Source: Xanthomonas floridensis (lineage in GTDB: Bacteria; Pseudomonadota; Gammaproteobacteria; Xanthomonadales; Xanthomonadaceae). From it: a DNA stretch of 64,000 nucleotides. Where the stretch lies: NCBI RefSeq assembly GCF_001642575.1, contig NZ_LXNG01000011.1, positions 1 to 64,000 on the forward strand. Reading direction: 5' to 3'. The translations under genes and the position numbers were made by a program. The notes under the pieces are model-generated. The model worked only from the letters and a program-made list of their open reading frames with translations, made no database searches and was not told where the DNA came from. Shown in pieces: positions 1-64,000 of this stretch. Each line of letters begins with the position of its first letter. Within the stretch, counting starts at the first letter, position 1.

Positions 1-2
1 TG

Positions 3-233
3 TGCAGCATGAGTCGGCGTGGCAACTGCCACGACAACGCACCCGTGGAGAGCTTCTTCGGCCTGCTCAAACGCGAGCGGATCAGGCGGCGGATCTACCC
101 GACCAGGGACGCCGCACGCGCCGAGGTGTTCGATTATATCGAGATGTTCTACAACCCAAAACGCCGCCACGGTTCAACTGGCGACCTGTCGCCTGTAGAG
201 TTCGAACGGCGCTACGCGCAACGAGGGTCTTGA
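3..233 (+). CDS. IS3-family transposase (OrfB), C-terminal part, cut by window edge
   Basis: This is the last 76 codons of an IS3-family transposase; the start lies outside the window. The peptide has the hallmark NCHDNAPVESFF segment, in which the Glu is the third residue of the DDE catalytic triad. It is followed by LKRE and the usual family ending with FYN.KR.H and SP.EFE. The enzyme catalyses copy-out-paste-in transposition through a circular intermediate. The TGA stop at 231-233 directly abuts the probable right terminal inverted repeat, as expected for an intact right end. It lies head-on to the Rhs remnant that it interrupts. Whether the element is complete cannot be judged from here. 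Confidence 0.9.
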   Translation, partial: CSMSRRGNCHDNAPVESFFGLLKRERIRRRIYPTRDAARAEVFDYIEMFYNPKRRHGSTGDLSPVEFERRYAQRGS

Positions 234-259
234 GTGTCTACGGAACCCTGGGCGTATCA
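234..259 (+). repeat. Right terminal inverted repeat of the IS3-family element
   Basis: The stretch starts immediately after the transposase stop and ends in TCA. Read inward from the other strand it begins TGATACGCCCAGGGTTCC, which has the 5'-TG start and length typical of IS3-family ends. The Rhs-derived sequence starts at about 260, so 259/260 is my inferred insertion junction. The left end and the target duplication are outside the window, so the boundary is inference. Confidence 0.65.
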
Positions 260-1126
260 GACATTGCCACGAGTACCACCCATACCTGCTTCAACCGTAT
301 CAGTCCTAATCCATTGATGGTCGATTGGATTACCTGCAATCCCAAATGCTGGTTGGCTACAAACAAAAACTTCAAGCCCAAGCGGATCAGTCCACATCAT
401 CGGATTCCCTCCGACATAGGCATAGGTACTGATGCCACCACCCAAGCCCAATGGATCGCTCTGCCCATACCGTCCGGTGCCAACGTCATAGTCACGGAAG
501 TAGTTCTGATTGAACCCGATCGCTGCATCAAACCGCTGCCCTGGAAAGCGCATATCGAACACCATCGTGGTGCCGTCTCCATCCGGATCCTGGTTGGGTG
601 CGGTATTGCCGAAGGCTTCGCCTTTCAGGCTCCAGTTCCACACAGCAACGTCGCGGGCGGCATCGACGACCACACGGGGGCTACCGAGGTGGTCAGGTTC
701 GATGTAGTGCAGTTGACCTCCGTTAGCCAACAGGCCCACCGGCAGGTCGTCCAGCTAGATCGCTTGTTGCTTGGGTGCGCCGTTGGTGTCGTAGTCGCCG
801 AGCCAATGGCTCGCCTCGTCGTAGAGCGTAAAGGTGTTGGTGGTGCCCAGGTAGCGACGTACCTGCTCGCCGCGGCCGCTGTAACGGTAGTTCATGACCG
901 CGGCACCTGCGCGCTTGACCTGGGTCATGCGGCCCGTGGTGTCGTACAGGTACTCACGTGCCTTGCCGCCGATGGTGAGGGTATTGCCCATCTTGTCGTA
1001 GGTGCGCACCACGCCTGCCACCGCACTCAGACGATGGCTGGTGGTTGGATATGTGTAGGTCTGCATGACGCCACCGACCTTGGCACTCAGGCGGTTGCCG
1101 GTGCCATCGTAGCTGTAGCCATCCAT
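257..1126 (-). pseudogene. Displaced Rhs core with truncated DHQW-type C-terminal tip (module 4)
   Basis: This is a fragment of the Rhs core, about 210 codons nearly identical to the end of the full-length Rhs protein, followed by a different C-terminal tip. It is broken twice. A Trp codon in the WLDDLPVG segment has become amber TAG at 755-757, which splits the frame into 755-1126 and 257-754. The tip (LEVFVCSQP, then DHQWIRTDT.EAGMGG) is cut off by the IS element, whose first three terminal bases supply the stop TGA at 257-259. From memory the DHQW/EAGMGG segment is common at the start of Rhs tips, but its activity is unknown to me. Any immunity gene would have lain beyond the IS. It is most likely a dead or donor cassette. 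Confidence 0.85.
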
Positions 1127-1183
1127 TCCAGTGGTGGTGCGTCGTTGGGGAGGAGTAAGCCGGCCGAGAGCGCAAAACGGTGT

Positions 1184-1225
1184 CACTTATTAAGTGAATC
1201 CGACCCCGTTTACTGGTGTACGAAA
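1184..1225. other. Junction element between Rhs modules, with a short palindrome
   Basis: Between module 4 and the lipoprotein gene lies a short non-coding junction. It contains the palindrome CACTTATTAAGTG at 1184-1196 and the string GACCCC shortly after, preceded by GCGCAAAAC at about 1170-1178. A related arrangement (GCGCAAAACAGCGTCA, then AGACCCC) occurs at about 2873-2913, beyond the next module. It resembles, from memory, sequence that often flanks REP-associated transposase genes in Xanthomonas. It may mark the recombination joints of the cassette array. Confidence 0.4.
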
Positions 1226-1753
1226 TTATATTTCCGTAGACCCAGAAATTTCACGAGATTCTTTGCAGTCTTCGGGCCATCCTAGTGGGCTCACCAGTCC
1301 AAAACGAAGGAAGTAATTAATTATAAACTTTTTGGACGGCTTTTTAATTTCAACAAAGCCACTTTCCAAAACACCAACGCAGCCTGTTTTGCCTAAAAGA
1401 TCAAATAGACCTTGCGAATAGAAGGCCTCGAATTTAACCGGACCAACGTGAGAGACAGCGCTAGCCGGCTGAATAAAAATCGAAGTCAGTTCTCTAGCAA
1501 CTGTATCACTATGCAGTGAAGGAGATCGACTTGTCTTTGAAACGATTAGTTGAATGCCATCGCCGTTAACCGCTTGATGGCAGGCGCTTTGCGCTTCTGC
1601 AATCTCGCTATGAATTTTGGAGTTAGGTTTACACCTCATTTCATCCAGGACTACACCAACTCTAATATTTGATTTTGTACTATTGCATCCACATAAGGAG
1701 ATCACGCCAATTACGGCAATTACGGCAAAAAAGGCCCTACTCATTACAGTCAT
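1226..1753 (-). CDS. Lipoprotein, candidate immunity protein for the zincin-like Rhs tip
   Basis: The predicted protein has 175 residues. It starts with a lipoprotein signal peptide: a short n-region, a hydrophobic run FFAVIAVIGVISL and the lipobox LCGC. A mature lipoprotein anchored at Cys about 22 residues in would face the periplasm. I chose ATG 1753 because GGGG lies a few bases upstream; ATG 1744 is the alternative. Either start overlaps the end of the upstream toxin module (stop at 1737), so translation is probably coupled. The gene is clearly AT-richer than the Rhs core, as is usual for exchangeable tip and immunity segments. I do not recognise the family. The immunity role is inferred from position and overlap only. 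Confidence 0.65.
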   Translation of the reverse strand: MTVMSRAFFAVIAVIGVISLCGCNSTKSNIRVGVVLDEMRCKPNSKIHSEIAEAQSACHQAVNGDGIQLIVSKTSRSPSLHSDTVARELTSIFIQPASAVSHVGPVKFEAFYSQGLFDLLGKTGCVGVLESGFVEIKKPSKKFIINYFLRFGLVSPLGWPEDCKESREISGSTEI

Positions 1754-2831
1754 AAGACCCCATTTCAATCTGGTCCTTGGCGGCGTCTGTACGCCTCCCT
1801 GCTTCTTCATAAATTTTTTCGTGATTGCGTGCACTATAAAATATCCCTTTAGTCAGATGAAGACCTTCATGAACAATAGTGTCATACAAATCGACGCGCT
1901 GAGCCGGAGAAAGGCTTTGCAAGTATCGATCATCCAGCGTTATCGTTCTTTTTAAGTAATTTGTATATCCCACCTCATCACCACCAAGATCTCTAACATT
2001 TAACCGACCAGGAAATCTTAAATCCAACTCTCTTTCCTTAGCCAAGGCAAATAAAAAATCAACGTCATGCTGGGTGAGGCCTAGAAGATCGATGAGATTC
2101 ATTGGATTGCTTGAAACATAGGTATATGTATTACCTCCGCCAGCCAATCCAATCGGATCACTCTGCCCATACCGACCAGTGGCCGCATCGTAGTCCCGGA
2201 AGTAGTTCTGATTGAACCCGCTGGCCGCATCAAACCGCTGTCCCGGGAAGCGCATGTCGAACACCATCGCGGTGCCATCGCCATCCGGATCCTGGTTGGG
2301 TGCGGTATTGCCGAAGGCTTCGCCTTTCAGGCTCCAGTTCCACACAGCAACGTCGCGGGCGGCATCGACGACCACACGGGGGCTACCGAGGTGGTCAGGT
2401 TCGATGTAGTGCAGTTGACCTCCGTTAGCCAACAGGCCCACCGGCAGGTCGTCCAGCCAGATCGCTTGCTGCTTGGGTGCGCCGTTGGTGTCGTAGTCGC
2501 CGAGCCAATGGCTCGCCTCGTCGTAGAGCGTAAAGGTGTTGGTGGTGCCCAGGTAGCGACGTACCTGCTCGCCGCGGCCGCTGTAACGGTAGTTCATGAC
2601 CGCGGCACCTGCGCGCTTGACCTGGGTCATGCGGCCCGTGGTGTCGTACAGGTACTCGCGTGCCTTGCCGCCGATGGTGAGGGTGTTGCCCAACTTGTCG
2701 TAGGTACGCGCCACGCCGGCAACAGCGCTCAAACGATGGTTGGTGGTTGGATATGTGTAGCTCTGCATGACGCCACCGACCTTGGCGCTCAGGCGATTGC
2801 CGGTGGCATCGTAGCTGTAGCCGTCGATCAC
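1737..2831 (-). CDS. Displaced Rhs core plus HExxH zincin-like toxin tip (module 3)
   Basis: Residues 1 to about 250 are a fragment of the Rhs core, starting at VIDGYSYDATG, running through the RHS-associated core motif RYGQSDPIGL and ending near LIDLLGL. The sequence is nearly identical to the full-length Rhs gene. The last 110 or so residues are unique and carry DTIVHEGLHLTKG, a clear HExxH zinc-peptidase motif, with a later acidic stretch (EKIYEEAGRRTD) that could provide the third ligand. A GTG at 2831 could start translation but no good ribosome binding site is visible. The module may therefore be a silent donor that replaces the tip of the main gene by recombination across the shared core, rather than an expressed gene. 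The overlapping lipoprotein gene downstream is the probable immunity partner. Confidence 0.75.
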   Translation of the reverse strand: MIDGYSYDATGNRLSAKVGGVMQSYTYPTTNHRLSAVAGVARTYDKLGNTLTIGGKAREYLYDTTGRMTQVKRAGAAVMNYRYSGRGEQVRRYLGTTNTFTLYDEASHWLGDYDTNGAPKQQAIWLDDLPVGLLANGGQLHYIEPDHLGSPRVVVDAARDVAVWNWSLKGEAFGNTAPNQDPDGDGTAMVFDMRFPGQRFDAASGFNQNYFRDYDAATGRYGQSDPIGLAGGGNTYTYVSSNPMNLIDLLGLTQHDVDFLFALAKERELDLRFPGRLNVRDLGGDEVGYTNYLKRTITLDDRYLQSLSPAQRVDLYDTIVHEGLHLTKGIFYSARNHEKIYEEAGRRTDAAKDQIEMGSYDCNE

Positions 2832-3144
2832 AGTGGATTGATACCGTCGTTTAGCTCGGCGATTACGCTAAGCGCGCAAAACAGCGTCATTCTTTTAGAT
2901 TAACCAGACCCCAATTATTGCAATAATTCTAAAAAATTCCGGGGATTTTGGGCATCTTGCGATATGGGAATCTTTTGAGCATTCGGTAAAGATTTTTTGA
3001 ACTCGCGAATAAATTATTTCGGAATTAATAAAAATAAATTTTTGACCGTACAATTTATCAATCCATACGCATATTTTGCAAATTCTCCGAATCAAAAACA
3101 GCAATAATTCATTACTGCAATCCTTCGAACCTCAGAGGGAAATG
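2832..3144. other. AT-rich spacer between Rhs modules
   Basis: About 310 bases separate the start of module 3 from the end of the membrane immunity gene. The part next to module 3 holds the junction string GCGCAAAACAGCGTCA. The rest is strongly AT-rich. An open frame of 69 codons (2895-3104, minus strand) exists, but its composition (Ile, Lys and Phe-rich) and lack of a ribosome binding site make it unconvincing. I see no terminator or RNA gene here. Confidence 0.4.
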
Positions 3145-3516
3145 TTATCGAAAAAGCGTAGCTACGATAACCACCAAACCTAGAAAAGAAACAATCGCCC
3201 CCGATGCCTTCTTCTGTGCTGGCGCTATGATCGACGCAATCACACCTGCTACGATAATAGCCAGCACCAGCACCGTAACTATTAAGGCTTTTTCTGCCAT
3301 CGGAAACCAGCTTGCCGAACAGCTCTGAATGGTTAATGCATAGTCTTTTTGGGATAATTCGGTTACCCCTTCAATCAACCTGTAATGACGGGGACAGAAG
3401 CGCAGTATAAAATATCGAAAATGGTATATTAATAGCAATGTAGCTACAAAGCAGATAGCAACCGATGGAATTAGAGCAATCCATCGTAGCCGTGTCGTCA
3501 TAGTCAGCTTATTCAT
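3145..3516 (-). CDS. Three-helix membrane protein, candidate immunity protein
   Basis: The predicted protein has 123 residues and starts MNKLTMTTRLRW. Three hydrophobic segments are visible: WIALIPSVAICFVATLLLIY near the start, ALIVTVLVLAIIVAGVIASI in the second half and AIVSFLGLVVIVATLF at the end. The region between the first two, with FCPRHYRLIEG, would be the soluble loop. ATG 3516 was chosen over the longer open frame because it overlaps the TGA of the toxin module (3513-3515) as ATGA, a classic coupling arrangement. A membrane immunity protein fits a toxin active at or outside the inner membrane. I do not recognise the family. Confidence 0.65.
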   Translation of the reverse strand: MNKLTMTTRLRWIALIPSVAICFVATLLLIYHFRYFILRFCPRHYRLIEGVTELSQKDYALTIQSCSASWFPMAEKALIVTVLVLAIIVAGVIASIIAPAQKKASGAIVSFLGLVVIVATLFR

Positions 3517-4813
3517 CGTCCGCCAGCCGGAAAATTTCGCATGACTCCTGGGGAGAGATAATTCTTTGTATGATAGTAGGGCACTTTCCCCCAAATACCT
3601 GTAATGCCGTTATTGCTGTACCACATGTATTGCGTCGCACCCGAAGTGGGTGTTTTGTATTTTCTGGCAAATTGCTCTGCAATTGAATTTTCTCCTTGCC
3701 CAGAGCGACAACCCTTAAACTCTACTGGTTCTCCCTGCGTCCAGCCCGCGCCTCTGAGCACCTGAGCTATTCCGTCTACATCGAGCTTGTTCGTCTGCCC
3801 AGAACTCTGATCAAGAATTCTGTTTGGTCCCATATGCCCATAGACTGACCATACCCCTGGGGTCTCAGTATCGACCGATGCCCCCTGATAGAAAACATTG
3901 GCACCTGGTGTAAATAAGACAAGCTTCTCCAGTCCGTACGGATCAACATAGCCGACCGGATTCCCCTCAACATAGGCATATGTGCTAATTCCTCCAACCA
4001 GCCCAATCAGATCACTCTGCCCATACCGACCAGTAGCAGAATCATAGTCCCGAAAGTAATTCTGATTGAACCCGCTCGCTACATCAAACCGCTGGCCTGG
4101 GAATCGCATGTCAAAAATCATCGCGGTGCCGTCTCCATCCGGATCCTGGTTGGGTGCAGTGTTGCCGAAGGCTTCGCCTTTCAGGCTCCAGTTCCACACG
4201 GCAACGTCGCGGGCGGCATCGACGACCACACGGGGGCTACCGAGGTGGTCGGGTTCGATGTAATGCAGTTGAGCGCCGTTGGCCAGCAGGCCAACCGGCA
4301 GGTCGTCCAGCCAGATCGCTTGTTGCTTGGGTGCGCCGTTGGTGTCGTAGTCGCCCAGCCAGTGGCCCGCCTCGTCGTAAAGCGTGTAGGTATTGGTGGT
4401 GCCCAGATAACGGCGTACCTGCTCGCCGCGGCCGTTGTAACGGTAGTTCATGACCGCGGCACCTACGCGCTTGACCTGGGTCATGCGCCCGGTGGTGTCA
4501 TACAGGTACTCGCGTGCCTTGCCCCGATGGTGAGAGTGTTGCCCGTCTTGTCGTAGGTGCGCGCCACGCCGGCAACCGCGCTCAAACGATGGTTGGTGGA
4601 TGGATATGTGTAGGTCTGCATGGCGCCGCCAACCTTGGCGCTCAGGCGATTGCCGGTGGCATCGTAGCTGTAGCCGTCGATCACGGTATTGGCGGCGCCG
4701 TCCTTCAGCGCTGTGAGCCGACCGAGGGCGTCGTAGTCCAGTCGCAACTCCGGTGTCGGGTTGCCGGCAGGCATGAGCGCAGTGAGGTCCCGATCCGATC
4801 GAAGCCACTTCAT
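3513..4813 (-). pseudogene. Displaced Rhs core with candidate caspase-fold toxin tip, frameshifted (module 2)
   Basis: This is a core fragment homologous to the last third of the full-length Rhs (from DLTALMPAGNPTPEL onward), with a unique tip of about 135 residues. A one-base deletion near 4521-4526 (GCCCCGATGG against GCCGCCGATGG in the intact copy) puts the 5' part (4527-4813) and the rest (3513-4520) in different frames. The tip has VYGHMGP about 50 residues before VEFKGCRSGQGENSIAEQFA. A His in a GH motif followed by a Cys in a C.SG motif resembles clostripain/C80 or CHAT-like cysteine peptidase folds found in other Rhs toxins; this is my inference. The stop overlaps the membrane immunity gene by ATGA. 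It is probably a donor cassette. Confidence 0.75.
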
Positions 4814-4849
4814 CCTCCTAAGGCCCCCCCATAGTTCTGCACAGATTAT

Positions 4850-5227
4850 CTACTCAGGAAAAGGCCACCTCTTATGCCAAGGTAATTCGCACCCTAACCA
4901 TTCCGTCCCCTCGGAAAACATTTTTTTTATCTTTTCATACCGGCCAAGCATCTTTGTTTGCAAAACTCGATCTGAAACTAAAAATTCAATTGAGTTCCTT
5001 ATAATTATCTTTTCTTCTGAATCTTCTCTTATTTCAATAATGCCATCATATTCATCGTCAAACAAAGTCCATATCCAGTATCCGATCGAATTAACCGCAC
5101 TATCCTCAGATTTTTTTGGCCAATTACCCTCGAATTCACCTGAAGACAGTCGGTTTTCATCAAGCTTACGCAGCAACTCAACTCCGATATTTCTAGCAGC
5201 ATAGTCGATCACTGAGCACCTCGACAT
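4850..5227 (-). CDS. Candidate immunity protein for the full-length Rhs tip
   Basis: The predicted protein has 125 residues and is acidic, with no signal peptide or membrane segment, so it should be cytoplasmic. It includes IGYWIWTLFDDEYDG and ends in a Trp-rich tail (WLGCELPWHKRWPFPE). Its start overlaps the last 19 bases of the Rhs gene, which suggests coupled translation and fits the rhs tip / immunity gene order. Composition is AT-rich compared with the Rhs core, as in the other tip-immunity segments of this island. I do not recognise a named family. The immunity role rests on position. Confidence 0.65.
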   Translation of the reverse strand: MSRCSVIDYAARNIGVELLRKLDENRLSSGEFEGNWPKKSEDSAVNSIGYWIWTLFDDEYDGIIEIREDSEEKIIIRNSIEFLVSDRVLQTKMLGRYEKIKKMFSEGTEWLGCELPWHKRWPFPE

Positions 5228-8200
5228 TTTATAAAAGCATTCAGCGCTTCAACGTGCTCCGTTATTGCACCAATCCCTGCCCCGATAATGCCCGCCCTCT
5301 TAACCACTGTTCCTATTCCGAGCCTACCAATAGCTCTCCCAACCCCATTTCCCAGGTAACGTCTTGAGTAGCTCGTGTAACGCCCGCTGGGACCTCCACC
5401 CGCCACCCCACCACGCGGCTTAATTGCTGATTTATTAACCACTTGCGCCGATCCACCAAAGATTGCAGAACCAGCGCCAAATCCCACAATCGAATCAACT
5501 GATTCTTCCATAGAGTAGGTACTTAGAGCAGCATCAAGACAGTCTTCTTTTGGCTTGTCTTCACAAAGACCAGAAGGATCTAAGTGGCTAACCGGGCTTC
5601 CTTCAACATAAACGTATGTACCAATTCCTGCTCTTAAGCCAATCGGATCACTCTGCCCATACCGACCAGTAGCAGAATCATAGTCCCGAAAGTAATTCTG
5701 ATTGAACCCGCTCGCTACATCAAACCGCTGTCCCGGGAAGCGCATGTCGAACACCATCGTGGTGCCGTCTCCATCCGGATCCTGGTTGGGTGCGGTATTG
5801 CCGAAGGCTTCGCCTTTCAGGCTCCAGTTCCACACAGCAACGTCGCGGGTGGCATCGACGACCACACGTGGACTGCCGAGGTGGTCGGGTTCGATATAGT
5901 GCAGTTGACCACCGTTGGCCAACAGGCCAACCGGCAGGTCGTCCAGCCAGATCGCTTGTTGCTTGGGTGCGCCGTTGGTGTCGTAGTCGCCCAGCCAGTG
6001 GCCCGCCTCGTCATACAGCGTGTAGGTGTTGGTAGTGCCCAGGTAGCGGCGTACCTGCTCGCCACGGCCGTTGTAGCGGTAGTTCATCACAGCAACACCT
6101 GCCCGCTTGACCAGAGTCATACGGCCCGTGGTGTCGTGTAGGTACTCACGTGCCTTGCCGCCGATGGTGAGGGTGTTGCCCAACTTGTCGTAGGTACGCG
6201 CCACGCCGGCAACCGCGCTCAAACGATGGTTAGTGGTTGGATAGGTGTAGGTCTGCATGGCGCCGCCAACCTTGGCACTCAGGCGATTGCCGGTGGCATC
6301 GTAGCTGTAGCCGTCGATCACGGTATTGGCGGCGCCGTCTTTCAATGCTGTGAGCCGACCGAGCGCGTCGTAGTCCAGTCGTAGCTCTGGTGTCGGATTG
6401 CCAGCCGGGGTCAGAGCGGTGAGGTCGCCAACGGCATCGAAGCCGAAGCCGATTTCCAAGCCGCCTGCGCGGGTGTCTTGGATGCTGCGTGGGCGGTAAT
6501 CAAGATCGTACATGCGCGCCAGCTTGCGGCCGTTACCGTAGGTCCAGCCGGAGGATGGGCCGAACGGATAGTAGGTCGCTCCGCTCAGCAGACGCTGGCG
6601 GCTGCCGCCTTGTGCCGTCACACCAACCTCGGTCGTCTGGCCTTGCGCGTTGCGGACATAATCGACCGTAGTGCCGTCTGGATAGAACATCGACCGCAGA
6701 CGGCCGCCAGGGGTGTAGTCGTAGCGCACCACCAACACCTTGCCGTTGACCGTCTGCACCTTGCGCACCACCTCGCCGAAGCGGTTATAGCAGTATTGGG
6801 TGGTACCGCTGCCATCCTGGAGCTTGGCCAGGCGCCCGACGGTGAAGGTCTCACCGCTGGCGCACACGCTCTGCGTGACGTCATAGGTATAGCTGATATT
6901 GAAGGCGGCGGTTGGGTAACTGATGCTCAAGACGCGGTTGAGTGCATCGTATGCGTAGGTGGAGGTGATGCCGCGTGCATCGGTTTGCGTGGCGCGGTTG
7001 CCCGCGCTGTCGTAGGTATAGCTAGTGACGCCGGTGTCCGGGCTGGTCAGTTTCAGGGTATCGCCAAAGCCGTTGTACGTGTAACGCGTATCAAGACGTT
7101 TGGGGTCCTTGACCTGCAGCGGGCGATCCTGCGTGTCGTAACCCACGTTGGTTTCGGCCTTGATGCCGTCGACATCCTGCAAGGTGCGCGCAAGCCGACC
7201 GAGCGGATCGTGCTCTTGCAGGGTGTTACGGCCAAATGCGTCGGTGACCAAGCGCAGGTTGCCGTTTGCATCGTAGGCGTAGTCGGTGGGATTTGCGGCC
7301 GCGTCCGCCTGCGTTTTCAGTTGGCTCAATTGGTTGTAAATACGGCTCAAGCTGCGCTTGAGCACACCTTGCACGTCCTTGGTCTGCTCCTCCAGACGAT
7401 TGCCAGCGTTATCGAGCACGTAATGGAGGGTGTTGCCCAGCGTATCGGTGATATCGGTGAGGCGTTGGGCCTGGTCGTAGACAAACGTCGCGTAACTGCC
7501 ATCGGACTGGGTGATGCGTTTGACCAAGCCGGTGGGCCAATACTCGAACGTGGTGACGCGATTCTGCGCGGACGTCGCGCCATGCACCGTGGTCGATGCC
7601 AACCAACCACGCGGGTGGTAGCTGTAATCGGTCAGCACCCCGTTTTCGTCAACGGCAGACAGAACGCGGCCTGCTGCGTCATAACCCAGATTCTCGCGGA
7701 CCTGGCCGCGGGCGTTGATGGTCTGCTTGAGGTCGCCCTTGCGATACGGGCACGGTCCGGTGCCGGTATCGCATCCTGCGGCATCGATGGGGTAATAGTT
7801 GTAGGTGGTACGGTCGTCGATATCCGTGCGCGGGCCATCGATGGACTTCAGGAGGCCAATCACGGGACAGTCGCTACCGGCAGCCACATCGGCTGCCTCG
7901 CAGTAGTTCAAACTGAGAACTCTGGTCTGACCACTTGCGACGTCGGTAGTGGTTACTTGCTGCGGCTGCAGTCGCGCATTTCGAACGTAGCTGATTTTCC
8001 TGTCACTGGATTGAACTGATATCAGCCGGTTACCGTCGACCGTGGTACGCGTAGTTGTTGTTCGTTGAGTGGGCAAACCGGCCGCCTCGGTGACCGTATG
8101 CACATTGACTGGCACGCCAGCATCCGCAAGTTCGCCATAGGCGTGTTGCGTGACAACCCCAGTACGATCGATAGATACGCTCAGGCGCCGACGGAAGTCG

Positions 8201-9750
8201 ATACTGGCATCCAGATAGTCGCTGCTGAGGGTGCCCGCGCTGTCGGTGACGTCATCTATTTTTCTAGGACCTGCGGAACGCTGGCTCAGCGTATATGTCG
8301 TCTGTTTCCCCAACGCGTCGGTTACAACGGTGGCGCCATCGGTGTAATCAAGCGTCACGCCGTCTGCGCCGCCTTGATGCTGGCTTGACACAACACGCCC
8401 AGTCGCGTTGTAGGCGAATGTGCTGTAGCGCATTCCATCCTCCGCGACCACACCGGTCAGGAAGCGGTAAAAATCCTCGTCTTCATACAGATACGACCTG
8501 ACCCGGCCGTCCGCATAGATCGCGCTCTCCAGCACCGCGCTGTCCGGGAAAGTTTCAGAGTAAGCGTAGGTGGCCAACGCAACTCCGTCCAGCGCAATTC
8601 GAATAAGCTGGGCATAACGGGAACCATCAGCGTAGTGGAAAACCAACTTGCGGCCGGTCGAGTGGGTGATCGACTCCAACCTCGAGGACCGATCGTACGC
8701 ATATCGAAGATAAGTACCGTCGTCCTTCGACACCAAGCTCAACGCGCCTGTAGCATCAAATTCCGAAACCGTATCCGATCTAAAAAGTCGCCATCCATTA
8801 GCTATTTTTTCAAGCCGATCCCCAGAACCATCAGAAGCAATAAAAGAATTTCCGACCAATTTGAAATTACGTTGAAGCCCGTTTCCTTCAGCAAGTATTG
8901 CGTGAGAGCCACTTGCAGAAACGCTGATTTCATGTGAGTTGAACCAGCCCGCCCCAAGGTTGGATCGCCGTCCGACCTGCGAGGACCGAAACGTTCGAAC
9001 GAGACGTATCCATCCAAGATCGAAATCCTGCTCGGGCTGTGATTTTTCCCCGGTTTTTACATCGCACGGATTACCAACCGAACACGTATCCTCTAAAGAA
9101 GGCCCGGTCAAGTAAGCAAATATTTCCAGATTTACACAAGCCTGATAATCATCGTTCCAGGTCGTATACAAAGGACAGAATATCCTGCGCTGGCGAGTAC
9201 CGAACCCGGTGTGCTCTACGGGTAGGCACGTTCCATCGTAATAAATTACGTTCGATATAACATCAAAGCTTTTTGAATCAAAACGACCCTCGAATTCCGC
9301 CGAATATGGCGTCCATTCGGTTGCTGGCTTCAGCGAAACCTTGCCACATTCGTTAAATTCAGTGTAGAAGGACTCAATACGTGCAACCATCTCGACCTCA
9401 GTTGCGTAAGTGCTACCTAGTGCAGAGTAAGTCCATTCGGGATCGGAAGGTTGATCGTTACCAAGCCAGTATGTGAGCGTAACCGTCTGGTCTTCGTTTG
9501 TTTTTGTCTCTTTTATGTGCGTAGCTAAGGCATACGCATACTGTGCATCGCTGGGACCGGCGATCTGCGCCATGGCCTCAATTGCACGATGTTGATTGTC
9601 AAAAACGCCAACAGTTGTTGTCGGAATTTCTGGGTGCTTGGCAGAAACCGTCCACTCCGGCTTGACCTCCTGCGCGGAGACTCCGCAGACAACGGTCAGC
9701 AACAGCGCATAAACGTAATGACGTAGCCACAAGGGCCTAAGAACTTCCAT
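5209..9750 (-). CDS. Full-length Rhs-repeat polymorphic toxin with Sec signal peptide
   Basis: The protein has 1513 residues. Residues 1-26 form a signal peptide (hydrophobic run YALLLTVVCGVSA, cleavage near SAQ). About 200 residues of unassigned N-terminal region follow, then a DUF6531-like segment (about 223-295, GNPCDVKTGEKSQ and the following FDLGW). Next come many RHS/YD repeats (Y.YD..GN..) forming the encapsulating shell, and the RHS-associated core motif GRYGQSDPIGL near residue 1395. The last 115 or so residues are the variable tip. It is Gly-rich with alternating hydrophobic stretches (GRLGIGTVV and IIGAGIGAI) and a few Cys; I cannot assign an activity. There is no PAAR or VgrG part, so Sec export rather than direct T6SS loading is likely. 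An AGGA sits just before ATG 9750. Confidence 0.9.
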   Translation of the reverse strand: MEVLRPLWLRHYVYALLLTVVCGVSAQEVKPEWTVSAKHPEIPTTTVGVFDNQHRAIEAMAQIAGPSDAQYAYALATHIKETKTNEDQTVTLTYWLGNDQPSDPEWTYSALGSTYATEVEMVARIESFYTEFNECGKVSLKPATEWTPYSAEFEGRFDSKSFDVISNVIYYDGTCLPVEHTGFGTRQRRIFCPLYTTWNDDYQACVNLEIFAYLTGPSLEDTCSVGNPCDVKTGEKSQPEQDFDLGWIRLVRTFRSSQVGRRSNLGAGWFNSHEISVSASGSHAILAEGNGLQRNFKLVGNSFIASDGSGDRLEKIANGWRLFRSDTVSEFDATGALSLVSKDDGTYLRYAYDRSSRLESITHSTGRKLVFHYADGSRYAQLIRIALDGVALATYAYSETFPDSAVLESAIYADGRVRSYLYEDEDFYRFLTGVVAEDGMRYSTFAYNATGRVVSSQHQGGADGVTLDYTDGATVVTDALGKQTTYTLSQRSAGPRKIDDVTDSAGTLSSDYLDASIDFRRRLSVSIDRTGVVTQHAYGELADAGVPVNVHTVTEAAGLPTQRTTTTRTTVDGNRLISVQSSDRKISYVRNARLQPQQVTTTDVASGQTRVLSLNYCEAADVAAGSDCPVIGLLKSIDGPRTDIDDRTTYNYYPIDAAGCDTGTGPCPYRKGDLKQTINARGQVRENLGYDAAGRVLSAVDENGVLTDYSYHPRGWLASTTVHGATSAQNRVTTFEYWPTGLVKRITQSDGSYATFVYDQAQRLTDITDTLGNTLHYVLDNAGNRLEEQTKDVQGVLKRSLSRIYNQLSQLKTQADAAANPTDYAYDANGNLRLVTDAFGRNTLQEHDPLGRLARTLQDVDGIKAETNVGYDTQDRPLQVKDPKRLDTRYTYNGFGDTLKLTSPDTGVTSYTYDSAGNRATQTDARGITSTYAYDALNRVLSISYPTAAFNISYTYDVTQSVCASGETFTVGRLAKLQDGSGTTQYCYNRFGEVVRKVQTVNGKVLVVRYDYTPGGRLRSMFYPDGTTVDYVRNAQGQTTEVGVTAQGGSRQRLLSGATYYPFGPSSGWTYGNGRKLARMYDLDYRPRSIQDTRAGGLEIGFGFDAVGDLTALTPAGNPTPELRLDYDALGRLTALKDGAANTVIDGYSYDATGNRLSAKVGGAMQTYTYPTTNHRLSAVAGVARTYDKLGNTLTIGGKAREYLHDTTGRMTLVKRAGVAVMNYRYNGRGEQVRRYLGTTNTYTLYDEAGHWLGDYDTNGAPKQQAIWLDDLPVGLLANGGQLHYIEPDHLGSPRVVVDATRDVAVWNWSLKGEAFGNTAPNQDPDGDGTTMVFDMRFPGQRFDVASGFNQNYFRDYDSATGRYGQSDPIGLRAGIGTYVYVEGSPVSHLDPSGLCEDKPKEDCLDAALSTYSMEESVDSIVGFGAGSAIFGGSAQVVNKSAIKPRGGVAGGGPSGRYTSYSRRYLGNGVGRAIGRLGIGTVVKRAGIIGAGIGAITEHVEALNAFIKCRGAQ
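5639..6430 (-). repeat. Rhs core segment present in four near-identical copies
   Basis: This 3' core segment of the full-length gene recurs at about 4008-4790 (longest copy), 2147-2825 and 450-1126. All copies share the DNA encoding VIDGYSYD to GRYGQSDPIGL, and each then diverges into a different tip. High identity over 0.7-0.8 kb gives room for homologous recombination that would swap the tip and immunity gene of the expressed protein. Identity was judged by eye. Confidence 0.85.
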
Positions 9751-10121
9751 GTCCTGGTCTCTCTCTAATTTTTTAACTGCGCGGCGACGCTACAGCCGCT
9801 CTCGAGCACGACGCGGCTGCGACAGGTGTGCCACTATCACCTGCCGAAATTGCTCCAGTCAAGCATCAGTTCAACTTACGCTGACTCACTTCATGATCAA
9901 GGCGCGCAGCTTCTTCCCAGCCAGCGGCCTCAGCAATCTGCTATGCGTACACTATCTTGCACAGATCTGGGGTTCGCCCAGCATCGCGTCACGTTAGTTT
10001 GCAGTCGAAATTCACGCACACGCCGATGATCGCGCGGGCCTGTCTTCACACATTGTATGCCGGTCGCTGGGCAACGAGCATGGTAAGGCAGCAAACCAGA
10101 AGCTCCATCGATTGCTCTGTA
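9751..10121. other. Intergenic region upstream of rhs and downstream of zwf
   Basis: About 370 bases with no convincing gene on either strand. The 200 bases nearest the Rhs start should hold its promoter, but I do not see a good -35/-10 pair. GC is intermediate between the island and the core genes to the right, so this is a plausible right edge of the Rhs island. Confidence 0.4.
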
Positions 10122-10155
10122 CACGCGCCAGCCATCACGCAACGGCTGGCGCGTG
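10122..10155 (-). terminator. Strong hairpin just after zwf
   Basis: CACGCGCCAGCC at 10122-10133 pairs perfectly with GGCTGGCGCGTG at 10144-10155, giving a 12-bp GC-rich stem with a 10-base loop only 4 bases beyond the zwf stop. No clear U-tract follows on the minus strand, so it may be an imperfect terminator or an mRNA 3'-end stabiliser. Confidence 0.55.
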
Positions 10156-10159
10156 CGAA

Positions 10160-11992
10160 TCAATAACCCGGTTTACGCGCAGCTGCACTCCTACCGACAG
10201 ACTTCTTCGCTGCCACCTTGCCGGCCGCGGTTTTGCCCGCGGTCATCCCGGCTGCTTTTGCGACTTTCTTTGCTGCCCGCTTGGTCACTGACTTTTTGGC
10301 AGCCTTGCCGGGCGAACCACCTGCGCTTCCAGCGGCGGACTTTGCAGCAGGTGCGGCAGCACCTTGGGATGTCGCCTTGCCCGCTTTCTTGGCCGTCTTC
10401 TTGCTTACCTTCTTGATCGGCGTCGTGGCGCTGCTGCGCGCTTCCGGTGCGCGGCGCGGTGGCGGTTTGCGCCCTGGGGTGAGGGCGCGCCAGGCGTGTC
10501 CGCCGTTCATTGCCAGCAGTGCGTCGGCGGCCGAGGGGCCGGCGCTGCCGGCGGCGTAGTTGGGGAAATCGCTGGCCGGCTGTTTCCAGGCATCCAGGAT
10601 CGGCTGCACGATGCGCCAGGCGCCTTCCACCATGGCCGCGTCCTGGAACAGGCCGGCTTCGCCGTTCATGCAGTCCTGCAGCAGGCGCTCGTAACCCACG
10701 GTGTATTCCTTCGGGAACCAGTCGCGGTAGCGGAAATCCATGCGTACCGGCGCCAGCGCGACCTGTGCGCCGGGGCGCTTGACGTCGAACTGCAGCGAGA
10801 TGCCTTCATCAGGTTGAATATGCAGCACCAGCCAGTCGGGGCCGTAGCCGCCCACTTCGGTACTGCGGAATGGCGCCAGCGGTGCGGGCTTGAAGCGGAT
10901 GGCGATCTCGGTGGTGCGTTCGCGCAGGCGCTTGCCGGTGCGCAGGTAGAACGGCACGCCGGCCCAGCGCCAGGTGTCGACCTGCAGCTTCATCGCCACA
11001 TAGGTTTCGGTGTCCGAATCGTCGGGCACGGTGTCTTCTTCGCGATAGCCGGGCACGGCGCTGCGATTGACTGCGCCGGATGCGTACTGGCCGCGCACCA
11101 CATCTTCCGGTTTGATCGGGCGCACCGCTTCGATCACTTCGGCGCGGCGGCGGTGCATCGCCTCGGTGGTGAAGGCGGCCGGCGGTTCCATCGCAATCAT
11201 CGCCAGCAGCTGGAACAGATGATTGGGCACCATGTCGCGCAGACAGCCGGTGGGATCGTAGAAGCGCCCGCGCCCTTCCACGCCGATGGTTTCAGCGGCG
11301 GTGATCTGCACATGATCGATGCGGTCGCGGTTCCACACCGGCTCGAACAAGCCATTGGCAAAGCGGAATGCCAGGATGTTCTGCACGGTTTCCTTGCCCA
11401 GGAAATGGTCGATGCGGAACACCTGGTCCTCGTGCAGCACCTTGGCGACGGTGGCATTGAGCGCGATGGCACTGGGCAGGTCGTGGCCGAAGGGTTTTTC
11501 AACGATGACGCGGCGCCAGCCCTCGCCTTCGCGCTGCTTGACCAGACCGGCCTCGCCCAGGTTGAGCAGGACCGGTTCGAAGAAGCGCGCGGCGGTGGCC
11601 AGGTAAAACAGCACATTGCCCTGGGTGCCGTAGCGCTTGTGCTGCTTGTCCAGCACACCGCCCAGCGATTGGTAGGCCCCCTGGTCGGTGAAGTCGCCGC
11701 GCACGTAATGCATGCGTTCGCGTAGCCACTCCCAGGTGGCGGTGTCGAAGGCATCGGTCTGGAATTCGGCATCGCGGCTGCTGAGCAGCTGCGTCATCGC
11801 CTTGCCCATGTTGGTGCGCCAGGCGCGTTCGCTGATGTCGCCATGGTCCATGCCGACGATGGCGAAGTCATCGCCCAGCGCGCCCGAGCGGCGCAGGTTA
11901 TACAGCGCCGGCATCACCAGCCGCCGGGTCAGGTCACCGCGGGCGCCGAACACCACGATGATGCAGGGCGGCGTGGTCTGTTGCTCATTCAT
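10160..11992 (-). CDS. zwf: Glucose-6-phosphate dehydrogenase with a histone-H1-like C-terminal tail
   Basis: The enzyme oxidises glucose-6-phosphate to 6-phosphogluconolactone with NAD(P)+, feeding the pentose phosphate and Entner-Doudoroff pathways in the cytoplasm. The cofactor loop is GARGDLTRR (residues 16-24), with EKPFG at about 165 and the active-site signature RIDHFLGKE at 193-201. Residues up to about 500 match the usual family length. The remaining residues, to 610, are an added tail rich in Ala and Lys (repeated KKA, AAKK and AKK units), like histone H1 or AlgP tails. The start ATG 11992 was chosen because it begins the family N terminus and overlaps the TGA of the upstream GH15 gene as ATGA. 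The pair is therefore probably one operon. The tail is low-complexity but is clearly in frame up to the TGA. Confidence 0.93.
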   Translation of the reverse strand: MNEQQTTPPCIIVVFGARGDLTRRLVMPALYNLRRSGALGDDFAIVGMDHGDISERAWRTNMGKAMTQLLSSRDAEFQTDAFDTATWEWLRERMHYVRGDFTDQGAYQSLGGVLDKQHKRYGTQGNVLFYLATAARFFEPVLLNLGEAGLVKQREGEGWRRVIVEKPFGHDLPSAIALNATVAKVLHEDQVFRIDHFLGKETVQNILAFRFANGLFEPVWNRDRIDHVQITAAETIGVEGRGRFYDPTGCLRDMVPNHLFQLLAMIAMEPPAAFTTEAMHRRRAEVIEAVRPIKPEDVVRGQYASGAVNRSAVPGYREEDTVPDDSDTETYVAMKLQVDTWRWAGVPFYLRTGKRLRERTTEIAIRFKPAPLAPFRSTEVGGYGPDWLVLHIQPDEGISLQFDVKRPGAQVALAPVRMDFRYRDWFPKEYTVGYERLLQDCMNGEAGLFQDAAMVEGAWRIVQPILDAWKQPASDFPNYAAGSAGPSAADALLAMNGGHAWRALTPGRKPPPRRAPEARSSATTPIKKVSKKTAKKAGKATSQGAAAPAAKSAAGSAGGSPGKAAKKSVTKRAAKKVAKAAGMTAGKTAAGKVAAKKSVGRSAAARKPGY

Positions 11993-13788
11993 GGATGCGT
12001 TTCCTTTTCGCCCATGCGTCCATGCAGGCGCAATGCCGCATTGACCAGGGCCACGTGGGAATACCCTTGGGGGAAGTTGCCAAGCATGCGTTTTTCGCGT
12101 GGGTCGTACTCTTCTGCGAGCAGGCCCACGTCGTTGCACAAGCCGAGCAGCCGCTCAAGCAAGGCGCGCGCCTCATCGGTGCGACCGATCAGGGCGTAGT
12201 TTTCCACCAACCAAAAACTGCAGGCCAGAAAGGTGCCCTCGCCAGCCGGCAGGCCGTCGGCACTGTCGTCGGCGCGATAGCGTTCGACCAGACCATCGAT
12301 GGTCAGCTCGCGTGCGATCGCGTCGGCGGTGGCGGCAATGCGCGGATCCCCCGGCGGCAGGAAGCCGACGATGGGAATCAACAGCAGCGATGCATCCAGC
12401 CGATCGGAGCCATAGCTCTGCACGAAGTGGCCATCCGGATGCACGCCTTTTTCCAGCACTTCGGCGCGGATTTCGTCGGCAATCCGGCCCCAGTGCGCAC
12501 GCTTTTGCGCATCGGCATTGGTAATGCCATCGCGCGTGCCGCAATCGAATGCGAGCCACGCCATCACCTTGGAATGCACGAAGTGGCGGCGCTCGTCGCG
12601 GATTTCCCAGATGCCTTCGTCCGGTTGACGCCACAGCTCTTCGAGTGTGTCGAGGATGTTTTCCAGCAAGGCGGCGGAGGAGCCGTCGTCGTCCGATGGC
12701 AACGCCACGCCCTTTTCGCGGGCGTAGTGGAACGCACCGATCAGCTCACCGTAGACATCGAGCTGGAACTGATCCACCGCGCCGTTGCCAATGCGTACCG
12801 GGCCGGAATTTTCATAGCCCGGTAGCCAGTGCGCTTCCCACTCCTGCAAGCGGCGCTCACCGCCGATGCCGTACAGCGCCTGCAGCTGGTCCGGCGAACC
12901 GGCGATGGTGCGTTGAACCCAATCGCGGAATGAGGCCGCCTCGTCGCGATAGCCGGCCTGCAACAAGGCGATCAGCGTAAACACCGAGTCGCGCAGCCAG
13001 CAATAGCGGTAATCCCAGTTGCGGGTACCGCCCAGGTGCTCGGGCAGCGAGGCGGTGGGCGCGGCGACAATGCCGCCGGTGGGCAGATAGCTCAGGCCTT
13101 TGAGCACCACCAGCGAGCGGCGCACCTGCTGGGTCCACGGCCCCACGTCAGTGCAGCGGCGCGCCCAGCCGTGCCAGAACGCGGTGGTGCGTTGCCGCGC
13201 CTGTTCCGGGTCGATCGGCGGCGGCGTGGGCAGATGCGACGCGCCATGGCTGAGCACGAACCAGGTACTCTCGCCGTCGCGCAGGGTGAAGTCGGCTTCG
13301 GTACCCAGATCCTGTCCATGCAGCTCCTGCGGCGAGCGCAGCGCAAGCTGATCGGGCCCGGCGATGGCGCGGATGCCGCCATCGATACGGGTCACCCACG
13401 GCACCGTGCGACCGTAATTGAAACGGAAGGTCAGCCGCATGTGCATGGGCACTTCGCCCTGCACGCAGCGCACGATACGCACCAGGTGCTGGTGCAACTC
13501 GCCGTCTTCGTTGGCGGCCATGAAGTCGACCAGTTCCACCGTGCCGGTGTCGGTGATCAACCGTGTGCACAGCACCAGGCTATCGTCTTCGTAAGCGCGT
13601 TCGCTACGGTAATCGGCTGCGGGCGCCATCGCCCATTGCCCGTGTTGCTCGTCGCCCAGCAATGCAGCGAATACCGCATCGGAATCGAAGCGTGGCAGAC
13701 ACAGCCAGTCGATGGTGCCACGGTGGTCGACCAGGGCCGCGCTGTGGCAGTTGCCCAGCATGGCGTGGTCTTCGATACGAACGCTCAT
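11989..13788 (-). CDS. Glycoside hydrolase family 15 (glucoamylase/trehalase-like)
   Basis: The protein has 599 residues with no signal peptide, so it is probably cytoplasmic. It begins with the characteristic N-terminal module (IEDHAMLGNCHSAALVDHRG, then IDWLC.PRFDS) and continues into the (alpha/alpha) barrel with NWDYRYCWLRDSVFTL and GTFLACSFWLVE, both hallmarks of bacterial GH15 proteins. Family members hydrolyse alpha-linked glucosides, including trehalose in some bacteria; the substrate here cannot be read from sequence. It overlaps zwf by 4 bases, so released glucose may be linked functionally to glucose-6-phosphate oxidation, but that is inference. The start was set by the conserved MSVRIEDHAMLG beginning. 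Confidence 0.9.
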   Translation of the reverse strand: MSVRIEDHAMLGNCHSAALVDHRGTIDWLCLPRFDSDAVFAALLGDEQHGQWAMAPAADYRSERAYEDDSLVLCTRLITDTGTVELVDFMAANEDGELHQHLVRIVRCVQGEVPMHMRLTFRFNYGRTVPWVTRIDGGIRAIAGPDQLALRSPQELHGQDLGTEADFTLRDGESTWFVLSHGASHLPTPPPIDPEQARQRTTAFWHGWARRCTDVGPWTQQVRRSLVVLKGLSYLPTGGIVAAPTASLPEHLGGTRNWDYRYCWLRDSVFTLIALLQAGYRDEAASFRDWVQRTIAGSPDQLQALYGIGGERRLQEWEAHWLPGYENSGPVRIGNGAVDQFQLDVYGELIGAFHYAREKGVALPSDDDGSSAALLENILDTLEELWRQPDEGIWEIRDERRHFVHSKVMAWLAFDCGTRDGITNADAQKRAHWGRIADEIRAEVLEKGVHPDGHFVQSYGSDRLDASLLLIPIVGFLPPGDPRIAATADAIARELTIDGLVERYRADDSADGLPAGEGTFLACSFWLVENYALIGRTDEARALLERLLGLCNDVGLLAEEYDPREKRMLGNFPQGYSHVALVNAALRLHGRMGEKETHP

Positions 13789-13851
13789 CGTGCGGGCGCT
13801 TCCTTCCTGCGAAAGAGCCCGCAGTCTTGCACGCGCGGTGTCGGGATCAGG

Positions 13852-14181
13852 TTACGACTGCGCCGGCAAACGCAGCAGCGGTGGCACCGTGTGTTCCAGC
13901 CGGCGAACCAGTGCCGGGTCCATGTAGGCATCGTCGTCGGGAATCTGCAGGCAGACCACGCGGCAGTGGCGCAGATGCGCGGCGAAGCGTTTGCGCAGCA
14001 GCTGCAGATGGCGCCGCTCCATCACCAGCACCACCTCTGCCTCCTGCAACAGCTCCGGAGTGACCTGCACTTGCGCATCGGCGGCCAGCCCGGCCGATTG
14101 CGCCTGCACGCCGGGCCAGTCGGCGAACACGCGCTCGGCGGTGGGGCTGCGCAGGCGGTTGCGGCTGCACACGAACAGCAC
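13852..14181 (-). CDS. Low-molecular-weight phosphotyrosine-phosphatase-like protein
   Basis: The protein has 109 residues. The N terminus, VLFVCSRNRLRSPTAE, carries the P-loop C-X5-R signature of low-molecular-weight phosphatases (Cys near residue 5, Arg six positions later). The usual C-terminal DP aspartate motif may correspond to IPDDD.YMDP. It is shorter than the typical 150-residue enzyme, like a group of small phosphatase-like proteins. No ATG begins the frame before the P-loop. GTG at 14181 is my start, and translation could begin a few codons earlier. It follows the ankyrin gene by 26 bases on the same strand. Its substrate is unknown. Confidence 0.7.
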   Translation of the reverse strand: MLFVCSRNRLRSPTAERVFADWPGVQAQSAGLAADAQVQVTPELLQEAEVVLVMERRHLQLLRKRFAAHLRHCRVVCLQIPDDDAYMDPALVRRLEHTVPPLLRLPAQS

Positions 14182-14207
14182 CCGCAGCGGTTGTGCGCCG
14201 CGCAGGA

Positions 14208-17200
14208 TCAGCGCCCCTCGCGCAGGAAGCGCGCCATCGACGAGACGCCCGGCAATGCAGGTTCGAACTGGCTGGCCACATCGATGAAGCCGCGCATGAT
14301 GGCGATCTCGCGTGGGGTGCGGTTGAGCGCATCGCGGCGGTCGGCGTCGGCACCGGCGCGCAGCAGGCGCTGCACCAGCAGCGGCAGGCCATGCAGGGCG
14401 GCCAGGTGCAGCGGCCCGAAGCCACGTTGATCGGCAACATCCAGCGACACATCTTCATCCAGCAGGCGCTCGACCCCGGCCAGCACCACCTTCTCGTCGC
14501 AGGCAGTGCCCGGTTCGGCACGCGCGCCCAGCAACAGCAGCAGCGGGCTGACCCGACCGCCGGCCAGATGATCGGGATCGGCGCCAGCCAGCAGCAGCGT
14601 GTCCAGCAGGGCCAGCAGGCGGGTGGTGTCGCGTGCGGTGAAGCCGTACAACGCCGCGCAGTGCAGCGGCGCCAGGCCCTGGTTGTCGGTGGCGTGCACG
14701 TCGGCGGCAGCGGTGAGCAGGCGCGCCACGATATCCGGCAGCCCCAGCGCGCAAGCCAGCATCAGCACGGTGACGCCGCCCGGCAGGCGGTGCTCGATCT
14801 GCGCGCCGGCCTGCAGCAGGGCGGCCACGATCTCGGTCTGGCGCATGCTCACCGCCGCCGACAACGGCGTCGCGCCGCTGTTGGCGGCCCGCTGCAGATC
14901 GGCGCCACGGCTCAGCAGGTGCGTCACCACGCCAAGATGGCCGCCGCCGGCCGCGCGCAGCAGCGCGGTGCAGCCCTGCGCATCGACCGCATCGACGGTA
15001 AGGCCGAGGTCGATCAGGCGGCGCACCGCATCGGTGTCACCGGTCATCGCAGCCGCCGGCACGTCCGCCTCGCGCAACGCGCGGCGCGGCAGCGCCCAGA
15101 TCCGCCAGTCCAGCCAGTCGGCCAGATCGCGGCGCCCGATCGACAGCGCCACGCCCAGCGGGGTCTGCCCATCGGCGGCGCGCGCGTCTGGCGAGGCGCC
15201 CTGTTTGACCAGCAATTTCAGCGCCGCCTCGCGGCCCAGCGCGGTGGCCAGGTGCAGCGCCGTCATGCCGTGGCTGTCGCGCGCCTCGCGGTCCACGCCG
15301 TGTTCCAGCAACCACTGTTGCAGACGCAGCCAGCCCAGCCGTACCGCCAGCGATAACGGCGGGTCGCCCGCGGCCGAGGGCGCGAACGGGTCGGCACCTC
15401 GCTCGAGCAACTCCAGCGCGAACTGTTCCAGCCCGCGCGAGGCGGCATCGTGCTGCACGCAGGCGCTGAGCAACCGGGTCAGGCCACCGGCACCGGCCGG
15501 CGAGACGCCATGGCGCAGCAGCACCTGCAGAGCCGGCACGGCCTCCAGGCCGCGCGAGAGCAGGGCGAACATCGGCACATCGCCGCAGGCATCGCGCACC
15601 TCGGCATCGGCGCCGTGGCGCAGCAGCCAGTCCACCGCCTCGGCCTTCAAGGCCACATGCGGGTCGTGCAGCAGGCCGCCGAGTTCTTCCGGACCGCACA
15701 GCCTGGCCAGCGCAGCCAGGCTGTCGCGCTGGCCGAGCTGCAGACCCTCGCGCAGCAGCACCAGCGGCGGGCGGTCCGGCAACGTGGCAACGCCCGGGGT
15801 ATCGCCGGGGGCATCGCTGACCGCGGCCGGCAGCGGATAGGCGGGATCGAGCAACTGCACGATGGCCCAGCGCCCGGCCTCGGCCGCCACGTCCACCGCG
15901 CGGCGGCCGTGCACATCGGCGGCATCGGCCGGCACCTGCAATTCGAGCAGGCGGCGGATCAGTGCCGGCGAGACGCTATCGGCCGCACAGGCCAGCATCA
16001 CCGCATTGCGCCCTTCGCCATCGATGGCCAATACGTCGGCCTTGCGTGCGAGCAGGCGTTCGAGCACCGCACTGCGTGCCTGACGGGCGGCATCCAGCCA
16101 CGGCGTGCGGCCGAGCAGATCGCGCGCCTCCAGGTTGGCGCCGGCCGATAGCAGCGCTTCGACGATGTCGCCATGACCGGCCAGTGCGGCTTCGTGCAGG
16201 GCGCTGCGGCGCTGGCGGTCGCGCGCATCCACGCGCGCCTTGTGCTTGAGCAGCAGCTGCACGCCGGCCGGGTCGTCTTCTTCGGTGCCGGCGGCGGCCA
16301 GCAATACCGGTGCGCCACCATCCGGTTCGGAATGCGCGCCGCGCTCCAGCAGGAACTTCGCCAACCGCCAGTTGCCGACCTGGCAGGCCATCGCCAGTGG
16401 CGAATGGCCATCGTTGTTGAGCGCATCGAGTTCTGCGGCGGCATCGCGCAGCAGCGCGGCCACGCCGGGGTCGGAGCTGCGCACGGCGTGGTGCAGCGGG
16501 GTGTTGCCGTCGTTGTCGCTGGCGCGCGGATCGGCGCCATTGGCCAGCAGGGTCATCACCGCATCCGGGCGGCCATGCCAGCTGTCGCGGGTGGCGGCCA
16601 GCAACGGGGTCATGCCGCGGTGCGGCTGGTTGACGTCCACGCGCCGGACGATCAGTTCGCGCAGCAGGCGCAGGTCCGGCAGCACCGCTGCCAGCGCCGG
16701 CAGGCTGCGCTGGTCGCGCCATTCCGGCAGCGGCAGCGCCTGCGGGTCGGCGCCGGCTTCGAGCAGTTGCAGCGCGCGATCCACCCGCCCGCTGCGGGCG
16801 GCTTCGAACAGTTCGGGTACCAGCTGATGCTGCGCCACTGGCTCCAGCGGGCGCGGCTCGGCGGCCGCCTCATTGAAGAAGTCAGCCGCCTGCGGGGCGG
16901 CCGGTGCCGTGCTACGCGATGGCGCGGCGGTGCGCTGCAACAGCAGGTGGGCGGCAGGCAAGGCCACGCAGGCGGCGATCGCCAGGCCCCAGCGCAGCCC
17001 GGCGGACACGCCGCCCGGCCAGGCCAGGGTCACGCACAGCGTGCACATCGCCAGCACCAGTGCAGCCGCCAGCAACCCGCGCCAGGCATGCAGTTCCTGC
17101 GTGGCCAGCGCATGCCAGCGTGGCGCCAGCGCGCCGCCATCACGTTCGACCTCGCCCCACAACGGCCAGGTCCGCCACAGCCCGAGCAGGGCCGCGCTGA

Positions 17201-17528
17201 TCGCCACGCTCAGCGCCAGCGCGGCGGCCAGACTGCCGCTGTCGCGCAGCGCAGTCAGCGGCCAGCTGATCAATGCAGCCAGGGCCAGCAGGCCCACACC
17301 CCAGATCGCCAGCAACGGCGGCAGCGCGTGTGCGATGGCGCGCGGCTGCGCCGGCAGCGCGCGGGTCCCGCGCGCCCACGACACCGCCAGCGCAAAGGCC
17401 GGCTGGGCCAGCCACAGGCTCAGCGCGGCAATACCACCGCCCAGGCCGCCGAGCAGGGACAGCACCACGCCGGCTGCCGCCGCCAGCGCTGCGGCGCGCA
17501 GGCGTGCGGCACGCTGCGGATCAGTCAT
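14208..17528 (-). CDS. Large membrane-anchored ankyrin-repeat protein
   Basis: The protein has 1106 residues. The first 230 or so contain about five hydrophobic segments (for example [20 protein letters not shown] and [16 protein letters not shown]), so the N terminus is embedded in the inner membrane. From about residue 260 to the end there is a long array of ankyrin repeats, seen as repeated [27 protein letters not shown] and GMTALHLAT units with ..LL..GA.. ends. Such arrays mediate protein-protein contacts; partners are unknown. ATG 17528 overlaps the stop of the ycgL-like gene by 8 bases, so the two are probably co-transcribed with the phosphatase-like gene after it. The topology suggests the ankyrin part is cytoplasmic, which is inference. 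Confidence 0.88.
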
Positions 17529-17781
17529 GGTCGCACTCGCCTGCCAGCACCACGGTCTTGGGCAGTTGCAGGTAGAAGCCATGCTTGCCCAGCGCCTCGC
17601 GCACCGTGGCCGCGTCGGCCTGCGCCAGCCGGCGCTCCGGCGTCAATGCGACCTCCAGCACGAAGACAAACGGCGCCAACTGCGCGTGCACGGCAGCAGG
17701 AAGACCGGCGAAGTCGTCACGCGTGGCGAGATAGACGAAGGTGTCCTGCTTGCGTTGGCTTTTATAGACGTAGGCGTGCAT
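17521..17781 (-). CDS. YcgL-domain protein
   Basis: The protein has 86 residues and starts [18 protein letters not shown], the conserved beginning of the YcgL (DUF709) family. LALTPER-like and GFYLQLPKT segments follow, also typical. The family consists of small cytoplasmic proteins of unknown function common in gammaproteobacteria. ATG 17781 was chosen as the family start; the open frame continues upstream without conserved features. It is the first gene of the minus-strand group with the ankyrin gene and is divergent from the pigment operon. Confidence 0.85.
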
Positions 17782-17937
17782 GCGCGCGTGATCGCGCTCG
17801 AAGAGCGGTGGGTCGCAGGATTGTGTCCCAATTGCGGCCATGGCGAAAGCGCGGCGGGTGCGAAAAATCCCAGCCGCGTCAGCGACATGACCGGCACGTT
17901 CAGTTGTGCCGTCGATGGGACAGGCGCACGCCACCGA

Positions 17938-17943
17938 TATACT
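17938..17943 (+). promoter_or_regulatory. Candidate -10 element of the plus-strand xanthomonadin operon
   Basis: TATACT lies 28 bases before the GTG start of the ketosynthase, in the short region divergent to ycgL. No matching -35 box with 16-18 base spacing is evident, so the call rests on the -10 match and position alone. Confidence 0.3.
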
Positions 17944-17971
17944 GCAAGCACTTTTTGCCAGCCAGACCACC

Positions 17972-19195
17972 GTGAGCCAAGCGCAGCATCCGTCCCAGAT
18001 GGCCCCGGTCGCCGTCACCGCCTACACCTCCACCACCGCGCTCGGCGCCGGGCTCGCCGCCCAGGCCGCCGCCTTGCAGGCGCGCCGCAGTGGCCTGCGT
18101 CGCAACGATTTCGGGCCGCAACCGCTGCCGTGCTGGATCGGCCGCGTCGACGGCGTGGAAGCAGTCGTGCTGCCCGATGCGCTGCAAGGCTGGGACTGCC
18201 GCAACAACCGGCTGGCCTGGCTGGCGCTGCAGCAGGACGGCATGGCCGATGCCGTGCAGGCCGCCGCGCAGCGCTATGGCGCCGAGCGCGTGGCAGTGAT
18301 CATCGGCACCTCCACTTCCAGCATCGGTGCCAGCGAAGAGGCCTATACGCGGCTGGTGGAAGACGCCGACGGCGCGCGCTTCCCGCCGGATCTGGAACGC
18401 CCGATCGTGCACACCCCGCATTCGCTGGGCGACTTCGTGCAGCACGCCACCGGCCTGCGCGGCCCCAGCGTGACCGTGGCCACCGCGTGTTCGTCCAGTG
18501 CCAAGGTGTTCGCGCAGGCGGCGCGGCTGATCGAGGCCGGGGTGATCGATGCGGCCCTGGTCGGTGGCGTGGATACCTTGTGCGGCAGCGTGCTATTCGG
18601 CTTCAACTCCCTGCAGGTGGTGGCGCCCGAGCCGTGCCAGCCGTTCGATGCGCGGCGCGTGGGCCTGAGCCTGGGAGAGGCCGGCGGCTTTGCGCTGGTC
18701 GAACGTACCGCCGCCGCACCGGACGCGGAGGCGTGCCTGTATGGCTATGGCGAATCCAGCGATGCGCACCATATGTCGGCCCCGCACCCGCAGGGACTGG
18801 GCGCGCAGCTGGCGATGCGCGGCGCGCTGCAACGCGCCGGCGTGGAGCCGGCCGCGGTGGGCTATCTGAACCTGCACGGCACTGCCACTCCGGCCAATGA
18901 CAGCGTGGAAGCGGCTGCGGTGGCGGCGATCTTCCCCGACACCTTGCATGCCAGCTCGACCAAGGCCTGGACCGGCCACACCCTGGGCGCGGCCGGCATC
19001 GTGGAATCGGTGATTTCGCTGCTGGCGCTGCGCGACGGCCTGCTGCCGGGCACGCTCAACAGCGAAGTGCCCGACCCCGCCTGCGGCCCGCAGATCCGCT
19101 TCGACAACGCCCATACCCGGATCGATTACGCCATGAACAATTCCTTCGGCTTTGGCGGCAATAACTGCTCGCTGCTGTTCGGGCGGGCACGCTGA
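17972..19195 (+). CDS. Beta-ketoacyl-ACP synthase of xanthomonadin synthesis
   Basis: This FabF-like ketosynthase of 407 residues should condense malonyl-ACP with the growing aryl-polyene chain. The catalytic triad is visible: Cys in [10 protein letters not shown], His in [12 protein letters not shown] and His in [10 protein letters not shown]. The Gly-rich end [10 protein letters not shown] is also typical. Start choice is uncertain. GTG 17972 (MSQAQHPSQ) gives a normal length; ATG 17999 is the alternative; the frame upstream lacks family similarity. It is the first gene of a tight operon, since its TGA overlaps the next ATG by one base. Aryl-polyene clusters usually pair such an active synthase with a chain-length-factor-like partner, which is the next gene here. 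Confidence 0.92.
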
Positions 19196-19968
19196 TGCTC
19201 GCTGCCAGCATCGAAGGAATCGGCTTCTGGAGCCAGGGCCTGCCCAGCTGGGAGGCCGCACGTGCCTTGGTGCACGGTGCCGCGCTGCAGGAGACCCCGG
19301 CACGCCCGGCGCCGCAGCTCCTGGCCGCCAACGAGCGCCGCCGCGCACCGGACACGGTGGCGGTGTCGCTGGAAGCGGCGCTGGCCGCTTGCACCGCTGC
19401 CGGCCGCGACCCGGCCAGCCTGCCGTCGGTGTTCACCTCCACCCATGGCGACCTGGCCATCACCGATTACATGTGCACCACCCTGGCCAGCGACCCGCTG
19501 GCGATCTCGCCGACCAAGTTCCACAACTCGGTGCACAACGCGGCCGCCGGGTACTGGACCATCGGCGCGGGTGCGATGACGCCGGCCACGGCCATCAGCG
19601 CCTCCGATGCCAGTTTCGCGCAAGGGCTGCTGGAGGCGTTGGTGCAACTCACCGCCGGCGTGGAGGCAGTGCTGCTGGCCGGCTACGACGCGCGTTCGGT
19701 CGGGCCGCTGGGCCGGATCTCGCCCAGCCAGGGCCTGCTCGGCGGGGCCCTGGTGCTCGGCAGCGCCGGCCAGGCAGGCAAGCCGCAGCTAAGTGCGCGG
19801 CTGGACGATGGCACCCCGTCGCCGGGCGATGGCCCGTTGGCACAGCAGGTTGCCGGCAATGCGATGGCGCCGATGCTGCCGTTGTTCGAACTGCTGGCCG
19901 GGCGCGGCGACAGCGTGGCCTTGCAGGCCGGCCCCGGTCGCGTCCTGCGCGTGGAGATCCTGCCGTGA
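19195..19968 (+). CDS. Ketosynthase-like chain-length-factor protein (ApeC-like)
   Basis: The protein has 257 residues and is related to the N-terminal half of ketosynthases. A motif like ISPTKFHNSVHNAAAGYWTI replaces the active-site region, and no catalytic Cys of the TACSS type is present. Such short ketosynthase-like proteins pair with an active synthase in aryl-polyene clusters and act as chain-length factor in a heterodimer. Its ATG overlaps the TGA of the upstream synthase (TGATG), which suggests equal translation of the two subunits. The downstream glycosyltransferase starts within its stop (GTGA). Confidence 0.85.
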   Translation: MLAASIEGIGFWSQGLPSWEAARALVHGAALQETPARPAPQLLAANERRRAPDTVAVSLEAALAACTAAGRDPASLPSVFTSTHGDLAITDYMCTTLASDPLAISPTKFHNSVHNAAAGYWTIGAGAMTPATAISASDASFAQGLLEALVQLTAGVEAVLLAGYDARSVGPLGRISPSQGLLGGALVLGSAGQAGKPQLSARLDDGTPSPGDGPLAQQVAGNAMAPMLPLFELLAGRGDSVALQAGPGRVLRVEILP

Positions 19969-20786
19969 GCCGCGTGCCGCTGACGCCGCAGGACACCGCG
20001 ATCCTGGTGCCGGCGTTGAACGAATCGCTGCGTATCCGTGAAGTGGTCACCGATGCACTGCAGTACTGCCCGCAGGTGATCGTGATCGACGACGGCTCCG
20101 ACGATGGCACCGCCGATTGCATCGCCGACCTGCCGGTGACGGTGATCCGCCACCCGCAGCGCATGGGCAAGGGCGCCGCCCTGCGCAGCGGCTTTGCCAA
20201 AGCACAGCAGTTGGGCATGCGCGCGGTGATGACCATGGACGGCGATGGCCAGCACAAGGCCGCCGATTTTCCGCGCCTGCTGGCCGCGGCCAACCGCCAC
20301 CCCGGCAGCGTGGTGATCGGCGCACGCATGCGCAAGCGCGCCACCCAACCCACCATTCGCCGGATTGGCAACGATTTCGGTGATTGGGGCATCGCCTGGG
20401 GCTGCGGTTTCCAGCTGGTGGACAGCCAGAGCGGCCAACGGCTGTATCCGGCGGCGGTGTTCACCCTGCCGAATGTGCCCGGCGAAGGCTTCGTGTTCGA
20501 AGCGCAGCTGCTGATTTCGGCCGCACGCCAGGCCGGCGCGCGGGTGGTGGCGGTGCCGATCGAGACCCGCTACGCCGGCAGCGCGCCAGGCACCTTTCGC
20601 AAGAGCCATTTCCGGCTGGTGCGCGACCTGTGGAACATCACCTCGCATGTGGTCAAGCAGGTCTGGGCGTATGGCCATGTCTGGCGCGAATACCGCCGCG
20701 TGCGCGCCAACCCGGTGATCGTTGACGATGTCGATGGCGAATTTGCTACTGTGCCCGCGGTCACCAAGAGCAACCACTCCTCATGA
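19965..20786 (+). CDS. Family 2 glycosyltransferase of the pigment operon
   Basis: The protein has 273 residues. It opens with ILVPALNES, has VIVIDDGSDDGTAD and the metal-binding MTMDGDGQH, the standard GT-A fold signatures (DxD-type DGDGQ) of family 2 transferases acting on nucleotide sugars. The C terminus is basic and amphipathic rather than clearly transmembrane, so it may be peripheral at the inner membrane. GTG 19965 was chosen because it overlaps the TGA of the previous gene and gives MSRVPLTPQDTAI, the first family-like residues. Its TGA overlaps the ATG of the flavoprotein. A role in adding a sugar or polar head group to the polyene is inferred from context. Confidence 0.88.
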   Translation: MSRVPLTPQDTAILVPALNESLRIREVVTDALQYCPQVIVIDDGSDDGTADCIADLPVTVIRHPQRMGKGAALRSGFAKAQQLGMRAVMTMDGDGQHKAADFPRLLAAANRHPGSVVIGARMRKRATQPTIRRIGNDFGDWGIAWGCGFQLVDSQSGQRLYPAAVFTLPNVPGEGFVFEAQLLISAARQAGARVVAVPIETRYAGSAPGTFRKSHFRLVRDLWNITSHVVKQVWAYGHVWREYRRVRANPVIVDDVDGEFATVPAVTKSNHSS

Positions 20787-22405
20787 ATGCAGCGCGCGCC
20801 GATGTCGTCATTACCGGTGGTGGATTGGCCGGCCTGAGCCTGGCCTTGCAACTGAAGCAGCGCGACCCTGCGCTGGCCATCACAGTGCTGGAACGGCGCG
20901 CCCACCCGGTACGCGAGGCCGCCTTCAAGGTGGGCGAATCCACGGTGGAGATCGGCGCGCATTATTTCGCCCAGGTGCTGGGCCTGCGCGAGCATCTGGA
21001 GACCGAACAGATCCGCAAGTTCGGGTTCCGTTTCTTCTTCTCCGACAAGCGCGAAGACATCGACCGTTGCACCGAGCTGGGCGTGAGCAAGATCCTGCCG
21101 ACGCCGTCGTGGCAGATCGACCGCGGCCGCTTCGAAAACTTCCTTGGCGAGCGCGCCCGCGCGCAGGGCATCACCTTTATCGATGGCTGCAGCGTCAAGG
21201 GCGTGGACTTGGCCGAGGACGACGCCGACCATGCGGTGCGTTACGAATGCGCCGGCACCGCGGGCACGCTGCAGGCGCGCTGGGTGGTGGACGCCAGCGG
21301 CCGCGCCGGCCTGCTCAAGCGCAAGCTCGGCCTGGCGCAGGACAACGCACATCACGCCAACGCGGTGTGGTGGCGCGTGGAAGGCCTGATCGACCCCAAC
21401 GGCTGGTCGCAGGACAGCAGCTGGCTGCAACGTTGCACCCCGCCGGACCGCTGGCGCTCGACCAACCACATGTGCGGGCCAGGTTACTGGTTCTGGCTGA
21501 TTCCGCTGTCCTCGGGCGCGCACTCGCTGGGCATCGTCTGCGATGCCGCGATGCATCCGCTGGAGAGCATGAACACCCATGAAAAAGCCATGGACTGGCT
21601 GCGCCTGCATCAACCGCAAGTGGCCGCCACGCTCGACAGCGCCGACTACCGGCTGCAGGACTTCCTGTTCCTGCGCAAGTTCTCTTACGGCTGCACACAG
21701 GTGTTCTCCACGCAGCGCTGGGCGCTCACCGGCGAGGCCGGCCTGTTCCTGGATCCGTTCTATTCGCCCGGCAGCGACTTCATCGCGATTTCCAACACCT
21801 ATATCTGCGAGCTGATCGGCCGCGACCGCGCCGGCAAATCGCTCAGCCCGTATGTGGAGCTCTACCAGCAGCTGTATTTTTCGTTCTACGAAAACACCCT
21901 GACCCTGTACCAGGATCAATACGCCTTGTTCGGCGACGAGCAGGTCATGCCGGTCAAGGTGATCTGGGATTACACCTATTACTGGTCGCTGCTGGCGCCG
22001 CTGTTCTGCTCCGGGCGCATTGCCGACCTGAGCCTGCTCTCGCGCATGAAGGCAGATTTCTTCTACGCACGCGACATGAATCTGGCCATGCAGCGCGTAT
22101 TGCACGACTGGGGCGTGCGCAACACCGAACAGGGCATCACCGGCGGCGATGGACGCCTGCTGGACCAGTATTTGATCGGCTGGTTCAACGAACTCAATGG
22201 CGCCTTGAACGACACCCTCGACGATGACGCCTTTGCCGCACGCATCCACCGCAACGTGGCGCAGATGGCGGTACTGGCCCGCGAGATCCTGCAGCAGGCA
22301 CGCCAGCGCCACCCGGAGCTGCCCGACCACGGCCTGGACGCGCTGACGGCCGATGCCAGCGGAGAGGCGATCCTGACCGCCACGTGGTACGCCGACGCGG
22401 CCTGA
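20783..22405 (+). CDS. FAD-dependent tryptophan-halogenase-like oxidoreductase
   Basis: The protein has 540 residues. The N-terminal dinucleotide fold is VVITGGGLAGLSLA with the acidic end of the second strand at VLERR. FKVGESTVE, VVDASGRAGLL and GEAGLFLDPFYSPG follow, as in the flavin-dependent halogenase/hydroxylase superfamily. Xanthomonadins carry bromine, so a halogenation role is possible, but I do not see the WxWxIP motif of classical tryptophan halogenases; the corresponding segment is YWFWLIPLSSG. It is the last gene of the plus-strand operon and overlaps the glycosyltransferase by ATGA. The AT-rich defence-like module begins just beyond its stop. Confidence 0.85.
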   Translation: MNAARADVVITGGGLAGLSLALQLKQRDPALAITVLERRAHPVREAAFKVGESTVEIGAHYFAQVLGLREHLETEQIRKFGFRFFFSDKREDIDRCTELGVSKILPTPSWQIDRGRFENFLGERARAQGITFIDGCSVKGVDLAEDDADHAVRYECAGTAGTLQARWVVDASGRAGLLKRKLGLAQDNAHHANAVWWRVEGLIDPNGWSQDSSWLQRCTPPDRWRSTNHMCGPGYWFWLIPLSSGAHSLGIVCDAAMHPLESMNTHEKAMDWLRLHQPQVAATLDSADYRLQDFLFLRKFSYGCTQVFSTQRWALTGEAGLFLDPFYSPGSDFIAISNTYICELIGRDRAGKSLSPYVELYQQLYFSFYENTLTLYQDQYALFGDEQVMPVKVIWDYTYYWSLLAPLFCSGRIADLSLLSRMKADFFYARDMNLAMQRVLHDWGVRNTEQGITGGDGRLLDQYLIGWFNELNGALNDTLDDDAFAARIHRNVAQMAVLAREILQQARQRHPELPDHGLDALTADASGEAILTATWYADAA

Positions 22406-22423
22406 GCCAGGACTTTAGTCAGA

Positions 22424-23056
22424 TCACGCCATTCGCTGGTATAGAAGTTCCAAATCACTTTTGAGCTGCCAATACGAAGAGAGTTCGCAGATGGGGCCCT
22501 CCGCGTCTATTGCGGAGACTAGGCGTGCCCGCATTTGCCCAAAGAGTTTTTTAAACTTCTTGAGTTTCGTGCCTTGCAATTCACTACACTCACAAAGAGC
22601 GCTCAATAGTAAATTTTTACTGTCACGAATACGCTCCAAATCTCGCAGGGGTGGAACACACCCTATTGGATCGCAGCCAGCTTTCCCAGCAACCCTTCTG
22701 ATTGCTTGGCTATCAACTAGAAGCCAAGTCTCTAACATCTTTACGGGAACAACCGGAATCACGCTAGCTGGATCGTAAATTCCAGCACAAGCATCATGGA
22801 TTTCTCGTCGCCTAGCTGCCAACCCCTGAGCATCTGCATCACGATGAACGAAAACCACGTCCGCAGAAGGGTACAAATCACGGACCACTTCCAATTTTTC
22901 TCTGACCGAGTGCCCGACATGAAACGGCAATCTGGACGGATCAAAAGAAGTTCCACTTGCCTCTACAAATCCAACTTTGATTAGCAGCGTTTCAATGTGA
23001 TCTACCAAATTTAAATCAGACACCCCTTCCCCAGTAAGAATAAAACTGATCTTCAT
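22424..23056 (-). CDS. TOPRIM-like (DUF4276-type) putative nuclease of a two-gene defence-like module
   Basis: The protein has 210 residues. The N terminus FILTGEGVSDLNLVDHIE places an invariant-type Glu in an EG..D motif. About 65 residues later comes VVFVHRDADAQGLAARR, a D.D motif. This E...DxD layout is that of compact TOPRIM nuclease domains found in DUF4276 and DUF4435 proteins. A later PVKMLETWLL segment is also typical of that group. The ATG overlaps the TGA of the ATPase gene (ATGA), so the two are one translationally coupled unit. ATPase plus TOPRIM pairs are known anti-phage systems (PARIS, OLD/Gabija-like logic); assignment to any named system is inference. It is AT-richer than the flanking pigment genes. 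Confidence 0.75.
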   Translation of the reverse strand: MKISFILTGEGVSDLNLVDHIETLLIKVGFVEASGTSFDPSRLPFHVGHSVREKLEVVRDLYPSADVVFVHRDADAQGLAARRREIHDACAGIYDPASVIPVVPVKMLETWLLVDSQAIRRVAGKAGCDPIGCVPPLRDLERIRDSKNLLLSALCECSELQGTKLKKFKKLFGQMRARLVSAIDAEGPICELSSYWQLKSDLELLYQRMA

Positions 23057-24459
23057 GAAAGGGCTTCCGTTCGAACCACCTTAAGATCGAGGGATATCTG
23101 GCGGTCCGGAGGCAATTCAAGATATGAAATGATCGAAGCTCGGTCTACGCCATTACCCTCAATGCCTGAGAACCGCCAGCTTTCTCGCAATGACTTGCAC
23201 CTAATAGTAGTTGCAGGCATCCCATTAGGCCCTTTTACTTTAACTACGTCTGCAAAAATTAGGTCATCCGGCTCCTCCAATGAAACAAGAACCGGCGAAT
23301 GAGTTGCAACTATAATTTGCCTCATTGAATTTGATTCTGACACTTCCTCATGAGGATCTACAGACAATTCTTTCAGCAATGCTAACATTGCTCCGACTCG
23401 TGCCGGATGAATCCCATTTTCTGGCTCTTCAAAGCATAAAACACCGTTAAAGTCAGAGTCTTCAGCAATAATTGAAAGAGCGAGAAATCTCAAGGTTCCG
23501 TCGGACAAAGCACGTGCTGGTAAAAACGCACCGCTTCGCTCTTTAACCTCAACGGTGAGAAGTTGGCGAACTTGATCCACATCAACTCTTATGTCGGAGG
23601 TAGGGACTATTTCTGACAAACGGCTAGCGACGCGCGTATAGACGGAAGCATCTTTCCTATGCAATTTGTAAAGCGAGGCTCCCAGCCTTCCGCCGCCAGA
23701 ACTCACCATTCCCTCTTCGTGTATTTTATTCGAACGACGCATCGCACTTGGCTCCAGTGAAAGGAAGCGCCAAGATTGCATCTCACGCCTGGCGGCCAAG
23801 ATAGTAGGCCAGACTCCACTATTCGTATTAGAAACCACGGTTTTAGGCGCGTTTTTTGCAGGAAATTTTTGAGGTTGCCCGCTACTACCACCATCCTGGT
23901 GAAGATGTATTTCGACAATCCCATCCTGATCCTGATGAGTAGAAATGAAACCAGCACCTTTTCTTTTATTTATTACGATATTTTCTCTAAACTTGGTCAC
24001 ACTCATGGGAAATCCAAGGCGATCAACCGCTTCGCCTTTGTTGATATGAATCAGCGTCTCTTTAACTAAATGCAACCCAAGAGAGCCCGACTCTCGCTCC
24101 TCATCGTCTCGCGCAAGCTCAACTTCGTAGCGGAGAAAAGTCGAAGTTGCTTTCGCGCGTCGTCCAAAGTCATCAACCACATCGACTGGAACTATCATTT
24201 CTACAGCAAGCGATAAGCGTTCCGATCTAAAATCACCATTCGTCCAAAAAATATCGAGCGGATCTGTAGAATCAGACTCTCTGACTTCTAGAGCCGCCTC
24301 AACAATTGATTTATCTGCAAGCAAAGAAAGGAATTTTATCGAGTCGAATATGTTCGACTTACCAACTCCATTCAGCCCCGCAATGCAATTAAAAGGCCCG
24401 AAATTTACAGAGAATCCCAGGAGATTTTTGAAACAATTCACTTCAAGCCGCGTCAACAT
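23053..24459 (-). CDS. SMC/ABC-type AAA ATPase of a two-gene defence-like module
   Basis: The protein has 468 residues. It starts MLTRLEVNCFKNLLGF, the usual N terminus of RecF/OLD-like ATPases. Walker A GLNGVGKSN is at about 29-37. A signature-like RALSDGTLRFLALS lies near residue 340, Walker B with catalytic Glu is GVLCFEEPENGIHP, and an H-loop-like VATHSPVLV follows. The middle is variable, with a basic stretch. The gene is AT-richer than neighbours. It sits between the convergent pigment operons, downstream of the ketoreductase, and is coupled by ATGA to the TOPRIM-like gene. Such ATPases usually sense phage components and gate a nuclease partner; that role is inferred here. Confidence 0.85.
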   Translation of the reverse strand: MLTRLEVNCFKNLLGFSVNFGPFNCIAGLNGVGKSNIFDSIKFLSLLADKSIVEAALEVRESDSTDPLDIFWTNGDFRSERLSLAVEMIVPVDVVDDFGRRAKATSTFLRYEVELARDDEERESGSLGLHLVKETLIHINKGEAVDRLGFPMSVTKFRENIVINKRKGAGFISTHQDQDGIVEIHLHQDGGSSGQPQKFPAKNAPKTVVSNTNSGVWPTILAARREMQSWRFLSLEPSAMRRSNKIHEEGMVSSGGGRLGASLYKLHRKDASVYTRVASRLSEIVPTSDIRVDVDQVRQLLTVEVKERSGAFLPARALSDGTLRFLALSIIAEDSDFNGVLCFEEPENGIHPARVGAMLALLKELSVDPHEEVSESNSMRQIIVATHSPVLVSLEEPDDLIFADVVKVKGPNGMPATTIRCKSLRESWRFSGIEGNGVDRASIISYLELPPDRQISLDLKVVRTEALS

Positions 24460-24479
24460 TTAACACCGCCTCTAAATTT

Positions 24480-24485
24480 ATTATA
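24480..24485 (-). promoter_or_regulatory. Candidate -10 box of the ATPase-TOPRIM module
   Basis: A perfect TATAAT on the minus strand lies about 20 bases before ATG 24459, followed by AGAGG as a plausible ribosome binding site. There is no convincing -35 box; the region where it should be is the end of the ketoreductase gene. If real, the module has its own promoter, as expected for inserted cargo. Confidence 0.4.
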
Positions 24486-24501
24486 GGCATATAGCACATA
24501 T

Positions 24502-25239
24502 TCAGCCCATCCCACCATTGATGCCGATGACCTGGCCATTGATGTAACCGGCGGACTCCGAACACAGAAACGCCACCAGCGCAGCGACTTCCTCGGGCTT
24601 GCCCACGCGTCCGGCCGGCACCAGTTGCTTGATGACGTCCGGGGCGAAGCTCTCGCCGACCATCTCGCCTTCGATCACACCCGGCGCCACCACGTTGACT
24701 GCGATACCGCGGCTGGCCATCTCGCGTGATAGCGACTTGCTGGCACCGTGCAGCGCCGCCTTGGCTGCGGCGTAATTGGTCTGCCCGCGGTTGCCCAGCA
24801 CTGCCGCCACCGACGACACGCTCACGATGCGGCCCCAGCGCATACGCGCCATCGGCAGCAACAAGGGCTGGGTGACATTGAAAAACCCATGCAGCGACAC
24901 ATCGATGACACGATGCCACTGGGCAGCGTTCATGCCCGCCATCGGCGCGTCGTCGTGGATGCCGGCGTTATTGACCACGATCTGGATCGGGCCGCTGTCC
25001 AGCAGGGCCTCCAGCGCAGCCGTTGCTGCCTGCGCGTCGGCCACATCGAAGGCTACCGCTTCTGCGCTGCCACCGTCGGCGACAATCGCAGCCACCACGT
25101 CTTCGGCACGCGCCAGATTGCGGTTGGCATGCACAATCACGTGCCGGCCTTGCGCGGCCAGCTGACGGCAGATGGCGCCGCCAAGATCGCCGCTGCCGCC
25201 GGTCACCAGCGCACGACGCTGTGGAAGGGATGTGCTCAT
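24502..25239 (-). CDS. 3-ketoacyl-ACP reductase (FabG-like SDR) of xanthomonadin synthesis
   Basis: The protein has 245 residues and is a short-chain dehydrogenase. The NADP-binding turn is VTGGSGDLGG, NNAG is near residue 90, the catalytic Ser is in SVSSVAA, and the YxxxK motif is YAAAK. The end YINGQVIGINGG is FabG-like. In aryl-polyene pathways this enzyme reduces the keto group formed by each condensation. ATG 25239 was chosen because the SDR fold starts directly after it; the open frame extends much further upstream without similarity. It is the last pigment gene on the minus strand before the inserted ATPase module. Confidence 0.92.
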   Translation of the reverse strand: MSTSLPQRRALVTGGSGDLGGAICRQLAAQGRHVIVHANRNLARAEDVVAAIVADGGSAEAVAFDVADAQAATAALEALLDSGPIQIVVNNAGIHDDAPMAGMNAAQWHRVIDVSLHGFFNVTQPLLLPMARMRWGRIVSVSSVAAVLGNRGQTNYAAAKAALHGASKSLSREMASRGIAVNVVAPGVIEGEMVGESFAPDVIKQLVPAGRVGKPEEVAALVAFLCSESAGYINGQVIGINGGMG

Positions 25240-25285
25240 GGATGCCTCGATGAAAGCCGCAAACGGCAGCGGCGAGCCCGTCATC

Positions 25286-25594
25286 CTAGCGATTCGCCGC
25301 TGCCGCCGGAACAGCCTTGCCACATCCCGGCGAGCGCTGCGCGTCTGACGAGGCGGCCACTCCTGCAACAGCGTCCTGCTGCGACGGGCAGGCCCTGCCC
25401 AGGTCGTTCCGGTCGCGCGTGCCGTTCCAGTTGAGGATGCCGGAGGCCTGACCATCGAGCGCAACCTCTGCGTTGCGCACCAGCATCCGCGTGACGCCAC
25501 GGGGCAGCACACCAGGTCCATGTGGACGTGCGTGCAGAACCCATTGCGCGTGGATGCCGACTGCGCGCCAGCGTCCGTGCGCAGCACGGCTCAC
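25286..25594 (-). CDS. Possible small protein in the pigment operon, uncertain
   Basis: Between the ketoreductase start and the dehydratase stop lie about 370 bases. An ATG at 25594, 16 bases after the dehydratase stop, opens a frame of 102 codons on the operon strand. The product has a basic N terminus and a segment with LNWNGTRDRNDLG. Codon use is less GC-biased at third positions than the neighbours, and no domain is recognised. It may be a real small pathway protein, or only the untranslated leader of the ketoreductase. I lean slightly towards non-coding. Confidence 0.3.
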   Translation of the reverse strand: MSRAAHGRWRAVGIHAQWVLHARPHGPGVLPRGVTRMLVRNAEVALDGQASGILNWNGTRDRNDLGRACPSQQDAVAGVAASSDAQRSPGCGKAVPAAAANR

Positions 25595-25609
25595 GCATGA
25601 GGCATGGGA

Positions 25610-26047
25610 TTACGCCTGCGCCGCGCCCAGCATCACCGTGGCGCGGCCTTCGGCCAGCAGGTGCTCGCCGTGGCTCAGGCGGAAGCTGTATTGCTGGCTG
25701 TCCTCGCCCTGCATCAGCACCTGCGCCTCGCACACGATCGCCTCGGGCAGCTGCTCCAGATAGGCCACATGCAGCTCCACGCCGCGCAAGGCCACCAGCA
25801 TGCCAGGGCGCACCGGCTTGCCCGAGGCCCTGCCCAGCAAGCCGCCATGCACGGCCATCGCCTGCGCCCCGTATTCGCATAGATGCAGCGCGCGCAGGCG
25901 CCCGGCGGCGCGCAACGGATGCGCCTGGTCGCGGTGCGCGCGGCTGCGCAGCACGATGCGCTGTGCATCCCACTCCACCACCTCTTCCCACAGGCACATC
26001 GCGCCCTGGTGCGGAATCAAGGCGGCAATCGCGTCACGTCCCTGCAT
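25610..26047 (-). CDS. Hot-dog-fold 3-hydroxyacyl-ACP dehydratase (ApeP-like)
   Basis: The protein has 145 residues. The opening IAALIPHQGAMCLWEEVVEWD is characteristic of the ApeP-type dehydratases of aryl-polyene clusters, and LCEYGAQAMAVHGGLL follows in the helix of the hot-dog fold. These enzymes remove water from the beta-hydroxyacyl-ACP to form each conjugated double bond. The start overlaps the end of the MMPL exporter gene by 14 bases (26034-26047), placing it in the same minus-strand operon. A second, different hot-dog dehydratase lies at 30078-30365, a pairing common in these clusters. Confidence 0.85.
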   Translation of the reverse strand: MQGRDAIAALIPHQGAMCLWEEVVEWDAQRIVLRSRAHRDQAHPLRAAGRLRALHLCEYGAQAMAVHGGLLGRASGKPVRPGMLVALRGVELHVAYLEQLPEAIVCEAQVLMQGEDSQQYSFRLSHGEHLLAEGRATVMLGAAQA

Positions 26048-28400
26048 GCGGCTCTCCGTTGGCCATGCGTTCCAGCGCCGGTTCGCGCGACACCAGCAAG
26101 GCCAGAATGAAATTGAACAACACTCCCAGCGCCACCGTGCTGCCGATGGCGCGCAACACCGGAATGCTGGAGGCGGCCAGCAAGGCGAACACCAGCAGCG
26201 TCATCAGGCTGCACACGATCAGGGCATGCAGCGTGCGCAGCTGATCGGCGTGATCGTCGCCGGCATGATCGAAGAACAGCGCGTAGTCCAGACCAAGCCC
26301 GGCAGCCAGGATCAGCGCGATCAGGTGGAACAGATTGAGCTCCACGCCGGTGCCGCGCAGGATGGCCAGGATCAGCACCGTGGTCAGCGCCATCGGCAGC
26401 AGCACGCGCACGATGCGGCGCGGGCTGCGCAGCGCGATCGCTACCGTCACCGCCAGCAGCAACGCGGCCAATACCAGCGCGCCGAGCACGCGTCCACGGT
26501 AGGCGGCCACCAGCGATTCGGACGCGTCCTTCAGGTCCAGCAGTTGCGCATCACTGCCCCGCACCGCCGCTGCCAGTACTGCCGGGTCGCGCAGGCCGGT
26601 CAACGACACCAGCGCGGTGCTGCGATCGCCGCGGCCCAGCAGGAGCCCGCCGACCGAGGTGGCCAGCGGCGAGCCGGCCAGGTCTTTGGGCCGCAGCGGC
26701 GCGGCATGCTTGGCGGTGTCCAGATCCTGCAGGAAGGGCGCAAACGCGTCGCTGCGCAACGGCGTGGTGGCTACCGCCTGCTCGGTCATGGCGCGCGCCT
26801 GGGCGGCATCCGGCAACGCCGCCTGACGTGCCTGCTGGGTCCGGGCACTGGGCAGATACCGCGCGGCCATGTCGTAGCCGGTCAACGCGCCTTCGCGCAC
26901 CAGTGCGTCCAGCCGCGGCCGCAACTGCTCGCTGGCCTGCAGCGCGGCTTCGTCGCTGGGCGCGGGCACGGCAAGCACGTAGCGCACATCCGGCGCACCC
27001 AGTTCCTGGCGCAGGTGGGTGTCCTGGGCCAGCGCCTTCGGCGGCACCGGCGTGAGCTTGGAGAGATCGTTCTGCCAGAACTGGCCGGGCGCGAACGCGA
27101 TCACCGCGATGCCGATCACCGCCATCACCGCCAGGCTGATGCGTGGCCGTGGCAGCCGCGCAATGCCGCGCCACAGCGTGGCCAGCAGCCGCGAATCGGC
27201 GTAGTCGCGTGCGGCCGGGTCGATCAAGGCCGGCAGCAGCCAGCGCGTACTGACTGCAGCGGTGGCCAGGCCGGCGATGGTGAACACCGCCAGCTGGCGC
27301 AGGCCGTCCACTCCGGAGAACAGGAAGGTCACATACGCGATGCAGGTGGATACCACGCCGGTAGCCAGCGTCGGCCAGAGATGCCGCGCGTTGTCGCGTG
27401 GGTCCAGACCGGGGCGTTGATGACTGAACAGGTGGATCGGGTAATCCTGCACCACCCCGATCAAGGTGAAGCCAAAGGCAATGGTGATGCCATGCACGCC
27501 ATCGAACAGCAGCGCCACCGCGGCCAACCCGGCCAGGCCAGCGCTCGCCAGCGGCAACACGCCAAGGACCGGGATCTTCCAGCTGCGGTAGGCGATCAAC
27601 AGCAGCAGCACCAGGCCCACCGTATCGAGCGTGCCGATCCACTGCGATTCGCCCTGCGTGCGCGCGGTGATTTCCACCGCGAACGCGCCCGGGCCGGTGA
27701 GTGTCAGCCGCGTGGTGCTGCCTTGGGTGACCTTGGCAAACGCCGCCTGCACTGCGTCGTAGGCCAGCTGCTGCCCGGTGGGATCGAAACCGGCCGCACG
27801 CGTCTGCGCCACCAGCAGGGCCGAGCTGCCGGCACGATCGAACCACACCTCGTTGCGCAGCTGCGGTGCGGCCGCCGGTTGCAGGGTCTCGGCCAGATGC
27901 AGCACTTCCAGCGTGGGGTCGCGTGGCAGCAGCGGCTCCACCAGCGCCGCCGCCGGCGAGCCCAGGTCCTGCACGCGTGCCTGCAGCGCCGCTTCCAGGG
28001 TCGATGCGTCCAGCCGTGTCGTGTCGAAGCTGTCGCTGAGCAGGTAGCGGTACGGCAGCAAGCGTTCCGGGATCGCCTCCAGCCCGGCGTTGCCACCGTT
28101 GCCAACCAGTTCGAACAGGTCCGGTTGTGCGGACAGCGCTTTCTGCACTTGCTGCGACTGCTCGGCCAAGATGACCGGGTCGCTGTTGGACAACGCCATC
28201 AGCAGCAGCCGCGATCCTGGGCCTTCGCCGAGTTCTTCGATCAAGAGTTTCTGCGCCGGCGTGCGCGGGGCGGGCATGAATTTACGCAGATCGCCGGTGA
28301 CCTTGAGCGTTTCGCTCAACCACAATCCAGCGACCGCCAGCAAGGCCAGCCACAGCAATGCCAGGCCGATGCGGCGGTTTGCGGTCAACTTAAACGCCAT
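26034..28400 (-). CDS. MMPL/RND-family exporter of the xanthomonadin locus
   Basis: The protein has 788 residues with about 12 transmembrane segments. The first follows a short basic N terminus (IGLALLWLALLAVAGLWL), then a large periplasmic domain from about 35 to 235 (DLRKFMPAPRTPAQKLL). Two blocks of five or six helices are separated by a second periplasmic domain, the duplicated RND layout. Charged residues inside helices include GLDYALFFDHAGDDH. Aryl-polyene clusters regularly encode such a protein, thought to move the pigment lipid to the outer membrane together with a LolA-like protein. ATG 28400 was chosen just before the basic start of the first helix. Confidence 0.88.
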   Translation of the reverse strand: MAFKLTANRRIGLALLWLALLAVAGLWLSETLKVTGDLRKFMPAPRTPAQKLLIEELGEGPGSRLLLMALSNSDPVILAEQSQQVQKALSAQPDLFELVGNGGNAGLEAIPERLLPYRYLLSDSFDTTRLDASTLEAALQARVQDLGSPAAALVEPLLPRDPTLEVLHLAETLQPAAAPQLRNEVWFDRAGSSALLVAQTRAAGFDPTGQQLAYDAVQAAFAKVTQGSTTRLTLTGPGAFAVEITARTQGESQWIGTLDTVGLVLLLLIAYRSWKIPVLGVLPLASAGLAGLAAVALLFDGVHGITIAFGFTLIGVVQDYPIHLFSHQRPGLDPRDNARHLWPTLATGVVSTCIAYVTFLFSGVDGLRQLAVFTIAGLATAAVSTRWLLPALIDPAARDYADSRLLATLWRGIARLPRPRISLAVMAVIGIAVIAFAPGQFWQNDLSKLTPVPPKALAQDTHLRQELGAPDVRYVLAVPAPSDEAALQASEQLRPRLDALVREGALTGYDMAARYLPSARTQQARQAALPDAAQARAMTEQAVATTPLRSDAFAPFLQDLDTAKHAAPLRPKDLAGSPLATSVGGLLLGRGDRSTALVSLTGLRDPAVLAAAVRGSDAQLLDLKDASESLVAAYRGRVLGALVLAALLLAVTVAIALRSPRRIVRVLLPMALTTVLILAILRGTGVELNLFHLIALILAAGLGLDYALFFDHAGDDHADQLRTLHALIVCSLMTLLVFALLAASSIPVLRAIGSTVALGVLFNFILALLVSREPALERMANGEPHAGT

Positions 28401-28535
28401 GGACACGCCTCGCTGTGCCAGCGCAACGTCCACTGGCCCGGCGCGCGGCAGCAGGCGTCGTCGGCATCGTGCGCTTTTCGGCTGCGACGGGTGTGATGTT
28501 TCTGGAGACGAGCGACGCAACCATCCCGCGCGCGG

Positions 28536-29183
28536 TCACGCGCCCGGACCGCGGCAGAGCGTCGTCAGCGCTGCAACATCGGTCACGCTGGCTGCCGCGC
28601 GGGCCGCGCCGGCCAGCAGCGTGCGCTGCACATCCCCCTTGGCAGGTACGCTCTCGATACACCGCAACTCATCATTGCGGCCATACAGACGCAGTTCGCG
28701 CACCTGCTTGGCCACCGCGGCGTCCTTGGGCTGCAGCGTCAGCTGCCAGGCCTGCGGCTGGCCCTGCCCACTGACGCGATACTGCTGTTCCAGCAGCACG
28801 CGGTCGCCGGCCAGCAACGCGCCGAAGCCGGATTTCAATCCGGCCAGCTCGGGCACGCGGCTCAACGAGAAGCGGCGCGGCGGCTTGCCGTCGCGTTCCA
28901 GCACGCCCTCATCGCCCTGCAAGGTGGTGGTCTCGTGATACGGCGCGCTGACCTCGCGCACCAATGTCTGCGCATCCGGGCGGCGGTAATGGCCCTGCAC
29001 GCGCAGCGGCGTCTTCAGCAGCGCCGAGCCACGCAGTTCGACGAACTCGGTACTGACCGGGGCCGGGCGCGCCAGGCGCTGCAGCACCTGGCCGACATCC
29101 AACGTCTCAGGCGGTGCGGCGCATAGCGGTGCGGCGCTGAACAGCAGTATCAGCATCCACGGCAGGGTGCGGCGCATCGGCAT
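28536..29183 (-). CDS. LolA-like outer-membrane lipid carrier protein
   Basis: The protein has about 215 residues. It has a signal peptide (RRTLPWMLILLFSAAPLCAA, cleavage near CAA) and a mature part resembling LolA: FVELRGSALLKTPLRVQG near the start and QGHYRRP-type beta-strand pattern. It would shuttle lipid across the periplasm, here probably the aryl-polyene, next to the MMPL protein. Two in-frame ATGs at 29183 and 29177 are equally possible starts. The first 77 bases overlap the upstream acyltransferase gene in another frame, which is long for an overlap but gives the only start that preserves the signal peptide. Confidence 0.82.
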   Translation of the reverse strand: MPMRRTLPWMLILLFSAAPLCAAPPETLDVGQVLQRLARPAPVSTEFVELRGSALLKTPLRVQGHYRRPDAQTLVREVSAPYHETTTLQGDEGVLERDGKPPRRFSLSRVPELAGLKSGFGALLAGDRVLLEQQYRVSGQGQPQAWQLTLQPKDAAVAKQVRELRLYGRNDELRCIESVPAKGDVQRTLLAGAARAAASVTDVAALTTLCRGPGA

Positions 29184-30081
29184 GATGGGTATTCCAGAAA
29201 TCGTAGAAGTTGAACCAGTTGTACGGCGCGTAGCGCGTGTAATGTTCCAGCCTGGCAGCGTAATCGCGCATGAGTACCGCCAGCACCGGGGCGCGCTGGC
29301 GACGCGGCAGGTCCAGGCCTTCACTGAAGGTCTCGAATGCCAGTTCGTAGTGGTTACCGCCGCGATACAGGCCGAACGCCAGCACCACCGGCACCTTGAG
29401 CGCGGCGGCGATCAGCCACGGCGAGGTCGGGAACATCGCGTTGCGGCCCAGGAACATCGCCGGCAGCGCCGGGTCGCCTTCGCGCGGGCGGTCGATCAGC
29501 AGCGCCACCAGCGCACCGGCGTCGGTCGCTTCCTTGATCGCCATGACGATCGAGGTCGCATCCATCCCGGCATCGATGATGTTGGCGGCCAGCTGCGGGT
29601 TCAGCGCGCCCAGCAGGTCGGTCATGGCGCGGTTGTGCGCCTTGTCCAGCACCACCTTGACCTGCACGTCCGGGCGCTCGGTGGCCAGCACGCGCAGCGC
29701 GTCGAAACTGCCCAGGTGCGAACCGAAGATCAGCACGCCGCGGCCGCGATCCATCTGCGTATGCAGCTGGTCCAGGCCGGTGATGTCCACGCGGAAGCGC
29801 TGCATCTGCCCGCACAGCATGTACACCCGGTCCAGGATGGTGGAGGCGAAGGTGTGGATATGCCGGGCCACGTCGCGCAGCGTTGCCTTCCGGCCCAGCA
29901 CCCGCGCCAGGTAGGTCCGCGAGGCGGCGCGCTCGGGCGCACGCACCAGCAGGAAGTACAGCGTGATCGGGTACAGCAGCGCACGTCCCACCGCGCGCCC
30001 GGCGTGGCGGGCGATGCCGCGGATCAGCCACAGCGCGAAGCGTCCGCCGCCTTCGGGACGCTGTTTCCAGTGATTGCTCAT
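29107..30081 (-). CDS. LpxL/HtrB-like acyltransferase of the pigment operon
   Basis: The protein has 324 residues. It has an amphipathic or membrane-bound N terminus (GRALLYPITLYFLLV) and the acyltransferase active-site motif HLGSFD (H-X4-D) in LIFGSHLGSFDALR, with LLIDRPREGDPALP further on. This is the LpxL-like lysophospholipid acyltransferase superfamily that uses acyl-ACP donors at the inner membrane. In pigment clusters it is thought to attach the polyene acyl chain or a fatty acyl chain to a glycerolipid. The start ATG 30081 overlaps the stop of the hot-dog gene by ATGA. Confidence 0.87.
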   Translation of the reverse strand: MSNHWKQRPEGGGRFALWLIRGIARHAGRAVGRALLYPITLYFLLVRAPERAASRTYLARVLGRKATLRDVARHIHTFASTILDRVYMLCGQMQRFRVDITGLDQLHTQMDRGRGVLIFGSHLGSFDALRVLATERPDVQVKVVLDKAHNRAMTDLLGALNPQLAANIIDAGMDATSIVMAIKEATDAGALVALLIDRPREGDPALPAMFLGRNAMFPTSPWLIAAALKVPVVLAFGLYRGGNHYELAFETFSEGLDLPRRQRAPVLAVLMRDYAARLEHYTRYAPYNWFNFYDFWNTHHADAPHPAVDADTAVQRRTAMRRTA

Positions 30082-30365
30082 GCCATCGCCTCCGCCACCA
30101 GTTCGCCACTGACCAGCAACTGGTCGGCACGCTGCACACGAAAGCGCCAGCGCGGGCCGTCGCCTTCCAGCGTGACCGACGCGGTCTGGCCGGGCAGCAA
30201 CGGCTGCACGAACTTCACCTGCGGCAGCCGTGCCGCGGCGCGCGGGCCATGCAGCGCTTCCACGGCCTGCAGCACATGGTCGAGCACGACCACGCCTGGC
30301 ACCACGGGGCGACCCGGGAAGTGCCCGGGCAGGCAGGGATGATCATGCGGCACGACGAAATCCAT
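30078..30365 (-). CDS. Short FabA/FabZ-like dehydratase (ApeI-like)
   Basis: The protein has only 95 residues, MDFVVPHDHPCLPGHFPGRP at the start. GHFPGRPVVPGV is the active-site helix motif of FabA/FabZ hot-dog dehydratases with the catalytic His, and DHVLQAVEA follows. Most FabZ proteins have about 150 residues; short ApeI-like proteins are normal in aryl-polyene clusters. The start at 30365 gives the usual family beginning. No better start lies before it, because the PlsC-like gene ends at 30377. It should act with the ApeP-like enzyme on hydroxyacyl-ACP intermediates. Confidence 0.85.
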   Translation of the reverse strand: MDFVVPHDHPCLPGHFPGRPVVPGVVVLDHVLQAVEALHGPRAAARLPQVKFVQPLLPGQTASVTLEGDGPRWRFRVQRADQLLVSGELVAEAMA

Positions 30366-30376
30366 AAGCGCGAAAC

Positions 30377-31126
30377 TCAGATCCTGGGTTGAAGCATTGC
30401 AGCCACGGCCTTGTGTGCCTGCTCGGTCAGTTGTTGGCGATCCGGCGCATCCGGCCCGGTCACCGCGATCGGCTCGCCAATGCGTACGCGGATGATGCCG
30501 GGACGCACCCTGAACACACCATCCACCGGCAGCACCTTGCCGCAGCCATCCAGCGCCACAGGAACCACCTGCACGCCAGCATCGATAGCGGCCTGCAGTA
30601 GCCCGGCCTTGAATGGCAATAATGCGCCAGAGCGGCTGCGCGTCCCTTCGGGAAACAGACACAACTGTTTGCCCTCACGCAGCAGCGCGGCAGCCTGCCG
30701 CCGCACCATCGCCCCGGCCCGCCGGCTGTCGCGATCCAGGAACAGCATGCCGGTGGCGCGCGCATACCAGTTCACGAACGGCACCTTGAGCATTTCTTCC
30801 TTGAGCAAAAAGCGTAGCGGCACCGGCAAGGCATGGAACAACGCGCAGATGTCGATGATCGACTGGTGGTTGCTGACGAACAGGTAATTTTTGGACCAGT
30901 CGACCCGCTCGCGGCCCTCCACGATCACCTTGGCGCCCGCTCCGCGGAACAGCACCGGCGACCACATCCAGCTGCCCATGCGCAGCAGGCGATCGGCATC
31001 GCGGGTGATCGCCAGCAACACCAGCGCATAGACGATGCCGCCGGCGGTGAACACCAGCGTGAACGCCAACTGCAACAGGTTGAACACAGCCCACGCCAGG
31101 CGCGACGGCATCCTTGCCAACGGCAT
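30377..31126 (-). CDS. PlsC-like 1-acylglycerol-3-phosphate acyltransferase
   Basis: The protein has 249 residues. An N-terminal hydrophobic segment (LLQLAFTLVFTAGGIVYALV) anchors it in the inner membrane. Acyltransferase block I is NHQSIID (N-H-X4-D) and block III is FPEGTRS, with VVPVALDG later. These are the standard PlsC catalytic and substrate-binding motifs. Together with the LpxL-like protein it could build the lipid to which the aryl-polyene is attached. ATG 31126 is chosen; a GTG at 31153 would add nine residues. It follows the COG4648-like membrane gene by about 55 bases. Confidence 0.88.
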   Translation of the reverse strand: MPLARMPSRLAWAVFNLLQLAFTLVFTAGGIVYALVLLAITRDADRLLRMGSWMWSPVLFRGAGAKVIVEGRERVDWSKNYLFVSNHQSIIDICALFHALPVPLRFLLKEEMLKVPFVNWYARATGMLFLDRDSRRAGAMVRRQAAALLREGKQLCLFPEGTRSRSGALLPFKAGLLQAAIDAGVQVVPVALDGCGKVLPVDGVFRVRPGIIRVRIGEPIAVTGPDAPDRQQLTEQAHKAVAAMLQPRI

Positions 31127-31180
31127 TTTTGTCTTGTCCCCGAAACTGCGCACGTACGTCGGTGCCCTTAGGCCACGCCC

Positions 31181-31927
31181 TCAGCGTAGCAAATCGCGCC
31201 AGAACGCCGGCCCGAGCCGCGCCATCTGCCGCATGAAGTCGGGCAGATTACGATAGGGACGCTGGGGAAACCAGCGTCCGCGCAATAGATATTCCCCAAT
31301 GAAGAACCCGCCAACCACGCCATACACCAGCAAATTGGCGAATAACGATGCGCGCGCATCGCTGATCGGCAACGGCGAGGCATAGCCCAGCTGCGCCAGC
31401 ACGCCGCTGGGTTCGGCGCACAGCCCCAGCACCAGATTGACCAGGGTCAACCCGCACAGCAGCAGCGCCCAGGCCAGGGTGAGCCTGCGCGTATAGCGGT
31501 ACTGGTCGGGCGTGATCGGCATCCCGGCCTGCTGGTACAGCCCTTCGACGATACGGGTGATCAGCGGCGTGCGCCCGCGTCGCAGGCTGCGCCCGAAAAA
31601 CCACGCTACCCAGCCGGTGAACACCACCGGCGGTGCGGCCAGCAGCAGCATGGCGTACGGCGAGTGCCACAACGCGCCCAGGCCGACCAGGATCAGCAAG
31701 CCCAGGCCCCAGGCCCATGGCCGCCGCGCCACCAACGGTTCGATCAACACCATCAGCACCAACGTGGCGCCGGCGATGACGGCCAGTTCGGGGCGATGGC
31801 TGGCATTGGCCCAATGCGCCAGCGGCGAGTACGCCACTGCCAGCAACACGCCCACGCCCAGCACCCACGGTGGCGGGTCACTGGCCGCAGCGGTCGGAAC
31901 CTCAGACGGTCTTGTTGGCTTGGACAT
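31181..31927 (-). CDS. Polytopic membrane protein of xanthomonadin synthesis (COG4648-like)
   Basis: The protein has 248 residues with about six hydrophobic segments (for example WVLGVGVLLAVAYSPLAHW, LVLMVLIEPLVA and AWALLLCGLTLVNLVL). A conserved-looking TPLITRI.EG and a C-terminal RYRNLPDFMRQM-like stretch match membrane proteins that accompany the ACP in aryl-polyene clusters (COG4648 group). Its exact role is not known to me. ATG 31927 lies inside the ACP gene (overlap 31902-31927), so it is expressed from the same message directly after the ACP. Confidence 0.8.
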   Translation of the reverse strand: MSKPTRPSEVPTAAASDPPPWVLGVGVLLAVAYSPLAHWANASHRPELAVIAGATLVLMVLIEPLVARRPWAWGLGLLILVGLGALWHSPYAMLLLAAPPVVFTGWVAWFFGRSLRRGRTPLITRIVEGLYQQAGMPITPDQYRYTRRLTLAWALLLCGLTLVNLVLGLCAEPSGVLAQLGYASPLPISDARASLFANLLVYGVVGGFFIGEYLLRGRWFPQRPYRNLPDFMRQMARLGPAFWRDLLR

Positions 31928-32171
31928 GCGCCGACAATGCGCGCAGCGACGCGAAGATGCGACGGTTCTCGTCGTTGTCCGAGCGCAGCTGGAAGCCGTA
32001 GCGCTTGCTGATCGCCAGCGCCAGTTCCAGCGCATCGATCGAATCCAGTCCCAGCCCGGTGTTGAACAGCGGCGCCTCCGGATCGATGTCGGCGGGTTGG
32101 ACGTCTTCCAGGTTCAGGCTTTCGACCAGGAGTTCGGCCAGTTCACGTTCGGCAGCGGTTTGCGAGGACAT
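31902..32171 (-). CDS. xanC: Acyl carrier protein of xanthomonadin synthesis
   Basis: The protein has 89 residues and is acidic. GLGLDSIDALELALAI contains the phosphopantetheine attachment Ser (DSI) at about residue 42. It carries 3-hydroxybenzoate and the growing polyene as thioesters. XanC is the ACP of the Xanthomonas campestris locus, and position next to the COG4648-like protein and xanB2 supports the name. ATG 32171 gives the normal ACP length. It is the first gene of the minus-strand operon. The 264 bases to the divergent flavoprotein gene should hold both promoters, but I see no strong boxes. Confidence 0.88.
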   Translation of the reverse strand: MSSQTAAERELAELLVESLNLEDVQPADIDPEAPLFNTGLGLDSIDALELALAISKRYGFQLRSDNDENRRIFASLRALSAHVQANKTV

Positions 32172-32435
32172 CCAGAAAGTTCCAGGGTGAGGGTCGGGCA
32201 GGCGTCGGAGCAGGCAATCGACAGCGCGCAACCAAGCATGGTGCAAGCGGCGCATCGAGCCGGCAGTGTACGTGGTCGTACCTGTCGCGTCCGAGCGCGT
32301 CCCGCGGCGCATCTGGCGATCGCCCTGTCCTTGCGGTGGTCGTCAAGCGTGATCTCGGCAGCCAGACAGATGCCCGGGCCGCCGGACAGGCTATCATGAC
32401 TGCATGACGCTCGCCCGCTGCAGGTTTGTTTCAGG

Positions 32436-33806
32436 ATGACTTCCACCGTTGTTCGCCCCATCCCGACCGCCACGCCGGCAGCCGGGCCGGCCCCTGGACC
32501 GGAGTGTCCGGACGTAGTGATCGTTGGCGGTGGACCAGCTGGCTGCGCTGCGGCAATCGTACTGGCCGAGCTCGGCTGGACGGTGACACTGCTGGAGAAG
32601 GCAGAGCATCCGCGCTTTCACATCGGCGAATCGCTACTGCCGATGAACATGCCGATCCTCGAGCGCCTGGGCGTGCTGGATCAGGTTCGCAGCATCGGTG
32701 TGCTCAAGCGCGGCGCGGATTTTCCCAACGACGCCGGCGGCTACAACACGTTTCGCTTTTCCCACGCGCTCGACGCCAAGGCCGACTTCGCCTTCCAGGT
32801 GCCGCGTGCGCAGTTCGACGAGGTGCTGTTCAAGCGCGCGCGGGCAGTCGGCGTGGATGCACGCGAGCAGGTCACCGTCGAACAGGTGGATCTGGACGGC
32901 GACCAACCGCTACTACAGGCGCGCACGGCCGACGGCCGGATCCAGCAATTCCGTCCGCGTTACCTGCTCGATGCCAGTGGCCGCGACACGTTCCTGGGCA
33001 ACCGGCTCAAGCTCAAACGCGCCAATGCCAAGCACCAATCCGCAGCACTGTTCAGCCATTTCCGCGGCGTCTCCCGGCGGCCGGGAGAGGATGCCGGCAA
33101 CATCAGCATCTACCGACACGCGCATGGCTGGATGTGGCTGATTCCGCTCCCCGACGACATCATGAGCGTGGGCGCGGTCTGTTATCCGGAATACATGAAG
33201 ACCCGCAAAGGCGACAGCGCGGGGTTCTTGATGCGCACGCTGGCGCTCAACCCCGAAGTCACCGTGCGCATGGCCGATGCCGAGCGGGTGGCGCCGGTGC
33301 ATGCCACCGGCAACTACGCCTACGAATGCACGCGCATGGCCGGGCCGCGCTGGCTGATGCTGGGCGATGCCTATACCTTCGTCGACCCGATGTTCTCCTC
33401 CGGCGTGTTCCTGGCCATGCACAGTGCCGAACGCGGCGCAGCCATGGTGGACGCGGCGCTGCGCGCGCCGCAGCACGAAGCCAAGCTACAGCGCACCCTG
33501 CAGCGTGAGCTCAACCGCGGCATCGACGAGTTCAAATGGTTCATCTACCGCTTCACCTCGCCGACCATGCGCACCCTGTTCGCGCAACCGCAGAACACCT
33601 GGCAACTGGAGCAGGCGGTGGTGGCAATGCTGGCTGGCGATGTGTTCGACAGCCCCAAGGTCCGCCTGCGCCTGCGGGCATTTCGCGCCATTTATGCACT
33701 CACCACGCTGTCGATGCTGCCGCGTGCCTGGCACTCGTGGCGCCTGCGTCGACGCCAGGCCAGGCTCGGTTTTGACGGCGACACCCTGCAACGAGACAGT
33801 CAATGA
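32436..33806 (+). CDS. Second FAD-dependent halogenase/hydroxylase-like protein
   Basis: The protein has 456 residues. The N-terminal flavin fold is VVIVGGGPAGCAAAIVLAE with VTLLEKAEHPRFHIGESLLP, the hallmark start of the halogenase-like flavoproteins. It also has LLDASGRDTFLG and MLGDAYTFVDPMFSSGVFLA. The segment WMWLIPLPDD is a close variant of the WxWxIP halogenase motif. It is translationally coupled to xanB2 (ATGA overlap), which fits work on the 3-hydroxybenzoate starter or the finished polyene. Halogenation of xanthomonadin is a reasonable guess; hydroxylation cannot be excluded. Confidence 0.87.
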   Translation: MTSTVVRPIPTATPAAGPAPGPECPDVVIVGGGPAGCAAAIVLAELGWTVTLLEKAEHPRFHIGESLLPMNMPILERLGVLDQVRSIGVLKRGADFPNDAGGYNTFRFSHALDAKADFAFQVPRAQFDEVLFKRARAVGVDAREQVTVEQVDLDGDQPLLQARTADGRIQQFRPRYLLDASGRDTFLGNRLKLKRANAKHQSAALFSHFRGVSRRPGEDAGNISIYRHAHGWMWLIPLPDDIMSVGAVCYPEYMKTRKGDSAGFLMRTLALNPEVTVRMADAERVAPVHATGNYAYECTRMAGPRWLMLGDAYTFVDPMFSSGVFLAMHSAERGAAMVDAALRAPQHEAKLQRTLQRELNRGIDEFKWFIYRFTSPTMRTLFAQPQNTWQLEQAVVAMLAGDVFDSPKVRLRLRAFRAIYALTTLSMLPRAWHSWRLRRRQARLGFDGDTLQRDSQ

Positions 33807-34810
33807 CCGCTTCCCCGGCCCACACCGCGCAGCCCATGCGCCACCCCCGCCTGCAGGTCGATTATGTCGACCAGACCGATCCGGCCGCGCTACTGACCGA
33901 TCAGCAGGTGCTGGCGGTATTCGGCTTTGGCACAACTGCGCCACGCCTGCACGACCCGCGCTACCTGCGTGTGCCGCTGCAGCCGTATCAGGCCGAGGTG
34001 CTGGAAGTGTGGCGTACCGATGCGCCGGTGCGTAGCGGCCGCGATGGCAACATCGCCTGGTCCAGCGACGGCCGCCTGCAGTTCGGCGTGATCGAAATCG
34101 ACGAGCAGGATGTCGATATCGAAGACGCCGCCGCCAAGGCCTATGCCGAGATCACCGCCTTCGTCAGCGGCAGCGACACGCCGCGCCTGTTGCGCATCTG
34201 GAACTACCTGGATGCCATCACCCTGGGCAGCGGCGATCGCGAGCGTTACCGGCAGTTCTGCGTGGGTCGCGCACGTGGGCTGGGCGCGTTCGATACCGCG
34301 CAGCTACCGGCCGCTACCGCGGTGGGTCGCTGCGATGCCGAACGCATCATCCAGATCTACTGGCTGGCCGCCGCCGATGCCGGCACCCCACTGGAAAATC
34401 CACGCCAGGTCAGCGCCTACCACTACCCGCGTCAGTACGGCCCGCAGCCGCCGAGCTTTGCGCGCGCCATGCTGCCGCCGGCCGGCAGCGACATGCCGCT
34501 GCTGCTCTCGGGCACCGCCGCCGTGGTCGGGCATGCCTCGATGCATACCGGCCAATTGCTGGCGCAGCTGGAAGAAACCTTCGCCAATTTCGATGCGCTG
34601 CTCGGTGCTGCACGTGCGCATGCCCCTGCACTGCCCGCGCAGTTCGGCGCCGGCACCCGGCTGAAGGTGTATGTGCGCGAGCAGGACGACCTGGCCAAGG
34701 TCGCACACGCCCTGGATGCGCGCTTCGGCGATGCGGTCCCGCGCCTGCTGCTGCACGCGGTGATCTGCCGCGACGAGCTGGCGGTGGAGATCGATGGGGT
34801 GCATGGCTAA
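33803..34810 (+). CDS. xanB2: Bifunctional chorismatase XanB2 (3-HBA and 4-HBA synthase)
   Basis: The protein has 335 residues. It matches the Hyg5/FkbO-type chorismatase family: RYLRVPLQPYQAEV-like start, LLRIWNYLDAI in the middle, VSAYHYPRQYGPQPPSFARA and LLLSGTAAVVGH later, with a RidA-like fold in the C-terminal half. In Xanthomonas XanB2 converts chorismate to 3-hydroxybenzoate (xanthomonadin starter) and 4-hydroxybenzoate (ubiquinone precursor). 3-HBA is also the diffusible factor that restores pigment mutants. The start overlaps the flavoprotein stop by ATGA. It is the strongest pathway-specific marker in the window. Confidence 0.92.
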   Translation: MTASPAHTAQPMRHPRLQVDYVDQTDPAALLTDQQVLAVFGFGTTAPRLHDPRYLRVPLQPYQAEVLEVWRTDAPVRSGRDGNIAWSSDGRLQFGVIEIDEQDVDIEDAAAKAYAEITAFVSGSDTPRLLRIWNYLDAITLGSGDRERYRQFCVGRARGLGAFDTAQLPAATAVGRCDAERIIQIYWLAAADAGTPLENPRQVSAYHYPRQYGPQPPSFARAMLPPAGSDMPLLLSGTAAVVGHASMHTGQLLAQLEETFANFDALLGAARAHAPALPAQFGAGTRLKVYVREQDDLAKVAHALDARFGDAVPRLLLHAVICRDELAVEIDGVHG

Positions 34811-35015
34811 ACCCGGTTGCCGCAGCTGCCGCCTGCGGCGCGGTAAGGCTCGTCCTGAGGCATGGCGCAACGCGCCAGGCACCCGACCCCGCACATCCCC
34901 GGCCGGTGACGCTGTGGCCCGCTCCGCTCGCGCCGCCATGGCCATCGGCTGACAAACGCAGGCATCTCGCCGCTTTTAAGCTGGCCTTCGACCCGGCGCG
35001 CGTGCGGAGACCACC

Positions 35016-35360
35016 ATGCTGTTGCTTGCGATCGTATTGGCGGCAGCTGTACCGAACAGCCCACGGCGGTTCATCGGGCCGGCGTTCGAGGCGCTGGCCA
35101 CGCAAACCGACACCGCGTGCCCATCCAGACAGGTCAGGTCGATGACGCCCGGCGATCTGGATTTTGTACAGGAAACATTCGAAGGCCAGCTGACACCCCA
35201 CGACCGCGCGCGCCTGGACGCGGCCAACACGGCGGCAGCACGTTGCGCCGATCGCAATGGCCTGACGTGTCCGGTCGAAGCAACGCTGGATGCGCTGCAA
35301 CGCACCCATCTGCTGGCGCAGTTTTCGCGCTATCTCTGCGCGCATCCAACACCTGGATGA
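35016..35360 (+). CDS. Small secreted hypothetical protein
   Basis: The predicted protein has 114 residues. The N terminus MLLLAIVLAAAVPNS looks like a signal peptide with a weak cleavage site. The rest is hydrophilic, with four Cys (for example in AARCADRNGLTCP) that could form disulphides after export. CGGAGA upstream of ATG 35016 is a reasonable ribosome binding site. It lies between xanB2 and the convergent ligase gene. I do not recognise it. Codon use is similar to the neighbours, which supports coding. Confidence 0.5.
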   Translation: MLLLAIVLAAAVPNSPRRFIGPAFEALATQTDTACPSRQVRSMTPGDLDFVQETFEGQLTPHDRARLDAANTAAARCADRNGLTCPVEATLDALQRTHLLAQFSRYLCAHPTPG

Positions 35361-35407
35361 CCGCCACGCAGGAAGCGCGCGCCACGGCGCAGCTGCGCGT
35401 GGCATGC

Positions 35408-36751
35408 TCAGCCGTTGAGCAGGCCCAGCACCAGGTCACGCGGCAGCTTGCCGGTTTCGTTGCGTGGCAGCACCGCGAGCTTGCGCAGGCGGCGTGGCAG
35501 GAAAACCGGGTCAACGCTGACGCGCAGGGCGGCGAGGATCTGTGCCTCGTCCAGGGTCGGGGCGACCACCAGGGCGGCGATGCGGCCGACGGCCTGCCCG
35601 GACTCCGGTGCCAGTTGCACCATGATGCCGTCGACCACGCCGGGGATGGCGAGCAGGCGGCGGGTGAGATCGGCCAACGAGGCGCGTTTGCCGGCGATTT
35701 CCAGCAGATCGGCCTGGCGCCCGCGCACCTGGAAACGGCCGTCTTCTGCAACGTCCATCATGTCGGCCAGCAACACCGGCGAGGCCAGATGCGGCGCATG
35801 GACCAGCGTGCCGGCAGCCTGGGTTTCCAGGCGTACGCCCGGCAGCGGCGTCCATGCGGCCTCCAGCGCAGTGCGGCGCACCGCAAATACGCAGGTTTCG
35901 GTGGAGCCGAACATCTCGCGGACTTCGCCGCCAAAGCGCGCTTCGGCCGCCGCCGCGATCTCCTGCGCCAGCGGTGCAGTGGCCGAAACGATGCCGACCA
36001 GCGGCGGCAACACCACGCCCGATTCGACCAGCGCGCGCAGATGCACGGGCGTGGTCACCAGCACGCGTGGCTCCGGAACCTCCGCTAACGCGCGTGCCAC
36101 ATCGTCCGGAAAGAACGGCCGGCCAGCGTGTACCGCCAGCGTGGTCACCATCGGCAGCAGCACCGACAATTCCATGCCGTACATGTGCTGCGGCGGCACC
36201 GTGGCCACCACGTGCGGCACCGCGTCGGTGTGCGCCCACAGGCTTTGCAGCGCAACCAGGTCCTGCCGGGTGCTGGTCAGGAAGCTGCCCCAGGTCTTGG
36301 GATTGGGTTGCGGGCTGCCGGTACTGCCGGAGGTGAAGCCGATCGCCACCAGGGCGTCGTCGGCCAATTGCGGTATAGGGCCGTCGGCTTGCGGCAGCTC
36401 GGTGGGCAGTTGCCAATAGCGTGGCGGCGCCAGCTCCAGCGCCAGATCGCCCAGGCAATAAGCATCAGCGTGCCGCGCCTGCACCTCGCCGACCACGGCA
36501 GGCGCGCGCGAGGACGGTAGCAGCGACACCTGCCCGCGCAACGCGCAGGCATAGAAGGCCACCATGAACCGGTAGCGGTCTTCGCACAGATTCACCGCAT
36601 GACGCCCGTCGGGCAGCTGCTGCGCCAGTCCGTGCACGTGCGCGATGAAGGTTGCCAGATCGACCGACTGCCCCGCGCGCCACGCCAGCGGCCGGCCAGG
36701 CGCGCCGACGGCCATGGGGTGGGAAACAGCAGAAGCAGGCAGGCTGGGCAT
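35408..36751 (-). CDS. xanA2: AMP-dependent 3-hydroxybenzoate:ACP ligase
   Basis: The protein has 447 residues. It has the adenylation P-loop FTSGSTGSPQPNPKTW, FGSTET as the AMP-binding motif and GRQADLLEIAGKR with the hinge. The C-terminal catalytic Lys lies in PRNETGKLPRD. It is shorter than usual acyl-CoA ligases, like other aryl-polyene starter ligases. Known work assigns XanA2 as the ATP-dependent ligase that loads 3-HBA on the ACP XanC; position beside xanB2 supports the same role. ATG 36751 is chosen; another Met 12 codons later (MAVGAPG) is possible. Confidence 0.87.
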   Translation of the reverse strand: MPSLPASAVSHPMAVGAPGRPLAWRAGQSVDLATFIAHVHGLAQQLPDGRHAVNLCEDRYRFMVAFYACALRGQVSLLPSSRAPAVVGEVQARHADAYCLGDLALELAPPRYWQLPTELPQADGPIPQLADDALVAIGFTSGSTGSPQPNPKTWGSFLTSTRQDLVALQSLWAHTDAVPHVVATVPPQHMYGMELSVLLPMVTTLAVHAGRPFFPDDVARALAEVPEPRVLVTTPVHLRALVESGVVLPPLVGIVSATAPLAQEIAAAAEARFGGEVREMFGSTETCVFAVRRTALEAAWTPLPGVRLETQAAGTLVHAPHLASPVLLADMMDVAEDGRFQVRGRQADLLEIAGKRASLADLTRRLLAIPGVVDGIMVQLAPESGQAVGRIAALVVAPTLDEAQILAALRVSVDPVFLPRRLRKLAVLPRNETGKLPRDLVLGLLNG

Positions 36752-37749
36752 GTGTATCGACAATCGCAAAAGCGCGCTAGCTTGGCCGCCGCCCGGGCCG
36801 CTGGCAAGTCGGGAGCTTCCCGGTCGCTGGTGCGGTAACGCTGCACTGCAGGCATCGCGGCCGAGCGAGCGGTATCCAAGCGCAGGACGGCAGCGGCGCG
36901 CAGGGCAGGACGCACTGGCAAACCTCGCCCGGTAGCGCATGCCGTGCATAGTTTGGAATGAGCGTTGGCATTTGAATTTGAATTGGAATCGGCGTTGACG
37001 CCAGCGTCGCTGCCGATGAATCAGCGCCTGCGCACTGGGCGGTCTGCCGGAATGATGCATGCCGGCATCCTGGCGGCCGATTGCGATGTCGACTTGCATC
37101 CCCACCAACGCGCGTGCCGGGGCGGCTGCCCGACCGTGCAGGCACCACCGCGGTGAGTGCGGACGGCAGCGAAGAACGGCATTGCACGACTGTTTGATAT
37201 CGCACCTGGCACCGGCGGTACGTCTCCAGAAGCCTCGCAGCAGTCGCGTCGATGACGCCTGCTACCAGCGCACGCGATCCGGTTCTGCACGTGCGCTTCA
37301 TCTTCTCGCAATGGGAATCATCACTGCGCAGTCCATCATGCCGCGCGCAGGACTTCTGCGGCACGTGCAGGGTAGCCGCCCGTCGACAGCCACCATGCGC
37401 GCTTGCAGGCCTGTGACTTTTTTTCGGTGTCGCCAATGACGATCGTCTGGCGCAACGCAGCGCATTGCGTGCAATGCAACATCGCCAGCCGTGCGCCGGG
37501 CGGGCCACGCTGAAGCAGTCACTTTTCGCACCGTTGGGTATCCTCGGATGCAGGCCATTGCGCGACGTCCTGAAGCATGCCCACCGCAGTGGCGTCTATC
37601 GCTGCGAGTGCCCGCAATGGTCGCGCTCGTCTTGCTGACCTCACCGCATGCCATCGCCACACGCAGCCCACGCATGACCTGTGGCCCAAGCCCCGCGCGT
37701 GGGCGAACTGCTAGGCTTGCCTGCTCTCCGTTGCGTCCCGTTGTCTCCG
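36752..37749. other. One-kilobase divergent intergenic region
   Basis: About 1 kb separates xanA2 (minus) and the S9 peptidase (plus). Short open frames exist on both strands, but none has a convincing start, domain or codon bias. Around 36970-36990 there are three tandem-like GAATTTGAATTGGAATCGG-type short repeats, and near 37417 a run of seven T. It probably holds both promoters; no clear boxes stand out. Confidence 0.4.
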
Positions 37750-40125
37750 ATGCCCAGACTGTTGCCATTGTCCCTCCTGCTGCTGGCCGCCACTGCGCAT
37801 GCGCAGTCCGCCGCACCGCTCACCATCGAACAGGTGATGGCCGATCCGGACTGGATCGGGCCGTCGGTCGAGCAGGCGTGGTGGCAATGGGACGGCAAAC
37901 AGGTGCAATACCTGCTCAAGCGCGACGGCAGCCCGGTGCGCGACACCTACCGCCAGGGCATCGACGGTGCCGCCGCCGAACGCGTCGCCGATACCGCGCG
38001 TGCCGGCCTGGATGCCGCCAACCCCAGCTATGACGCCACCCGCCAGCGCATGCTGTTCGCGCGCAACGGCGACATCTTCCTGCGCGATCTGCGCTCGGGC
38101 GCGCTCACCCAGCTGACCCGCAGCAACGAGGTCGAATCGCGCCCGCAATTCGCCAGCGATGGCGGTGCGATCTGGCGTGCGGGCAACAACTGGTACCACT
38201 GGCGCGCCGATGGCGGCACCGCGCAGGTTGCGGTGGTCAAGGCCGAGCGCGATCCCAATGCCGCGCCCAAGGCCGATACGTTGCGCGAGCAGCAACTGGC
38301 CACGCTGGCAACGCTGCGGCGCGACCGCGAACAACGCGATGCGCTGCGCACCCAGGAAGACGCCTGGCGCCGTGCCGATGCCACCCGCGCCGCCGCGCCG
38401 GTGTATCTGGGCGATGAGGTCGAGATCGTCGACAGCGCCTTGTCGCCGGACGGCCGCCACCTGCTGGTGGTCACCCAGGCCAAGAATGCCGAAGAGGGCC
38501 AGGCCGGCAAGATGCCCAAGTACGTCACTGAATCCGGTTACGAGGAATTCCAGGAAGTGCGTACCCGCGTGGGTCGCAACGCGCCGGTCGCGCACGCGCT
38601 GTGGCTGGTGGACGTCACCGGCGGCAGCGCGCGGCAGCTGTCGTTCGACGCGCTGCCGGGCATCGCCACCGATCCGCTGGCCAGCCTGCGCAAGGCCGCC
38701 AAGCGCGATGCGCTCAAGGGCAACCGCGCGGTGCGGGTGGAAAGCGATGGCGATGGCAGTGGTCCGGCGGTGCACTGGAGCGACGACGGCCGCAACGTGG
38801 CGGTGGAAATCCGCGCCACCGACAACAAGGACCGCTGGATCGCCAGCGTGGACCTGGACGCGGCCAAGCTGCAGCCGCGTCATCGGCTGAGCGATGGCGC
38901 CTGGATCAACTGGGACTTCAACGATTTCGGCTGGTTGCCCGACAACCGCACGCTGTGGCTGCTGTCCGAAGAGTCCGGCTACTCACAGCTGTACACGATC
39001 GACGGCAACGGCAAGCCGCGCCAGCGCACGCGTGGCAAGTGGGAAGTGTCGATGCCGGTGCCCAATGCCGATGGCAGCGGCATGTACTTCCTGTGCAACC
39101 AGAAGTGGCCGGGCGACTACGAGGTGTGCAAGCTCGACCTGCGCACCGATCAGCTCACCGAGGTGACCGCCTTGAATGGCGTGGAAGGCTTCAGCCTGTC
39201 GCCGAACGGGCAGCAGCTGTTGGTGCGTTACTCCGGCGCGTATCTGCCACCGCAACTGGCGGTGGTACCGGCCGCCGGCGGCCAGGCCACGGTGCTCACC
39301 GACACGCGCACGCCGGCCTTCAAGGCGCAGACGTGGATCGCACCGCAGTACGTGCAGGTGCCGTCCAAACACGGCGCCGGCACGGTCTGGGGCAAGTATT
39401 ACGGCCCGCAGACGCCCGAGCCGGGCAAGCAGTATCCGGTCGTGATGTTCGTGCATGGCGCCGGCTACCTGCAGAACGTTTCGCAGCGCTACACACCGTA
39501 TTTCCGCGAGCAGATGTTCCACAACCTGCTGGTGCAGCAGGGCTACATCGTGCTGGATCTGGATTATCGCGCCTCCGAAGGCTACGGCCGCGACTGGCGC
39601 ACCGCGATCTACCGCAACATGGGCCACCCGGAGCTGGAAGACTACCTGGACGGCCTGGACTGGCTGGTGGCCACCAAGCAGGGCGATCGCAATCGCGCCG
39701 GCATCTATGGTGGTTCCTACGGCGGTTTCATGACCTACATGGCGCTGTTCCGCAGTCCCGGCACCTTCAAGGCCGGCGCGGCGCTGCGGCCGGTGGGCGA
39801 CTGGATGCAGTACAACCACGAGTACACCTCCAACATCCTCAATACTCCCGAGCTCGACCCGCAGGCCTACAAGACCTCCTCGCCGATCAACTACGCCGAC
39901 GGGCTGCAGGACCATCTGCTGATCGCCCACGGCATGATCGACGACAACGTGTTCTTCAAGGACTCGGTGGACATGACGCAGAAGCTGATCGAGTTGCACA
40001 AGGACAACTGGCAGGTGGCGCCCTATCCGCTGGAACGCCACGGCTTTACCCGCGCCGACGCGTGGCTGGACGAGTACAAGCGCATCCTCAAGCTGTTCAA
40101 CCAACAGGTGAAGCCGCAGCGCTAA
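37750..40125 (+). CDS. Secreted S9-family prolyl oligopeptidase / dipeptidyl-peptidase IV-like
   Basis: The protein has 791 residues. Signal peptide MPRLLPLSLLLLAATAHAQS, cleaved after AHA, sends it to the periplasm or outside. The N-terminal beta-propeller covers roughly residues 40-530, followed by the alpha/beta hydrolase domain. The nucleophile is Ser656 in GGSYGGFM, the Asp is 731 or 732 in MIDDNV and the His is 764 in PLERHGF. The family cleaves short peptides after Pro or Ala, often as dipeptides. ATG 37750 was chosen because the signal peptide starts there; the frame extends 23 codons upstream. It stands alone, divergent from the xanA2 gene. Confidence 0.92.
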   Translation: MPRLLPLSLLLLAATAHAQSAAPLTIEQVMADPDWIGPSVEQAWWQWDGKQVQYLLKRDGSPVRDTYRQGIDGAAAERVADTARAGLDAANPSYDATRQRMLFARNGDIFLRDLRSGALTQLTRSNEVESRPQFASDGGAIWRAGNNWYHWRADGGTAQVAVVKAERDPNAAPKADTLREQQLATLATLRRDREQRDALRTQEDAWRRADATRAAAPVYLGDEVEIVDSALSPDGRHLLVVTQAKNAEEGQAGKMPKYVTESGYEEFQEVRTRVGRNAPVAHALWLVDVTGGSARQLSFDALPGIATDPLASLRKAAKRDALKGNRAVRVESDGDGSGPAVHWSDDGRNVAVEIRATDNKDRWIASVDLDAAKLQPRHRLSDGAWINWDFNDFGWLPDNRTLWLLSEESGYSQLYTIDGNGKPRQRTRGKWEVSMPVPNADGSGMYFLCNQKWPGDYEVCKLDLRTDQLTEVTALNGVEGFSLSPNGQQLLVRYSGAYLPPQLAVVPAAGGQATVLTDTRTPAFKAQTWIAPQYVQVPSKHGAGTVWGKYYGPQTPEPGKQYPVVMFVHGAGYLQNVSQRYTPYFREQMFHNLLVQQGYIVLDLDYRASEGYGRDWRTAIYRNMGHPELEDYLDGLDWLVATKQGDRNRAGIYGGSYGGFMTYMALFRSPGTFKAGAALRPVGDWMQYNHEYTSNILNTPELDPQAYKTSSPINYADGLQDHLLIAHGMIDDNVFFKDSVDMTQKLIELHKDNWQVAPYPLERHGFTRADAWLDEYKRILKLFNQQVKPQR

Positions 40126-40504
40126 CCGGATGCTGCGCCCATTACGAGATGGGCGCAGCGGGCGCTGAAGGAACGCGCCGTCGCGTCTGCAGCCGCGGCC
40201 ATGTACGCAAGAAACCACGCCTGCCATACAGGCCAGGCAGGTATCGAACCGCTTGGACCAGCACTGCCTTCGTTTGTCCGGGCAAGCGTGGCCCGCGCAG
40301 AGGTACAGGCCGGCCGCGAGTGTCACGCCACCGTCTTGTTGCCATGCGCTCACCTGTCCGTACGCCAGTGGCTCTAAGCTTGGCGCCAGGATCGGCAGCG
40401 CGATGCTGCGTTTGCGCCGCGCTGCACCGGCCTGCCGCATGCCCGGCGCGCCGCGGGCGTGGTGGCGATGACCAACGACGCTGTGGCGCACACGAGGAGA
40501 CGCG
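40126..40504. other. Intergenic region before the TPR-like gene
   Basis: About 380 bases without a convincing gene. GGAGACGCG before ATG 40505 is a good ribosome binding site for the next gene. I see no terminator with a U-tract for the peptidase gene. Confidence 0.35.
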
Positions 40505-41221
40505 ATGGGCCTGTGGGACCGTTTGTTTGGACGCAAGACCGCCGCGGCGCAGACGCCGCGCACCGAGCCCACCGTGGCGTGCGCCGCTGTCGAAGAGAAC
40601 GCAGGGACGGCGGTCGATATCGACCCGGCCCTGCAGCCTGCACTGGCCGCATTCCAGCGTGGCGACCACGTTGGCGCCTACAACGCGGCGCAGGCGCAGC
40701 TGCAGGCAGGGGCCGACGCACAACGGCTGTGCGCGTTGTCGCTGAGCGCACTGGATCGTTACCGCGAGGCCTATCCGCATTGGCTGGCGCTGTACGAACT
40801 GGAGCCCACCGCGCACAACGCGTTGCAGTTGGCCACGACAGCGGTGATGTGCAACGAGATCGCACGCGGTGAGCAGTGGCTGCTGACCTTCGACGATCTC
40901 AATGCGCAGGAACGCGCGACCTCCCCGGCCACCGCGCGTACCAGCTTCCTGACCGCGCTGACCCGCGCCGGCCATGGCGCGCATGCCCTTCCGCATCTGG
41001 AATGGCTGCGCGAGGCCTATGCCGGCATGTCGATCACCGACAGTCATTTTCTCTATGTGCGCGGCCTGCCGTTCCTGGAAGCTTTCCTGGAACGCAGCAC
41101 GCCGTTGCTGCGCGAATGCCTGCCGGCGCAGGCCCTGCCCGGCTGGTATGCACAGCTGCAGCCCGCGCTGGACCCGCCCGGGCAGGCGGCGGTGGCGGCC
41201 CATATTGCCTCGCTGCAATGA
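40505..41221 (+). CDS. TPR-like cytoplasmic protein of unknown function
   Basis: The protein has 238 residues. It begins MGLWDRLFGRK, a start often seen in small proteins linked to membrane or secretion modules. A series of helical pairs follows (for example ALAAFQRGDHVGAYNAAQAQ), which resembles tetratricopeptide-type solenoids with repeated Ala-Leu pattern. No signal peptide is present. AGGAGACGCG precedes ATG 40505. Its stop overlaps the next ATG (ATGA), so it is coupled to the membrane protein behind it. No function is known to me. Confidence 0.75.
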   Translation: MGLWDRLFGRKTAAAQTPRTEPTVACAAVEENAGTAVDIDPALQPALAAFQRGDHVGAYNAAQAQLQAGADAQRLCALSLSALDRYREAYPHWLALYELEPTAHNALQLATTAVMCNEIARGEQWLLTFDDLNAQERATSPATARTSFLTALTRAGHGAHALPHLEWLREAYAGMSITDSHFLYVRGLPFLEAFLERSTPLLRECLPAQALPGWYAQLQPALDPPGQAAVAAHIASLQ

Positions 41222-41778
41222 ACGCGTCACTGCGCACATCGTTGCAGCCACGCGGCGGGTTCGTGACGCCGCTGGCCTGGGTGTCGCTGCTGCTGGGCGT
41301 GGTCAGTGCGCTGACCAATCTGTTCCAGGTCGTGGTGCTGGTGGCGGTCCCCGATGCCACCGCGCTTGCGCTGCCTGCCGGCATGCGCATGCCGCACTCC
41401 TGGCAATGGCTGATCGACCACGCGATGTCGCTGTCGGTGCTGGGCGTGGTGCTCTCGGTGGTATTTACCTGGCTGAGCTGGGCGTTGCTGCAGCGCCGCG
41501 AATGGGCGCGGATCGGTTTCGTGGTGGTGCTGCTCGCCACCGGGCTGCTGAACTTCGGCGGGCTTGCAGTGATCGGGCCGCTGTTCGACGGCGTGCAGGC
41601 GATGCTGCCGGCCGACCTGTCCAACAGCCCCGACTGGCCGCAGATGCAGGCGCGCCTGCAAGCCACCCGGCAGATGGCGCTGGTCCTTACCGGGCTGGGT
41701 GCGCTGGCGATCGGAGGCGTGCACGCGGCACTGGCCTGGCGGCTGTGCACGCCGACGGTGCGCGCCGAGTTCCATTGA
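41218..41778 (+). CDS. Four-helix membrane protein of unknown function
   Basis: The protein has 186 residues with four hydrophobic segments: FVTPLAWVSLLLGVVSALTN, AMSLSVLGVVLSVVFTWLSW, IGFVVVLLATGLLNFGGLAV and MALVLTGLGALAIGGVHAAL. The loop between helices 3 and 4 has a short acidic stretch (NSPDWPQMQ). ATG 41218 overlaps the previous TGA, which fits a two-gene unit with the TPR-like protein. I do not recognise the family; the layout is like DUF-type small inner-membrane proteins. Confidence 0.78.
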   Translation: MNASLRTSLQPRGGFVTPLAWVSLLLGVVSALTNLFQVVVLVAVPDATALALPAGMRMPHSWQWLIDHAMSLSVLGVVLSVVFTWLSWALLQRREWARIGFVVVLLATGLLNFGGLAVIGPLFDGVQAMLPADLSNSPDWPQMQARLQATRQMALVLTGLGALAIGGVHAALAWRLCTPTVRAEFH

Positions 41779-42021
41779 TCGAACCGGCAGCATGCCGGCA
41801 AGCACGCAGCAGCCCGCGTCGCCGGTCCTTGGCTCTGGCGTGATCCTTCCGCTGTTGGAACGGTCCTGCTGTCTCGACCTGCGTCTGCCTGGACCGCTCA
41901 CACTGGCAAGCCGCGCATGTAGTGCACCGGCCGTCTGCGCAGCCGGCTGTCCATGCGTCGGATGGCGGCTCCGTGCTGGCATCCGTGCCACCGCCGGCTC
42001 GCGCCGAGGGCACACCCGCAG

Positions 42022-42345
42022 CTTGATCGCCGGTGTGCGAAAAGCCCGATAGTCGTGGCAATGGCGTTTCGCTGCATCTTGTCCGGCTGGCGGTGCTGGC
42101 CAAGCACGTGCCTGCAAAGAGCGGACACCTACGTTGATCGATGGCGTGCGGAAAGCCCGCTGGTCGCGGCGACGGCGGGTCGCTGCGTCTTGCCTGGCTG
42201 GCAGATGCCGGCCGAGCACATGCCTTGCAATGCGCGCACCAGAACCTTGATCGCTGGTGTGCGAAAAGCCCCGGTGGTCGTGGCGATGGCGTGTCGCTGC
42301 GCCTTTGCACGGCTGGTGGATGCTGGCCGAGCATCTGCCGCAATT
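42022..42345. repeat. Three degenerate tandem repeats of about 111 bp
   Basis: Units start at 42022, 42133 and 42246 (111, 113 and about 100 bp). Each begins with TTGATCG, then TG-rich TGTGCGAAAAGCCC-like sequence, TCGCTGCG and a CTGGC..GC.GGC.GAGCA segment. By eye units agree at roughly 70 percent of positions. A decayed further unit may lie at about 41838-41930, and a fourth TTGATC follows at 42346. It sits just upstream of hemF. No protein frame is shared by the units, so this looks like a non-coding repeat. Confidence 0.7.
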
Positions 42346-42471
42346 ACGTCTTGATCCTCCTCTCCCGTGTCAATCAAGCCTGTCCAGACCAGCGTACCGA
42401 GCAGGCCACGCATCGTCCTGCGACAAACTGGCGCGTGCGGGTGGACGCACCCGCTGCGGTGCACGGCTTAG

Positions 42472-43380
<909 letters not shown>

Positions 43381-43741
43381 ATCGGTCGCGCGCACCTGGG
43401 CGAATTGCTGCGCGGTGCGGCCAGCCGCCCGCGCCAGGCAGGCTGGCCGGTGCGCGCGCTTCGGCCCCTGACGCATCACGACGGCGCGCTATCTAGCGTC
43501 GCGCGGGAGATGGGCACGCGTTATCGCTGTGGCAGCTATCGACTTGCTGACTGGTAATGGTCAATCACGATCCGCCGTTTCTACATCCGTAGTCAGTTAA
43601 ACCTGAATTGGGAAAATGAAACGCTGTGTTGATTGAGCGAATGAATAACGCCCATTTAAATTTGTGATTAATTGCGGCGAGTAGCATCGGGAGCGCCGTG
43701 CTGCGTTGCGCAATACGCCCTGAAAATCTTGAAACGCGCGC
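43381..43741. other. Intergenic region after hemF
   Basis: About 360 bases; GC-rich near hemF, then AT-rich from about 43560. No convincing gene or hairpin with U-tract for hemF is visible. Small open frames here lack ribosome binding sites. Confidence 0.35.
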
Positions 43742-43856
43742 AATAAAAAAGCCCCGCAGACCAGGGGGAGGTCGGCGGGGCCAGGGAACGGAAACTTGGG
43801 GAGGAGTTTCCGCTCCGAGATCTGCTCCAGGGGATGGGAGAGATCTACCGACAGGC
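43742..43856 (-). ncRNA. sX13: sX13-like small RNA downstream of polA
   Basis: On the minus strand three hairpins with C-rich loops follow each other. The first has AGATCT arms (43819-43824 and 43841-43846) around CTCCCATCCCC. The second has GGAAAC/GTTTCC arms around TCCTCCCCAA. The third is GCCCCGC.GACC / GGTC.GCGGGGC around TCCCCC and ends in T6. Three C-rich loops, a length of about 115 nt and location downstream of polA match sX13 of Xanthomonas, which regulates virulence and other mRNAs through its C-rich loops; identification is from memory. The exact 5' end is uncertain by about 10 bases. TTATAT on the minus strand at 43874-43879 could be the -10 box. Confidence 0.7.
43745..43781 (-). 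terminator. Rho-independent terminator forming the 3' end of the sX13-like RNA
   Basis: On the minus strand GCCCCGC and GACC pair with GGTC and GCGGGGC (43770-43781 with 43751-43762; one bulged base per side), with a C-rich loop. Six T follow (43750-43745), then ATTG. It would end both the sRNA and any read-through from upstream on that strand. Confidence 0.8.
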
Positions 43857-44032
43857 GTTGCGCCCGTCGAGGGATATAACACCATTTTCTACATTGATGG
43901 ATCGTGAAGATAACTGTTAAAAAAATGTAGAATTTAGCGGTTATTCATTCCCTCAAATCAGCTGAATTCGGATTATGTCCGCGTGTCGTATAGCTGGTCT
44001 GCGCATTCAGCATATCAGCGCGCGCGGCTGCG

Positions 44033-46834
44033 TCAGTGCGCCTCATCCCAGTTATCGCCAATGCCCGAATCCACCACCAGTGGCACACGCAACTCGGCGG
44101 CAGCCGCCATGCGCGCGGTGACTTCGCTCAGCAGCGTGTCGACGAAATCGGTCTCGGCTTCAAACACCAGTTCATCGTGCACCTGGAGGATCATCTTCGC
44201 GCGTTGCGCGTGGTCGGCGATCCAGCCGTCCACGCTGACCATGGCGCGCTTGATGATGTCGGCTGCGGTGCCCTGCATCGGTGCGTTGATGGCGGCGCGC
44301 TCGGCGCCGGCACGCTGGCCCTGGCTGCCGGCGTTGATGAAGTCCAGATACAGCCGGCGGCCGAACACCGTCTCCACGTAGCCCTTGTCACGTGCCTGCT
44401 GACGGGTGGTTTCCATGAAGTCGCGTACGCCCGGGTAACGGCTGAAGTACAGCGCGATGTAGTCCTGCGCCTCGCCGCGGCCGATGCCGAGCTGGCGGGC
44501 AAGGCCAAACGCGCTCATGCCGTACATCAGGCCGAAGTTGATCGCCTTGGCGGCGCGGCGCTCGTCAGCGCTGACAGTATCGATGGTGCGGCCGAACACC
44601 TCGGCGGCGGTGGCGCGGTGCACGTCGGCGCCGGACTCGAACGCACCGACCAGGCCGGGGTCGCCGGACAGGTGGGCCATGATGCGCAGTTCGATCTGCG
44701 AGTAATCGCAGGCGATCAGCTTGCGCCCGGCCGGGGCGACGAAGGCGCGGCGGATGCGGCGGCCGTCTTCGGTGCGGATCGGGATGTTCTGCAGGTTCGG
44801 ATCGGACGAGGACAGCCGCCCGGTGGCCGCGCCGGCCTGGTGGTAGCTGGTGTGCACGCGCCCGGACTGCGGGTGGATCATTTCCGGCAGCTTGTCGGTG
44901 TAGGTGCTGCGCAGCTTGGTCAGGCCGCGGTATTCCAGGATCACCCGCGGCAGCTCGTGCTGGTCGGCGATGGCTTCCAGCGCCTCTTCGTTGGTCGAAG
45001 GCTGGCCCTTGGGCGTCTTGACCACGGCGGGCAGCTTGAGCTCGTCGAACAGCAGCGCCTGCAGCTGCTTGGGCGAGTCCAGGTTGAAGCTGCGCCCGGC
45101 CAGCTCGGTGGCCTTCTGCTGGGCGGCAAGCATGCGCTTGGACAGGTCCGCGCTCTGGCGGCGCAGTTCGGCCGCGTCCACGCACACGCCGTTGGCTTCG
45201 ATGCGTGCCAGTACTTCCACCAGCGGCATCTCGATGTCGCGGTAGACCTGCTCCAGGCCCGGCTCGGCCGCCAGCCTGGGGCCGAGCACCTGGTGCAGGC
45301 GCAGGGTGATGTCGGCATCTTCGGCGGCGTAGCGGGTGGCGTCGTCCAGGCTGATCTGGGCGAACGGGATCTGCTTGGCGCCCTTGCCGCAGACGTCCTC
45401 GTACTTGACCGTGTCGTAGCCCAGGTAGCGCTTGGCCAGGCTGTCCATGTCGTGGCGGGCGCTGCCGGAATTGAGCACGAAGCTCTCCAGCAGGGTGTCG
45501 TCGCTGTAGCCGGCCAGGGCGATGCCGTGGCGGCGCATCACGTGCAGGTCGTACTTGCCGTGCTGGCCGAGCTTGCGCACCGCAGGGTCGGTGAGCAACG
45601 GCGCCAGCTGCGCCAGCGCCTGGGCACGGTCGAGCTGGGCCGGGGCGCCGGGGAAGTTGTGGCCGAACGGCAGGTACGCCGCCTGGCCGGGCTCGGCGGC
45701 CACGCTCAGGCCGATCAGGTCGGCCTGCAGCGGGTCCAGGCTGTCGGTTTCGGTATCGAAGGCGAACTGGTCGGCGGCGCGCAGGCGCGCGATCCAGCTG
45801 TCGAGCTGTTGCTGGGTCAGGATGGTCTCGTACTGGCCGGGCGCCGACAACGCGGGGTCCAGGTCCACCGGGGCGCTGGCCGGGCCGGACACGAAGCCGG
45901 TGCCGCGCGCGCGGCCGGGTTCGGTGCGGGCGCTGGCTGCGGCGGCTCCCAACGGCATCGGCTCGGTCAGCAGGCCGGCCTGGGCAGCTGCACCGCCGAG
46001 CTCGCGCAGCGCCTGGGTGAAGCCGTAGCGTGCGTACAGCACCGCCAGCGTTTCGGCGTTGGGCTCGCGCAGGTCCAGCGCGCGCGGGCCGCTGGCCAGG
46101 GTCACGTCGGTCTTGATGGTGACCAGTTCGCGGTTGAGCGGCAGCCGCGGCAGCGCGGCGCGCAGGTTGTCGCCGATCTTGCCCTTGATCTTGTCAGCGT
46201 TGGCGATCACCCCATCGAGGGAGTCGTATTCGGCCAGCCATTTGGCGGCGGTCTTGGGGCCGCACTTCTCCACGCCGGGCACGTTGTCCACGGTGTCGCC
46301 CATCAGCGCCAGCAGGTCGACGATCTGGTCGGGGCGCACGCCGAACTTGGCGATCACCGCCTCGTCCGAATCCATGCGGCTGCCGCTCATGGTGTTGACC
46401 AGTTCGATGCCCGGGCGGACCAGCTGGGCAAAGTCCTTGTCGCCGGTGGAGATGGTCACGCTCAGACCATCGGCGGCGGCCTGCAGGGCCAGCGTGCCGA
46501 TCACATCGTCGGCTTCCACGCCATCGATGCGCAGGATGTCGATACCCAGCGCATGCACGATGTCGCACATCGGCTGCACCTGCGCGCGCAGGTCGTCGGG
46601 CATCGACGGACGATTGGCCTTGTAGTCGGCATACAAGTCATCACGGAATGTCTTGCCGGGCGCATCCACCACGAACGCGACGTAGGCCGGGCGCTCCTTC
46701 AAGGTGGCGCGCAGCATGTTGACCACGCCGAACAAGGCGCCAGTGGGCTCGCCCTGGGCATTGGTCAGCGGCGGAAGCGCGTGGAACGCGCGATACAGGT
46801 AACTGGACCCGTCGATCAGGACTAATCTGCTCAT
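44033..46834 (-). CDS. polA: DNA polymerase I
   Basis: The protein has 933 residues, normal length. The 5'-3' nuclease domain starts LVLIDGSSYLYRAFHA and has VEADDVIGTLA; the 3'-5' proofreading domain carries FAFDTETDSLDPL (the D.E pair), so the exonuclease is probably active. The polymerase domain has DYSQIELRIMAHLSGD, KAINFGLMYGMSAFGLA and VHDELVFE. It removes RNA primers and fills repair gaps. ATG 46834 gives the conserved start. The small RNA gene lies beyond its 3' end on the same strand, the same arrangement as spf in enterobacteria and ersA in Pseudomonas. Confidence 0.97.
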   Translation of the reverse strand: MSRLVLIDGSSYLYRAFHALPPLTNAQGEPTGALFGVVNMLRATLKERPAYVAFVVDAPGKTFRDDLYADYKANRPSMPDDLRAQVQPMCDIVHALGIDILRIDGVEADDVIGTLALQAAADGLSVTISTGDKDFAQLVRPGIELVNTMSGSRMDSDEAVIAKFGVRPDQIVDLLALMGDTVDNVPGVEKCGPKTAAKWLAEYDSLDGVIANADKIKGKIGDNLRAALPRLPLNRELVTIKTDVTLASGPRALDLREPNAETLAVLYARYGFTQALRELGGAAAQAGLLTEPMPLGAAAASARTEPGRARGTGFVSGPASAPVDLDPALSAPGQYETILTQQQLDSWIARLRAADQFAFDTETDSLDPLQADLIGLSVAAEPGQAAYLPFGHNFPGAPAQLDRAQALAQLAPLLTDPAVRKLGQHGKYDLHVMRRHGIALAGYSDDTLLESFVLNSGSARHDMDSLAKRYLGYDTVKYEDVCGKGAKQIPFAQISLDDATRYAAEDADITLRLHQVLGPRLAAEPGLEQVYRDIEMPLVEVLARIEANGVCVDAAELRRQSADLSKRMLAAQQKATELAGRSFNLDSPKQLQALLFDELKLPAVVKTPKGQPSTNEEALEAIADQHELPRVILEYRGLTKLRSTYTDKLPEMIHPQSGRVHTSYHQAGAATGRLSSSDPNLQNIPIRTEDGRRIRRAFVAPAGRKLIACDYSQIELRIMAHLSGDPGLVGAFESGADVHRATAAEVFGRTIDTVSADERRAAKAINFGLMYGMSAFGLARQLGIGRGEAQDYIALYFSRYPGVRDFMETTRQQARDKGYVETVFGRRLYLDFINAGSQGQRAGAERAAINAPMQGTAADIIKRAMVSVDGWIADHAQRAKMILQVHDELVFEAETDFVDTLLSEVTARMAAAAELRVPLVVDSGIGDNWDEAH

Positions 46835-46911
46835 GCAGTGATTCTACGCTGCACGCCCACGCCACACCCGGCCAGCGCATACTCGGCGGCGACCTCACAC
46901 GGACCATCACG

Positions 46912-47202
46912 ATGAAGAGAGCACGACTTTTGCTGTTGCCGCTGCTGCTGCTTGGCGGCTGTGCCACCACCTCCGGCGGCGCTGGCGGCGACGGGATCCC
47001 GGCCGGTGCCGATGTCACCAGCAAGACCATGGGCAATGGCGACAAGGTGGACGAATACCGCGTCAACGGTCAGCTGGAAATGGTGCGGGTCACGCCGGCA
47101 CGCGGCACGCCGTATTTCCTGTACGACCGCGACCACGACGGGCACACCGACGCGGAGAAGGACAAGGTCAACAAGGTGTATTGGCAGCTGTATAGCTGGT
47201 GA
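46912..47202 (+). CDS. Small DUF2782-type lipoprotein
   Basis: The protein has 96 residues. The signal peptide (MKRARLLLLPLLLLGGC) ends in the lipobox LGGC, so a lipid-anchored periplasmic protein is expected. The mature part has the DUF2782-like pattern VNGQLEMVRVTP.RGTPYFLYDRDHDGH. The family lies next to polA in many gammaproteobacteria; its function is unknown. It is divergent from polA with 77 bases between the two starts. The final Trp codon is followed directly by the heptad repeat. Confidence 0.85.
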   Translation: MKRARLLLLPLLLLGGCATTSGGAGGDGIPAGADVTSKTMGNGDKVDEYRVNGQLEMVRVTPARGTPYFLYDRDHDGHTDAEKDKVNKVYWQLYSW

Positions 47203-47249
47203 TTCGGGATTCGGGATTCGGGAATCGGGAATCGGGAATCGGGAATCGT
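47201..47249. repeat. Seven tandem heptamers (GATTCGG / GAATCGG)
   Basis: Three GATTCGG units are followed by four GAATCGG units without interruption, starting within the stop codon area of the lipoprotein gene. Such GGGATTC / GGGAATC repeats are frequent at gene ends in Xanthomonas (from memory). The number of units is likely to vary between strains. Confidence 0.85.
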
Positions 47250-47413
47250 AGAGCGTAAGCACAGCGGCTTTGCACGCACGATCAGGCGCGTGCGCGGCCT
47301 GTTGCGGCAGCCATTGCGATCAACACGCGAGACCCGCCATTGGCCGCTGGCTGCGAGTCCCGGCGACAGCCGTGCTGTCGGTCTGCGGCATCCGGGAAGG
47401 CTGAGCGCAATGC

Positions 47414-48457
47414 TCAGCTCTCTTCCAGCGGGCCGGTGACGCGTTGCAGTTCGTCAATGCCGCCTGGCGCCAGTTCCTTCATCAGCGCCAGGAAGTCGCA
47501 GCCGACCAGGCGCTGCGCGCGGCGCAACAGCATCGGCACCGGGCTGGAAGGTTCGTTGCGCGCGTAATAGGCGCAGATCTCTTCCAGCCGCTTCAGCACA
47601 TCGTCCGGGCCGGCGATGTCGCCGTTGCGGCGGGGGGCGGTGACTGCAGCGCTGCTGGGGTCTTCGCCAGTGGCTGGTGATTCGCTGTCTTCCACTTCCG
47701 CCGTGGTGCCCTGGCGGGCCTGCCAGTGCGGCAACACGAAGCGCTCCAGCTCGCGCAGGTCGGTCAGCAGCGGGCGCAGGTCCGGCGCGGCGGTGCCCAG
47801 GCGTTCGGTCAGCAGGGCGTCGATCGCACGTGTGCGCGCCAACGCATCGCTGATGGCCTGGGCGGAGGCGGCCAGCGTCTCGGGTGCGCAGTCCAGGCAG
47901 CAGGCTTCGATTTCGGCCAGGCTCGGGCCGCTCTGCCCGTCGGCTAGCTTGATGCTGCCATTGGCCACGCGCAGGTCGCGCAGGCTGAAACGGCCCAGCC
48001 GCGGCGACTGCACGAACGCGGTCGTGCGCAGCGCACCGAGCAGGCCCATGGGGTCGCTGAGGCCGACCAGGGCATTGACGCGCGAGGTGGGGTCGTTGTC
48101 GTCGTCGGCATCCAGTTGCGGGTGCACGCTGTCCCAATGCTGCTCCAGCAGGCCGTGGATCAGCGCCAGGGTGTCGGCCCAGCCGGGCAGCCCGCGCAAG
48201 CGCAGCCAGGCCGCGCCGAGCCGGCTGGCCACGCGCAGGTCGCGGCTGCGCCGGCTCAGCTCCAGCGCCAGCGTCTGCACCTTGTCCCAGTCCGGTTCTT
48301 CGGCGGCGATGACACTGTCGCCCAGGCTGCGCTCGGCGCGGATGGCCGAGTCGCGCTCCAGGCGCAGGAAATCCGGGTCGTATTCCAGATCCGGGCCGGC
48401 CGGTGTGTCGTCGCTGACCGGAGCGAGCAGGGTCTGCAGGGTGCTGTCGTCGTGCAT
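47414..48457 (-). CDS. tssA: T6SS assembly protein TssA (ImpA-like)
   Basis: The protein has 347 residues. The N-terminal ImpA domain is recognised by LLAPVSDDTPAGPDLEYDPDF and PDWDKVQTLALEL..RSRDLRV, followed by HWDSVHPQLDADDDNDP, a hallmark motif. TssA organises baseplate and sheath assembly of the type VI system. ATG 48457 fits the family start; the longer open frame upstream overlaps intergenic sequence. It is the only T6SS gene on this side of the TPS pair, 50 bases beyond TpsA on the same strand. Confidence 0.92.
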   Translation of the reverse strand: MHDDSTLQTLLAPVSDDTPAGPDLEYDPDFLRLERDSAIRAERSLGDSVIAAEEPDWDKVQTLALELSRRSRDLRVASRLGAAWLRLRGLPGWADTLALIHGLLEQHWDSVHPQLDADDDNDPTSRVNALVGLSDPMGLLGALRTTAFVQSPRLGRFSLRDLRVANGSIKLADGQSGPSLAEIEACCLDCAPETLAASAQAISDALARTRAIDALLTERLGTAAPDLRPLLTDLRELERFVLPHWQARQGTTAEVEDSESPATGEDPSSAAVTAPRRNGDIAGPDDVLKRLEEICAYYARNEPSSPVPMLLRRAQRLVGCDFLALMKELAPGGIDELQRVTGPLEES

Positions 48458-48478
48458 GGCATGGGCTCCGTCGGGGAT

Positions 48479-48500
48479 GCCGCCGCGGTGAGGCGGCGGC
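48479..48500 (-). terminator. GC hairpin between TpsA and TssA genes
   Basis: GCCGCCGC (48479-48486) pairs with GCGGCGGC (48493-48500), separated by six bases, in the 50-base gap between the TpsA stop and the tssA start. There is no U-tract, so it may attenuate rather than terminate, or merely separate the two transcripts. Confidence 0.35.
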
Positions 48501-48507
48501 GAGGCGA

Positions 48508-51500
48508 TCACTGGGGCGTGCAGACCGCATCCGGGTCGCCGGCATCGCAGGCCGGCTGCTGGTCGTCGGGCAGGCGCAGCCCCGGGCGAACCAGGCCGAA
48601 CGCGCGATACGGCGTGCCCGACGCGGACAGATCGACAAAGGCGATGGTGCGGCTGGCTGAACTCTGCGCGCGGCCGGCGAACGCGGAGGCCGGCACGTTG
48701 AAGCTCGATCCGCCGCTCAGGTCCAGCAGGCCGCCGTCGGCGGTGGTGGCATTGAAGTAGGCCGGCGGCGCGCCCACCAACCCGATCGTCTGGGTGCCGG
48801 TGCCGATCACGTACAGCGGATTCTGTTGCGTGCCGATGCCGCCGGTGGCCGAGAAGCTGCCGATGCCGTCGCGCAGCGTGGCGCGGCCCTCCTGCAACAG
48901 ATCACCGCGCACCGACAGGAACAGCGCGCTGTTGCCGGCATCCACGCTGTAGATGCTGCCGTCGGACAGCACCAGGGTGAGGTCGCCGGCATTGGTCAGG
49001 CTGAAGCCGTTGCTGGCGGTGAAATTGCCCAGACGCACCACGCGGTTGTCGATGAAGGTGGTGGCATCGCCAAGCAGCACCGGGCCGCCGGCCGTGCCGC
49101 TGAGCAGGTTGGCGGTGAGCGTGCTGCCGGCGCGTTGGCCGATACCGGCCACTGCCTGCAACCAGGTGCTGGCGCCGTTGAGCTGTCCGTCCAGCAATAA
49201 CGCGCCGCCGCTGTTCAGTCGCAACAGGCTGCCGCCATCCACGCGCCCGCTGACCTGCAGCGTGGTGGCGCTGAACACATCCAGGCCCTGCGCACTGAAA
49301 TCGCCCAGCGTGCCGATGGCATTGCCGGCGCTGGTCAGCGTGGCCGCGCCGGCGGCACTGCCGCTGAGGTGCGCGGCGCGCAGACTGCCGGCGCGCTGGG
49401 TGATGGCACCGCCGCTGCGCAGGCTGAGCGTGCCGGCGCTGCCGATGTCGTGTGCGAGCTGCATGGCGCCGCCGCTGACCAGCGTCACGGTGCTGCCGGT
49501 GATCGCGCCACTGCTGGACAGCTGGCCGCCCGCCTGCAGGTTCACCGCACCGCTGGATTGCACGGCGGCAGCCAGGTCGTTGCGATCGACCAGGGCAATG
49601 CTGCCGCCGCTGGCCTGCACGCTGCCCTGGAAATCATTGCCGGCATCGGTGAGCACGATGGCACCAGTGCCGGCGTCGAGCACGCTGTTGCCGACGATGG
49701 TCAACGCGCCCTGCTGGGTGATGTCGGCCCCGGTTGCGGCCGGGCGCACCACCGCCTGCGCGGTCAGCCGGCCTGTGATGCCGGCCACGCCAGTGCCACT
49801 ACGCGCCACCAGCGTGCCGCCGATGCGGCCCTGGCCCAGGTTCAGGCCGGCGCCGCTGGCAACGTCCAGCGCACCCACGTCCAGAGTGCCCAGCGTCAGC
49901 CCGTTGCGATCGCGCACACGGGTATCGCCACCGCTCAGGCTGAGGGCCGACTGGAAATCATTGCCGGCATCGGCCAGCACGATGGTCGCGCCGGCGCTGT
50001 TGATGCGGGTGGCGCCGATCACGGTCAGCGCACCGGTCTGCGTCACCGCGCCGCCGTTGCTGGCGGCATCCAGATCGCCATTGACCAGGCCGACGCCCAG
50101 GTTGAGCGCACCGTTGCTGGCGACATCGAGCGCACCGGTGTTCAGCGCATCCAGCGTCAGCGCATCGGCATCGCGCACCCGCGTGGCACCGCCGCTGAGC
50201 GCAAGCAGGCCCTGGAAGTCGTTGCCGGCGGCATCCAGCACGATCGCGCCGCTGCCGGCATCGACCATGCTGTTGCCTGCCACCTGCAGCGTGCCCGCGC
50301 TCTGGGTGATCGCCGCGTTGTTGCTGCGCAATGCCAGATCGCCGGACGCAGCGAGGTTGTTGCCAAGCACGATGCCGTTGGCACCGCTGAGCTGCACATC
50401 GCCGCCACGCAGCGCACCGGTGGTGGTGAGCGTGCCGCCGCGCGCGATCACATCGAGCGCACCGCTGCCGGTGTCGATTGTGGAGGTCAACAGCAGCGCA
50501 CCGCCGGCATCCAGCGATACCGCGCCATCGCCGATGCTTTGCACGTTGGCAAGCTGCAGATCGTTACGGTCGACCAAGGCGATGCCATCGCCGGTGGCGG
50601 CGACGGCACCGACGAAATCGTTGTTGGCGTTGTTTAACGCAATCGACCCGCTGCCGGCGTTGAGGTTGCTTGCGCCGTTGATGGTGAGCGCACCGGCCTG
50701 GGTGATGGCGCCGTTGTTGCTGGTGGCGGTCAGGGCTCCGGTGCTGCCGGTGCCGAGATTCAACGCACCGTTGCTGCTGACGCTGAGCGCGCCGGTGTCG
50801 AGCGTGCCCAGGGTGAGCGTGTTGGTATCGACGATCTGTGTTGTGCCGCCGCTGAGCGCCACGGCGCCGGTGAAGTCGTTGGCATTGGCCAGTGCGATGG
50901 CGCCGGAACCTGCGTTGACGGTGGTGGCGCCACCGACCAACAACTGGCCGCCGGTCTGGTGGATTGCGGCAGTAGTGGTACGCAGCGTCAGCGCGTTGCC
51001 GGCATTGACGGTGTGCGCCAGGGTCAGGCCATCGCGTGCAGTGAGCAGGACGTTGGCGCCGCTCAGAGCGCCGCCGGTGCTGAAGGCGCTGCCGGTGGAG
51101 GTCAGCGTCAGGCTGCCGGTGCCGGCGGAGATCGCCGATGCAGGCAGGTCGAGCGTCTGCGCAGTGAGCGCGATGTCGCCGCTGGCATTGCCAGTGATCG
51201 AGGAGACCTGCAGCAGACTGCGGTCGGTCACGGCGATGCCGTTGCCGGTCAGGCCGAGCGTGCCCTGGAACTCGTTGTTGGCATCGGTCAACGCAATCGT
51301 GCCGCTGCCGGCGTTGACGTTGCTTGCGCCGGTAACGGTGAGCGCACCGGCCTGGGTGATGGCGCCGTTGTTGCTGGTGGCGGTCAGGGCGCCGGTGTTG
51401 CCGGTGCCAAGATTCAACGCACCGTTGCTGCTGACGCTGAGCGCGCCGGTGTTGAGCGTGCCCAGGGTGAGCGTGCTGGTGTCGACGATCTGCGTTGTGC

Positions 51501-54500
51501 CGCCGATGAGCGCCACGGCGCCGGTGAAGTCGTTGGCATTGGCCAGTGCGATGGCGCCGGAACCTGCGTTGACGGTGGTGGCGCCGCCGACCAGCAACTG
51601 GCCGCCGGTCTGGTTGATTGCGGCATTGGTGGTACGCAGCGTCAGCGCGTTGCCGGCATTGACGGTGTGCGCCAGGGTCAGACCATCGCGTGCAGTGAGT
51701 ACGACGTTGGCGCCGCTCAGAGCGCCGCCGGTGCTGAAGGCGCTGCCGGTGGAGGTGAGCGTCAGGCTGCCGGTGCCGGCGGAGATCGCCGATGCAGGCA
51801 GGTCGAGTGTCTGCGCAGTGAGCGCGATGTCGCCGCTGGCATTGCCAGTGATCGAGGAGACCTGCAGCAGACTGCGGTCGGTCACGGCGATGCCATTGCC
51901 GGTCAGGCCGAGCGTGCCCTGGAACTCGTTGTTGGCATCGGTCAACGCAATCGTGCCGCTGCCGGCGTTGACGTTGCTTGCGCCGGTAACGGTGAGCGCA
52001 CCGGCCTGGGTGATGGCGCCGTTGTTGCTGGTGGCGGTCAGGGCGCCGGTGTTGCCGGTGCCAAGATTCAACGCACCGTTGCTGCTGACGGTGAGCGCGC
52101 CAGTGTTGAGGCTGCCCAGGGTGAGCGTGCTGGCATCGACGATCTGCGTTGCGCCACCGGTGAGATTGACCGTGCCGGCGAAATGATTGCCGATGTCGGT
52201 CAGTGCCACCGTGGCGCTGCCGGCGTCGATGCTGCCAACCCCATTGACGCTGAGCGCGCCGGTCTGGGTGATGGCGCCGTTGTTGCTGGTGGCGGTCAGG
52301 GCGCCGGTGCTGCCGGTGCCCAGGTTCAACGCGCCGGTGCTGGTGACGGTGAGCGCGCCAGTGTCGAGGTTGCCCAGCGTGAGTGTGTTGGCATCGACCA
52401 CCTGCACGGCGCCGCCGCTCAGGTTCACCGTGCCGGTGAAATTATTGGCGCCATTGGTCAGCGTGATGCTGCCATTGCCGGCATCGAAGCTGCTGCTGCC
52501 GCTGACGGTCAGCGCGCCTTGCTGGTCGATGGCGGTGTTGTTGCTGTTGACCAGCAGGCTGCCGACGCTGCTGTTGCCCAGGGTCAGCCGATCGCGATCG
52601 ACCACCTGCACGGCGTTGCCGCTCAGACCCACTGCACCGCCGAAGTCGTTGTCGCTTGCAGTCAGCGTGATGTTGTCGGTGCCGGCAGTGAACTGCGCTG
52701 CGCCCCCCACTGCGAGCCCGCCGGTCTGGGTGATGCCGCCGCTGGCGCTGGTGGCGGTCAGCGTGGTGGTTGCGTTGCCCTGGCCAAACGTCAGTGCACC
52801 GCCGCTGCGCACCGTCAGCGCATTGGTGTTGAAGCTGCCCAGGGTCAAGGGGCCGAGCGCGTTGATCCGTACTGCGCCACCGGTGACCGACAGCGCACCG
52901 GTAAAGGCGTTGGACGCGCCGTTCAACTCCACCGCGCCGCTGCCGGCATCGACCGAGGTGGTGCCACCGATGGCGAGCGTGCCGGAGAGCTGGGTGAGCG
53001 CAGCGCCGGTGGTGCCCAGCTGCAGGTTGCCGCTGGTGGTGATGTCATGCGACAGCGTGATGCCGTTGCGCCCGTTGAGGCTGACAGTGCCACCGCGCAG
53101 CGCACCAGCGGTGGACAGGCTGCCGGTGTCCGAACGCAGCTGCAGCGTGGCGCTGCCGGTGTCGATGGATTGCGCCGGCAGGCTCAGCGTGCCACCGGCG
53201 GTGAGCGCAACCGCGCTGTTGGCGGCGCTGGTCAGCGAGACGATGGACAGGTCGTTGCGGTCGTAGATACCGATGGCGCTACCGGTCAGGTCCAGACCGG
53301 TGTTGAAATCGTTGCCCGGACCGAGCAGCGAGATCGCACCGGTTCCGGCGTTGACGGTGGCGAGCGCGCCCGCGCTGATCGCCCCACCGCCCTGGGTGAT
53401 GGCCGCATTGGTGGCGGTCAGCGCCAGGGTGCTGTCGGCATCGATGTCGTGGCTCAGGGCCAGCCCGTCGCGTGCGTTCAGGGTGATCTGGTTGGCACTG
53501 AGCGCGCCCTTGGTCGCCAGCGCACCGCCCTGCGCGCTCAGCCGCAGATTGCCTGAGCCGAGGTCGATGGCCTGCGTTGGCAGCACCAGGTTGGCGCCCG
53601 CAGTGAGGGTGACGTCCCCGCCGCTGCCGGCGGTGAGCGAGGTCACGGTGAGCGTGTCGCGGTCGCTGACCGCGATGCCGGTGCCGACCAGGCTCAGCCC
53701 GCCCTGAAAGTCGTTGCCGGCGTTGCCCAGTGAAATCGCGCCGCTGCCTGCATCGAGCGTTGCAGGGCCGGTCATGGTCACCGCGCCGTTCTGGATGATC
53801 GCGCCGCCGTTGCTGCGGGCAGTGACATTTCCGCTGATGCTGTCCTGGCCAATGTTCAAAGTGCCATGGCTGGTGGCGGTGAGCGTATTGGTGCTGATGG
53901 CACCCAGGGTGAGCGCGTTGCTGTCGTTGACCAGCGCCGTGCGGCCGGTGAGCGAGACAGCGCCGCCGAAATCGTTGCCGGTACCGTTCAAACTGATGAC
54001 GCCGGTGCCCGCTGCCACGGTGGCGTTGGTGGTGCCGGTGACAGCGAGCAGGCCGGCGGTCTGGGTGATCGCCCCGGTGTCGCTGGTCAGCACCAGGTTG
54101 CCGCCGGCCTGGATGCTGTGGCCAAGGTTCAGTGCATCGCGCGCGCGCAGGCTCACCTGGTTGCCGGACAGTGCGCCCGGGGTAGTGAGCGTGCCACCGA
54201 GCGCGCTCAGCGAAAGATTGCCGGTGCCGGTGGCAATGGCCTGCGCGGGCAGGCTGAGCGCACCACCTGCGGTCAGCGCAATGCTGCCGTTGCTGCCATT
54301 GGTGAGCCCGACGACGGTGAGATCGTTGGCATCGCGGACGGCAATACCGGTACCGGTGAGCGTGAGCGCGCCAACGAAGTCGTTGCCGCTATCGGTCAGC
54401 GCGGTGCTCCCGCTGCCTGAATCGAGCGTGCTGGTGCCGTTCACCGTCAACGCGCCGGCCTGGCTGATCTGCCCACCATTGCTGCTGGCACTGAGCGCGC

Positions 54501-56097
54501 CGGTCACTGCGCCACTGCCCAGGTTCAGCGCACCGCTACTGGTAGCGGTGAGGTTGCCGGTGGCCAGCGTGCCCAGGGTCAGTGCGCCGCTGTCGGTGAT
54601 CTGGGTGGCGCCGCCACGCAGGCTGACCGCCTGCTGGAAATCGTTGGCCGCCGTGGTCAGCGTGATGGCGCCCGTGCCGGCCCGCAGATCGCTGGTACCG
54701 GTGACGGTGAGGCCGGCGCCAGCCTGCTGGATCGCGCCATTGTTGCTGGTCGCACCGAGGGCGCCGGTGACCCTGCCGCTGCCGAGATTGAGCGTGCCGG
54801 TACTGGTGGCGGTGAGGTTGCCGGTGGCCAGCGTGCCCAGGGTCAGTGCGCCGCTATCGGTGATCCTGGTGGCGCCACTGGTCAGGCTGACGGCACCACC
54901 GAAATCGTTGCCGCCGTCGGTCAGCGTGAGCGCCTGGCTGCCCAGCGAGAAGGTGCTGGTGCCGCCCACCGTCAACGCGCCCTGTTGGGCCAGGTCGATG
55001 GTATTGGTCAGGCCCAGATTGCCGGACACATCCAGGAATGCCAGGTTGGCGATCCTGTTGGCGCCGCTGAAGCTGGCATTGCCGCCGATGCTGCCGAAGA
55101 CGGTGCCAGCGGTAAGCACGCCGCCCTGCTGCACGCCAACGTCGCTGACATAGCTGATGGCACCGCTGCCGACATCGATACTGCCGTTGCCAAAGATGCC
55201 GTTGCTGCCGGCGCCGTTGGCCACCAGCGAAACACTGCCGTCGCTGCCGCCGGACAGCGCCGCAGCGCGGACGATGCCACTGTTGTTGACCAGCGAGTCG
55301 AACACGCCCCGTGCTGCACGCGCGCTCAGCGAGATGGTGCCGCCCGGCGCGATCAGGCTGCCGGAGTTGTCCACCGCGAACTGGTTCAATTGCAATTGCA
55401 GCGCTTTGTCGATGATCACCGCAAACCCGCCGCTCTCGAAACTGAGGGTGACCTTGTCGGCACCGATCAGGTTGATGTTGCCGGCGCTGGCGGTGATGGT
55501 GCCGCTGTTGGTGACCCCGCCGCCGATCAGGTCGACCGCGCCGGCGGCAGCGTTGATGGTGCCGGCGTTGGACATCAGCGAGACCGTGTTGCCACCGGCA
55601 TCGAGCACATCGTTGCCGCTCATGAAGGCGGAGGCGGTGGTGCCCAGGGTGCTGGCCACCAGCCCGCCGACATTGATCTGCGCGGTGCTGCCGAAGATCA
55701 TGCCGTTGGTGTTGATCAAGAACACCTGACCGTTGGCATTGAGATTGCCGAAGATCTGCGTGGAATTGCCGCCCTGGATCAGGTTGAGCACGGCCGCGCT
55801 GGAGGATGGCTGGTTGAAGGTCACCGTGGCCGCCGAGCCGATGTCGAACGTGGACCAGGTCAGCGCCATGCGGTTGGAGGTCTGGGTAATGACCTGGCTG
55901 GCCCCGCTGGGCGCGTTGATGGTGCCGGTACCGCCGGCGATGCTGCCGCCGGTGGGCAGCTGGGTGCTGGCCACCTGCGCGACGGCAGGCGCGCTGAGCA
56001 TGAGCGCGGCGGCCAGCGCCAGCGCCAGCGGCGATCGACGCAGCACGCGTTCGGAGGGGCGGGCTGCAACGATGGAAACGGTGTGGTTGGCGTGCAT
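48508..56097 (-). CDS. TpsA: large filamentous-haemagglutinin-like exoprotein
   Basis: The protein has 2529 residues. An extended signal sequence (about 41 residues, ending SAPAVAQ) precedes the TPS secretion domain: INAPSGASQVITQTSNRMAL, IFGNLNANGQVFLINTNGM and GGLVASTL. The rest is a beta-helix-like array of repeats with units such as GALTATSNNGAITQAG and NAGSGTIALTDANNEF; two 218-residue units are almost identical. There is no VENN motif or recognisable CDI toxin. The end carries CDAGDPDAVC, a Cys pair 9 residues apart close to the C terminus. ATG 56097 is 12 bases after the TpsB stop. The likely role is adhesion or biofilm formation. Confidence 0.92.
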   Translation of the reverse strand: MHANHTVSIVAARPSERVLRRSPLALALAAALMLSAPAVAQVASTQLPTGGSIAGGTGTINAPSGASQVITQTSNRMALTWSTFDIGSAATVTFNQPSSSAAVLNLIQGGNSTQIFGNLNANGQVFLINTNGMIFGSTAQINVGGLVASTLGTTASAFMSGNDVLDAGGNTVSLMSNAGTINAAAGAVDLIGGGVTNSGTITASAGNINLIGADKVTLSFESGGFAVIIDKALQLQLNQFAVDNSGSLIAPGGTISLSARAARGVFDSLVNNSGIVRAAALSGGSDGSVSLVANGAGSNGIFGNGSIDVGSGAISYVSDVGVQQGGVLTAGTVFGSIGGNASFSGANRIANLAFLDVSGNLGLTNTIDLAQQGALTVGGTSTFSLGSQALTLTDGGNDFGGAVSLTSGATRITDSGALTLGTLATGNLTATSTGTLNLGSGRVTGALGATSNNGAIQQAGAGLTVTGTSDLRAGTGAITLTTAANDFQQAVSLRGGATQITDSGALTLGTLATGNLTATSSGALNLGSGAVTGALSASSNGGQISQAGALTVNGTSTLDSGSGSTALTDSGNDFVGALTLTGTGIAVRDANDLTVVGLTNGSNGSIALTAGGALSLPAQAIATGTGNLSLSALGGTLTTPGALSGNQVSLRARDALNLGHSIQAGGNLVLTSDTGAITQTAGLLAVTGTTNATVAAGTGVISLNGTGNDFGGAVSLTGRTALVNDSNALTLGAISTNTLTATSHGTLNIGQDSISGNVTARSNGGAIIQNGAVTMTGPATLDAGSGAISLGNAGNDFQGGLSLVGTGIAVSDRDTLTVTSLTAGSGGDVTLTAGANLVLPTQAIDLGSGNLRLSAQGGALATKGALSANQITLNARDGLALSHDIDADSTLALTATNAAITQGGGAISAGALATVNAGTGAISLLGPGNDFNTGLDLTGSAIGIYDRNDLSIVSLTSAANSAVALTAGGTLSLPAQSIDTGSATLQLRSDTGSLSTAGALRGGTVSLNGRNGITLSHDITTSGNLQLGTTGAALTQLSGTLAIGGTTSVDAGSGAVELNGASNAFTGALSVTGGAVRINALGPLTLGSFNTNALTVRSGGALTFGQGNATTTLTATSASGGITQTGGLAVGGAAQFTAGTDNITLTASDNDFGGAVGLSGNAVQVVDRDRLTLGNSSVGSLLVNSNNTAIDQQGALTVSGSSSFDAGNGSITLTNGANNFTGTVNLSGGAVQVVDANTLTLGNLDTGALTVTSTGALNLGTGSTGALTATSNNGAITQTGALSVNGVGSIDAGSATVALTDIGNHFAGTVNLTGGATQIVDASTLTLGSLNTGALTVSSNGALNLGTGNTGALTATSNNGAITQAGALTVTGASNVNAGSGTIALTDANNEFQGTLGLTGNGIAVTDRSLLQVSSITGNASGDIALTAQTLDLPASAISAGTGSLTLTSTGSAFSTGGALSGANVVLTARDGLTLAHTVNAGNALTLRTTNAAINQTGGQLLVGGATTVNAGSGAIALANANDFTGAVALIGGTTQIVDTSTLTLGTLNTGALSVSSNGALNLGTGNTGALTATSNNGAITQAGALTVTGASNVNAGSGTIALTDANNEFQGTLGLTGNGIAVTDRSLLQVSSITGNASGDIALTAQTLDLPASAISAGTGSLTLTSTGSAFSTGGALSGANVLLTARDGLTLAHTVNAGNALTLRTTTAAIHQTGGQLLVGGATTVNAGSGAIALANANDFTGAVALSGGTTQIVDTNTLTLGTLDTGALSVSSNGALNLGTGSTGALTATSNNGAITQAGALTINGASNLNAGSGSIALNNANNDFVGAVAATGDGIALVDRNDLQLANVQSIGDGAVSLDAGGALLLTSTIDTGSGALDVIARGGTLTTTGALRGGDVQLSGANGIVLGNNLAASGDLALRSNNAAITQSAGTLQVAGNSMVDAGSGAIVLDAAGNDFQGLLALSGGATRVRDADALTLDALNTGALDVASNGALNLGVGLVNGDLDAASNGGAVTQTGALTVIGATRINSAGATIVLADAGNDFQSALSLSGGDTRVRDRNGLTLGTLDVGALDVASGAGLNLGQGRIGGTLVARSGTGVAGITGRLTAQAVVRPAATGADITQQGALTIVGNSVLDAGTGAIVLTDAGNDFQGSVQASGGSIALVDRNDLAAAVQSSGAVNLQAGGQLSSSGAITGSTVTLVSGGAMQLAHDIGSAGTLSLRSGGAITQRAGSLRAAHLSGSAAGAATLTSAGNAIGTLGDFSAQGLDVFSATTLQVSGRVDGGSLLRLNSGGALLLDGQLNGASTWLQAVAGIGQRAGSTLTANLLSGTAGGPVLLGDATTFIDNRVVRLGNFTASNGFSLTNAGDLTLVLSDGSIYSVDAGNSALFLSVRGDLLQEGRATLRDGIGSFSATGGIGTQQNPLYVIGTGTQTIGLVGAPPAYFNATTADGGLLDLSGGSSFNVPASAFAGRAQSSASRTIAFVDLSASGTPYRAFGLVRPGLRLPDDQQPACDAGDPDAVCTPQ
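50695..52002. repeat. Two tandem 654-bp repeats within TpsA
   Basis: Units 50695-51348 and 51349-52002 are nearly identical; a partial third copy starts at 52003. 654 is a multiple of three, so gain or loss keeps the frame and changes the fibre by 218 residues. Only scattered base differences are visible by eye. Confidence 0.85.
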
Positions 56098-56108
56098 GCG
56101 CAGATCCC

Positions 56109-57797
56109 TCAGAAGGTGAAGCCGAAACGCGTGTAGATGCGGGCGTCGTCGCGACCATCGGAGGCATCGCGGCTTCCGGTCGGCAGTGCGGCGGTGAGGC
56201 GCCATTCGAAATTGGCGTACTGCGGCAGGCGGAAGGTGAAACCGACGCCGGCGGCATCGAACGTGGACGGTGCGACCGCACCGTTGGCCGCGTACACGCG
56301 CGCGTGGTCGGCGAACACGTCCAGCTCCAGCAGTTCGCGCCACGGGCGGCCGTTGAACGGCGAGGCGGCATCGGCAAAGCCGGGCGCATCGACGTGATAT
56401 TCCAGCGCGGCGTAATAGCCGCGATCGCCCAACGCATCGGACACCGGATAGGCGCGCACGCTGTCCGGCCCGCCCACGGCGAATTGCTCCAGCGGCGCCA
56501 GCGTGTCGTCGCTGTATTGGCCGCTGAACTTGACATACAGGCGCTGGGTGCGGGTGAGGTACTGCAGGCGCGTGTAGGACACCCGGGTCAGGGTGAAGTG
56601 GCTGTCGCGGTCGGGGCTGACCAGATCCGGATCGGCCGAGCCATCGCGCAAGGCCTGGCGCACGCTGAGCTGCAGCAGGTCCACTCCGCGCCAGCGCAGA
56701 TCGGTGCGGCGCAGCGAGGCGCCGAGTTCGGCCACGTCGAAGGATTGGTCCGACAGCGTGATGCCGGCCGCGTCCAGCCGCGATTTTTCGCGCAGGTAGC
56801 GTGCCGAGCCTTGCAGCTGCAGCAGATCGTGGTTGATGAATTTCCAGTCGGCGCCGGCATACACCACCGACGTGGGCCCCTTGAGGCCGAGCCGGGCGAA
56901 CACGCCGTTGCGCACTTCCAGCTCGCTGCGACTGGCGCCGACCACCGCGCTCAGGCCGGACACCTGCCCCACCGGCAGCGCATACGACAACGCCCCGATC
57001 TGGCTCTGCCGCGGCGACAGCGAATAGGCGTAGTTGGCGGCGAACACATCGCCCAGCCCGAGTGGGCTGTTCCAGGTGATGCCGGCCTGGGCGCGATAGC
57101 GGCCGGTGAGTTCGGTGCCGTAGTTGTTGCCGCCCAGGCTGATCACGTACGGGCGCGCGGCTTCGCTGGCGACCAGGACCACATCGGTCTCGCCGGCGTT
57201 CTGGCCCGGTTGCAGTACCGACGATAGCGACACACCGGGCAGATCGCGTGCGTACAGCAGCGCGGTGTCCACGTCCTGCTTGCGCAGCGGGCGGCCCTGC
57301 AACTGGCGCAGCGGCGCCGACAAGGTGTTGCCGCGGTAGCGCGCGGCGCCCTGCACGGTGATCTGGCCGATCCGGCCCTCGAGCATGCGGATCTCGATGA
57401 TGCGGTCCGCGCCCGGGGTCTGCGCCGGCAGGTAGGCGGTGCTGACGATGAAGCCGGCGGTGCGATAGGCCTGGGTGACGGTGTCGGCCACCGCCTGCAG
57501 CTGGTCGAAGCGCAGCGCCACTTCCGGCTGGCCCTGCGCCAGCGCAGCAAAGGCGGCATCGGCCACGGCCTGGATGCGCGCCGGGTCGATGCCGGCGTCG
57601 GGATAGTTGCCGACATCGCGCACGCGAAAGCCGCGCACCGGCAAGGTGGCTGCGGCATCGCCGCGGTCCTTCATGGCCGGCAAGGCAGCACTCTCGGTGG
57701 CAGTGGAGGCAGTCGCGCCATCCTGGGCTTGCGCCCACGCGGGAACGGCCAGCAGCAGGCACGCGGACACCGCCGCGGCCAGACACGTCATACGCAT
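56109..57797 (-). CDS. TpsB: outer-membrane transporter of the two-partner secretion pair
   Basis: The protein has 562 residues. A signal peptide (TCLAAAVSACLLLAVPAWAQ) is followed by two POTRA domains (about residues 60-210; GRIGQITVQGAARYRGNTLS in the second) and a 16-strand barrel of the FhaC/ShlB type. It ends in YTRFGFTF with the terminal Phe expected for outer-membrane proteins. It exports TpsA. It is 12 bases upstream of tpsA, a typical operon. ATG 57797 is used; a second Met two codons later (MTCLAAAV) is equally possible. Confidence 0.92.
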   Translation of the reverse strand: MRMTCLAAAVSACLLLAVPAWAQAQDGATASTATESAALPAMKDRGDAAATLPVRGFRVRDVGNYPDAGIDPARIQAVADAAFAALAQGQPEVALRFDQLQAVADTVTQAYRTAGFIVSTAYLPAQTPGADRIIEIRMLEGRIGQITVQGAARYRGNTLSAPLRQLQGRPLRKQDVDTALLYARDLPGVSLSSVLQPGQNAGETDVVLVASEAARPYVISLGGNNYGTELTGRYRAQAGITWNSPLGLGDVFAANYAYSLSPRQSQIGALSYALPVGQVSGLSAVVGASRSELEVRNGVFARLGLKGPTSVVYAGADWKFINHDLLQLQGSARYLREKSRLDAAGITLSDQSFDVAELGASLRRTDLRWRGVDLLQLSVRQALRDGSADPDLVSPDRDSHFTLTRVSYTRLQYLTRTQRLYVKFSGQYSDDTLAPLEQFAVGGPDSVRAYPVSDALGDRGYYAALEYHVDAPGFADAASPFNGRPWRELLELDVFADHARVYAANGAVAPSTFDAAGVGFTFRLPQYANFEWRLTAALPTGSRDASDGRDDARIYTRFGFTF

Positions 57798-58228
57798 ACG
57801 TCACTTACCCCTAAAAACATCCGTTGTCGCGCATGCCCGACGGGCCCGGCAGCGCATGCGGCCGGATGCGGACCCGCATGACGTTCGGCGTGGTTGCGCT
57901 CGCCCCTGACTGAACGTCGGTCGAACCCCGACGTACATTTATGGAATGTTAGCAATATTAGTGCGACGAGAGTCACTGTTACGACAATTGCCCAGGTGCG
58001 CCCGCGGTGTTGACTGAATCGATTAGGCTGCGGCGGCGAGCTGGGGCGCTGACCCGGCGGCGGCGACCGGGTGTTGCGCAAGGTGGCGCCCTGCGCCTGG
58101 CGCGCGGCGTCCAGCACGCTGCGGCGGCGCGCGCGGTATTGCGTGCGGTCGAGCTGGCCGTGCTGATGCGCCTGGGCCAGGGCCTGCAGTTGCGCGTTGG
58201 CTGGATGCGCCGGGGTACCGTGGCTCAT
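57788..58228 (-). CDS. Small single-pass membrane protein coupled to the kinase gene, uncertain 3' end
   Basis: The frame encodes 146 residues. ALAQAHQHGQLDRTQYRARR resembles a SHOCT-like short helical domain. A Pro-rich linker and one strong hydrophobic segment (WAIVVTVTLVALILLTF) follow. The final 45 residues look like run-on sequence and overlap the TpsB start by 10 bases. ATG 58228 overlaps the kinase TGA (ATGA), strongly suggesting coupling and real translation. The true function is unknown; it could relate to the T6SS regulatory kinase. Confidence 0.5.
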   Translation of the reverse strand: MSHGTPAHPANAQLQALAQAHQHGQLDRTQYRARRRSVLDAARQAQGATLRNTRSPPPGQRPSSPPQPNRFSQHRGRTWAIVVTVTLVALILLTFHKCTSGFDRRSVRGERNHAERHAGPHPAACAAGPVGHARQRMFLGVSDVCV

Positions 58229-61200
58229 GGCAGCTCCCGCAGCACGCGAAAACCCACGTCCGGCTGCGCCGAGCCATTGTCGGCGCGGCTGGCCTGCACG
58301 GTGCAGTCGGACCAGTAACTGGCAAAACTGCCGCCGCGCGCCTGCACGCCCGCGCCGCTGGAGACCCATTCCCAGACATTGCCGGTGAGGTTGATCAGCC
58401 CCCAGGGATTGGCATCGCGCCCGCGTGCGGACACCGGTGCGCGCACGGCATCGGCGGCATTGGCATTGGGCGGCACGCAGTTGCTGTCTTCGGCCTGCCG
58501 CCAGTTGGCCCCGGCCTGCGCGGCATGCAGCCATTCGGCATCGCTGGGCAGGCGGTAGCGCCAGCCGCCGCTGCCGATGGTCAGCCAGCGCAGGTAGGCG
58601 CGGGCCTGGCTCAGGCTGATGTTGCGCACCGGCGCGCGCGCCAGTTCGGGCGTGCTGGCGGCCTGCGCGGTGCAGCGGCCGGTGGCCTGGCAAAACAGGT
58701 TGAAATCGGCCACCGCCACCTCACCGCGCGACAAGGCATATGGCTGGCCGCCATTGAGCCCGGGCACCACCACCAGCATCGGCCCACGGGTGTCGCCCAG
58801 GGTGTCGAAACAGGCCGCGCCACGGCCCGGCAGGCCGGCGCCGCCACAGGGGTCGGGCCCGGTGGGCACCGGTGGCAGGCTGGCCTCGTCGTCCAGGCCG
58901 GCCGGTGCGGTGGCCGCGCCGGCAGCGCGCGGGGCGCCAGTGACGGCAGCTGGCCTGGGGGCGGATTTGCCCCGCGCCGGCCTGGCCGCGACGGCCGCTG
59001 CTGCCGCTTCGCCGGTGCGACCGGTCGGCACGCTGTCCGGGGCCGGTGCATCGCTGGCGGGCGCGCGTTGCAGGCGGGCGGACAGCGTGCCGTCGGGCAG
59101 TTGCCCGGCGGCCTTCATCTGCGCTTCCAGCTGCGCCATGGCCGCGGCATCGCTGCGATACAGCGCCTGCAGGCGCTGGCCCAGCGGCCGACGCTCGGCG
59201 GCCGGCAGGTCGCCGGCAGCCATCACGGCGGCGACCACTGCATAGCGTTCCTGCGCCTGGTGCAGCTCGGCGCGCTGGCCCAGCCGCTGCTGGGCCTGGG
59301 CCAGCAACTCGGCCGCCTGGGCATAGCGGCCCTTGGCGAAGGCGGCGTCGGCAGTGTTGCGGTACACCTGCGCCAGCAACTGCGGGCCTTCGCTGCGCAG
59401 CATCGGATGGTCCGGCTGCAGGCTGCGGATGCGCGCCAGCGCATCGGTGGTCTTGCCCAGATCGTTGGCGGCCGCGGCACGCCGCAGCGATTCCACCCGC
59501 CCGGCCAGTTCGGCCTCGGCGCTTTCGCGTGCCAGCGCCTGTTGCAGTTGCTGCTCCAGGGTCTGCAGGCGCGTGCGCTGGGCCAGCAATGCGCCCGACT
59601 GCGGGACCAGGCCCAGGCCGAACTCCACCAGCGCCTGCGCGCCGGCCAGCTGCGCCGGATCGGCTTGCGCGGCCACTACGCCAGCGATGGTCTCGGCCAC
59701 GGCGCTGCGCTGCGTGCTGCGCTCGGCCGGCGGCAATACGGCCAGCGCGGCGGCCACGCGGTCGCGCCAGACCGGGTCGGTTGCCGGCTGTGCCAGGGCG
59801 GCGGCCAGCGCCTGGCGTGCGCCTGCGGCATCGAGCGGCGCGGTGGCGCGTGGGCGGCGCGCCTGCTGTTCGGCCACCTGCACCTCGGCACTGCGCAACT
59901 GCAGGCGCAGCGAGTCCGGGAAGGCGGCGCGGGCCTGGTCGATCTCGGTGCGCGCGGCGGCCAGTTGCCCGGCAGCCACCGCCTGCGCGATGGCCTCGTC
60001 CAGCCGCACTTCCAGCGCCGAATGGCGCAGCAGGCTGCTCTGCGGATCGATGCGGCGCACCTGGTCCAGCGTGGCCAGCGCGTTGTCGGGTTGGCTGCGG
60101 AACAGCAGCCCGGCATCGAGCTGGCGATTGAGCGCGGTGTCGAGCGCGTTGAGCCGTTCGTTCTTCTCGCGTTCCATGGTCTGGCGGCGCGCATCCAGCG
60201 ACGGCGAGTACAGCCGCAGCCGGTCGCGCAGCGCAAAGACCTGCAATGCGCCGCGATAGTCGTCGCGGCCGTTGCCCGGATTCCACAGCGCATCCAGGCG
60301 ACGCAGCAGGAAATCCTCGATCAGGTCGCTGCGGTCGGTGAGCAGGCGGCGGCGGTCGTCCGGCTCCAGGCTGGACAGCGCCTGCATGGCCTGGGTTTCG
60401 TCGCGATAGCGCTGCGGGTCCTGCGCGCCGAAGCGTGCGATCACCTCGGCCAGGTGCTGCTGATGCAGATAGCGGTGGATGCCCCAGCCGCCCGTGCCCA
60501 CCACCGCCAGCGCGGCAGCGCCGTAGCCGAGCAACGGCAGCGCGCGTTCGCGCAGTGGGACCTGGCGCAGGCCATCGAGCAACTGCTCCACCCGCTTCAA
60601 GCGATGCGTGGCCGGGAACGCCACCGCCGCGCACAGCGTGGCGTACTGGCGTCGGGTCAGGCCGGGCACCGGTGGCGGGCGGCGCCCTTCGCGCAGGGCT
60701 ACCTCGGCACTGAGCTTGTCGAACGGATGCTTGCCGGTGAGCAGCTCGAAACACACGCAACCCAGCGCGTACAGATCGTCGGCCGGTGTGGGCGCCTGGC
60801 CGCGGATCATCTCCAGGCTGGCGTAGGCCGGGGTCAGCGCGCCGAGCGTGGCGGCGTCGAACACGGTCTGCTCGCCGGCGACGTCGGCGGCGTGCTTGCC
60901 GGCGCGCGCGATGCCGAAGTCGAACACCTTGGCCACGTTGTCGCGGGTGACCATGACATTGCCGGGCTTGAAGTCCGAATGCACCACACCGGCCGCATGC
61001 GCGCGGCTCAGCGCGCGGCCCATGCCGTCGATCAGCGGCCACGCCTGCCTGAGCGGCATGCCGTTGTAGGCCTGCTCGCGAATCAGGGTCTTCAGGTCGC
61101 AGCCGTCGATGTACTCCATGGTCATGAAGACCAGGGTGCGATCCTTGTCGAAGTCGTACACGCGCACGATGTTGTCGTGCGCCAGCTTCTGCGAGCGGCG

Positions 61201-61914
61201 CGCTTCGCGTTGCAGCGCCACCAGCGCATCGGGATGGCGGCGGAATTCGTCGCTGAGCACCTTCACCGCCAGCCACGGGTCGCGGTCGCGCGCTTCCACC
61301 TTGCGCTCGTCGCGTGCCAGATACACCACGCCCATGCCGCCGCGCCCGAGCTCGCGTTCGAGCAGGAAGCGGCCCTTGAGCAGGCTGCCGACGCTGGCGT
61401 GATCGCCGCCGGCCGCATCGGCCAGTTGCTGCCAGCTGGACAGGCTGGCGGTGCCTGCGGTGCCGGTGCCGGTGCCTGTTCCGGTCTGGGTACCTAAGCC
61501 GGTCTGCGTGCCCAGGCCCAGGCTGGTGAGGCTGGGCACATCGCCGGGCAGCGGCTGCGCCGGTTGCACGCGGGTGATGTCGTCTTCGACCGGCGCTGCA
61601 GCGGCGCGGCGCGGCATCACCACGGTGGCGTCGTCGTCGATCGGCGTGGCTGGGGACAGCGGCGATGGCGGCGCTGCGGCGGTGGGAGCGGCGGCGTCGC
61701 GCAAGGCATCCAGCCGGCTCACCAGGGTGGTGACGGTGGCATCGTCCAGCAGCTGCTGGCGCTGCAGCTGCCACAGCGTTTCCACACCATCGCGGTATTC
61801 GGCGTCCGGCATCGCCGCGCGCCTGCCCAGCGCGGCCAGCACGGCCTCCAGGTCCAGCGCGCCGCGGCGCATGGCGGTGACCAGTTCGGTCACGGTGGCG
61901 GTGTCTTGGTGCAT
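58225..61914 (-). CDS. ppkA: PpkA-type Ser/Thr kinase with C-terminal FGE-sulfatase domain
   Basis: The protein has 1229 residues. After a 170-residue N terminus with a TG-rich run, the kinase domain (about 180-430) has LGRGGMGVVYLA, AVKVL, VVHSDFKPGN in the catalytic loop (HSD rather than HRD) and VFDFGIA. A hydrophobic segment (LLGYGAAALAVVGTGGWGI) crosses the inner membrane, followed by a long periplasmic coiled-coil-like region. The C-terminal formylglycine-generating-like domain includes NLTGNVWEWV and RGGSFASYW. PpkA controls T6SS activity by phosphorylation with PppA as phosphatase and TagF as repressor. ATG 61914 is chosen for a normal start. Confidence 0.9.
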   Translation of the reverse strand: MHQDTATVTELVTAMRRGALDLEAVLAALGRRAAMPDAEYRDGVETLWQLQRQQLLDDATVTTLVSRLDALRDAAAPTAAAPPSPLSPATPIDDDATVVMPRRAAAAPVEDDITRVQPAQPLPGDVPSLTSLGLGTQTGLGTQTGTGTGTGTAGTASLSSWQQLADAAGGDHASVGSLLKGRFLLERELGRGGMGVVYLARDERKVEARDRDPWLAVKVLSDEFRRHPDALVALQREARRSQKLAHDNIVRVYDFDKDRTLVFMTMEYIDGCDLKTLIREQAYNGMPLRQAWPLIDGMGRALSRAHAAGVVHSDFKPGNVMVTRDNVAKVFDFGIARAGKHAADVAGEQTVFDAATLGALTPAYASLEMIRGQAPTPADDLYALGCVCFELLTGKHPFDKLSAEVALREGRRPPPVPGLTRRQYATLCAAVAFPATHRLKRVEQLLDGLRQVPLRERALPLLGYGAAALAVVGTGGWGIHRYLHQQHLAEVIARFGAQDPQRYRDETQAMQALSSLEPDDRRRLLTDRSDLIEDFLLRRLDALWNPGNGRDDYRGALQVFALRDRLRLYSPSLDARRQTMEREKNERLNALDTALNRQLDAGLLFRSQPDNALATLDQVRRIDPQSSLLRHSALEVRLDEAIAQAVAAGQLAAARTEIDQARAAFPDSLRLQLRSAEVQVAEQQARRPRATAPLDAAGARQALAAALAQPATDPVWRDRVAAALAVLPPAERSTQRSAVAETIAGVVAAQADPAQLAGAQALVEFGLGLVPQSGALLAQRTRLQTLEQQLQQALARESAEAELAGRVESLRRAAAANDLGKTTDALARIRSLQPDHPMLRSEGPQLLAQVYRNTADAAFAKGRYAQAAELLAQAQQRLGQRAELHQAQERYAVVAAVMAAGDLPAAERRPLGQRLQALYRSDAAAMAQLEAQMKAAGQLPDGTLSARLQRAPASDAPAPDSVPTGRTGEAAAAAVAARPARGKSAPRPAAVTGAPRAAGAATAPAGLDDEASLPPVPTGPDPCGGAGLPGRGAACFDTLGDTRGPMLVVVPGLNGGQPYALSRGEVAVADFNLFCQATGRCTAQAASTPELARAPVRNISLSQARAYLRWLTIGSGGWRYRLPSDAEWLHAAQAGANWRQAEDSNCVPPNANAADAVRAPVSARGRDANPWGLINLTGNVWEWVSSGAGVQARGGSFASYWSDCTVQASRADNGSAQPDVGFRVLRELP

Positions 61915-61918
61915 GCGT

Positions 61919-62635
61919 TCACTCCTGCAGGCTGACGACGACGGCGGTGACGTTGTCGCGTGCCGCCCTGCCCATCGCCAGTTCGAACAAGCGCGCCAGC
62001 AGCGCGCGTGGATCGCCGAAGCGGTGGCATTCGGCATCCAGCTCCGGGTCGGGGATTTCCTTGTTGATGCCGTCGCTGCACAACACGAACTGCGTGCCGG
62101 GCAGGCTGGGGGTGAGCACCCAATCGACGAACAACGGTTCCTGCGCGCCTACCGCACGGGTGAGCACACCGGCCGCGGCAGCGGCGGCCTGCGCGCTGCC
62201 AAACTGGGTCACGTCTTCGCGCACGCCGTGCACGTGGTCGCGGGTGAGCTGGCGCAGCGGGCCGGCATGGCGGGCGTAGATGCGGCTGTCGCCGACCCAG
62301 CCGCACAGCATGAAATCCGGGTCGTGCACCAGCACCACCACGGTGGTGGCGATCATGTCCACGCGGCGCTGCCGCGCGGCGTGCAGCAACTCGGCGTTGA
62401 TCTGCGCCAGGGTGTCGTCGATGGCATCGATGAAGTCACACAGGTCCGGCGGGCGCACCAACGCGCCCAGCCGCTGCACCAGCAACTGGCTGGCGTAATC
62501 GCCGGCGCTGTGGCCACCCAGGCCATCGGCCACCACCCACAGCCCGGCCTCCTCGCGCACCAGCAGCGCGTCTTCGTTGAGGCGGCGCACCTTGCCGGTT
62601 TCGGTATGTCCGGCCGAGCGGTAGGGCGCGCTCAT
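61919..62635 (-). CDS. pppA: PP2C-type phosphatase PppA of the T6SS
   Basis: The protein has 238 residues. PP2C signatures: VRRLNEDALL, VVADGLGGHSAGDYAS (metal-binding Asp and Gly), CGWVGDSRIY and ARDNVTAVVV at the end. It removes phosphates placed by PpkA and switches off T6SS firing in characterised systems. ATG 62635 overlaps the tagF stop (ATGA); its own stop lies 4 bases before the ppkA start, so the three genes are one unit. Confidence 0.93.
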   Translation of the reverse strand: MSAPYRSAGHTETGKVRRLNEDALLVREEAGLWVVADGLGGHSAGDYASQLLVQRLGALVRPPDLCDFIDAIDDTLAQINAELLHAARQRRVDMIATTVVVLVHDPDFMLCGWVGDSRIYARHAGPLRQLTRDHVHGVREDVTQFGSAQAAAAAAGVLTRAVGAQEPLFVDWVLTPSLPGTQFVLCSDGINKEIPDPELDAECHRFGDPRALLARLFELAMGRAARDNVTAVVVSLQE

Positions 62636-63201
62636 CGGGTCACCTCGGTGATGTCCGCATCGGCCAGCAGCCAGTCCAGATAGCGCTCGGCGGCGGGCAG
62701 CCCGTGCAGCGACTGCGCCGCCTCCCCTGGCCGCCACCACAGCGCGTGACCCTGCGCCGGCGCCGGCGCGGTGGATGGCGTGGCCGGCACCGCCAGCGCA
62801 CCCACGGCGGTCTCGAAACCGGCCGTGTCGGTACGTGCGCGCAAGGCGCGGCCCAGGCAGGCGGCCAACGCGCCGAACCACGCCGGCACCGGCAGGCACG
62901 CCGGCGCCCACGGCATCGCCAGGGTCAGCGGGAAGCACCGCCCCACCCGGTCTTCGCCCGGGCCGAGCACGCCGGCCCAGGCCTGCGGCCCGCACACGCC
63001 CGGCCCCAGCGCGAACGCACGCACGCCACTGCTGCGGTAGGCGGCGGGCCAACGCGCGCCCAGCGGCTGGCGAACCGCCTCCAGGCAGGCGGCAAAATGC
63101 GCATCCCAGGGCTGCACGAATGCGGGCGGCAGGCGCCGCTGCACGAAGTCGCCCACGCCGGGCAACTTGCCGTAGAAGCCGATCTGTTCGGTGGCCGACA
63201 T
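62632..63201 (-). CDS. tagF: T6SS-associated protein TagF (ImpM-like)
   Basis: The protein has 189 residues. It starts MSATEQIGFYGKLPGVGDFV and continues QRRLPPAFVQPWD, the characteristic ImpM/TagF N terminus, with RSSGVRAFALGPGVCG, LGPGEDRVGRCFPL and ERYLDWLLADAD further on. TagF is a post-translational repressor of the T6SS in Pseudomonas. ATG 63201 follows the tssM stop by 2 bases; an in-frame start 5 codons earlier would overlap tssM. Confidence 0.92.
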   Translation of the reverse strand: MSATEQIGFYGKLPGVGDFVQRRLPPAFVQPWDAHFAACLEAVRQPLGARWPAAYRSSGVRAFALGPGVCGPQAWAGVLGPGEDRVGRCFPLTLAMPWAPACLPVPAWFGALAACLGRALRARTDTAGFETAVGALAVPATPSTAPAPAQGHALWWRPGEAAQSLHGLPAAERYLDWLLADADITEVTR

Positions 63202-63203
63202 GC

Positions 63204-64000
63204 TCAACCGCCGCACGCAAAGTGCTGGACGTCGCTGTCCAGAAACGGGTGCCGCAGGTTGCCTGCGCGCAGCGGCACCTGCACGTCGTGGCCACCGAGC
63301 GCGAAGCTGGCGACGAAGCGCAGGTCGGAGGGATTCTCCAGGTGCCCGTCCTGCAGCGCGCGAAACAGCGCCCAGTCGCCCTGGTAATCGAGCTTGCCCA
63401 GCGCCACGCCGTCGACGCCGAAGGCAGCGATCGAGACATGCCCCGGCACCGGGCCGGGCCAGGTCATCGGCATGCTCTGCGCGGCGCCGGGCTGGTAGTC
63501 GTAGCGCTGGCCGTCGATCTCCAGCGTGAGCCGGGTGACGCCTTCGCCCAGCGTGGGCGCCAGCACGGTGAAGCCCACCTGCGGGGCCGGCCCGCCGCGG
63601 AAATATTTCTGCCGGATGCGCTGGGCCAGCTGCAGTTGTGCCGGCAGGCCGGGGGCGCCGACCACCGCATCAGGGCCGTCCTTCCAGCGCCAATGCGGCG
63701 CCTGGGTGTCCAGCAGGGCTTGCACGGTGCCGGTATACAGCGCATCCAGGCGCCCGCCGCTGCCGAACAGTTCGCCGAAATTCTGCAGGGGAATCTCCAC
63801 CTGCGCGGCCGGGTCGAACGGGTAGCGGCCGCGCACGAAATCGCTGCACACCTCGCCTACCGACTGGCGCACCTGTGCATCCAGCGCCGCACGTGCTCCC
63901 TGGGTCATCAAGGTGGCGCTGCTGCCGGCCAGGCTCTGCAGCCAGCCGGTCACCGGCGGTGGCAGCTGCGCCATTTCCTGCCGCGCCAGCGCCAGTTGCG
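63204..64000 (-). CDS. tssM: TssM/IcmF-family T6SS inner-membrane protein, C-terminal part
   Basis: Only the last 264 or so codons are present; the gene continues beyond the window edge. The fragment has the TssM C-terminal domain: QSVGEVCSDFVRGRYPFDP, LQNFGELFGSGGRLDALY and LEIDGQRYDYQ, all typical. TssM forms the trans-envelope complex with TssJ and TssL. The stop at 63204 is followed by tagF after 2 bases, consistent with an operon running tssM-tagF-pppA-ppkA. Confidence 0.93.
   Translation of the reverse strand, partial: QLALARQEMAQLPPPVTGWLQSLAGSSATLMTQGARAALDAQVRQSVGEVCSDFVRGRYPFDPAAQVEIPLQNFGELFGSGGRLDALYTGTVQALLDTQAPHWRWKDGPDAVVGAPGLPAQLQLAQRIRQKYFRGGPAPQVGFTVLAPTLGEGVTRLTLEIDGQRYDYQPGAAQSMPMTWPGPVPGHVSIAAFGVDGVALGKLDYQGDWALFRALQDGHLENPSDLRFVASFALGGHDVQVPLRAGNLRHPFLDSDVQHFACGG

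Follow-up and report, generated by a model that had tools for sequence, protein, structure and literature searches.

Which function can be ascribed to two AT-richer genes that sit between the ends of two convergent operons in Xanthomonas floridensis, and how did they come to lie there? The window, i.e. the whole stretch of DNA analysed (64,000 nucleotides of contig NZ_LXNG01000011.1), carries at this site a gene for an ATPase and a gene for a small partner protein. The original prediction described them as an inserted pair of an ATPase and a Toprim-like protein which could not be assigned with confidence to a named system, and proposed that a pigment locus may serve as a landing site for defence genes. 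The observation was confirmed and the interpretation is partly supported.

Organization of the locus

The following features are relevant to the site.

20783..22405, + strand: flavin-dependent halogenase-family gene, the last of the + strand operon (Trp_halogenase, E=4.2e-16)
22406..22423, no strand assigned: 18-bp spacer from the halogenase stop to the partner stop (sequence)
22424..23056, − strand: HEC-01B-type DUF4276-like partner, putative Toprim nuclease, 210 aa (ORF; PADLOC profile; sub-threshold DUF4276 match)
23053..23056, − strand: ATGA overlap of the ATPase stop and the partner start (sequence)
23053..24459, − strand: HEC-01A-type OLD/AriA-like ABC ATPase, 468 aa (ORF; PADLOC and Pfam profiles; intact motifs)
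24460..24501, − strand: 42-bp spacer from the FabG-like stop to the ATPase start, with TATAAT at 24485-24480 (sequence)
24502..25587, − strand: FabG-type ketoreductase gene, the last of the − strand operon (NCBIfam FabG, 336.8 bits, cut-off 273, residues 123-360)

Both ORFs of the predicted AT-richer, ATGA-coupled unit are present, and the overlap of the two genes suggests that their translation is coupled. The unit fills the interval between the convergent stops of the halogenase (22405, +) and the FabG-like gene (24502, −), with gaps of just 18 and 42 bp, which is exactly the position that had been described. Its GC content is 0.44-0.48, in comparison with 0.59-0.76 outside (500-bp windows, 15-32 kb). 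No terminal repeats were found at the unit borders in the region 22300-24700.

The profile scan of the flanking proteins detected the Trp_halogenase family, a FabG-type KR, an MMPL transporter and a family 2 glycosyltransferase. The FabG-type protein also matched adh_short (E=1.9e-48), and its listed ORF starts upstream of the matched domain. This gene set is consistent with a xanthomonadin cluster and suggests that the two convergent operons are the xanthomonadin operons. In such aryl-polyene clusters, genes for dolichyl-phosphate mannose synthase and halogenase are found repeatedly next to the key genes (PMC3691225).

The TATAAT motif noted originally is present on the − strand of the 42-bp spacer, which also contains a GAGG sequence that could serve as a ribosome site. 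The motif was rejected as the promoter of the pair: a promoter scan of the region gave one sigma-70-like site, located elsewhere (mean of 2.4 in shuffled sequences), and none at the TATAAT. The spacer upstream of the ATPase gene differs in the other two Xanthomonas copies (G008 and G019, see below).

At the beginning of the stretch (window 1-9750), DNA mostly of lower GC contains a 1513-aa RHS/YD-repeat ORF (5209-9750, − strand), after which lie further ORFs that combine displaced RHS 3' tips with tails that differ (3513-4808, 1737-2831 and two ORFs within 257-1186). This − strand region looks like an Rhs locus with orphan tips.

The ATPase

The ATPase matched the PADLOC profile HEC-01A PDLC04184 over residues 1-426 of 468 (E=2.2e-94) and the Pfam families AAA_21 (84.8 bits, cut-off 27) and AAA_15 (58.9 bits). 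The Walker A (GLNGVGKSN) and Walker B (FEEPENG) motifs were correctly recognized in the original prediction. Together with the LSDGT signature and H387 of the H-loop, they are near-invariant in an alignment of 14 ATPases, the last row of which lacks the N-terminus. AriA was the best match of the single ATPase sequence in the PDB (E=0.0027). The 14-row profile matched OLD (2.1e-13), AriA (1.2e-9) and the retron Eco8 OLD protein (1.5e-9), but also SMC with the same value of 1.5e-9, and it matches the N-termini of both SMC and RecF. These last matches would suit a role of the pair in the maintenance of DNA or chromosomes or in regulation, as opposed to phage defence, as would an archaeal ATPase of the OLD class, Cran1, which is reported to act in the cell cycle (PMC12796447). 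The nearest profiles, however, are those of defence candidates, and the distribution of the pair, which bears on the same alternative, is described below.

The partner and the Toprim question

The partner matched the PADLOC profile HEC-01B PDLC04210 over residues 51-175 of 210 (E=3.5e-16). Its score with the Pfam family DUF4276 (PF14103) was 17.1 bits, i.e. below the gathering cut-off of 30.2, and at E≤1 the DUF4276 profile matched 12 of the 13 aligned partners (best value 5.1e-8). The window protein belongs to the low-scoring HEC-01B partners, as do those of Sphingopyxis (6.9e-18) and of the genome G725 (1.5e-13); the values for the other partners were 4.9e-27 to 3.4e-83 (six proteins), 2.5e-61 (a phage record) and 4.4e-9 (locus L062). 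With both genes matched, the unit is, as assigned by PADLOC profiles alone, a HEC-01-type cassette and thus a member of a catalogued candidate family, so that the earlier statement that no named system could be identified with confidence does not hold.

The residues considered comprise E10, D14, D73, D75, E109, W111, D115 and K147 (numbering of the window protein). In the alignment of 13 partners, the window protein included, D73, E109, W111, D115 and K147 are each found in all rows, E10 in 12 and D14 in 10. The predicted E...DxD pattern is present in the window protein (E10, D73, D75), but its second aspartate, D75, is D in only 4 of the 13 rows. In the Class 2 OLD Toprim domain, E400, D455 and D457 are assigned to metal A and E404, T506 and E508 to metal B, in addition to K562 (PMC6755086). 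Since the residue order and the E+4 spacing of the partner agree with this arrangement, we infer a Toprim-like site for two metals in which the DxD is a variant one. The residues E10, D14, D73, E109 and K147 probably mirror the two-metal site of OLD, and the partner is likely to be a Toprim-like nuclease.

The same cassette could nevertheless contain a non-Toprim partner, DUF4276 being then another Rossmann-like effector or a toxin which is neutralised by the ATPase in a toxin-antitoxin-like manner. No Toprim profile in Pfam matched the partner, and comparison with PDB sequences gave no credible match, the best ones being designed proteins. Alignment with the OLD Toprim domain by hhalign was weak (probability 1.8%, E 0.027), and the AlphaFold model built from two sequences was poor (pLDDT 42, pTM 0.34), which leaves the partner with no confident fold. 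The variability of the second DxD aspartate points in the same direction. The tie between AriB of the PARIS system and the OLD Toprim also started from a weak HHpred match (E 0.02; PMC9122126), with which our hhalign value, being one-against-one, is not comparable. What argues against a non-Toprim partner is the conservation given above (five residues in 13/13, E10 in 12/13) in the order and with the E+4 spacing of OLD (PMC6755086), as well as the succession of strands and helices in the weak model, which is compatible with Toprim. The toxin-antitoxin version is further weakened by PARIS, the analogue, which was shown not to be a toxin-antitoxin system (PMC9122126). We therefore consider a non-Toprim partner unlikely. 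Concerning the predicted ATPase and Toprim-like pair, the pairing is supported, and the Toprim identity, which has no firm profile or fold match, is likely.

Relatives of the pair in other genomes

The comparison covered 13 ATPase relatives in 11 loci, which are chosen matches and not a census; the loci come from a Sphingopyxis MAG, from replicons of Shinella, Nonomuraea and Kovacikia, from an unverified faecal phage record and from six other Proteobacteria. A partner ORF (about 214-231 aa) lies directly downstream in 12 of the 13, only the relative in L061 being without one, and all 10 partners scanned from these 12 matched HEC-01B. Searching from the side of the partner, 23 DUF4276 loci were found in 16 of 143 class genomes, with a same-strand ATPase frame directly upstream, abutting or overlapping, at 22 of them; the exception (L097) is close to a contig start. 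One of these loci (L111) lies within L062, which is counted among the 13 relatives, and another (L102) in the window's own genome. Within this sample, the frequencies of 12/13 and 22/23 make DUF4276 a near-obligate partner of these ATPases, and the 22 loci downstream of an ABC-type ATPase would allow the domain to be annotated as an effector coupled to an ATPase. The two genes have thus stayed together across distantly related bacteria.

Close relatives are rare in the genome samples. At E≤1e-40, the ATPase protein was matched in 2 of 297 family genomes, and the profile PDLC04184 in four of the 369 genomes sampled from the class and four of the 398 from the phylum, the window's genome (G000) being included in each of these counts. 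Few copies of the pair occur in the plasmid, phage and viral collections. Among plasmids, 34 records matched the ATPase, six of them with at least 80% cover, and one matched the partner (tblastn); the partner ORF was present in all three of the 34 records that were examined. Three phage records matched, and the one examined (the unverified record) has a pair. The scans of viral contigs yielded three loci, none with a HEC-01 pair according to their listed ORFs. These scans depend on conserved peptide words and so provide weak evidence of absence.

The expected association with defence genes elsewhere was found in part. In the Sphingopyxis MAG (L002), type I restriction genes lie approximately 4.8 kb from the related pair, and L062:7620-13862 contains three HEC-01-type pairs in tandem near a Fic gene, with one ATPase ORF shortened near the contig end. 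Several other relatives, among the neighbours scanned, stand alone outside visible defence islands (e.g. L063, and L065 beside a TPR gene). In L063 (genome G851) the pair converges on the GAPDH gene, with guaA further on, on the other side. In G725 a related pair adjoins a TPR gene. Among the 25 genomes of the G725 genus, five others have the full-length TPR gene, and the pair is absent from the adjacent 1.5 kb in all five. Here, in a different genus, the pair is again inserted on its own.

The window's genome contains a second HEC-01 pair, which belongs to another subfamily (L112:635-2403, contig C6 of G000). It matched HEC-01A PDLC04180 (E=1.8e-145) and HEC-01B PDLC04193 (E=8.5e-63). At E≤1e-30, nine of the 35 Xanthomonas genomes have a match to the ATPase subfamily of this pair, and the match is strong (about 1e-144) in three.

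The pigment gap across Xanthomonas

The halogenase gene was matched in all 35 Xanthomonas species genomes, whereas the partner, which was searched in all of them, was matched in two; the ATPase search listed 18 genus genomes. The pair is intact only in the window's genome (1/35), and most Xanthomonas pigment loci lack it. X. axonopodis DSM 3585 (G008, record L001) carries both genes at the same site with the same flanks in a degraded form: the ATPase gene lies in two pieces at two contig ends, with residues 138-264 unobserved, and a frameshift interrupts the partner near residue 169. An assembly error is a possible source of this damage. In G019 a remnant of the ATPase gene, 63 coding bp from its 5' end, adjoins FabG; the DNA that follows on the opposite side of the remnant is unrelated. 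G000 and G008 share flanks and junctions, and G019 has the same right edge. G012 and G022, in which the contigs end before FabG, were left unscored. The gaps of the other 30 genomes contained no trace of the pair in blastn and tblastn searches, apart from one 24-aa match at E 0.06. This comparison with empty sites bears out the view of the pair as inserted and accessory.

In the genomes without the pair, the gap is 110 to 2594 bp long and its contents include REP-like repeats. A hairpin with a T-run follows the halogenase gene in 15 of the 35 genomes; it was not found in G000 or G008, where the pair replaces the usual gap. Other cargo comprises a Tannase-family gene (scanned in G033, a similar ORF being read in G024) and an IS110 transposase gene (G020). 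Two types of small gap ORF were also observed, a conserved type 1 with the motif AKDSGWND, which occupies the whole gap, in 6 of 35 genomes (153 aa in L030:1018-1476, − strand) and type 2 of 111 aa with GDGLYVDGR in 4 of 35 (motif scan); their scanned copies had no Pfam or PADLOC match at E≤0.001.

One ORF each of the IS110, tannase-family and two small types was scanned, and none of the four gave a PADLOC match at E≤0.001. HEC-01 is therefore the sole defence-type cargo seen in the slot among the gap ORFs scanned. As the other scanned contents are not defence genes, the gap appears to be permissive rather than a defence hotspot. With the pair or its traces in 3 of 35 genomes, the idea of the pigment locus as a defence-gene landing site was not upheld, except for this single type of cassette.

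The pair is accessory, present in a few Xanthomonas lineages and apparently decayed in two of them. This patchiness (partner in 2/35) and the decay are unlike housekeeping genes and speak against the maintenance or regulatory role considered above, although in some genomes the pair stands alone beside housekeeping-type genes. We regard such a role as quite improbable.

History of the pair

The three carriers fall into separate supported clades of the halogenase tree, which also hold empty-site genomes (six rows of the tree have only 416-514 bases). At fourfold sites, the pairs of G000 and G008 differ at 34/63 and 58/88 positions in the two ATPase parts and at 34/48 in the partner, versus 31/132 in the halogenase, which is identical at 269/300, and 44/133 in FabG. 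GC3 is about 0.4 in the pair and 0.8 in the flanks, which may explain part of the excess divergence. Between the Xanthomonas copies, ATPase identity is 97.1 and 89.7% in the two parts, compared with 73.5 and 71.5% for the next relatives. The ATPase is better conserved than the partner, which has 74.5% identity between G000 and G008. The separate carrier clades, together with a fourfold-site divergence that is greater in the pair than in its flanks, make allele exchange or reacquisition at one slot likely. A single origin in the genus, followed by the exchange of divergent alleles or by reacquisition and by repeated loss, is the likely history.

A single early insertion in Xanthomonas with purely vertical inheritance and many losses would require no allele exchange. 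It would agree with the common flanks and junctions of G000 and G008, the same right edge in G019 and the closeness of the Xanthomonas ATPases to each other relative to the other relatives found. The fourfold differences, even if GC3 accounts for some of them, and the position of the carriers in three supported clades with empties argue against it, so that a vertical-only history is possible but doubtful. The cassette would reach the gap on its own, carrying no genes for mobility; recombination in the conserved genes on either side is the probable route.

Proposed function

With a probability of about 0.68, we interpret the unit as an accessory HEC-01-type defence cassette in which the ATPase acts as a sensor and the partner is a putative nuclease that is released. 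The roles of sensor/keeper and released nuclease are deduced from PARIS and OLD. The ATPase would multimerise and keep the partner inactive until it senses a phage product or event, and would then release or activate the partner. The latter would be a two-metal Toprim-like nuclease (E10, D14, D73/D75, E109, K147) cutting nucleic acid, either DNA, as OLD and GajA do, or tRNA, as AriB does, and the infected cell would be stopped. Expression may come partly from read-through from the FabG operon, which lies 42 bp upstream in the same direction.

More tentatively, DUF4276/HEC-01B might represent a further class of OLD-type Toprim effectors encoded by separate genes, beside AriB, and HEC-01 a triggered nuclease system similar to PARIS but having a sensor and a target of its own. 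At the same time, the site where the pigment operons converge would be a recurrent slot, in which recombination between conserved flanks swaps divergent alleles and the effector (74.5%) changes faster than the ATPase (89.7 and 97.1%). We see this combined proposal as a possibility with the odds against it. If it were true, a DUF4276 nuclease class would join the ATPase-Toprim defence group, and the locus would illustrate the movement of such pairs without mobility genes. The locus offers a compact, naturally isolated HEC-01 pair that can be compared with relatives whose site is empty and with a degraded copy and a remnant in the same position, and it names candidate active-site residues of the HEC-01 pair.

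Comparison with known systems

The window ATPase is similar to MAD3 of the MADS system (E=4.3e-41); with 141.5 bits versus the equivalog cut-off of 420, membership in MADS was rejected. The OLD nucleases and GajA of Gabija share the OLD-type ATPase with the window pair, and the partner residues parallel the two-metal site of Class 2 OLD. In contrast to the two separate genes of the window, however, OLD and GajA combine ATPase and Toprim in one polypeptide. Gabija was rejected because there are two genes, the flanks are halogenase and FabG, and there is no GajB-like helicase.

PARIS (AriA and AriB) likewise consists of two genes, for an ABC ATPase and a small Toprim-like effector. Its ATPase is defined by AAA_15 or AAA_21 matches with thresholds of 32 and 27 bits (PMC9122126), and the window ATPase reaches 58.9 and 84.8 bits, respectively. 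The partner did not match DUF4435 (PF14491) at E≤1, and its eight PADLOC matches at E≤1 were all HEC-01B, with no AriB profile among them. PARIS membership was rejected, since the partner is DUF4276-like and not DUF4435. In PARIS, the AriA hexamer sequesters AriB, which is a tRNase (PMC12409363).

HEC denotes Hma-embedded candidates (PMC10855318), several of which, including HEC-06, have antiviral activity (PMC12988326). HEC-05 has been named as BrxU and HEC-06 as GmrSD-like (PMC11411939), and HEC-01 was detected as a system in one genome study (PMC12724379). The parts of the literature covered by our search, to which the HEC source preprint does not belong, contained no functional test of HEC-01, and a search on the word DUF4276 found no paper. 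As in HEC-01, the two profile matches in the window occur in the same gene order in adjacent genes of one operon (ATGA). The name HEC-01 comes from embedding in Hma, whereas the window pair stands alone among pigment genes. What is new here is this unusual place of HEC-01, the pigment locus, while the family itself has already been catalogued, and the pair is therefore a useful further example of it rather than a new kind of system.
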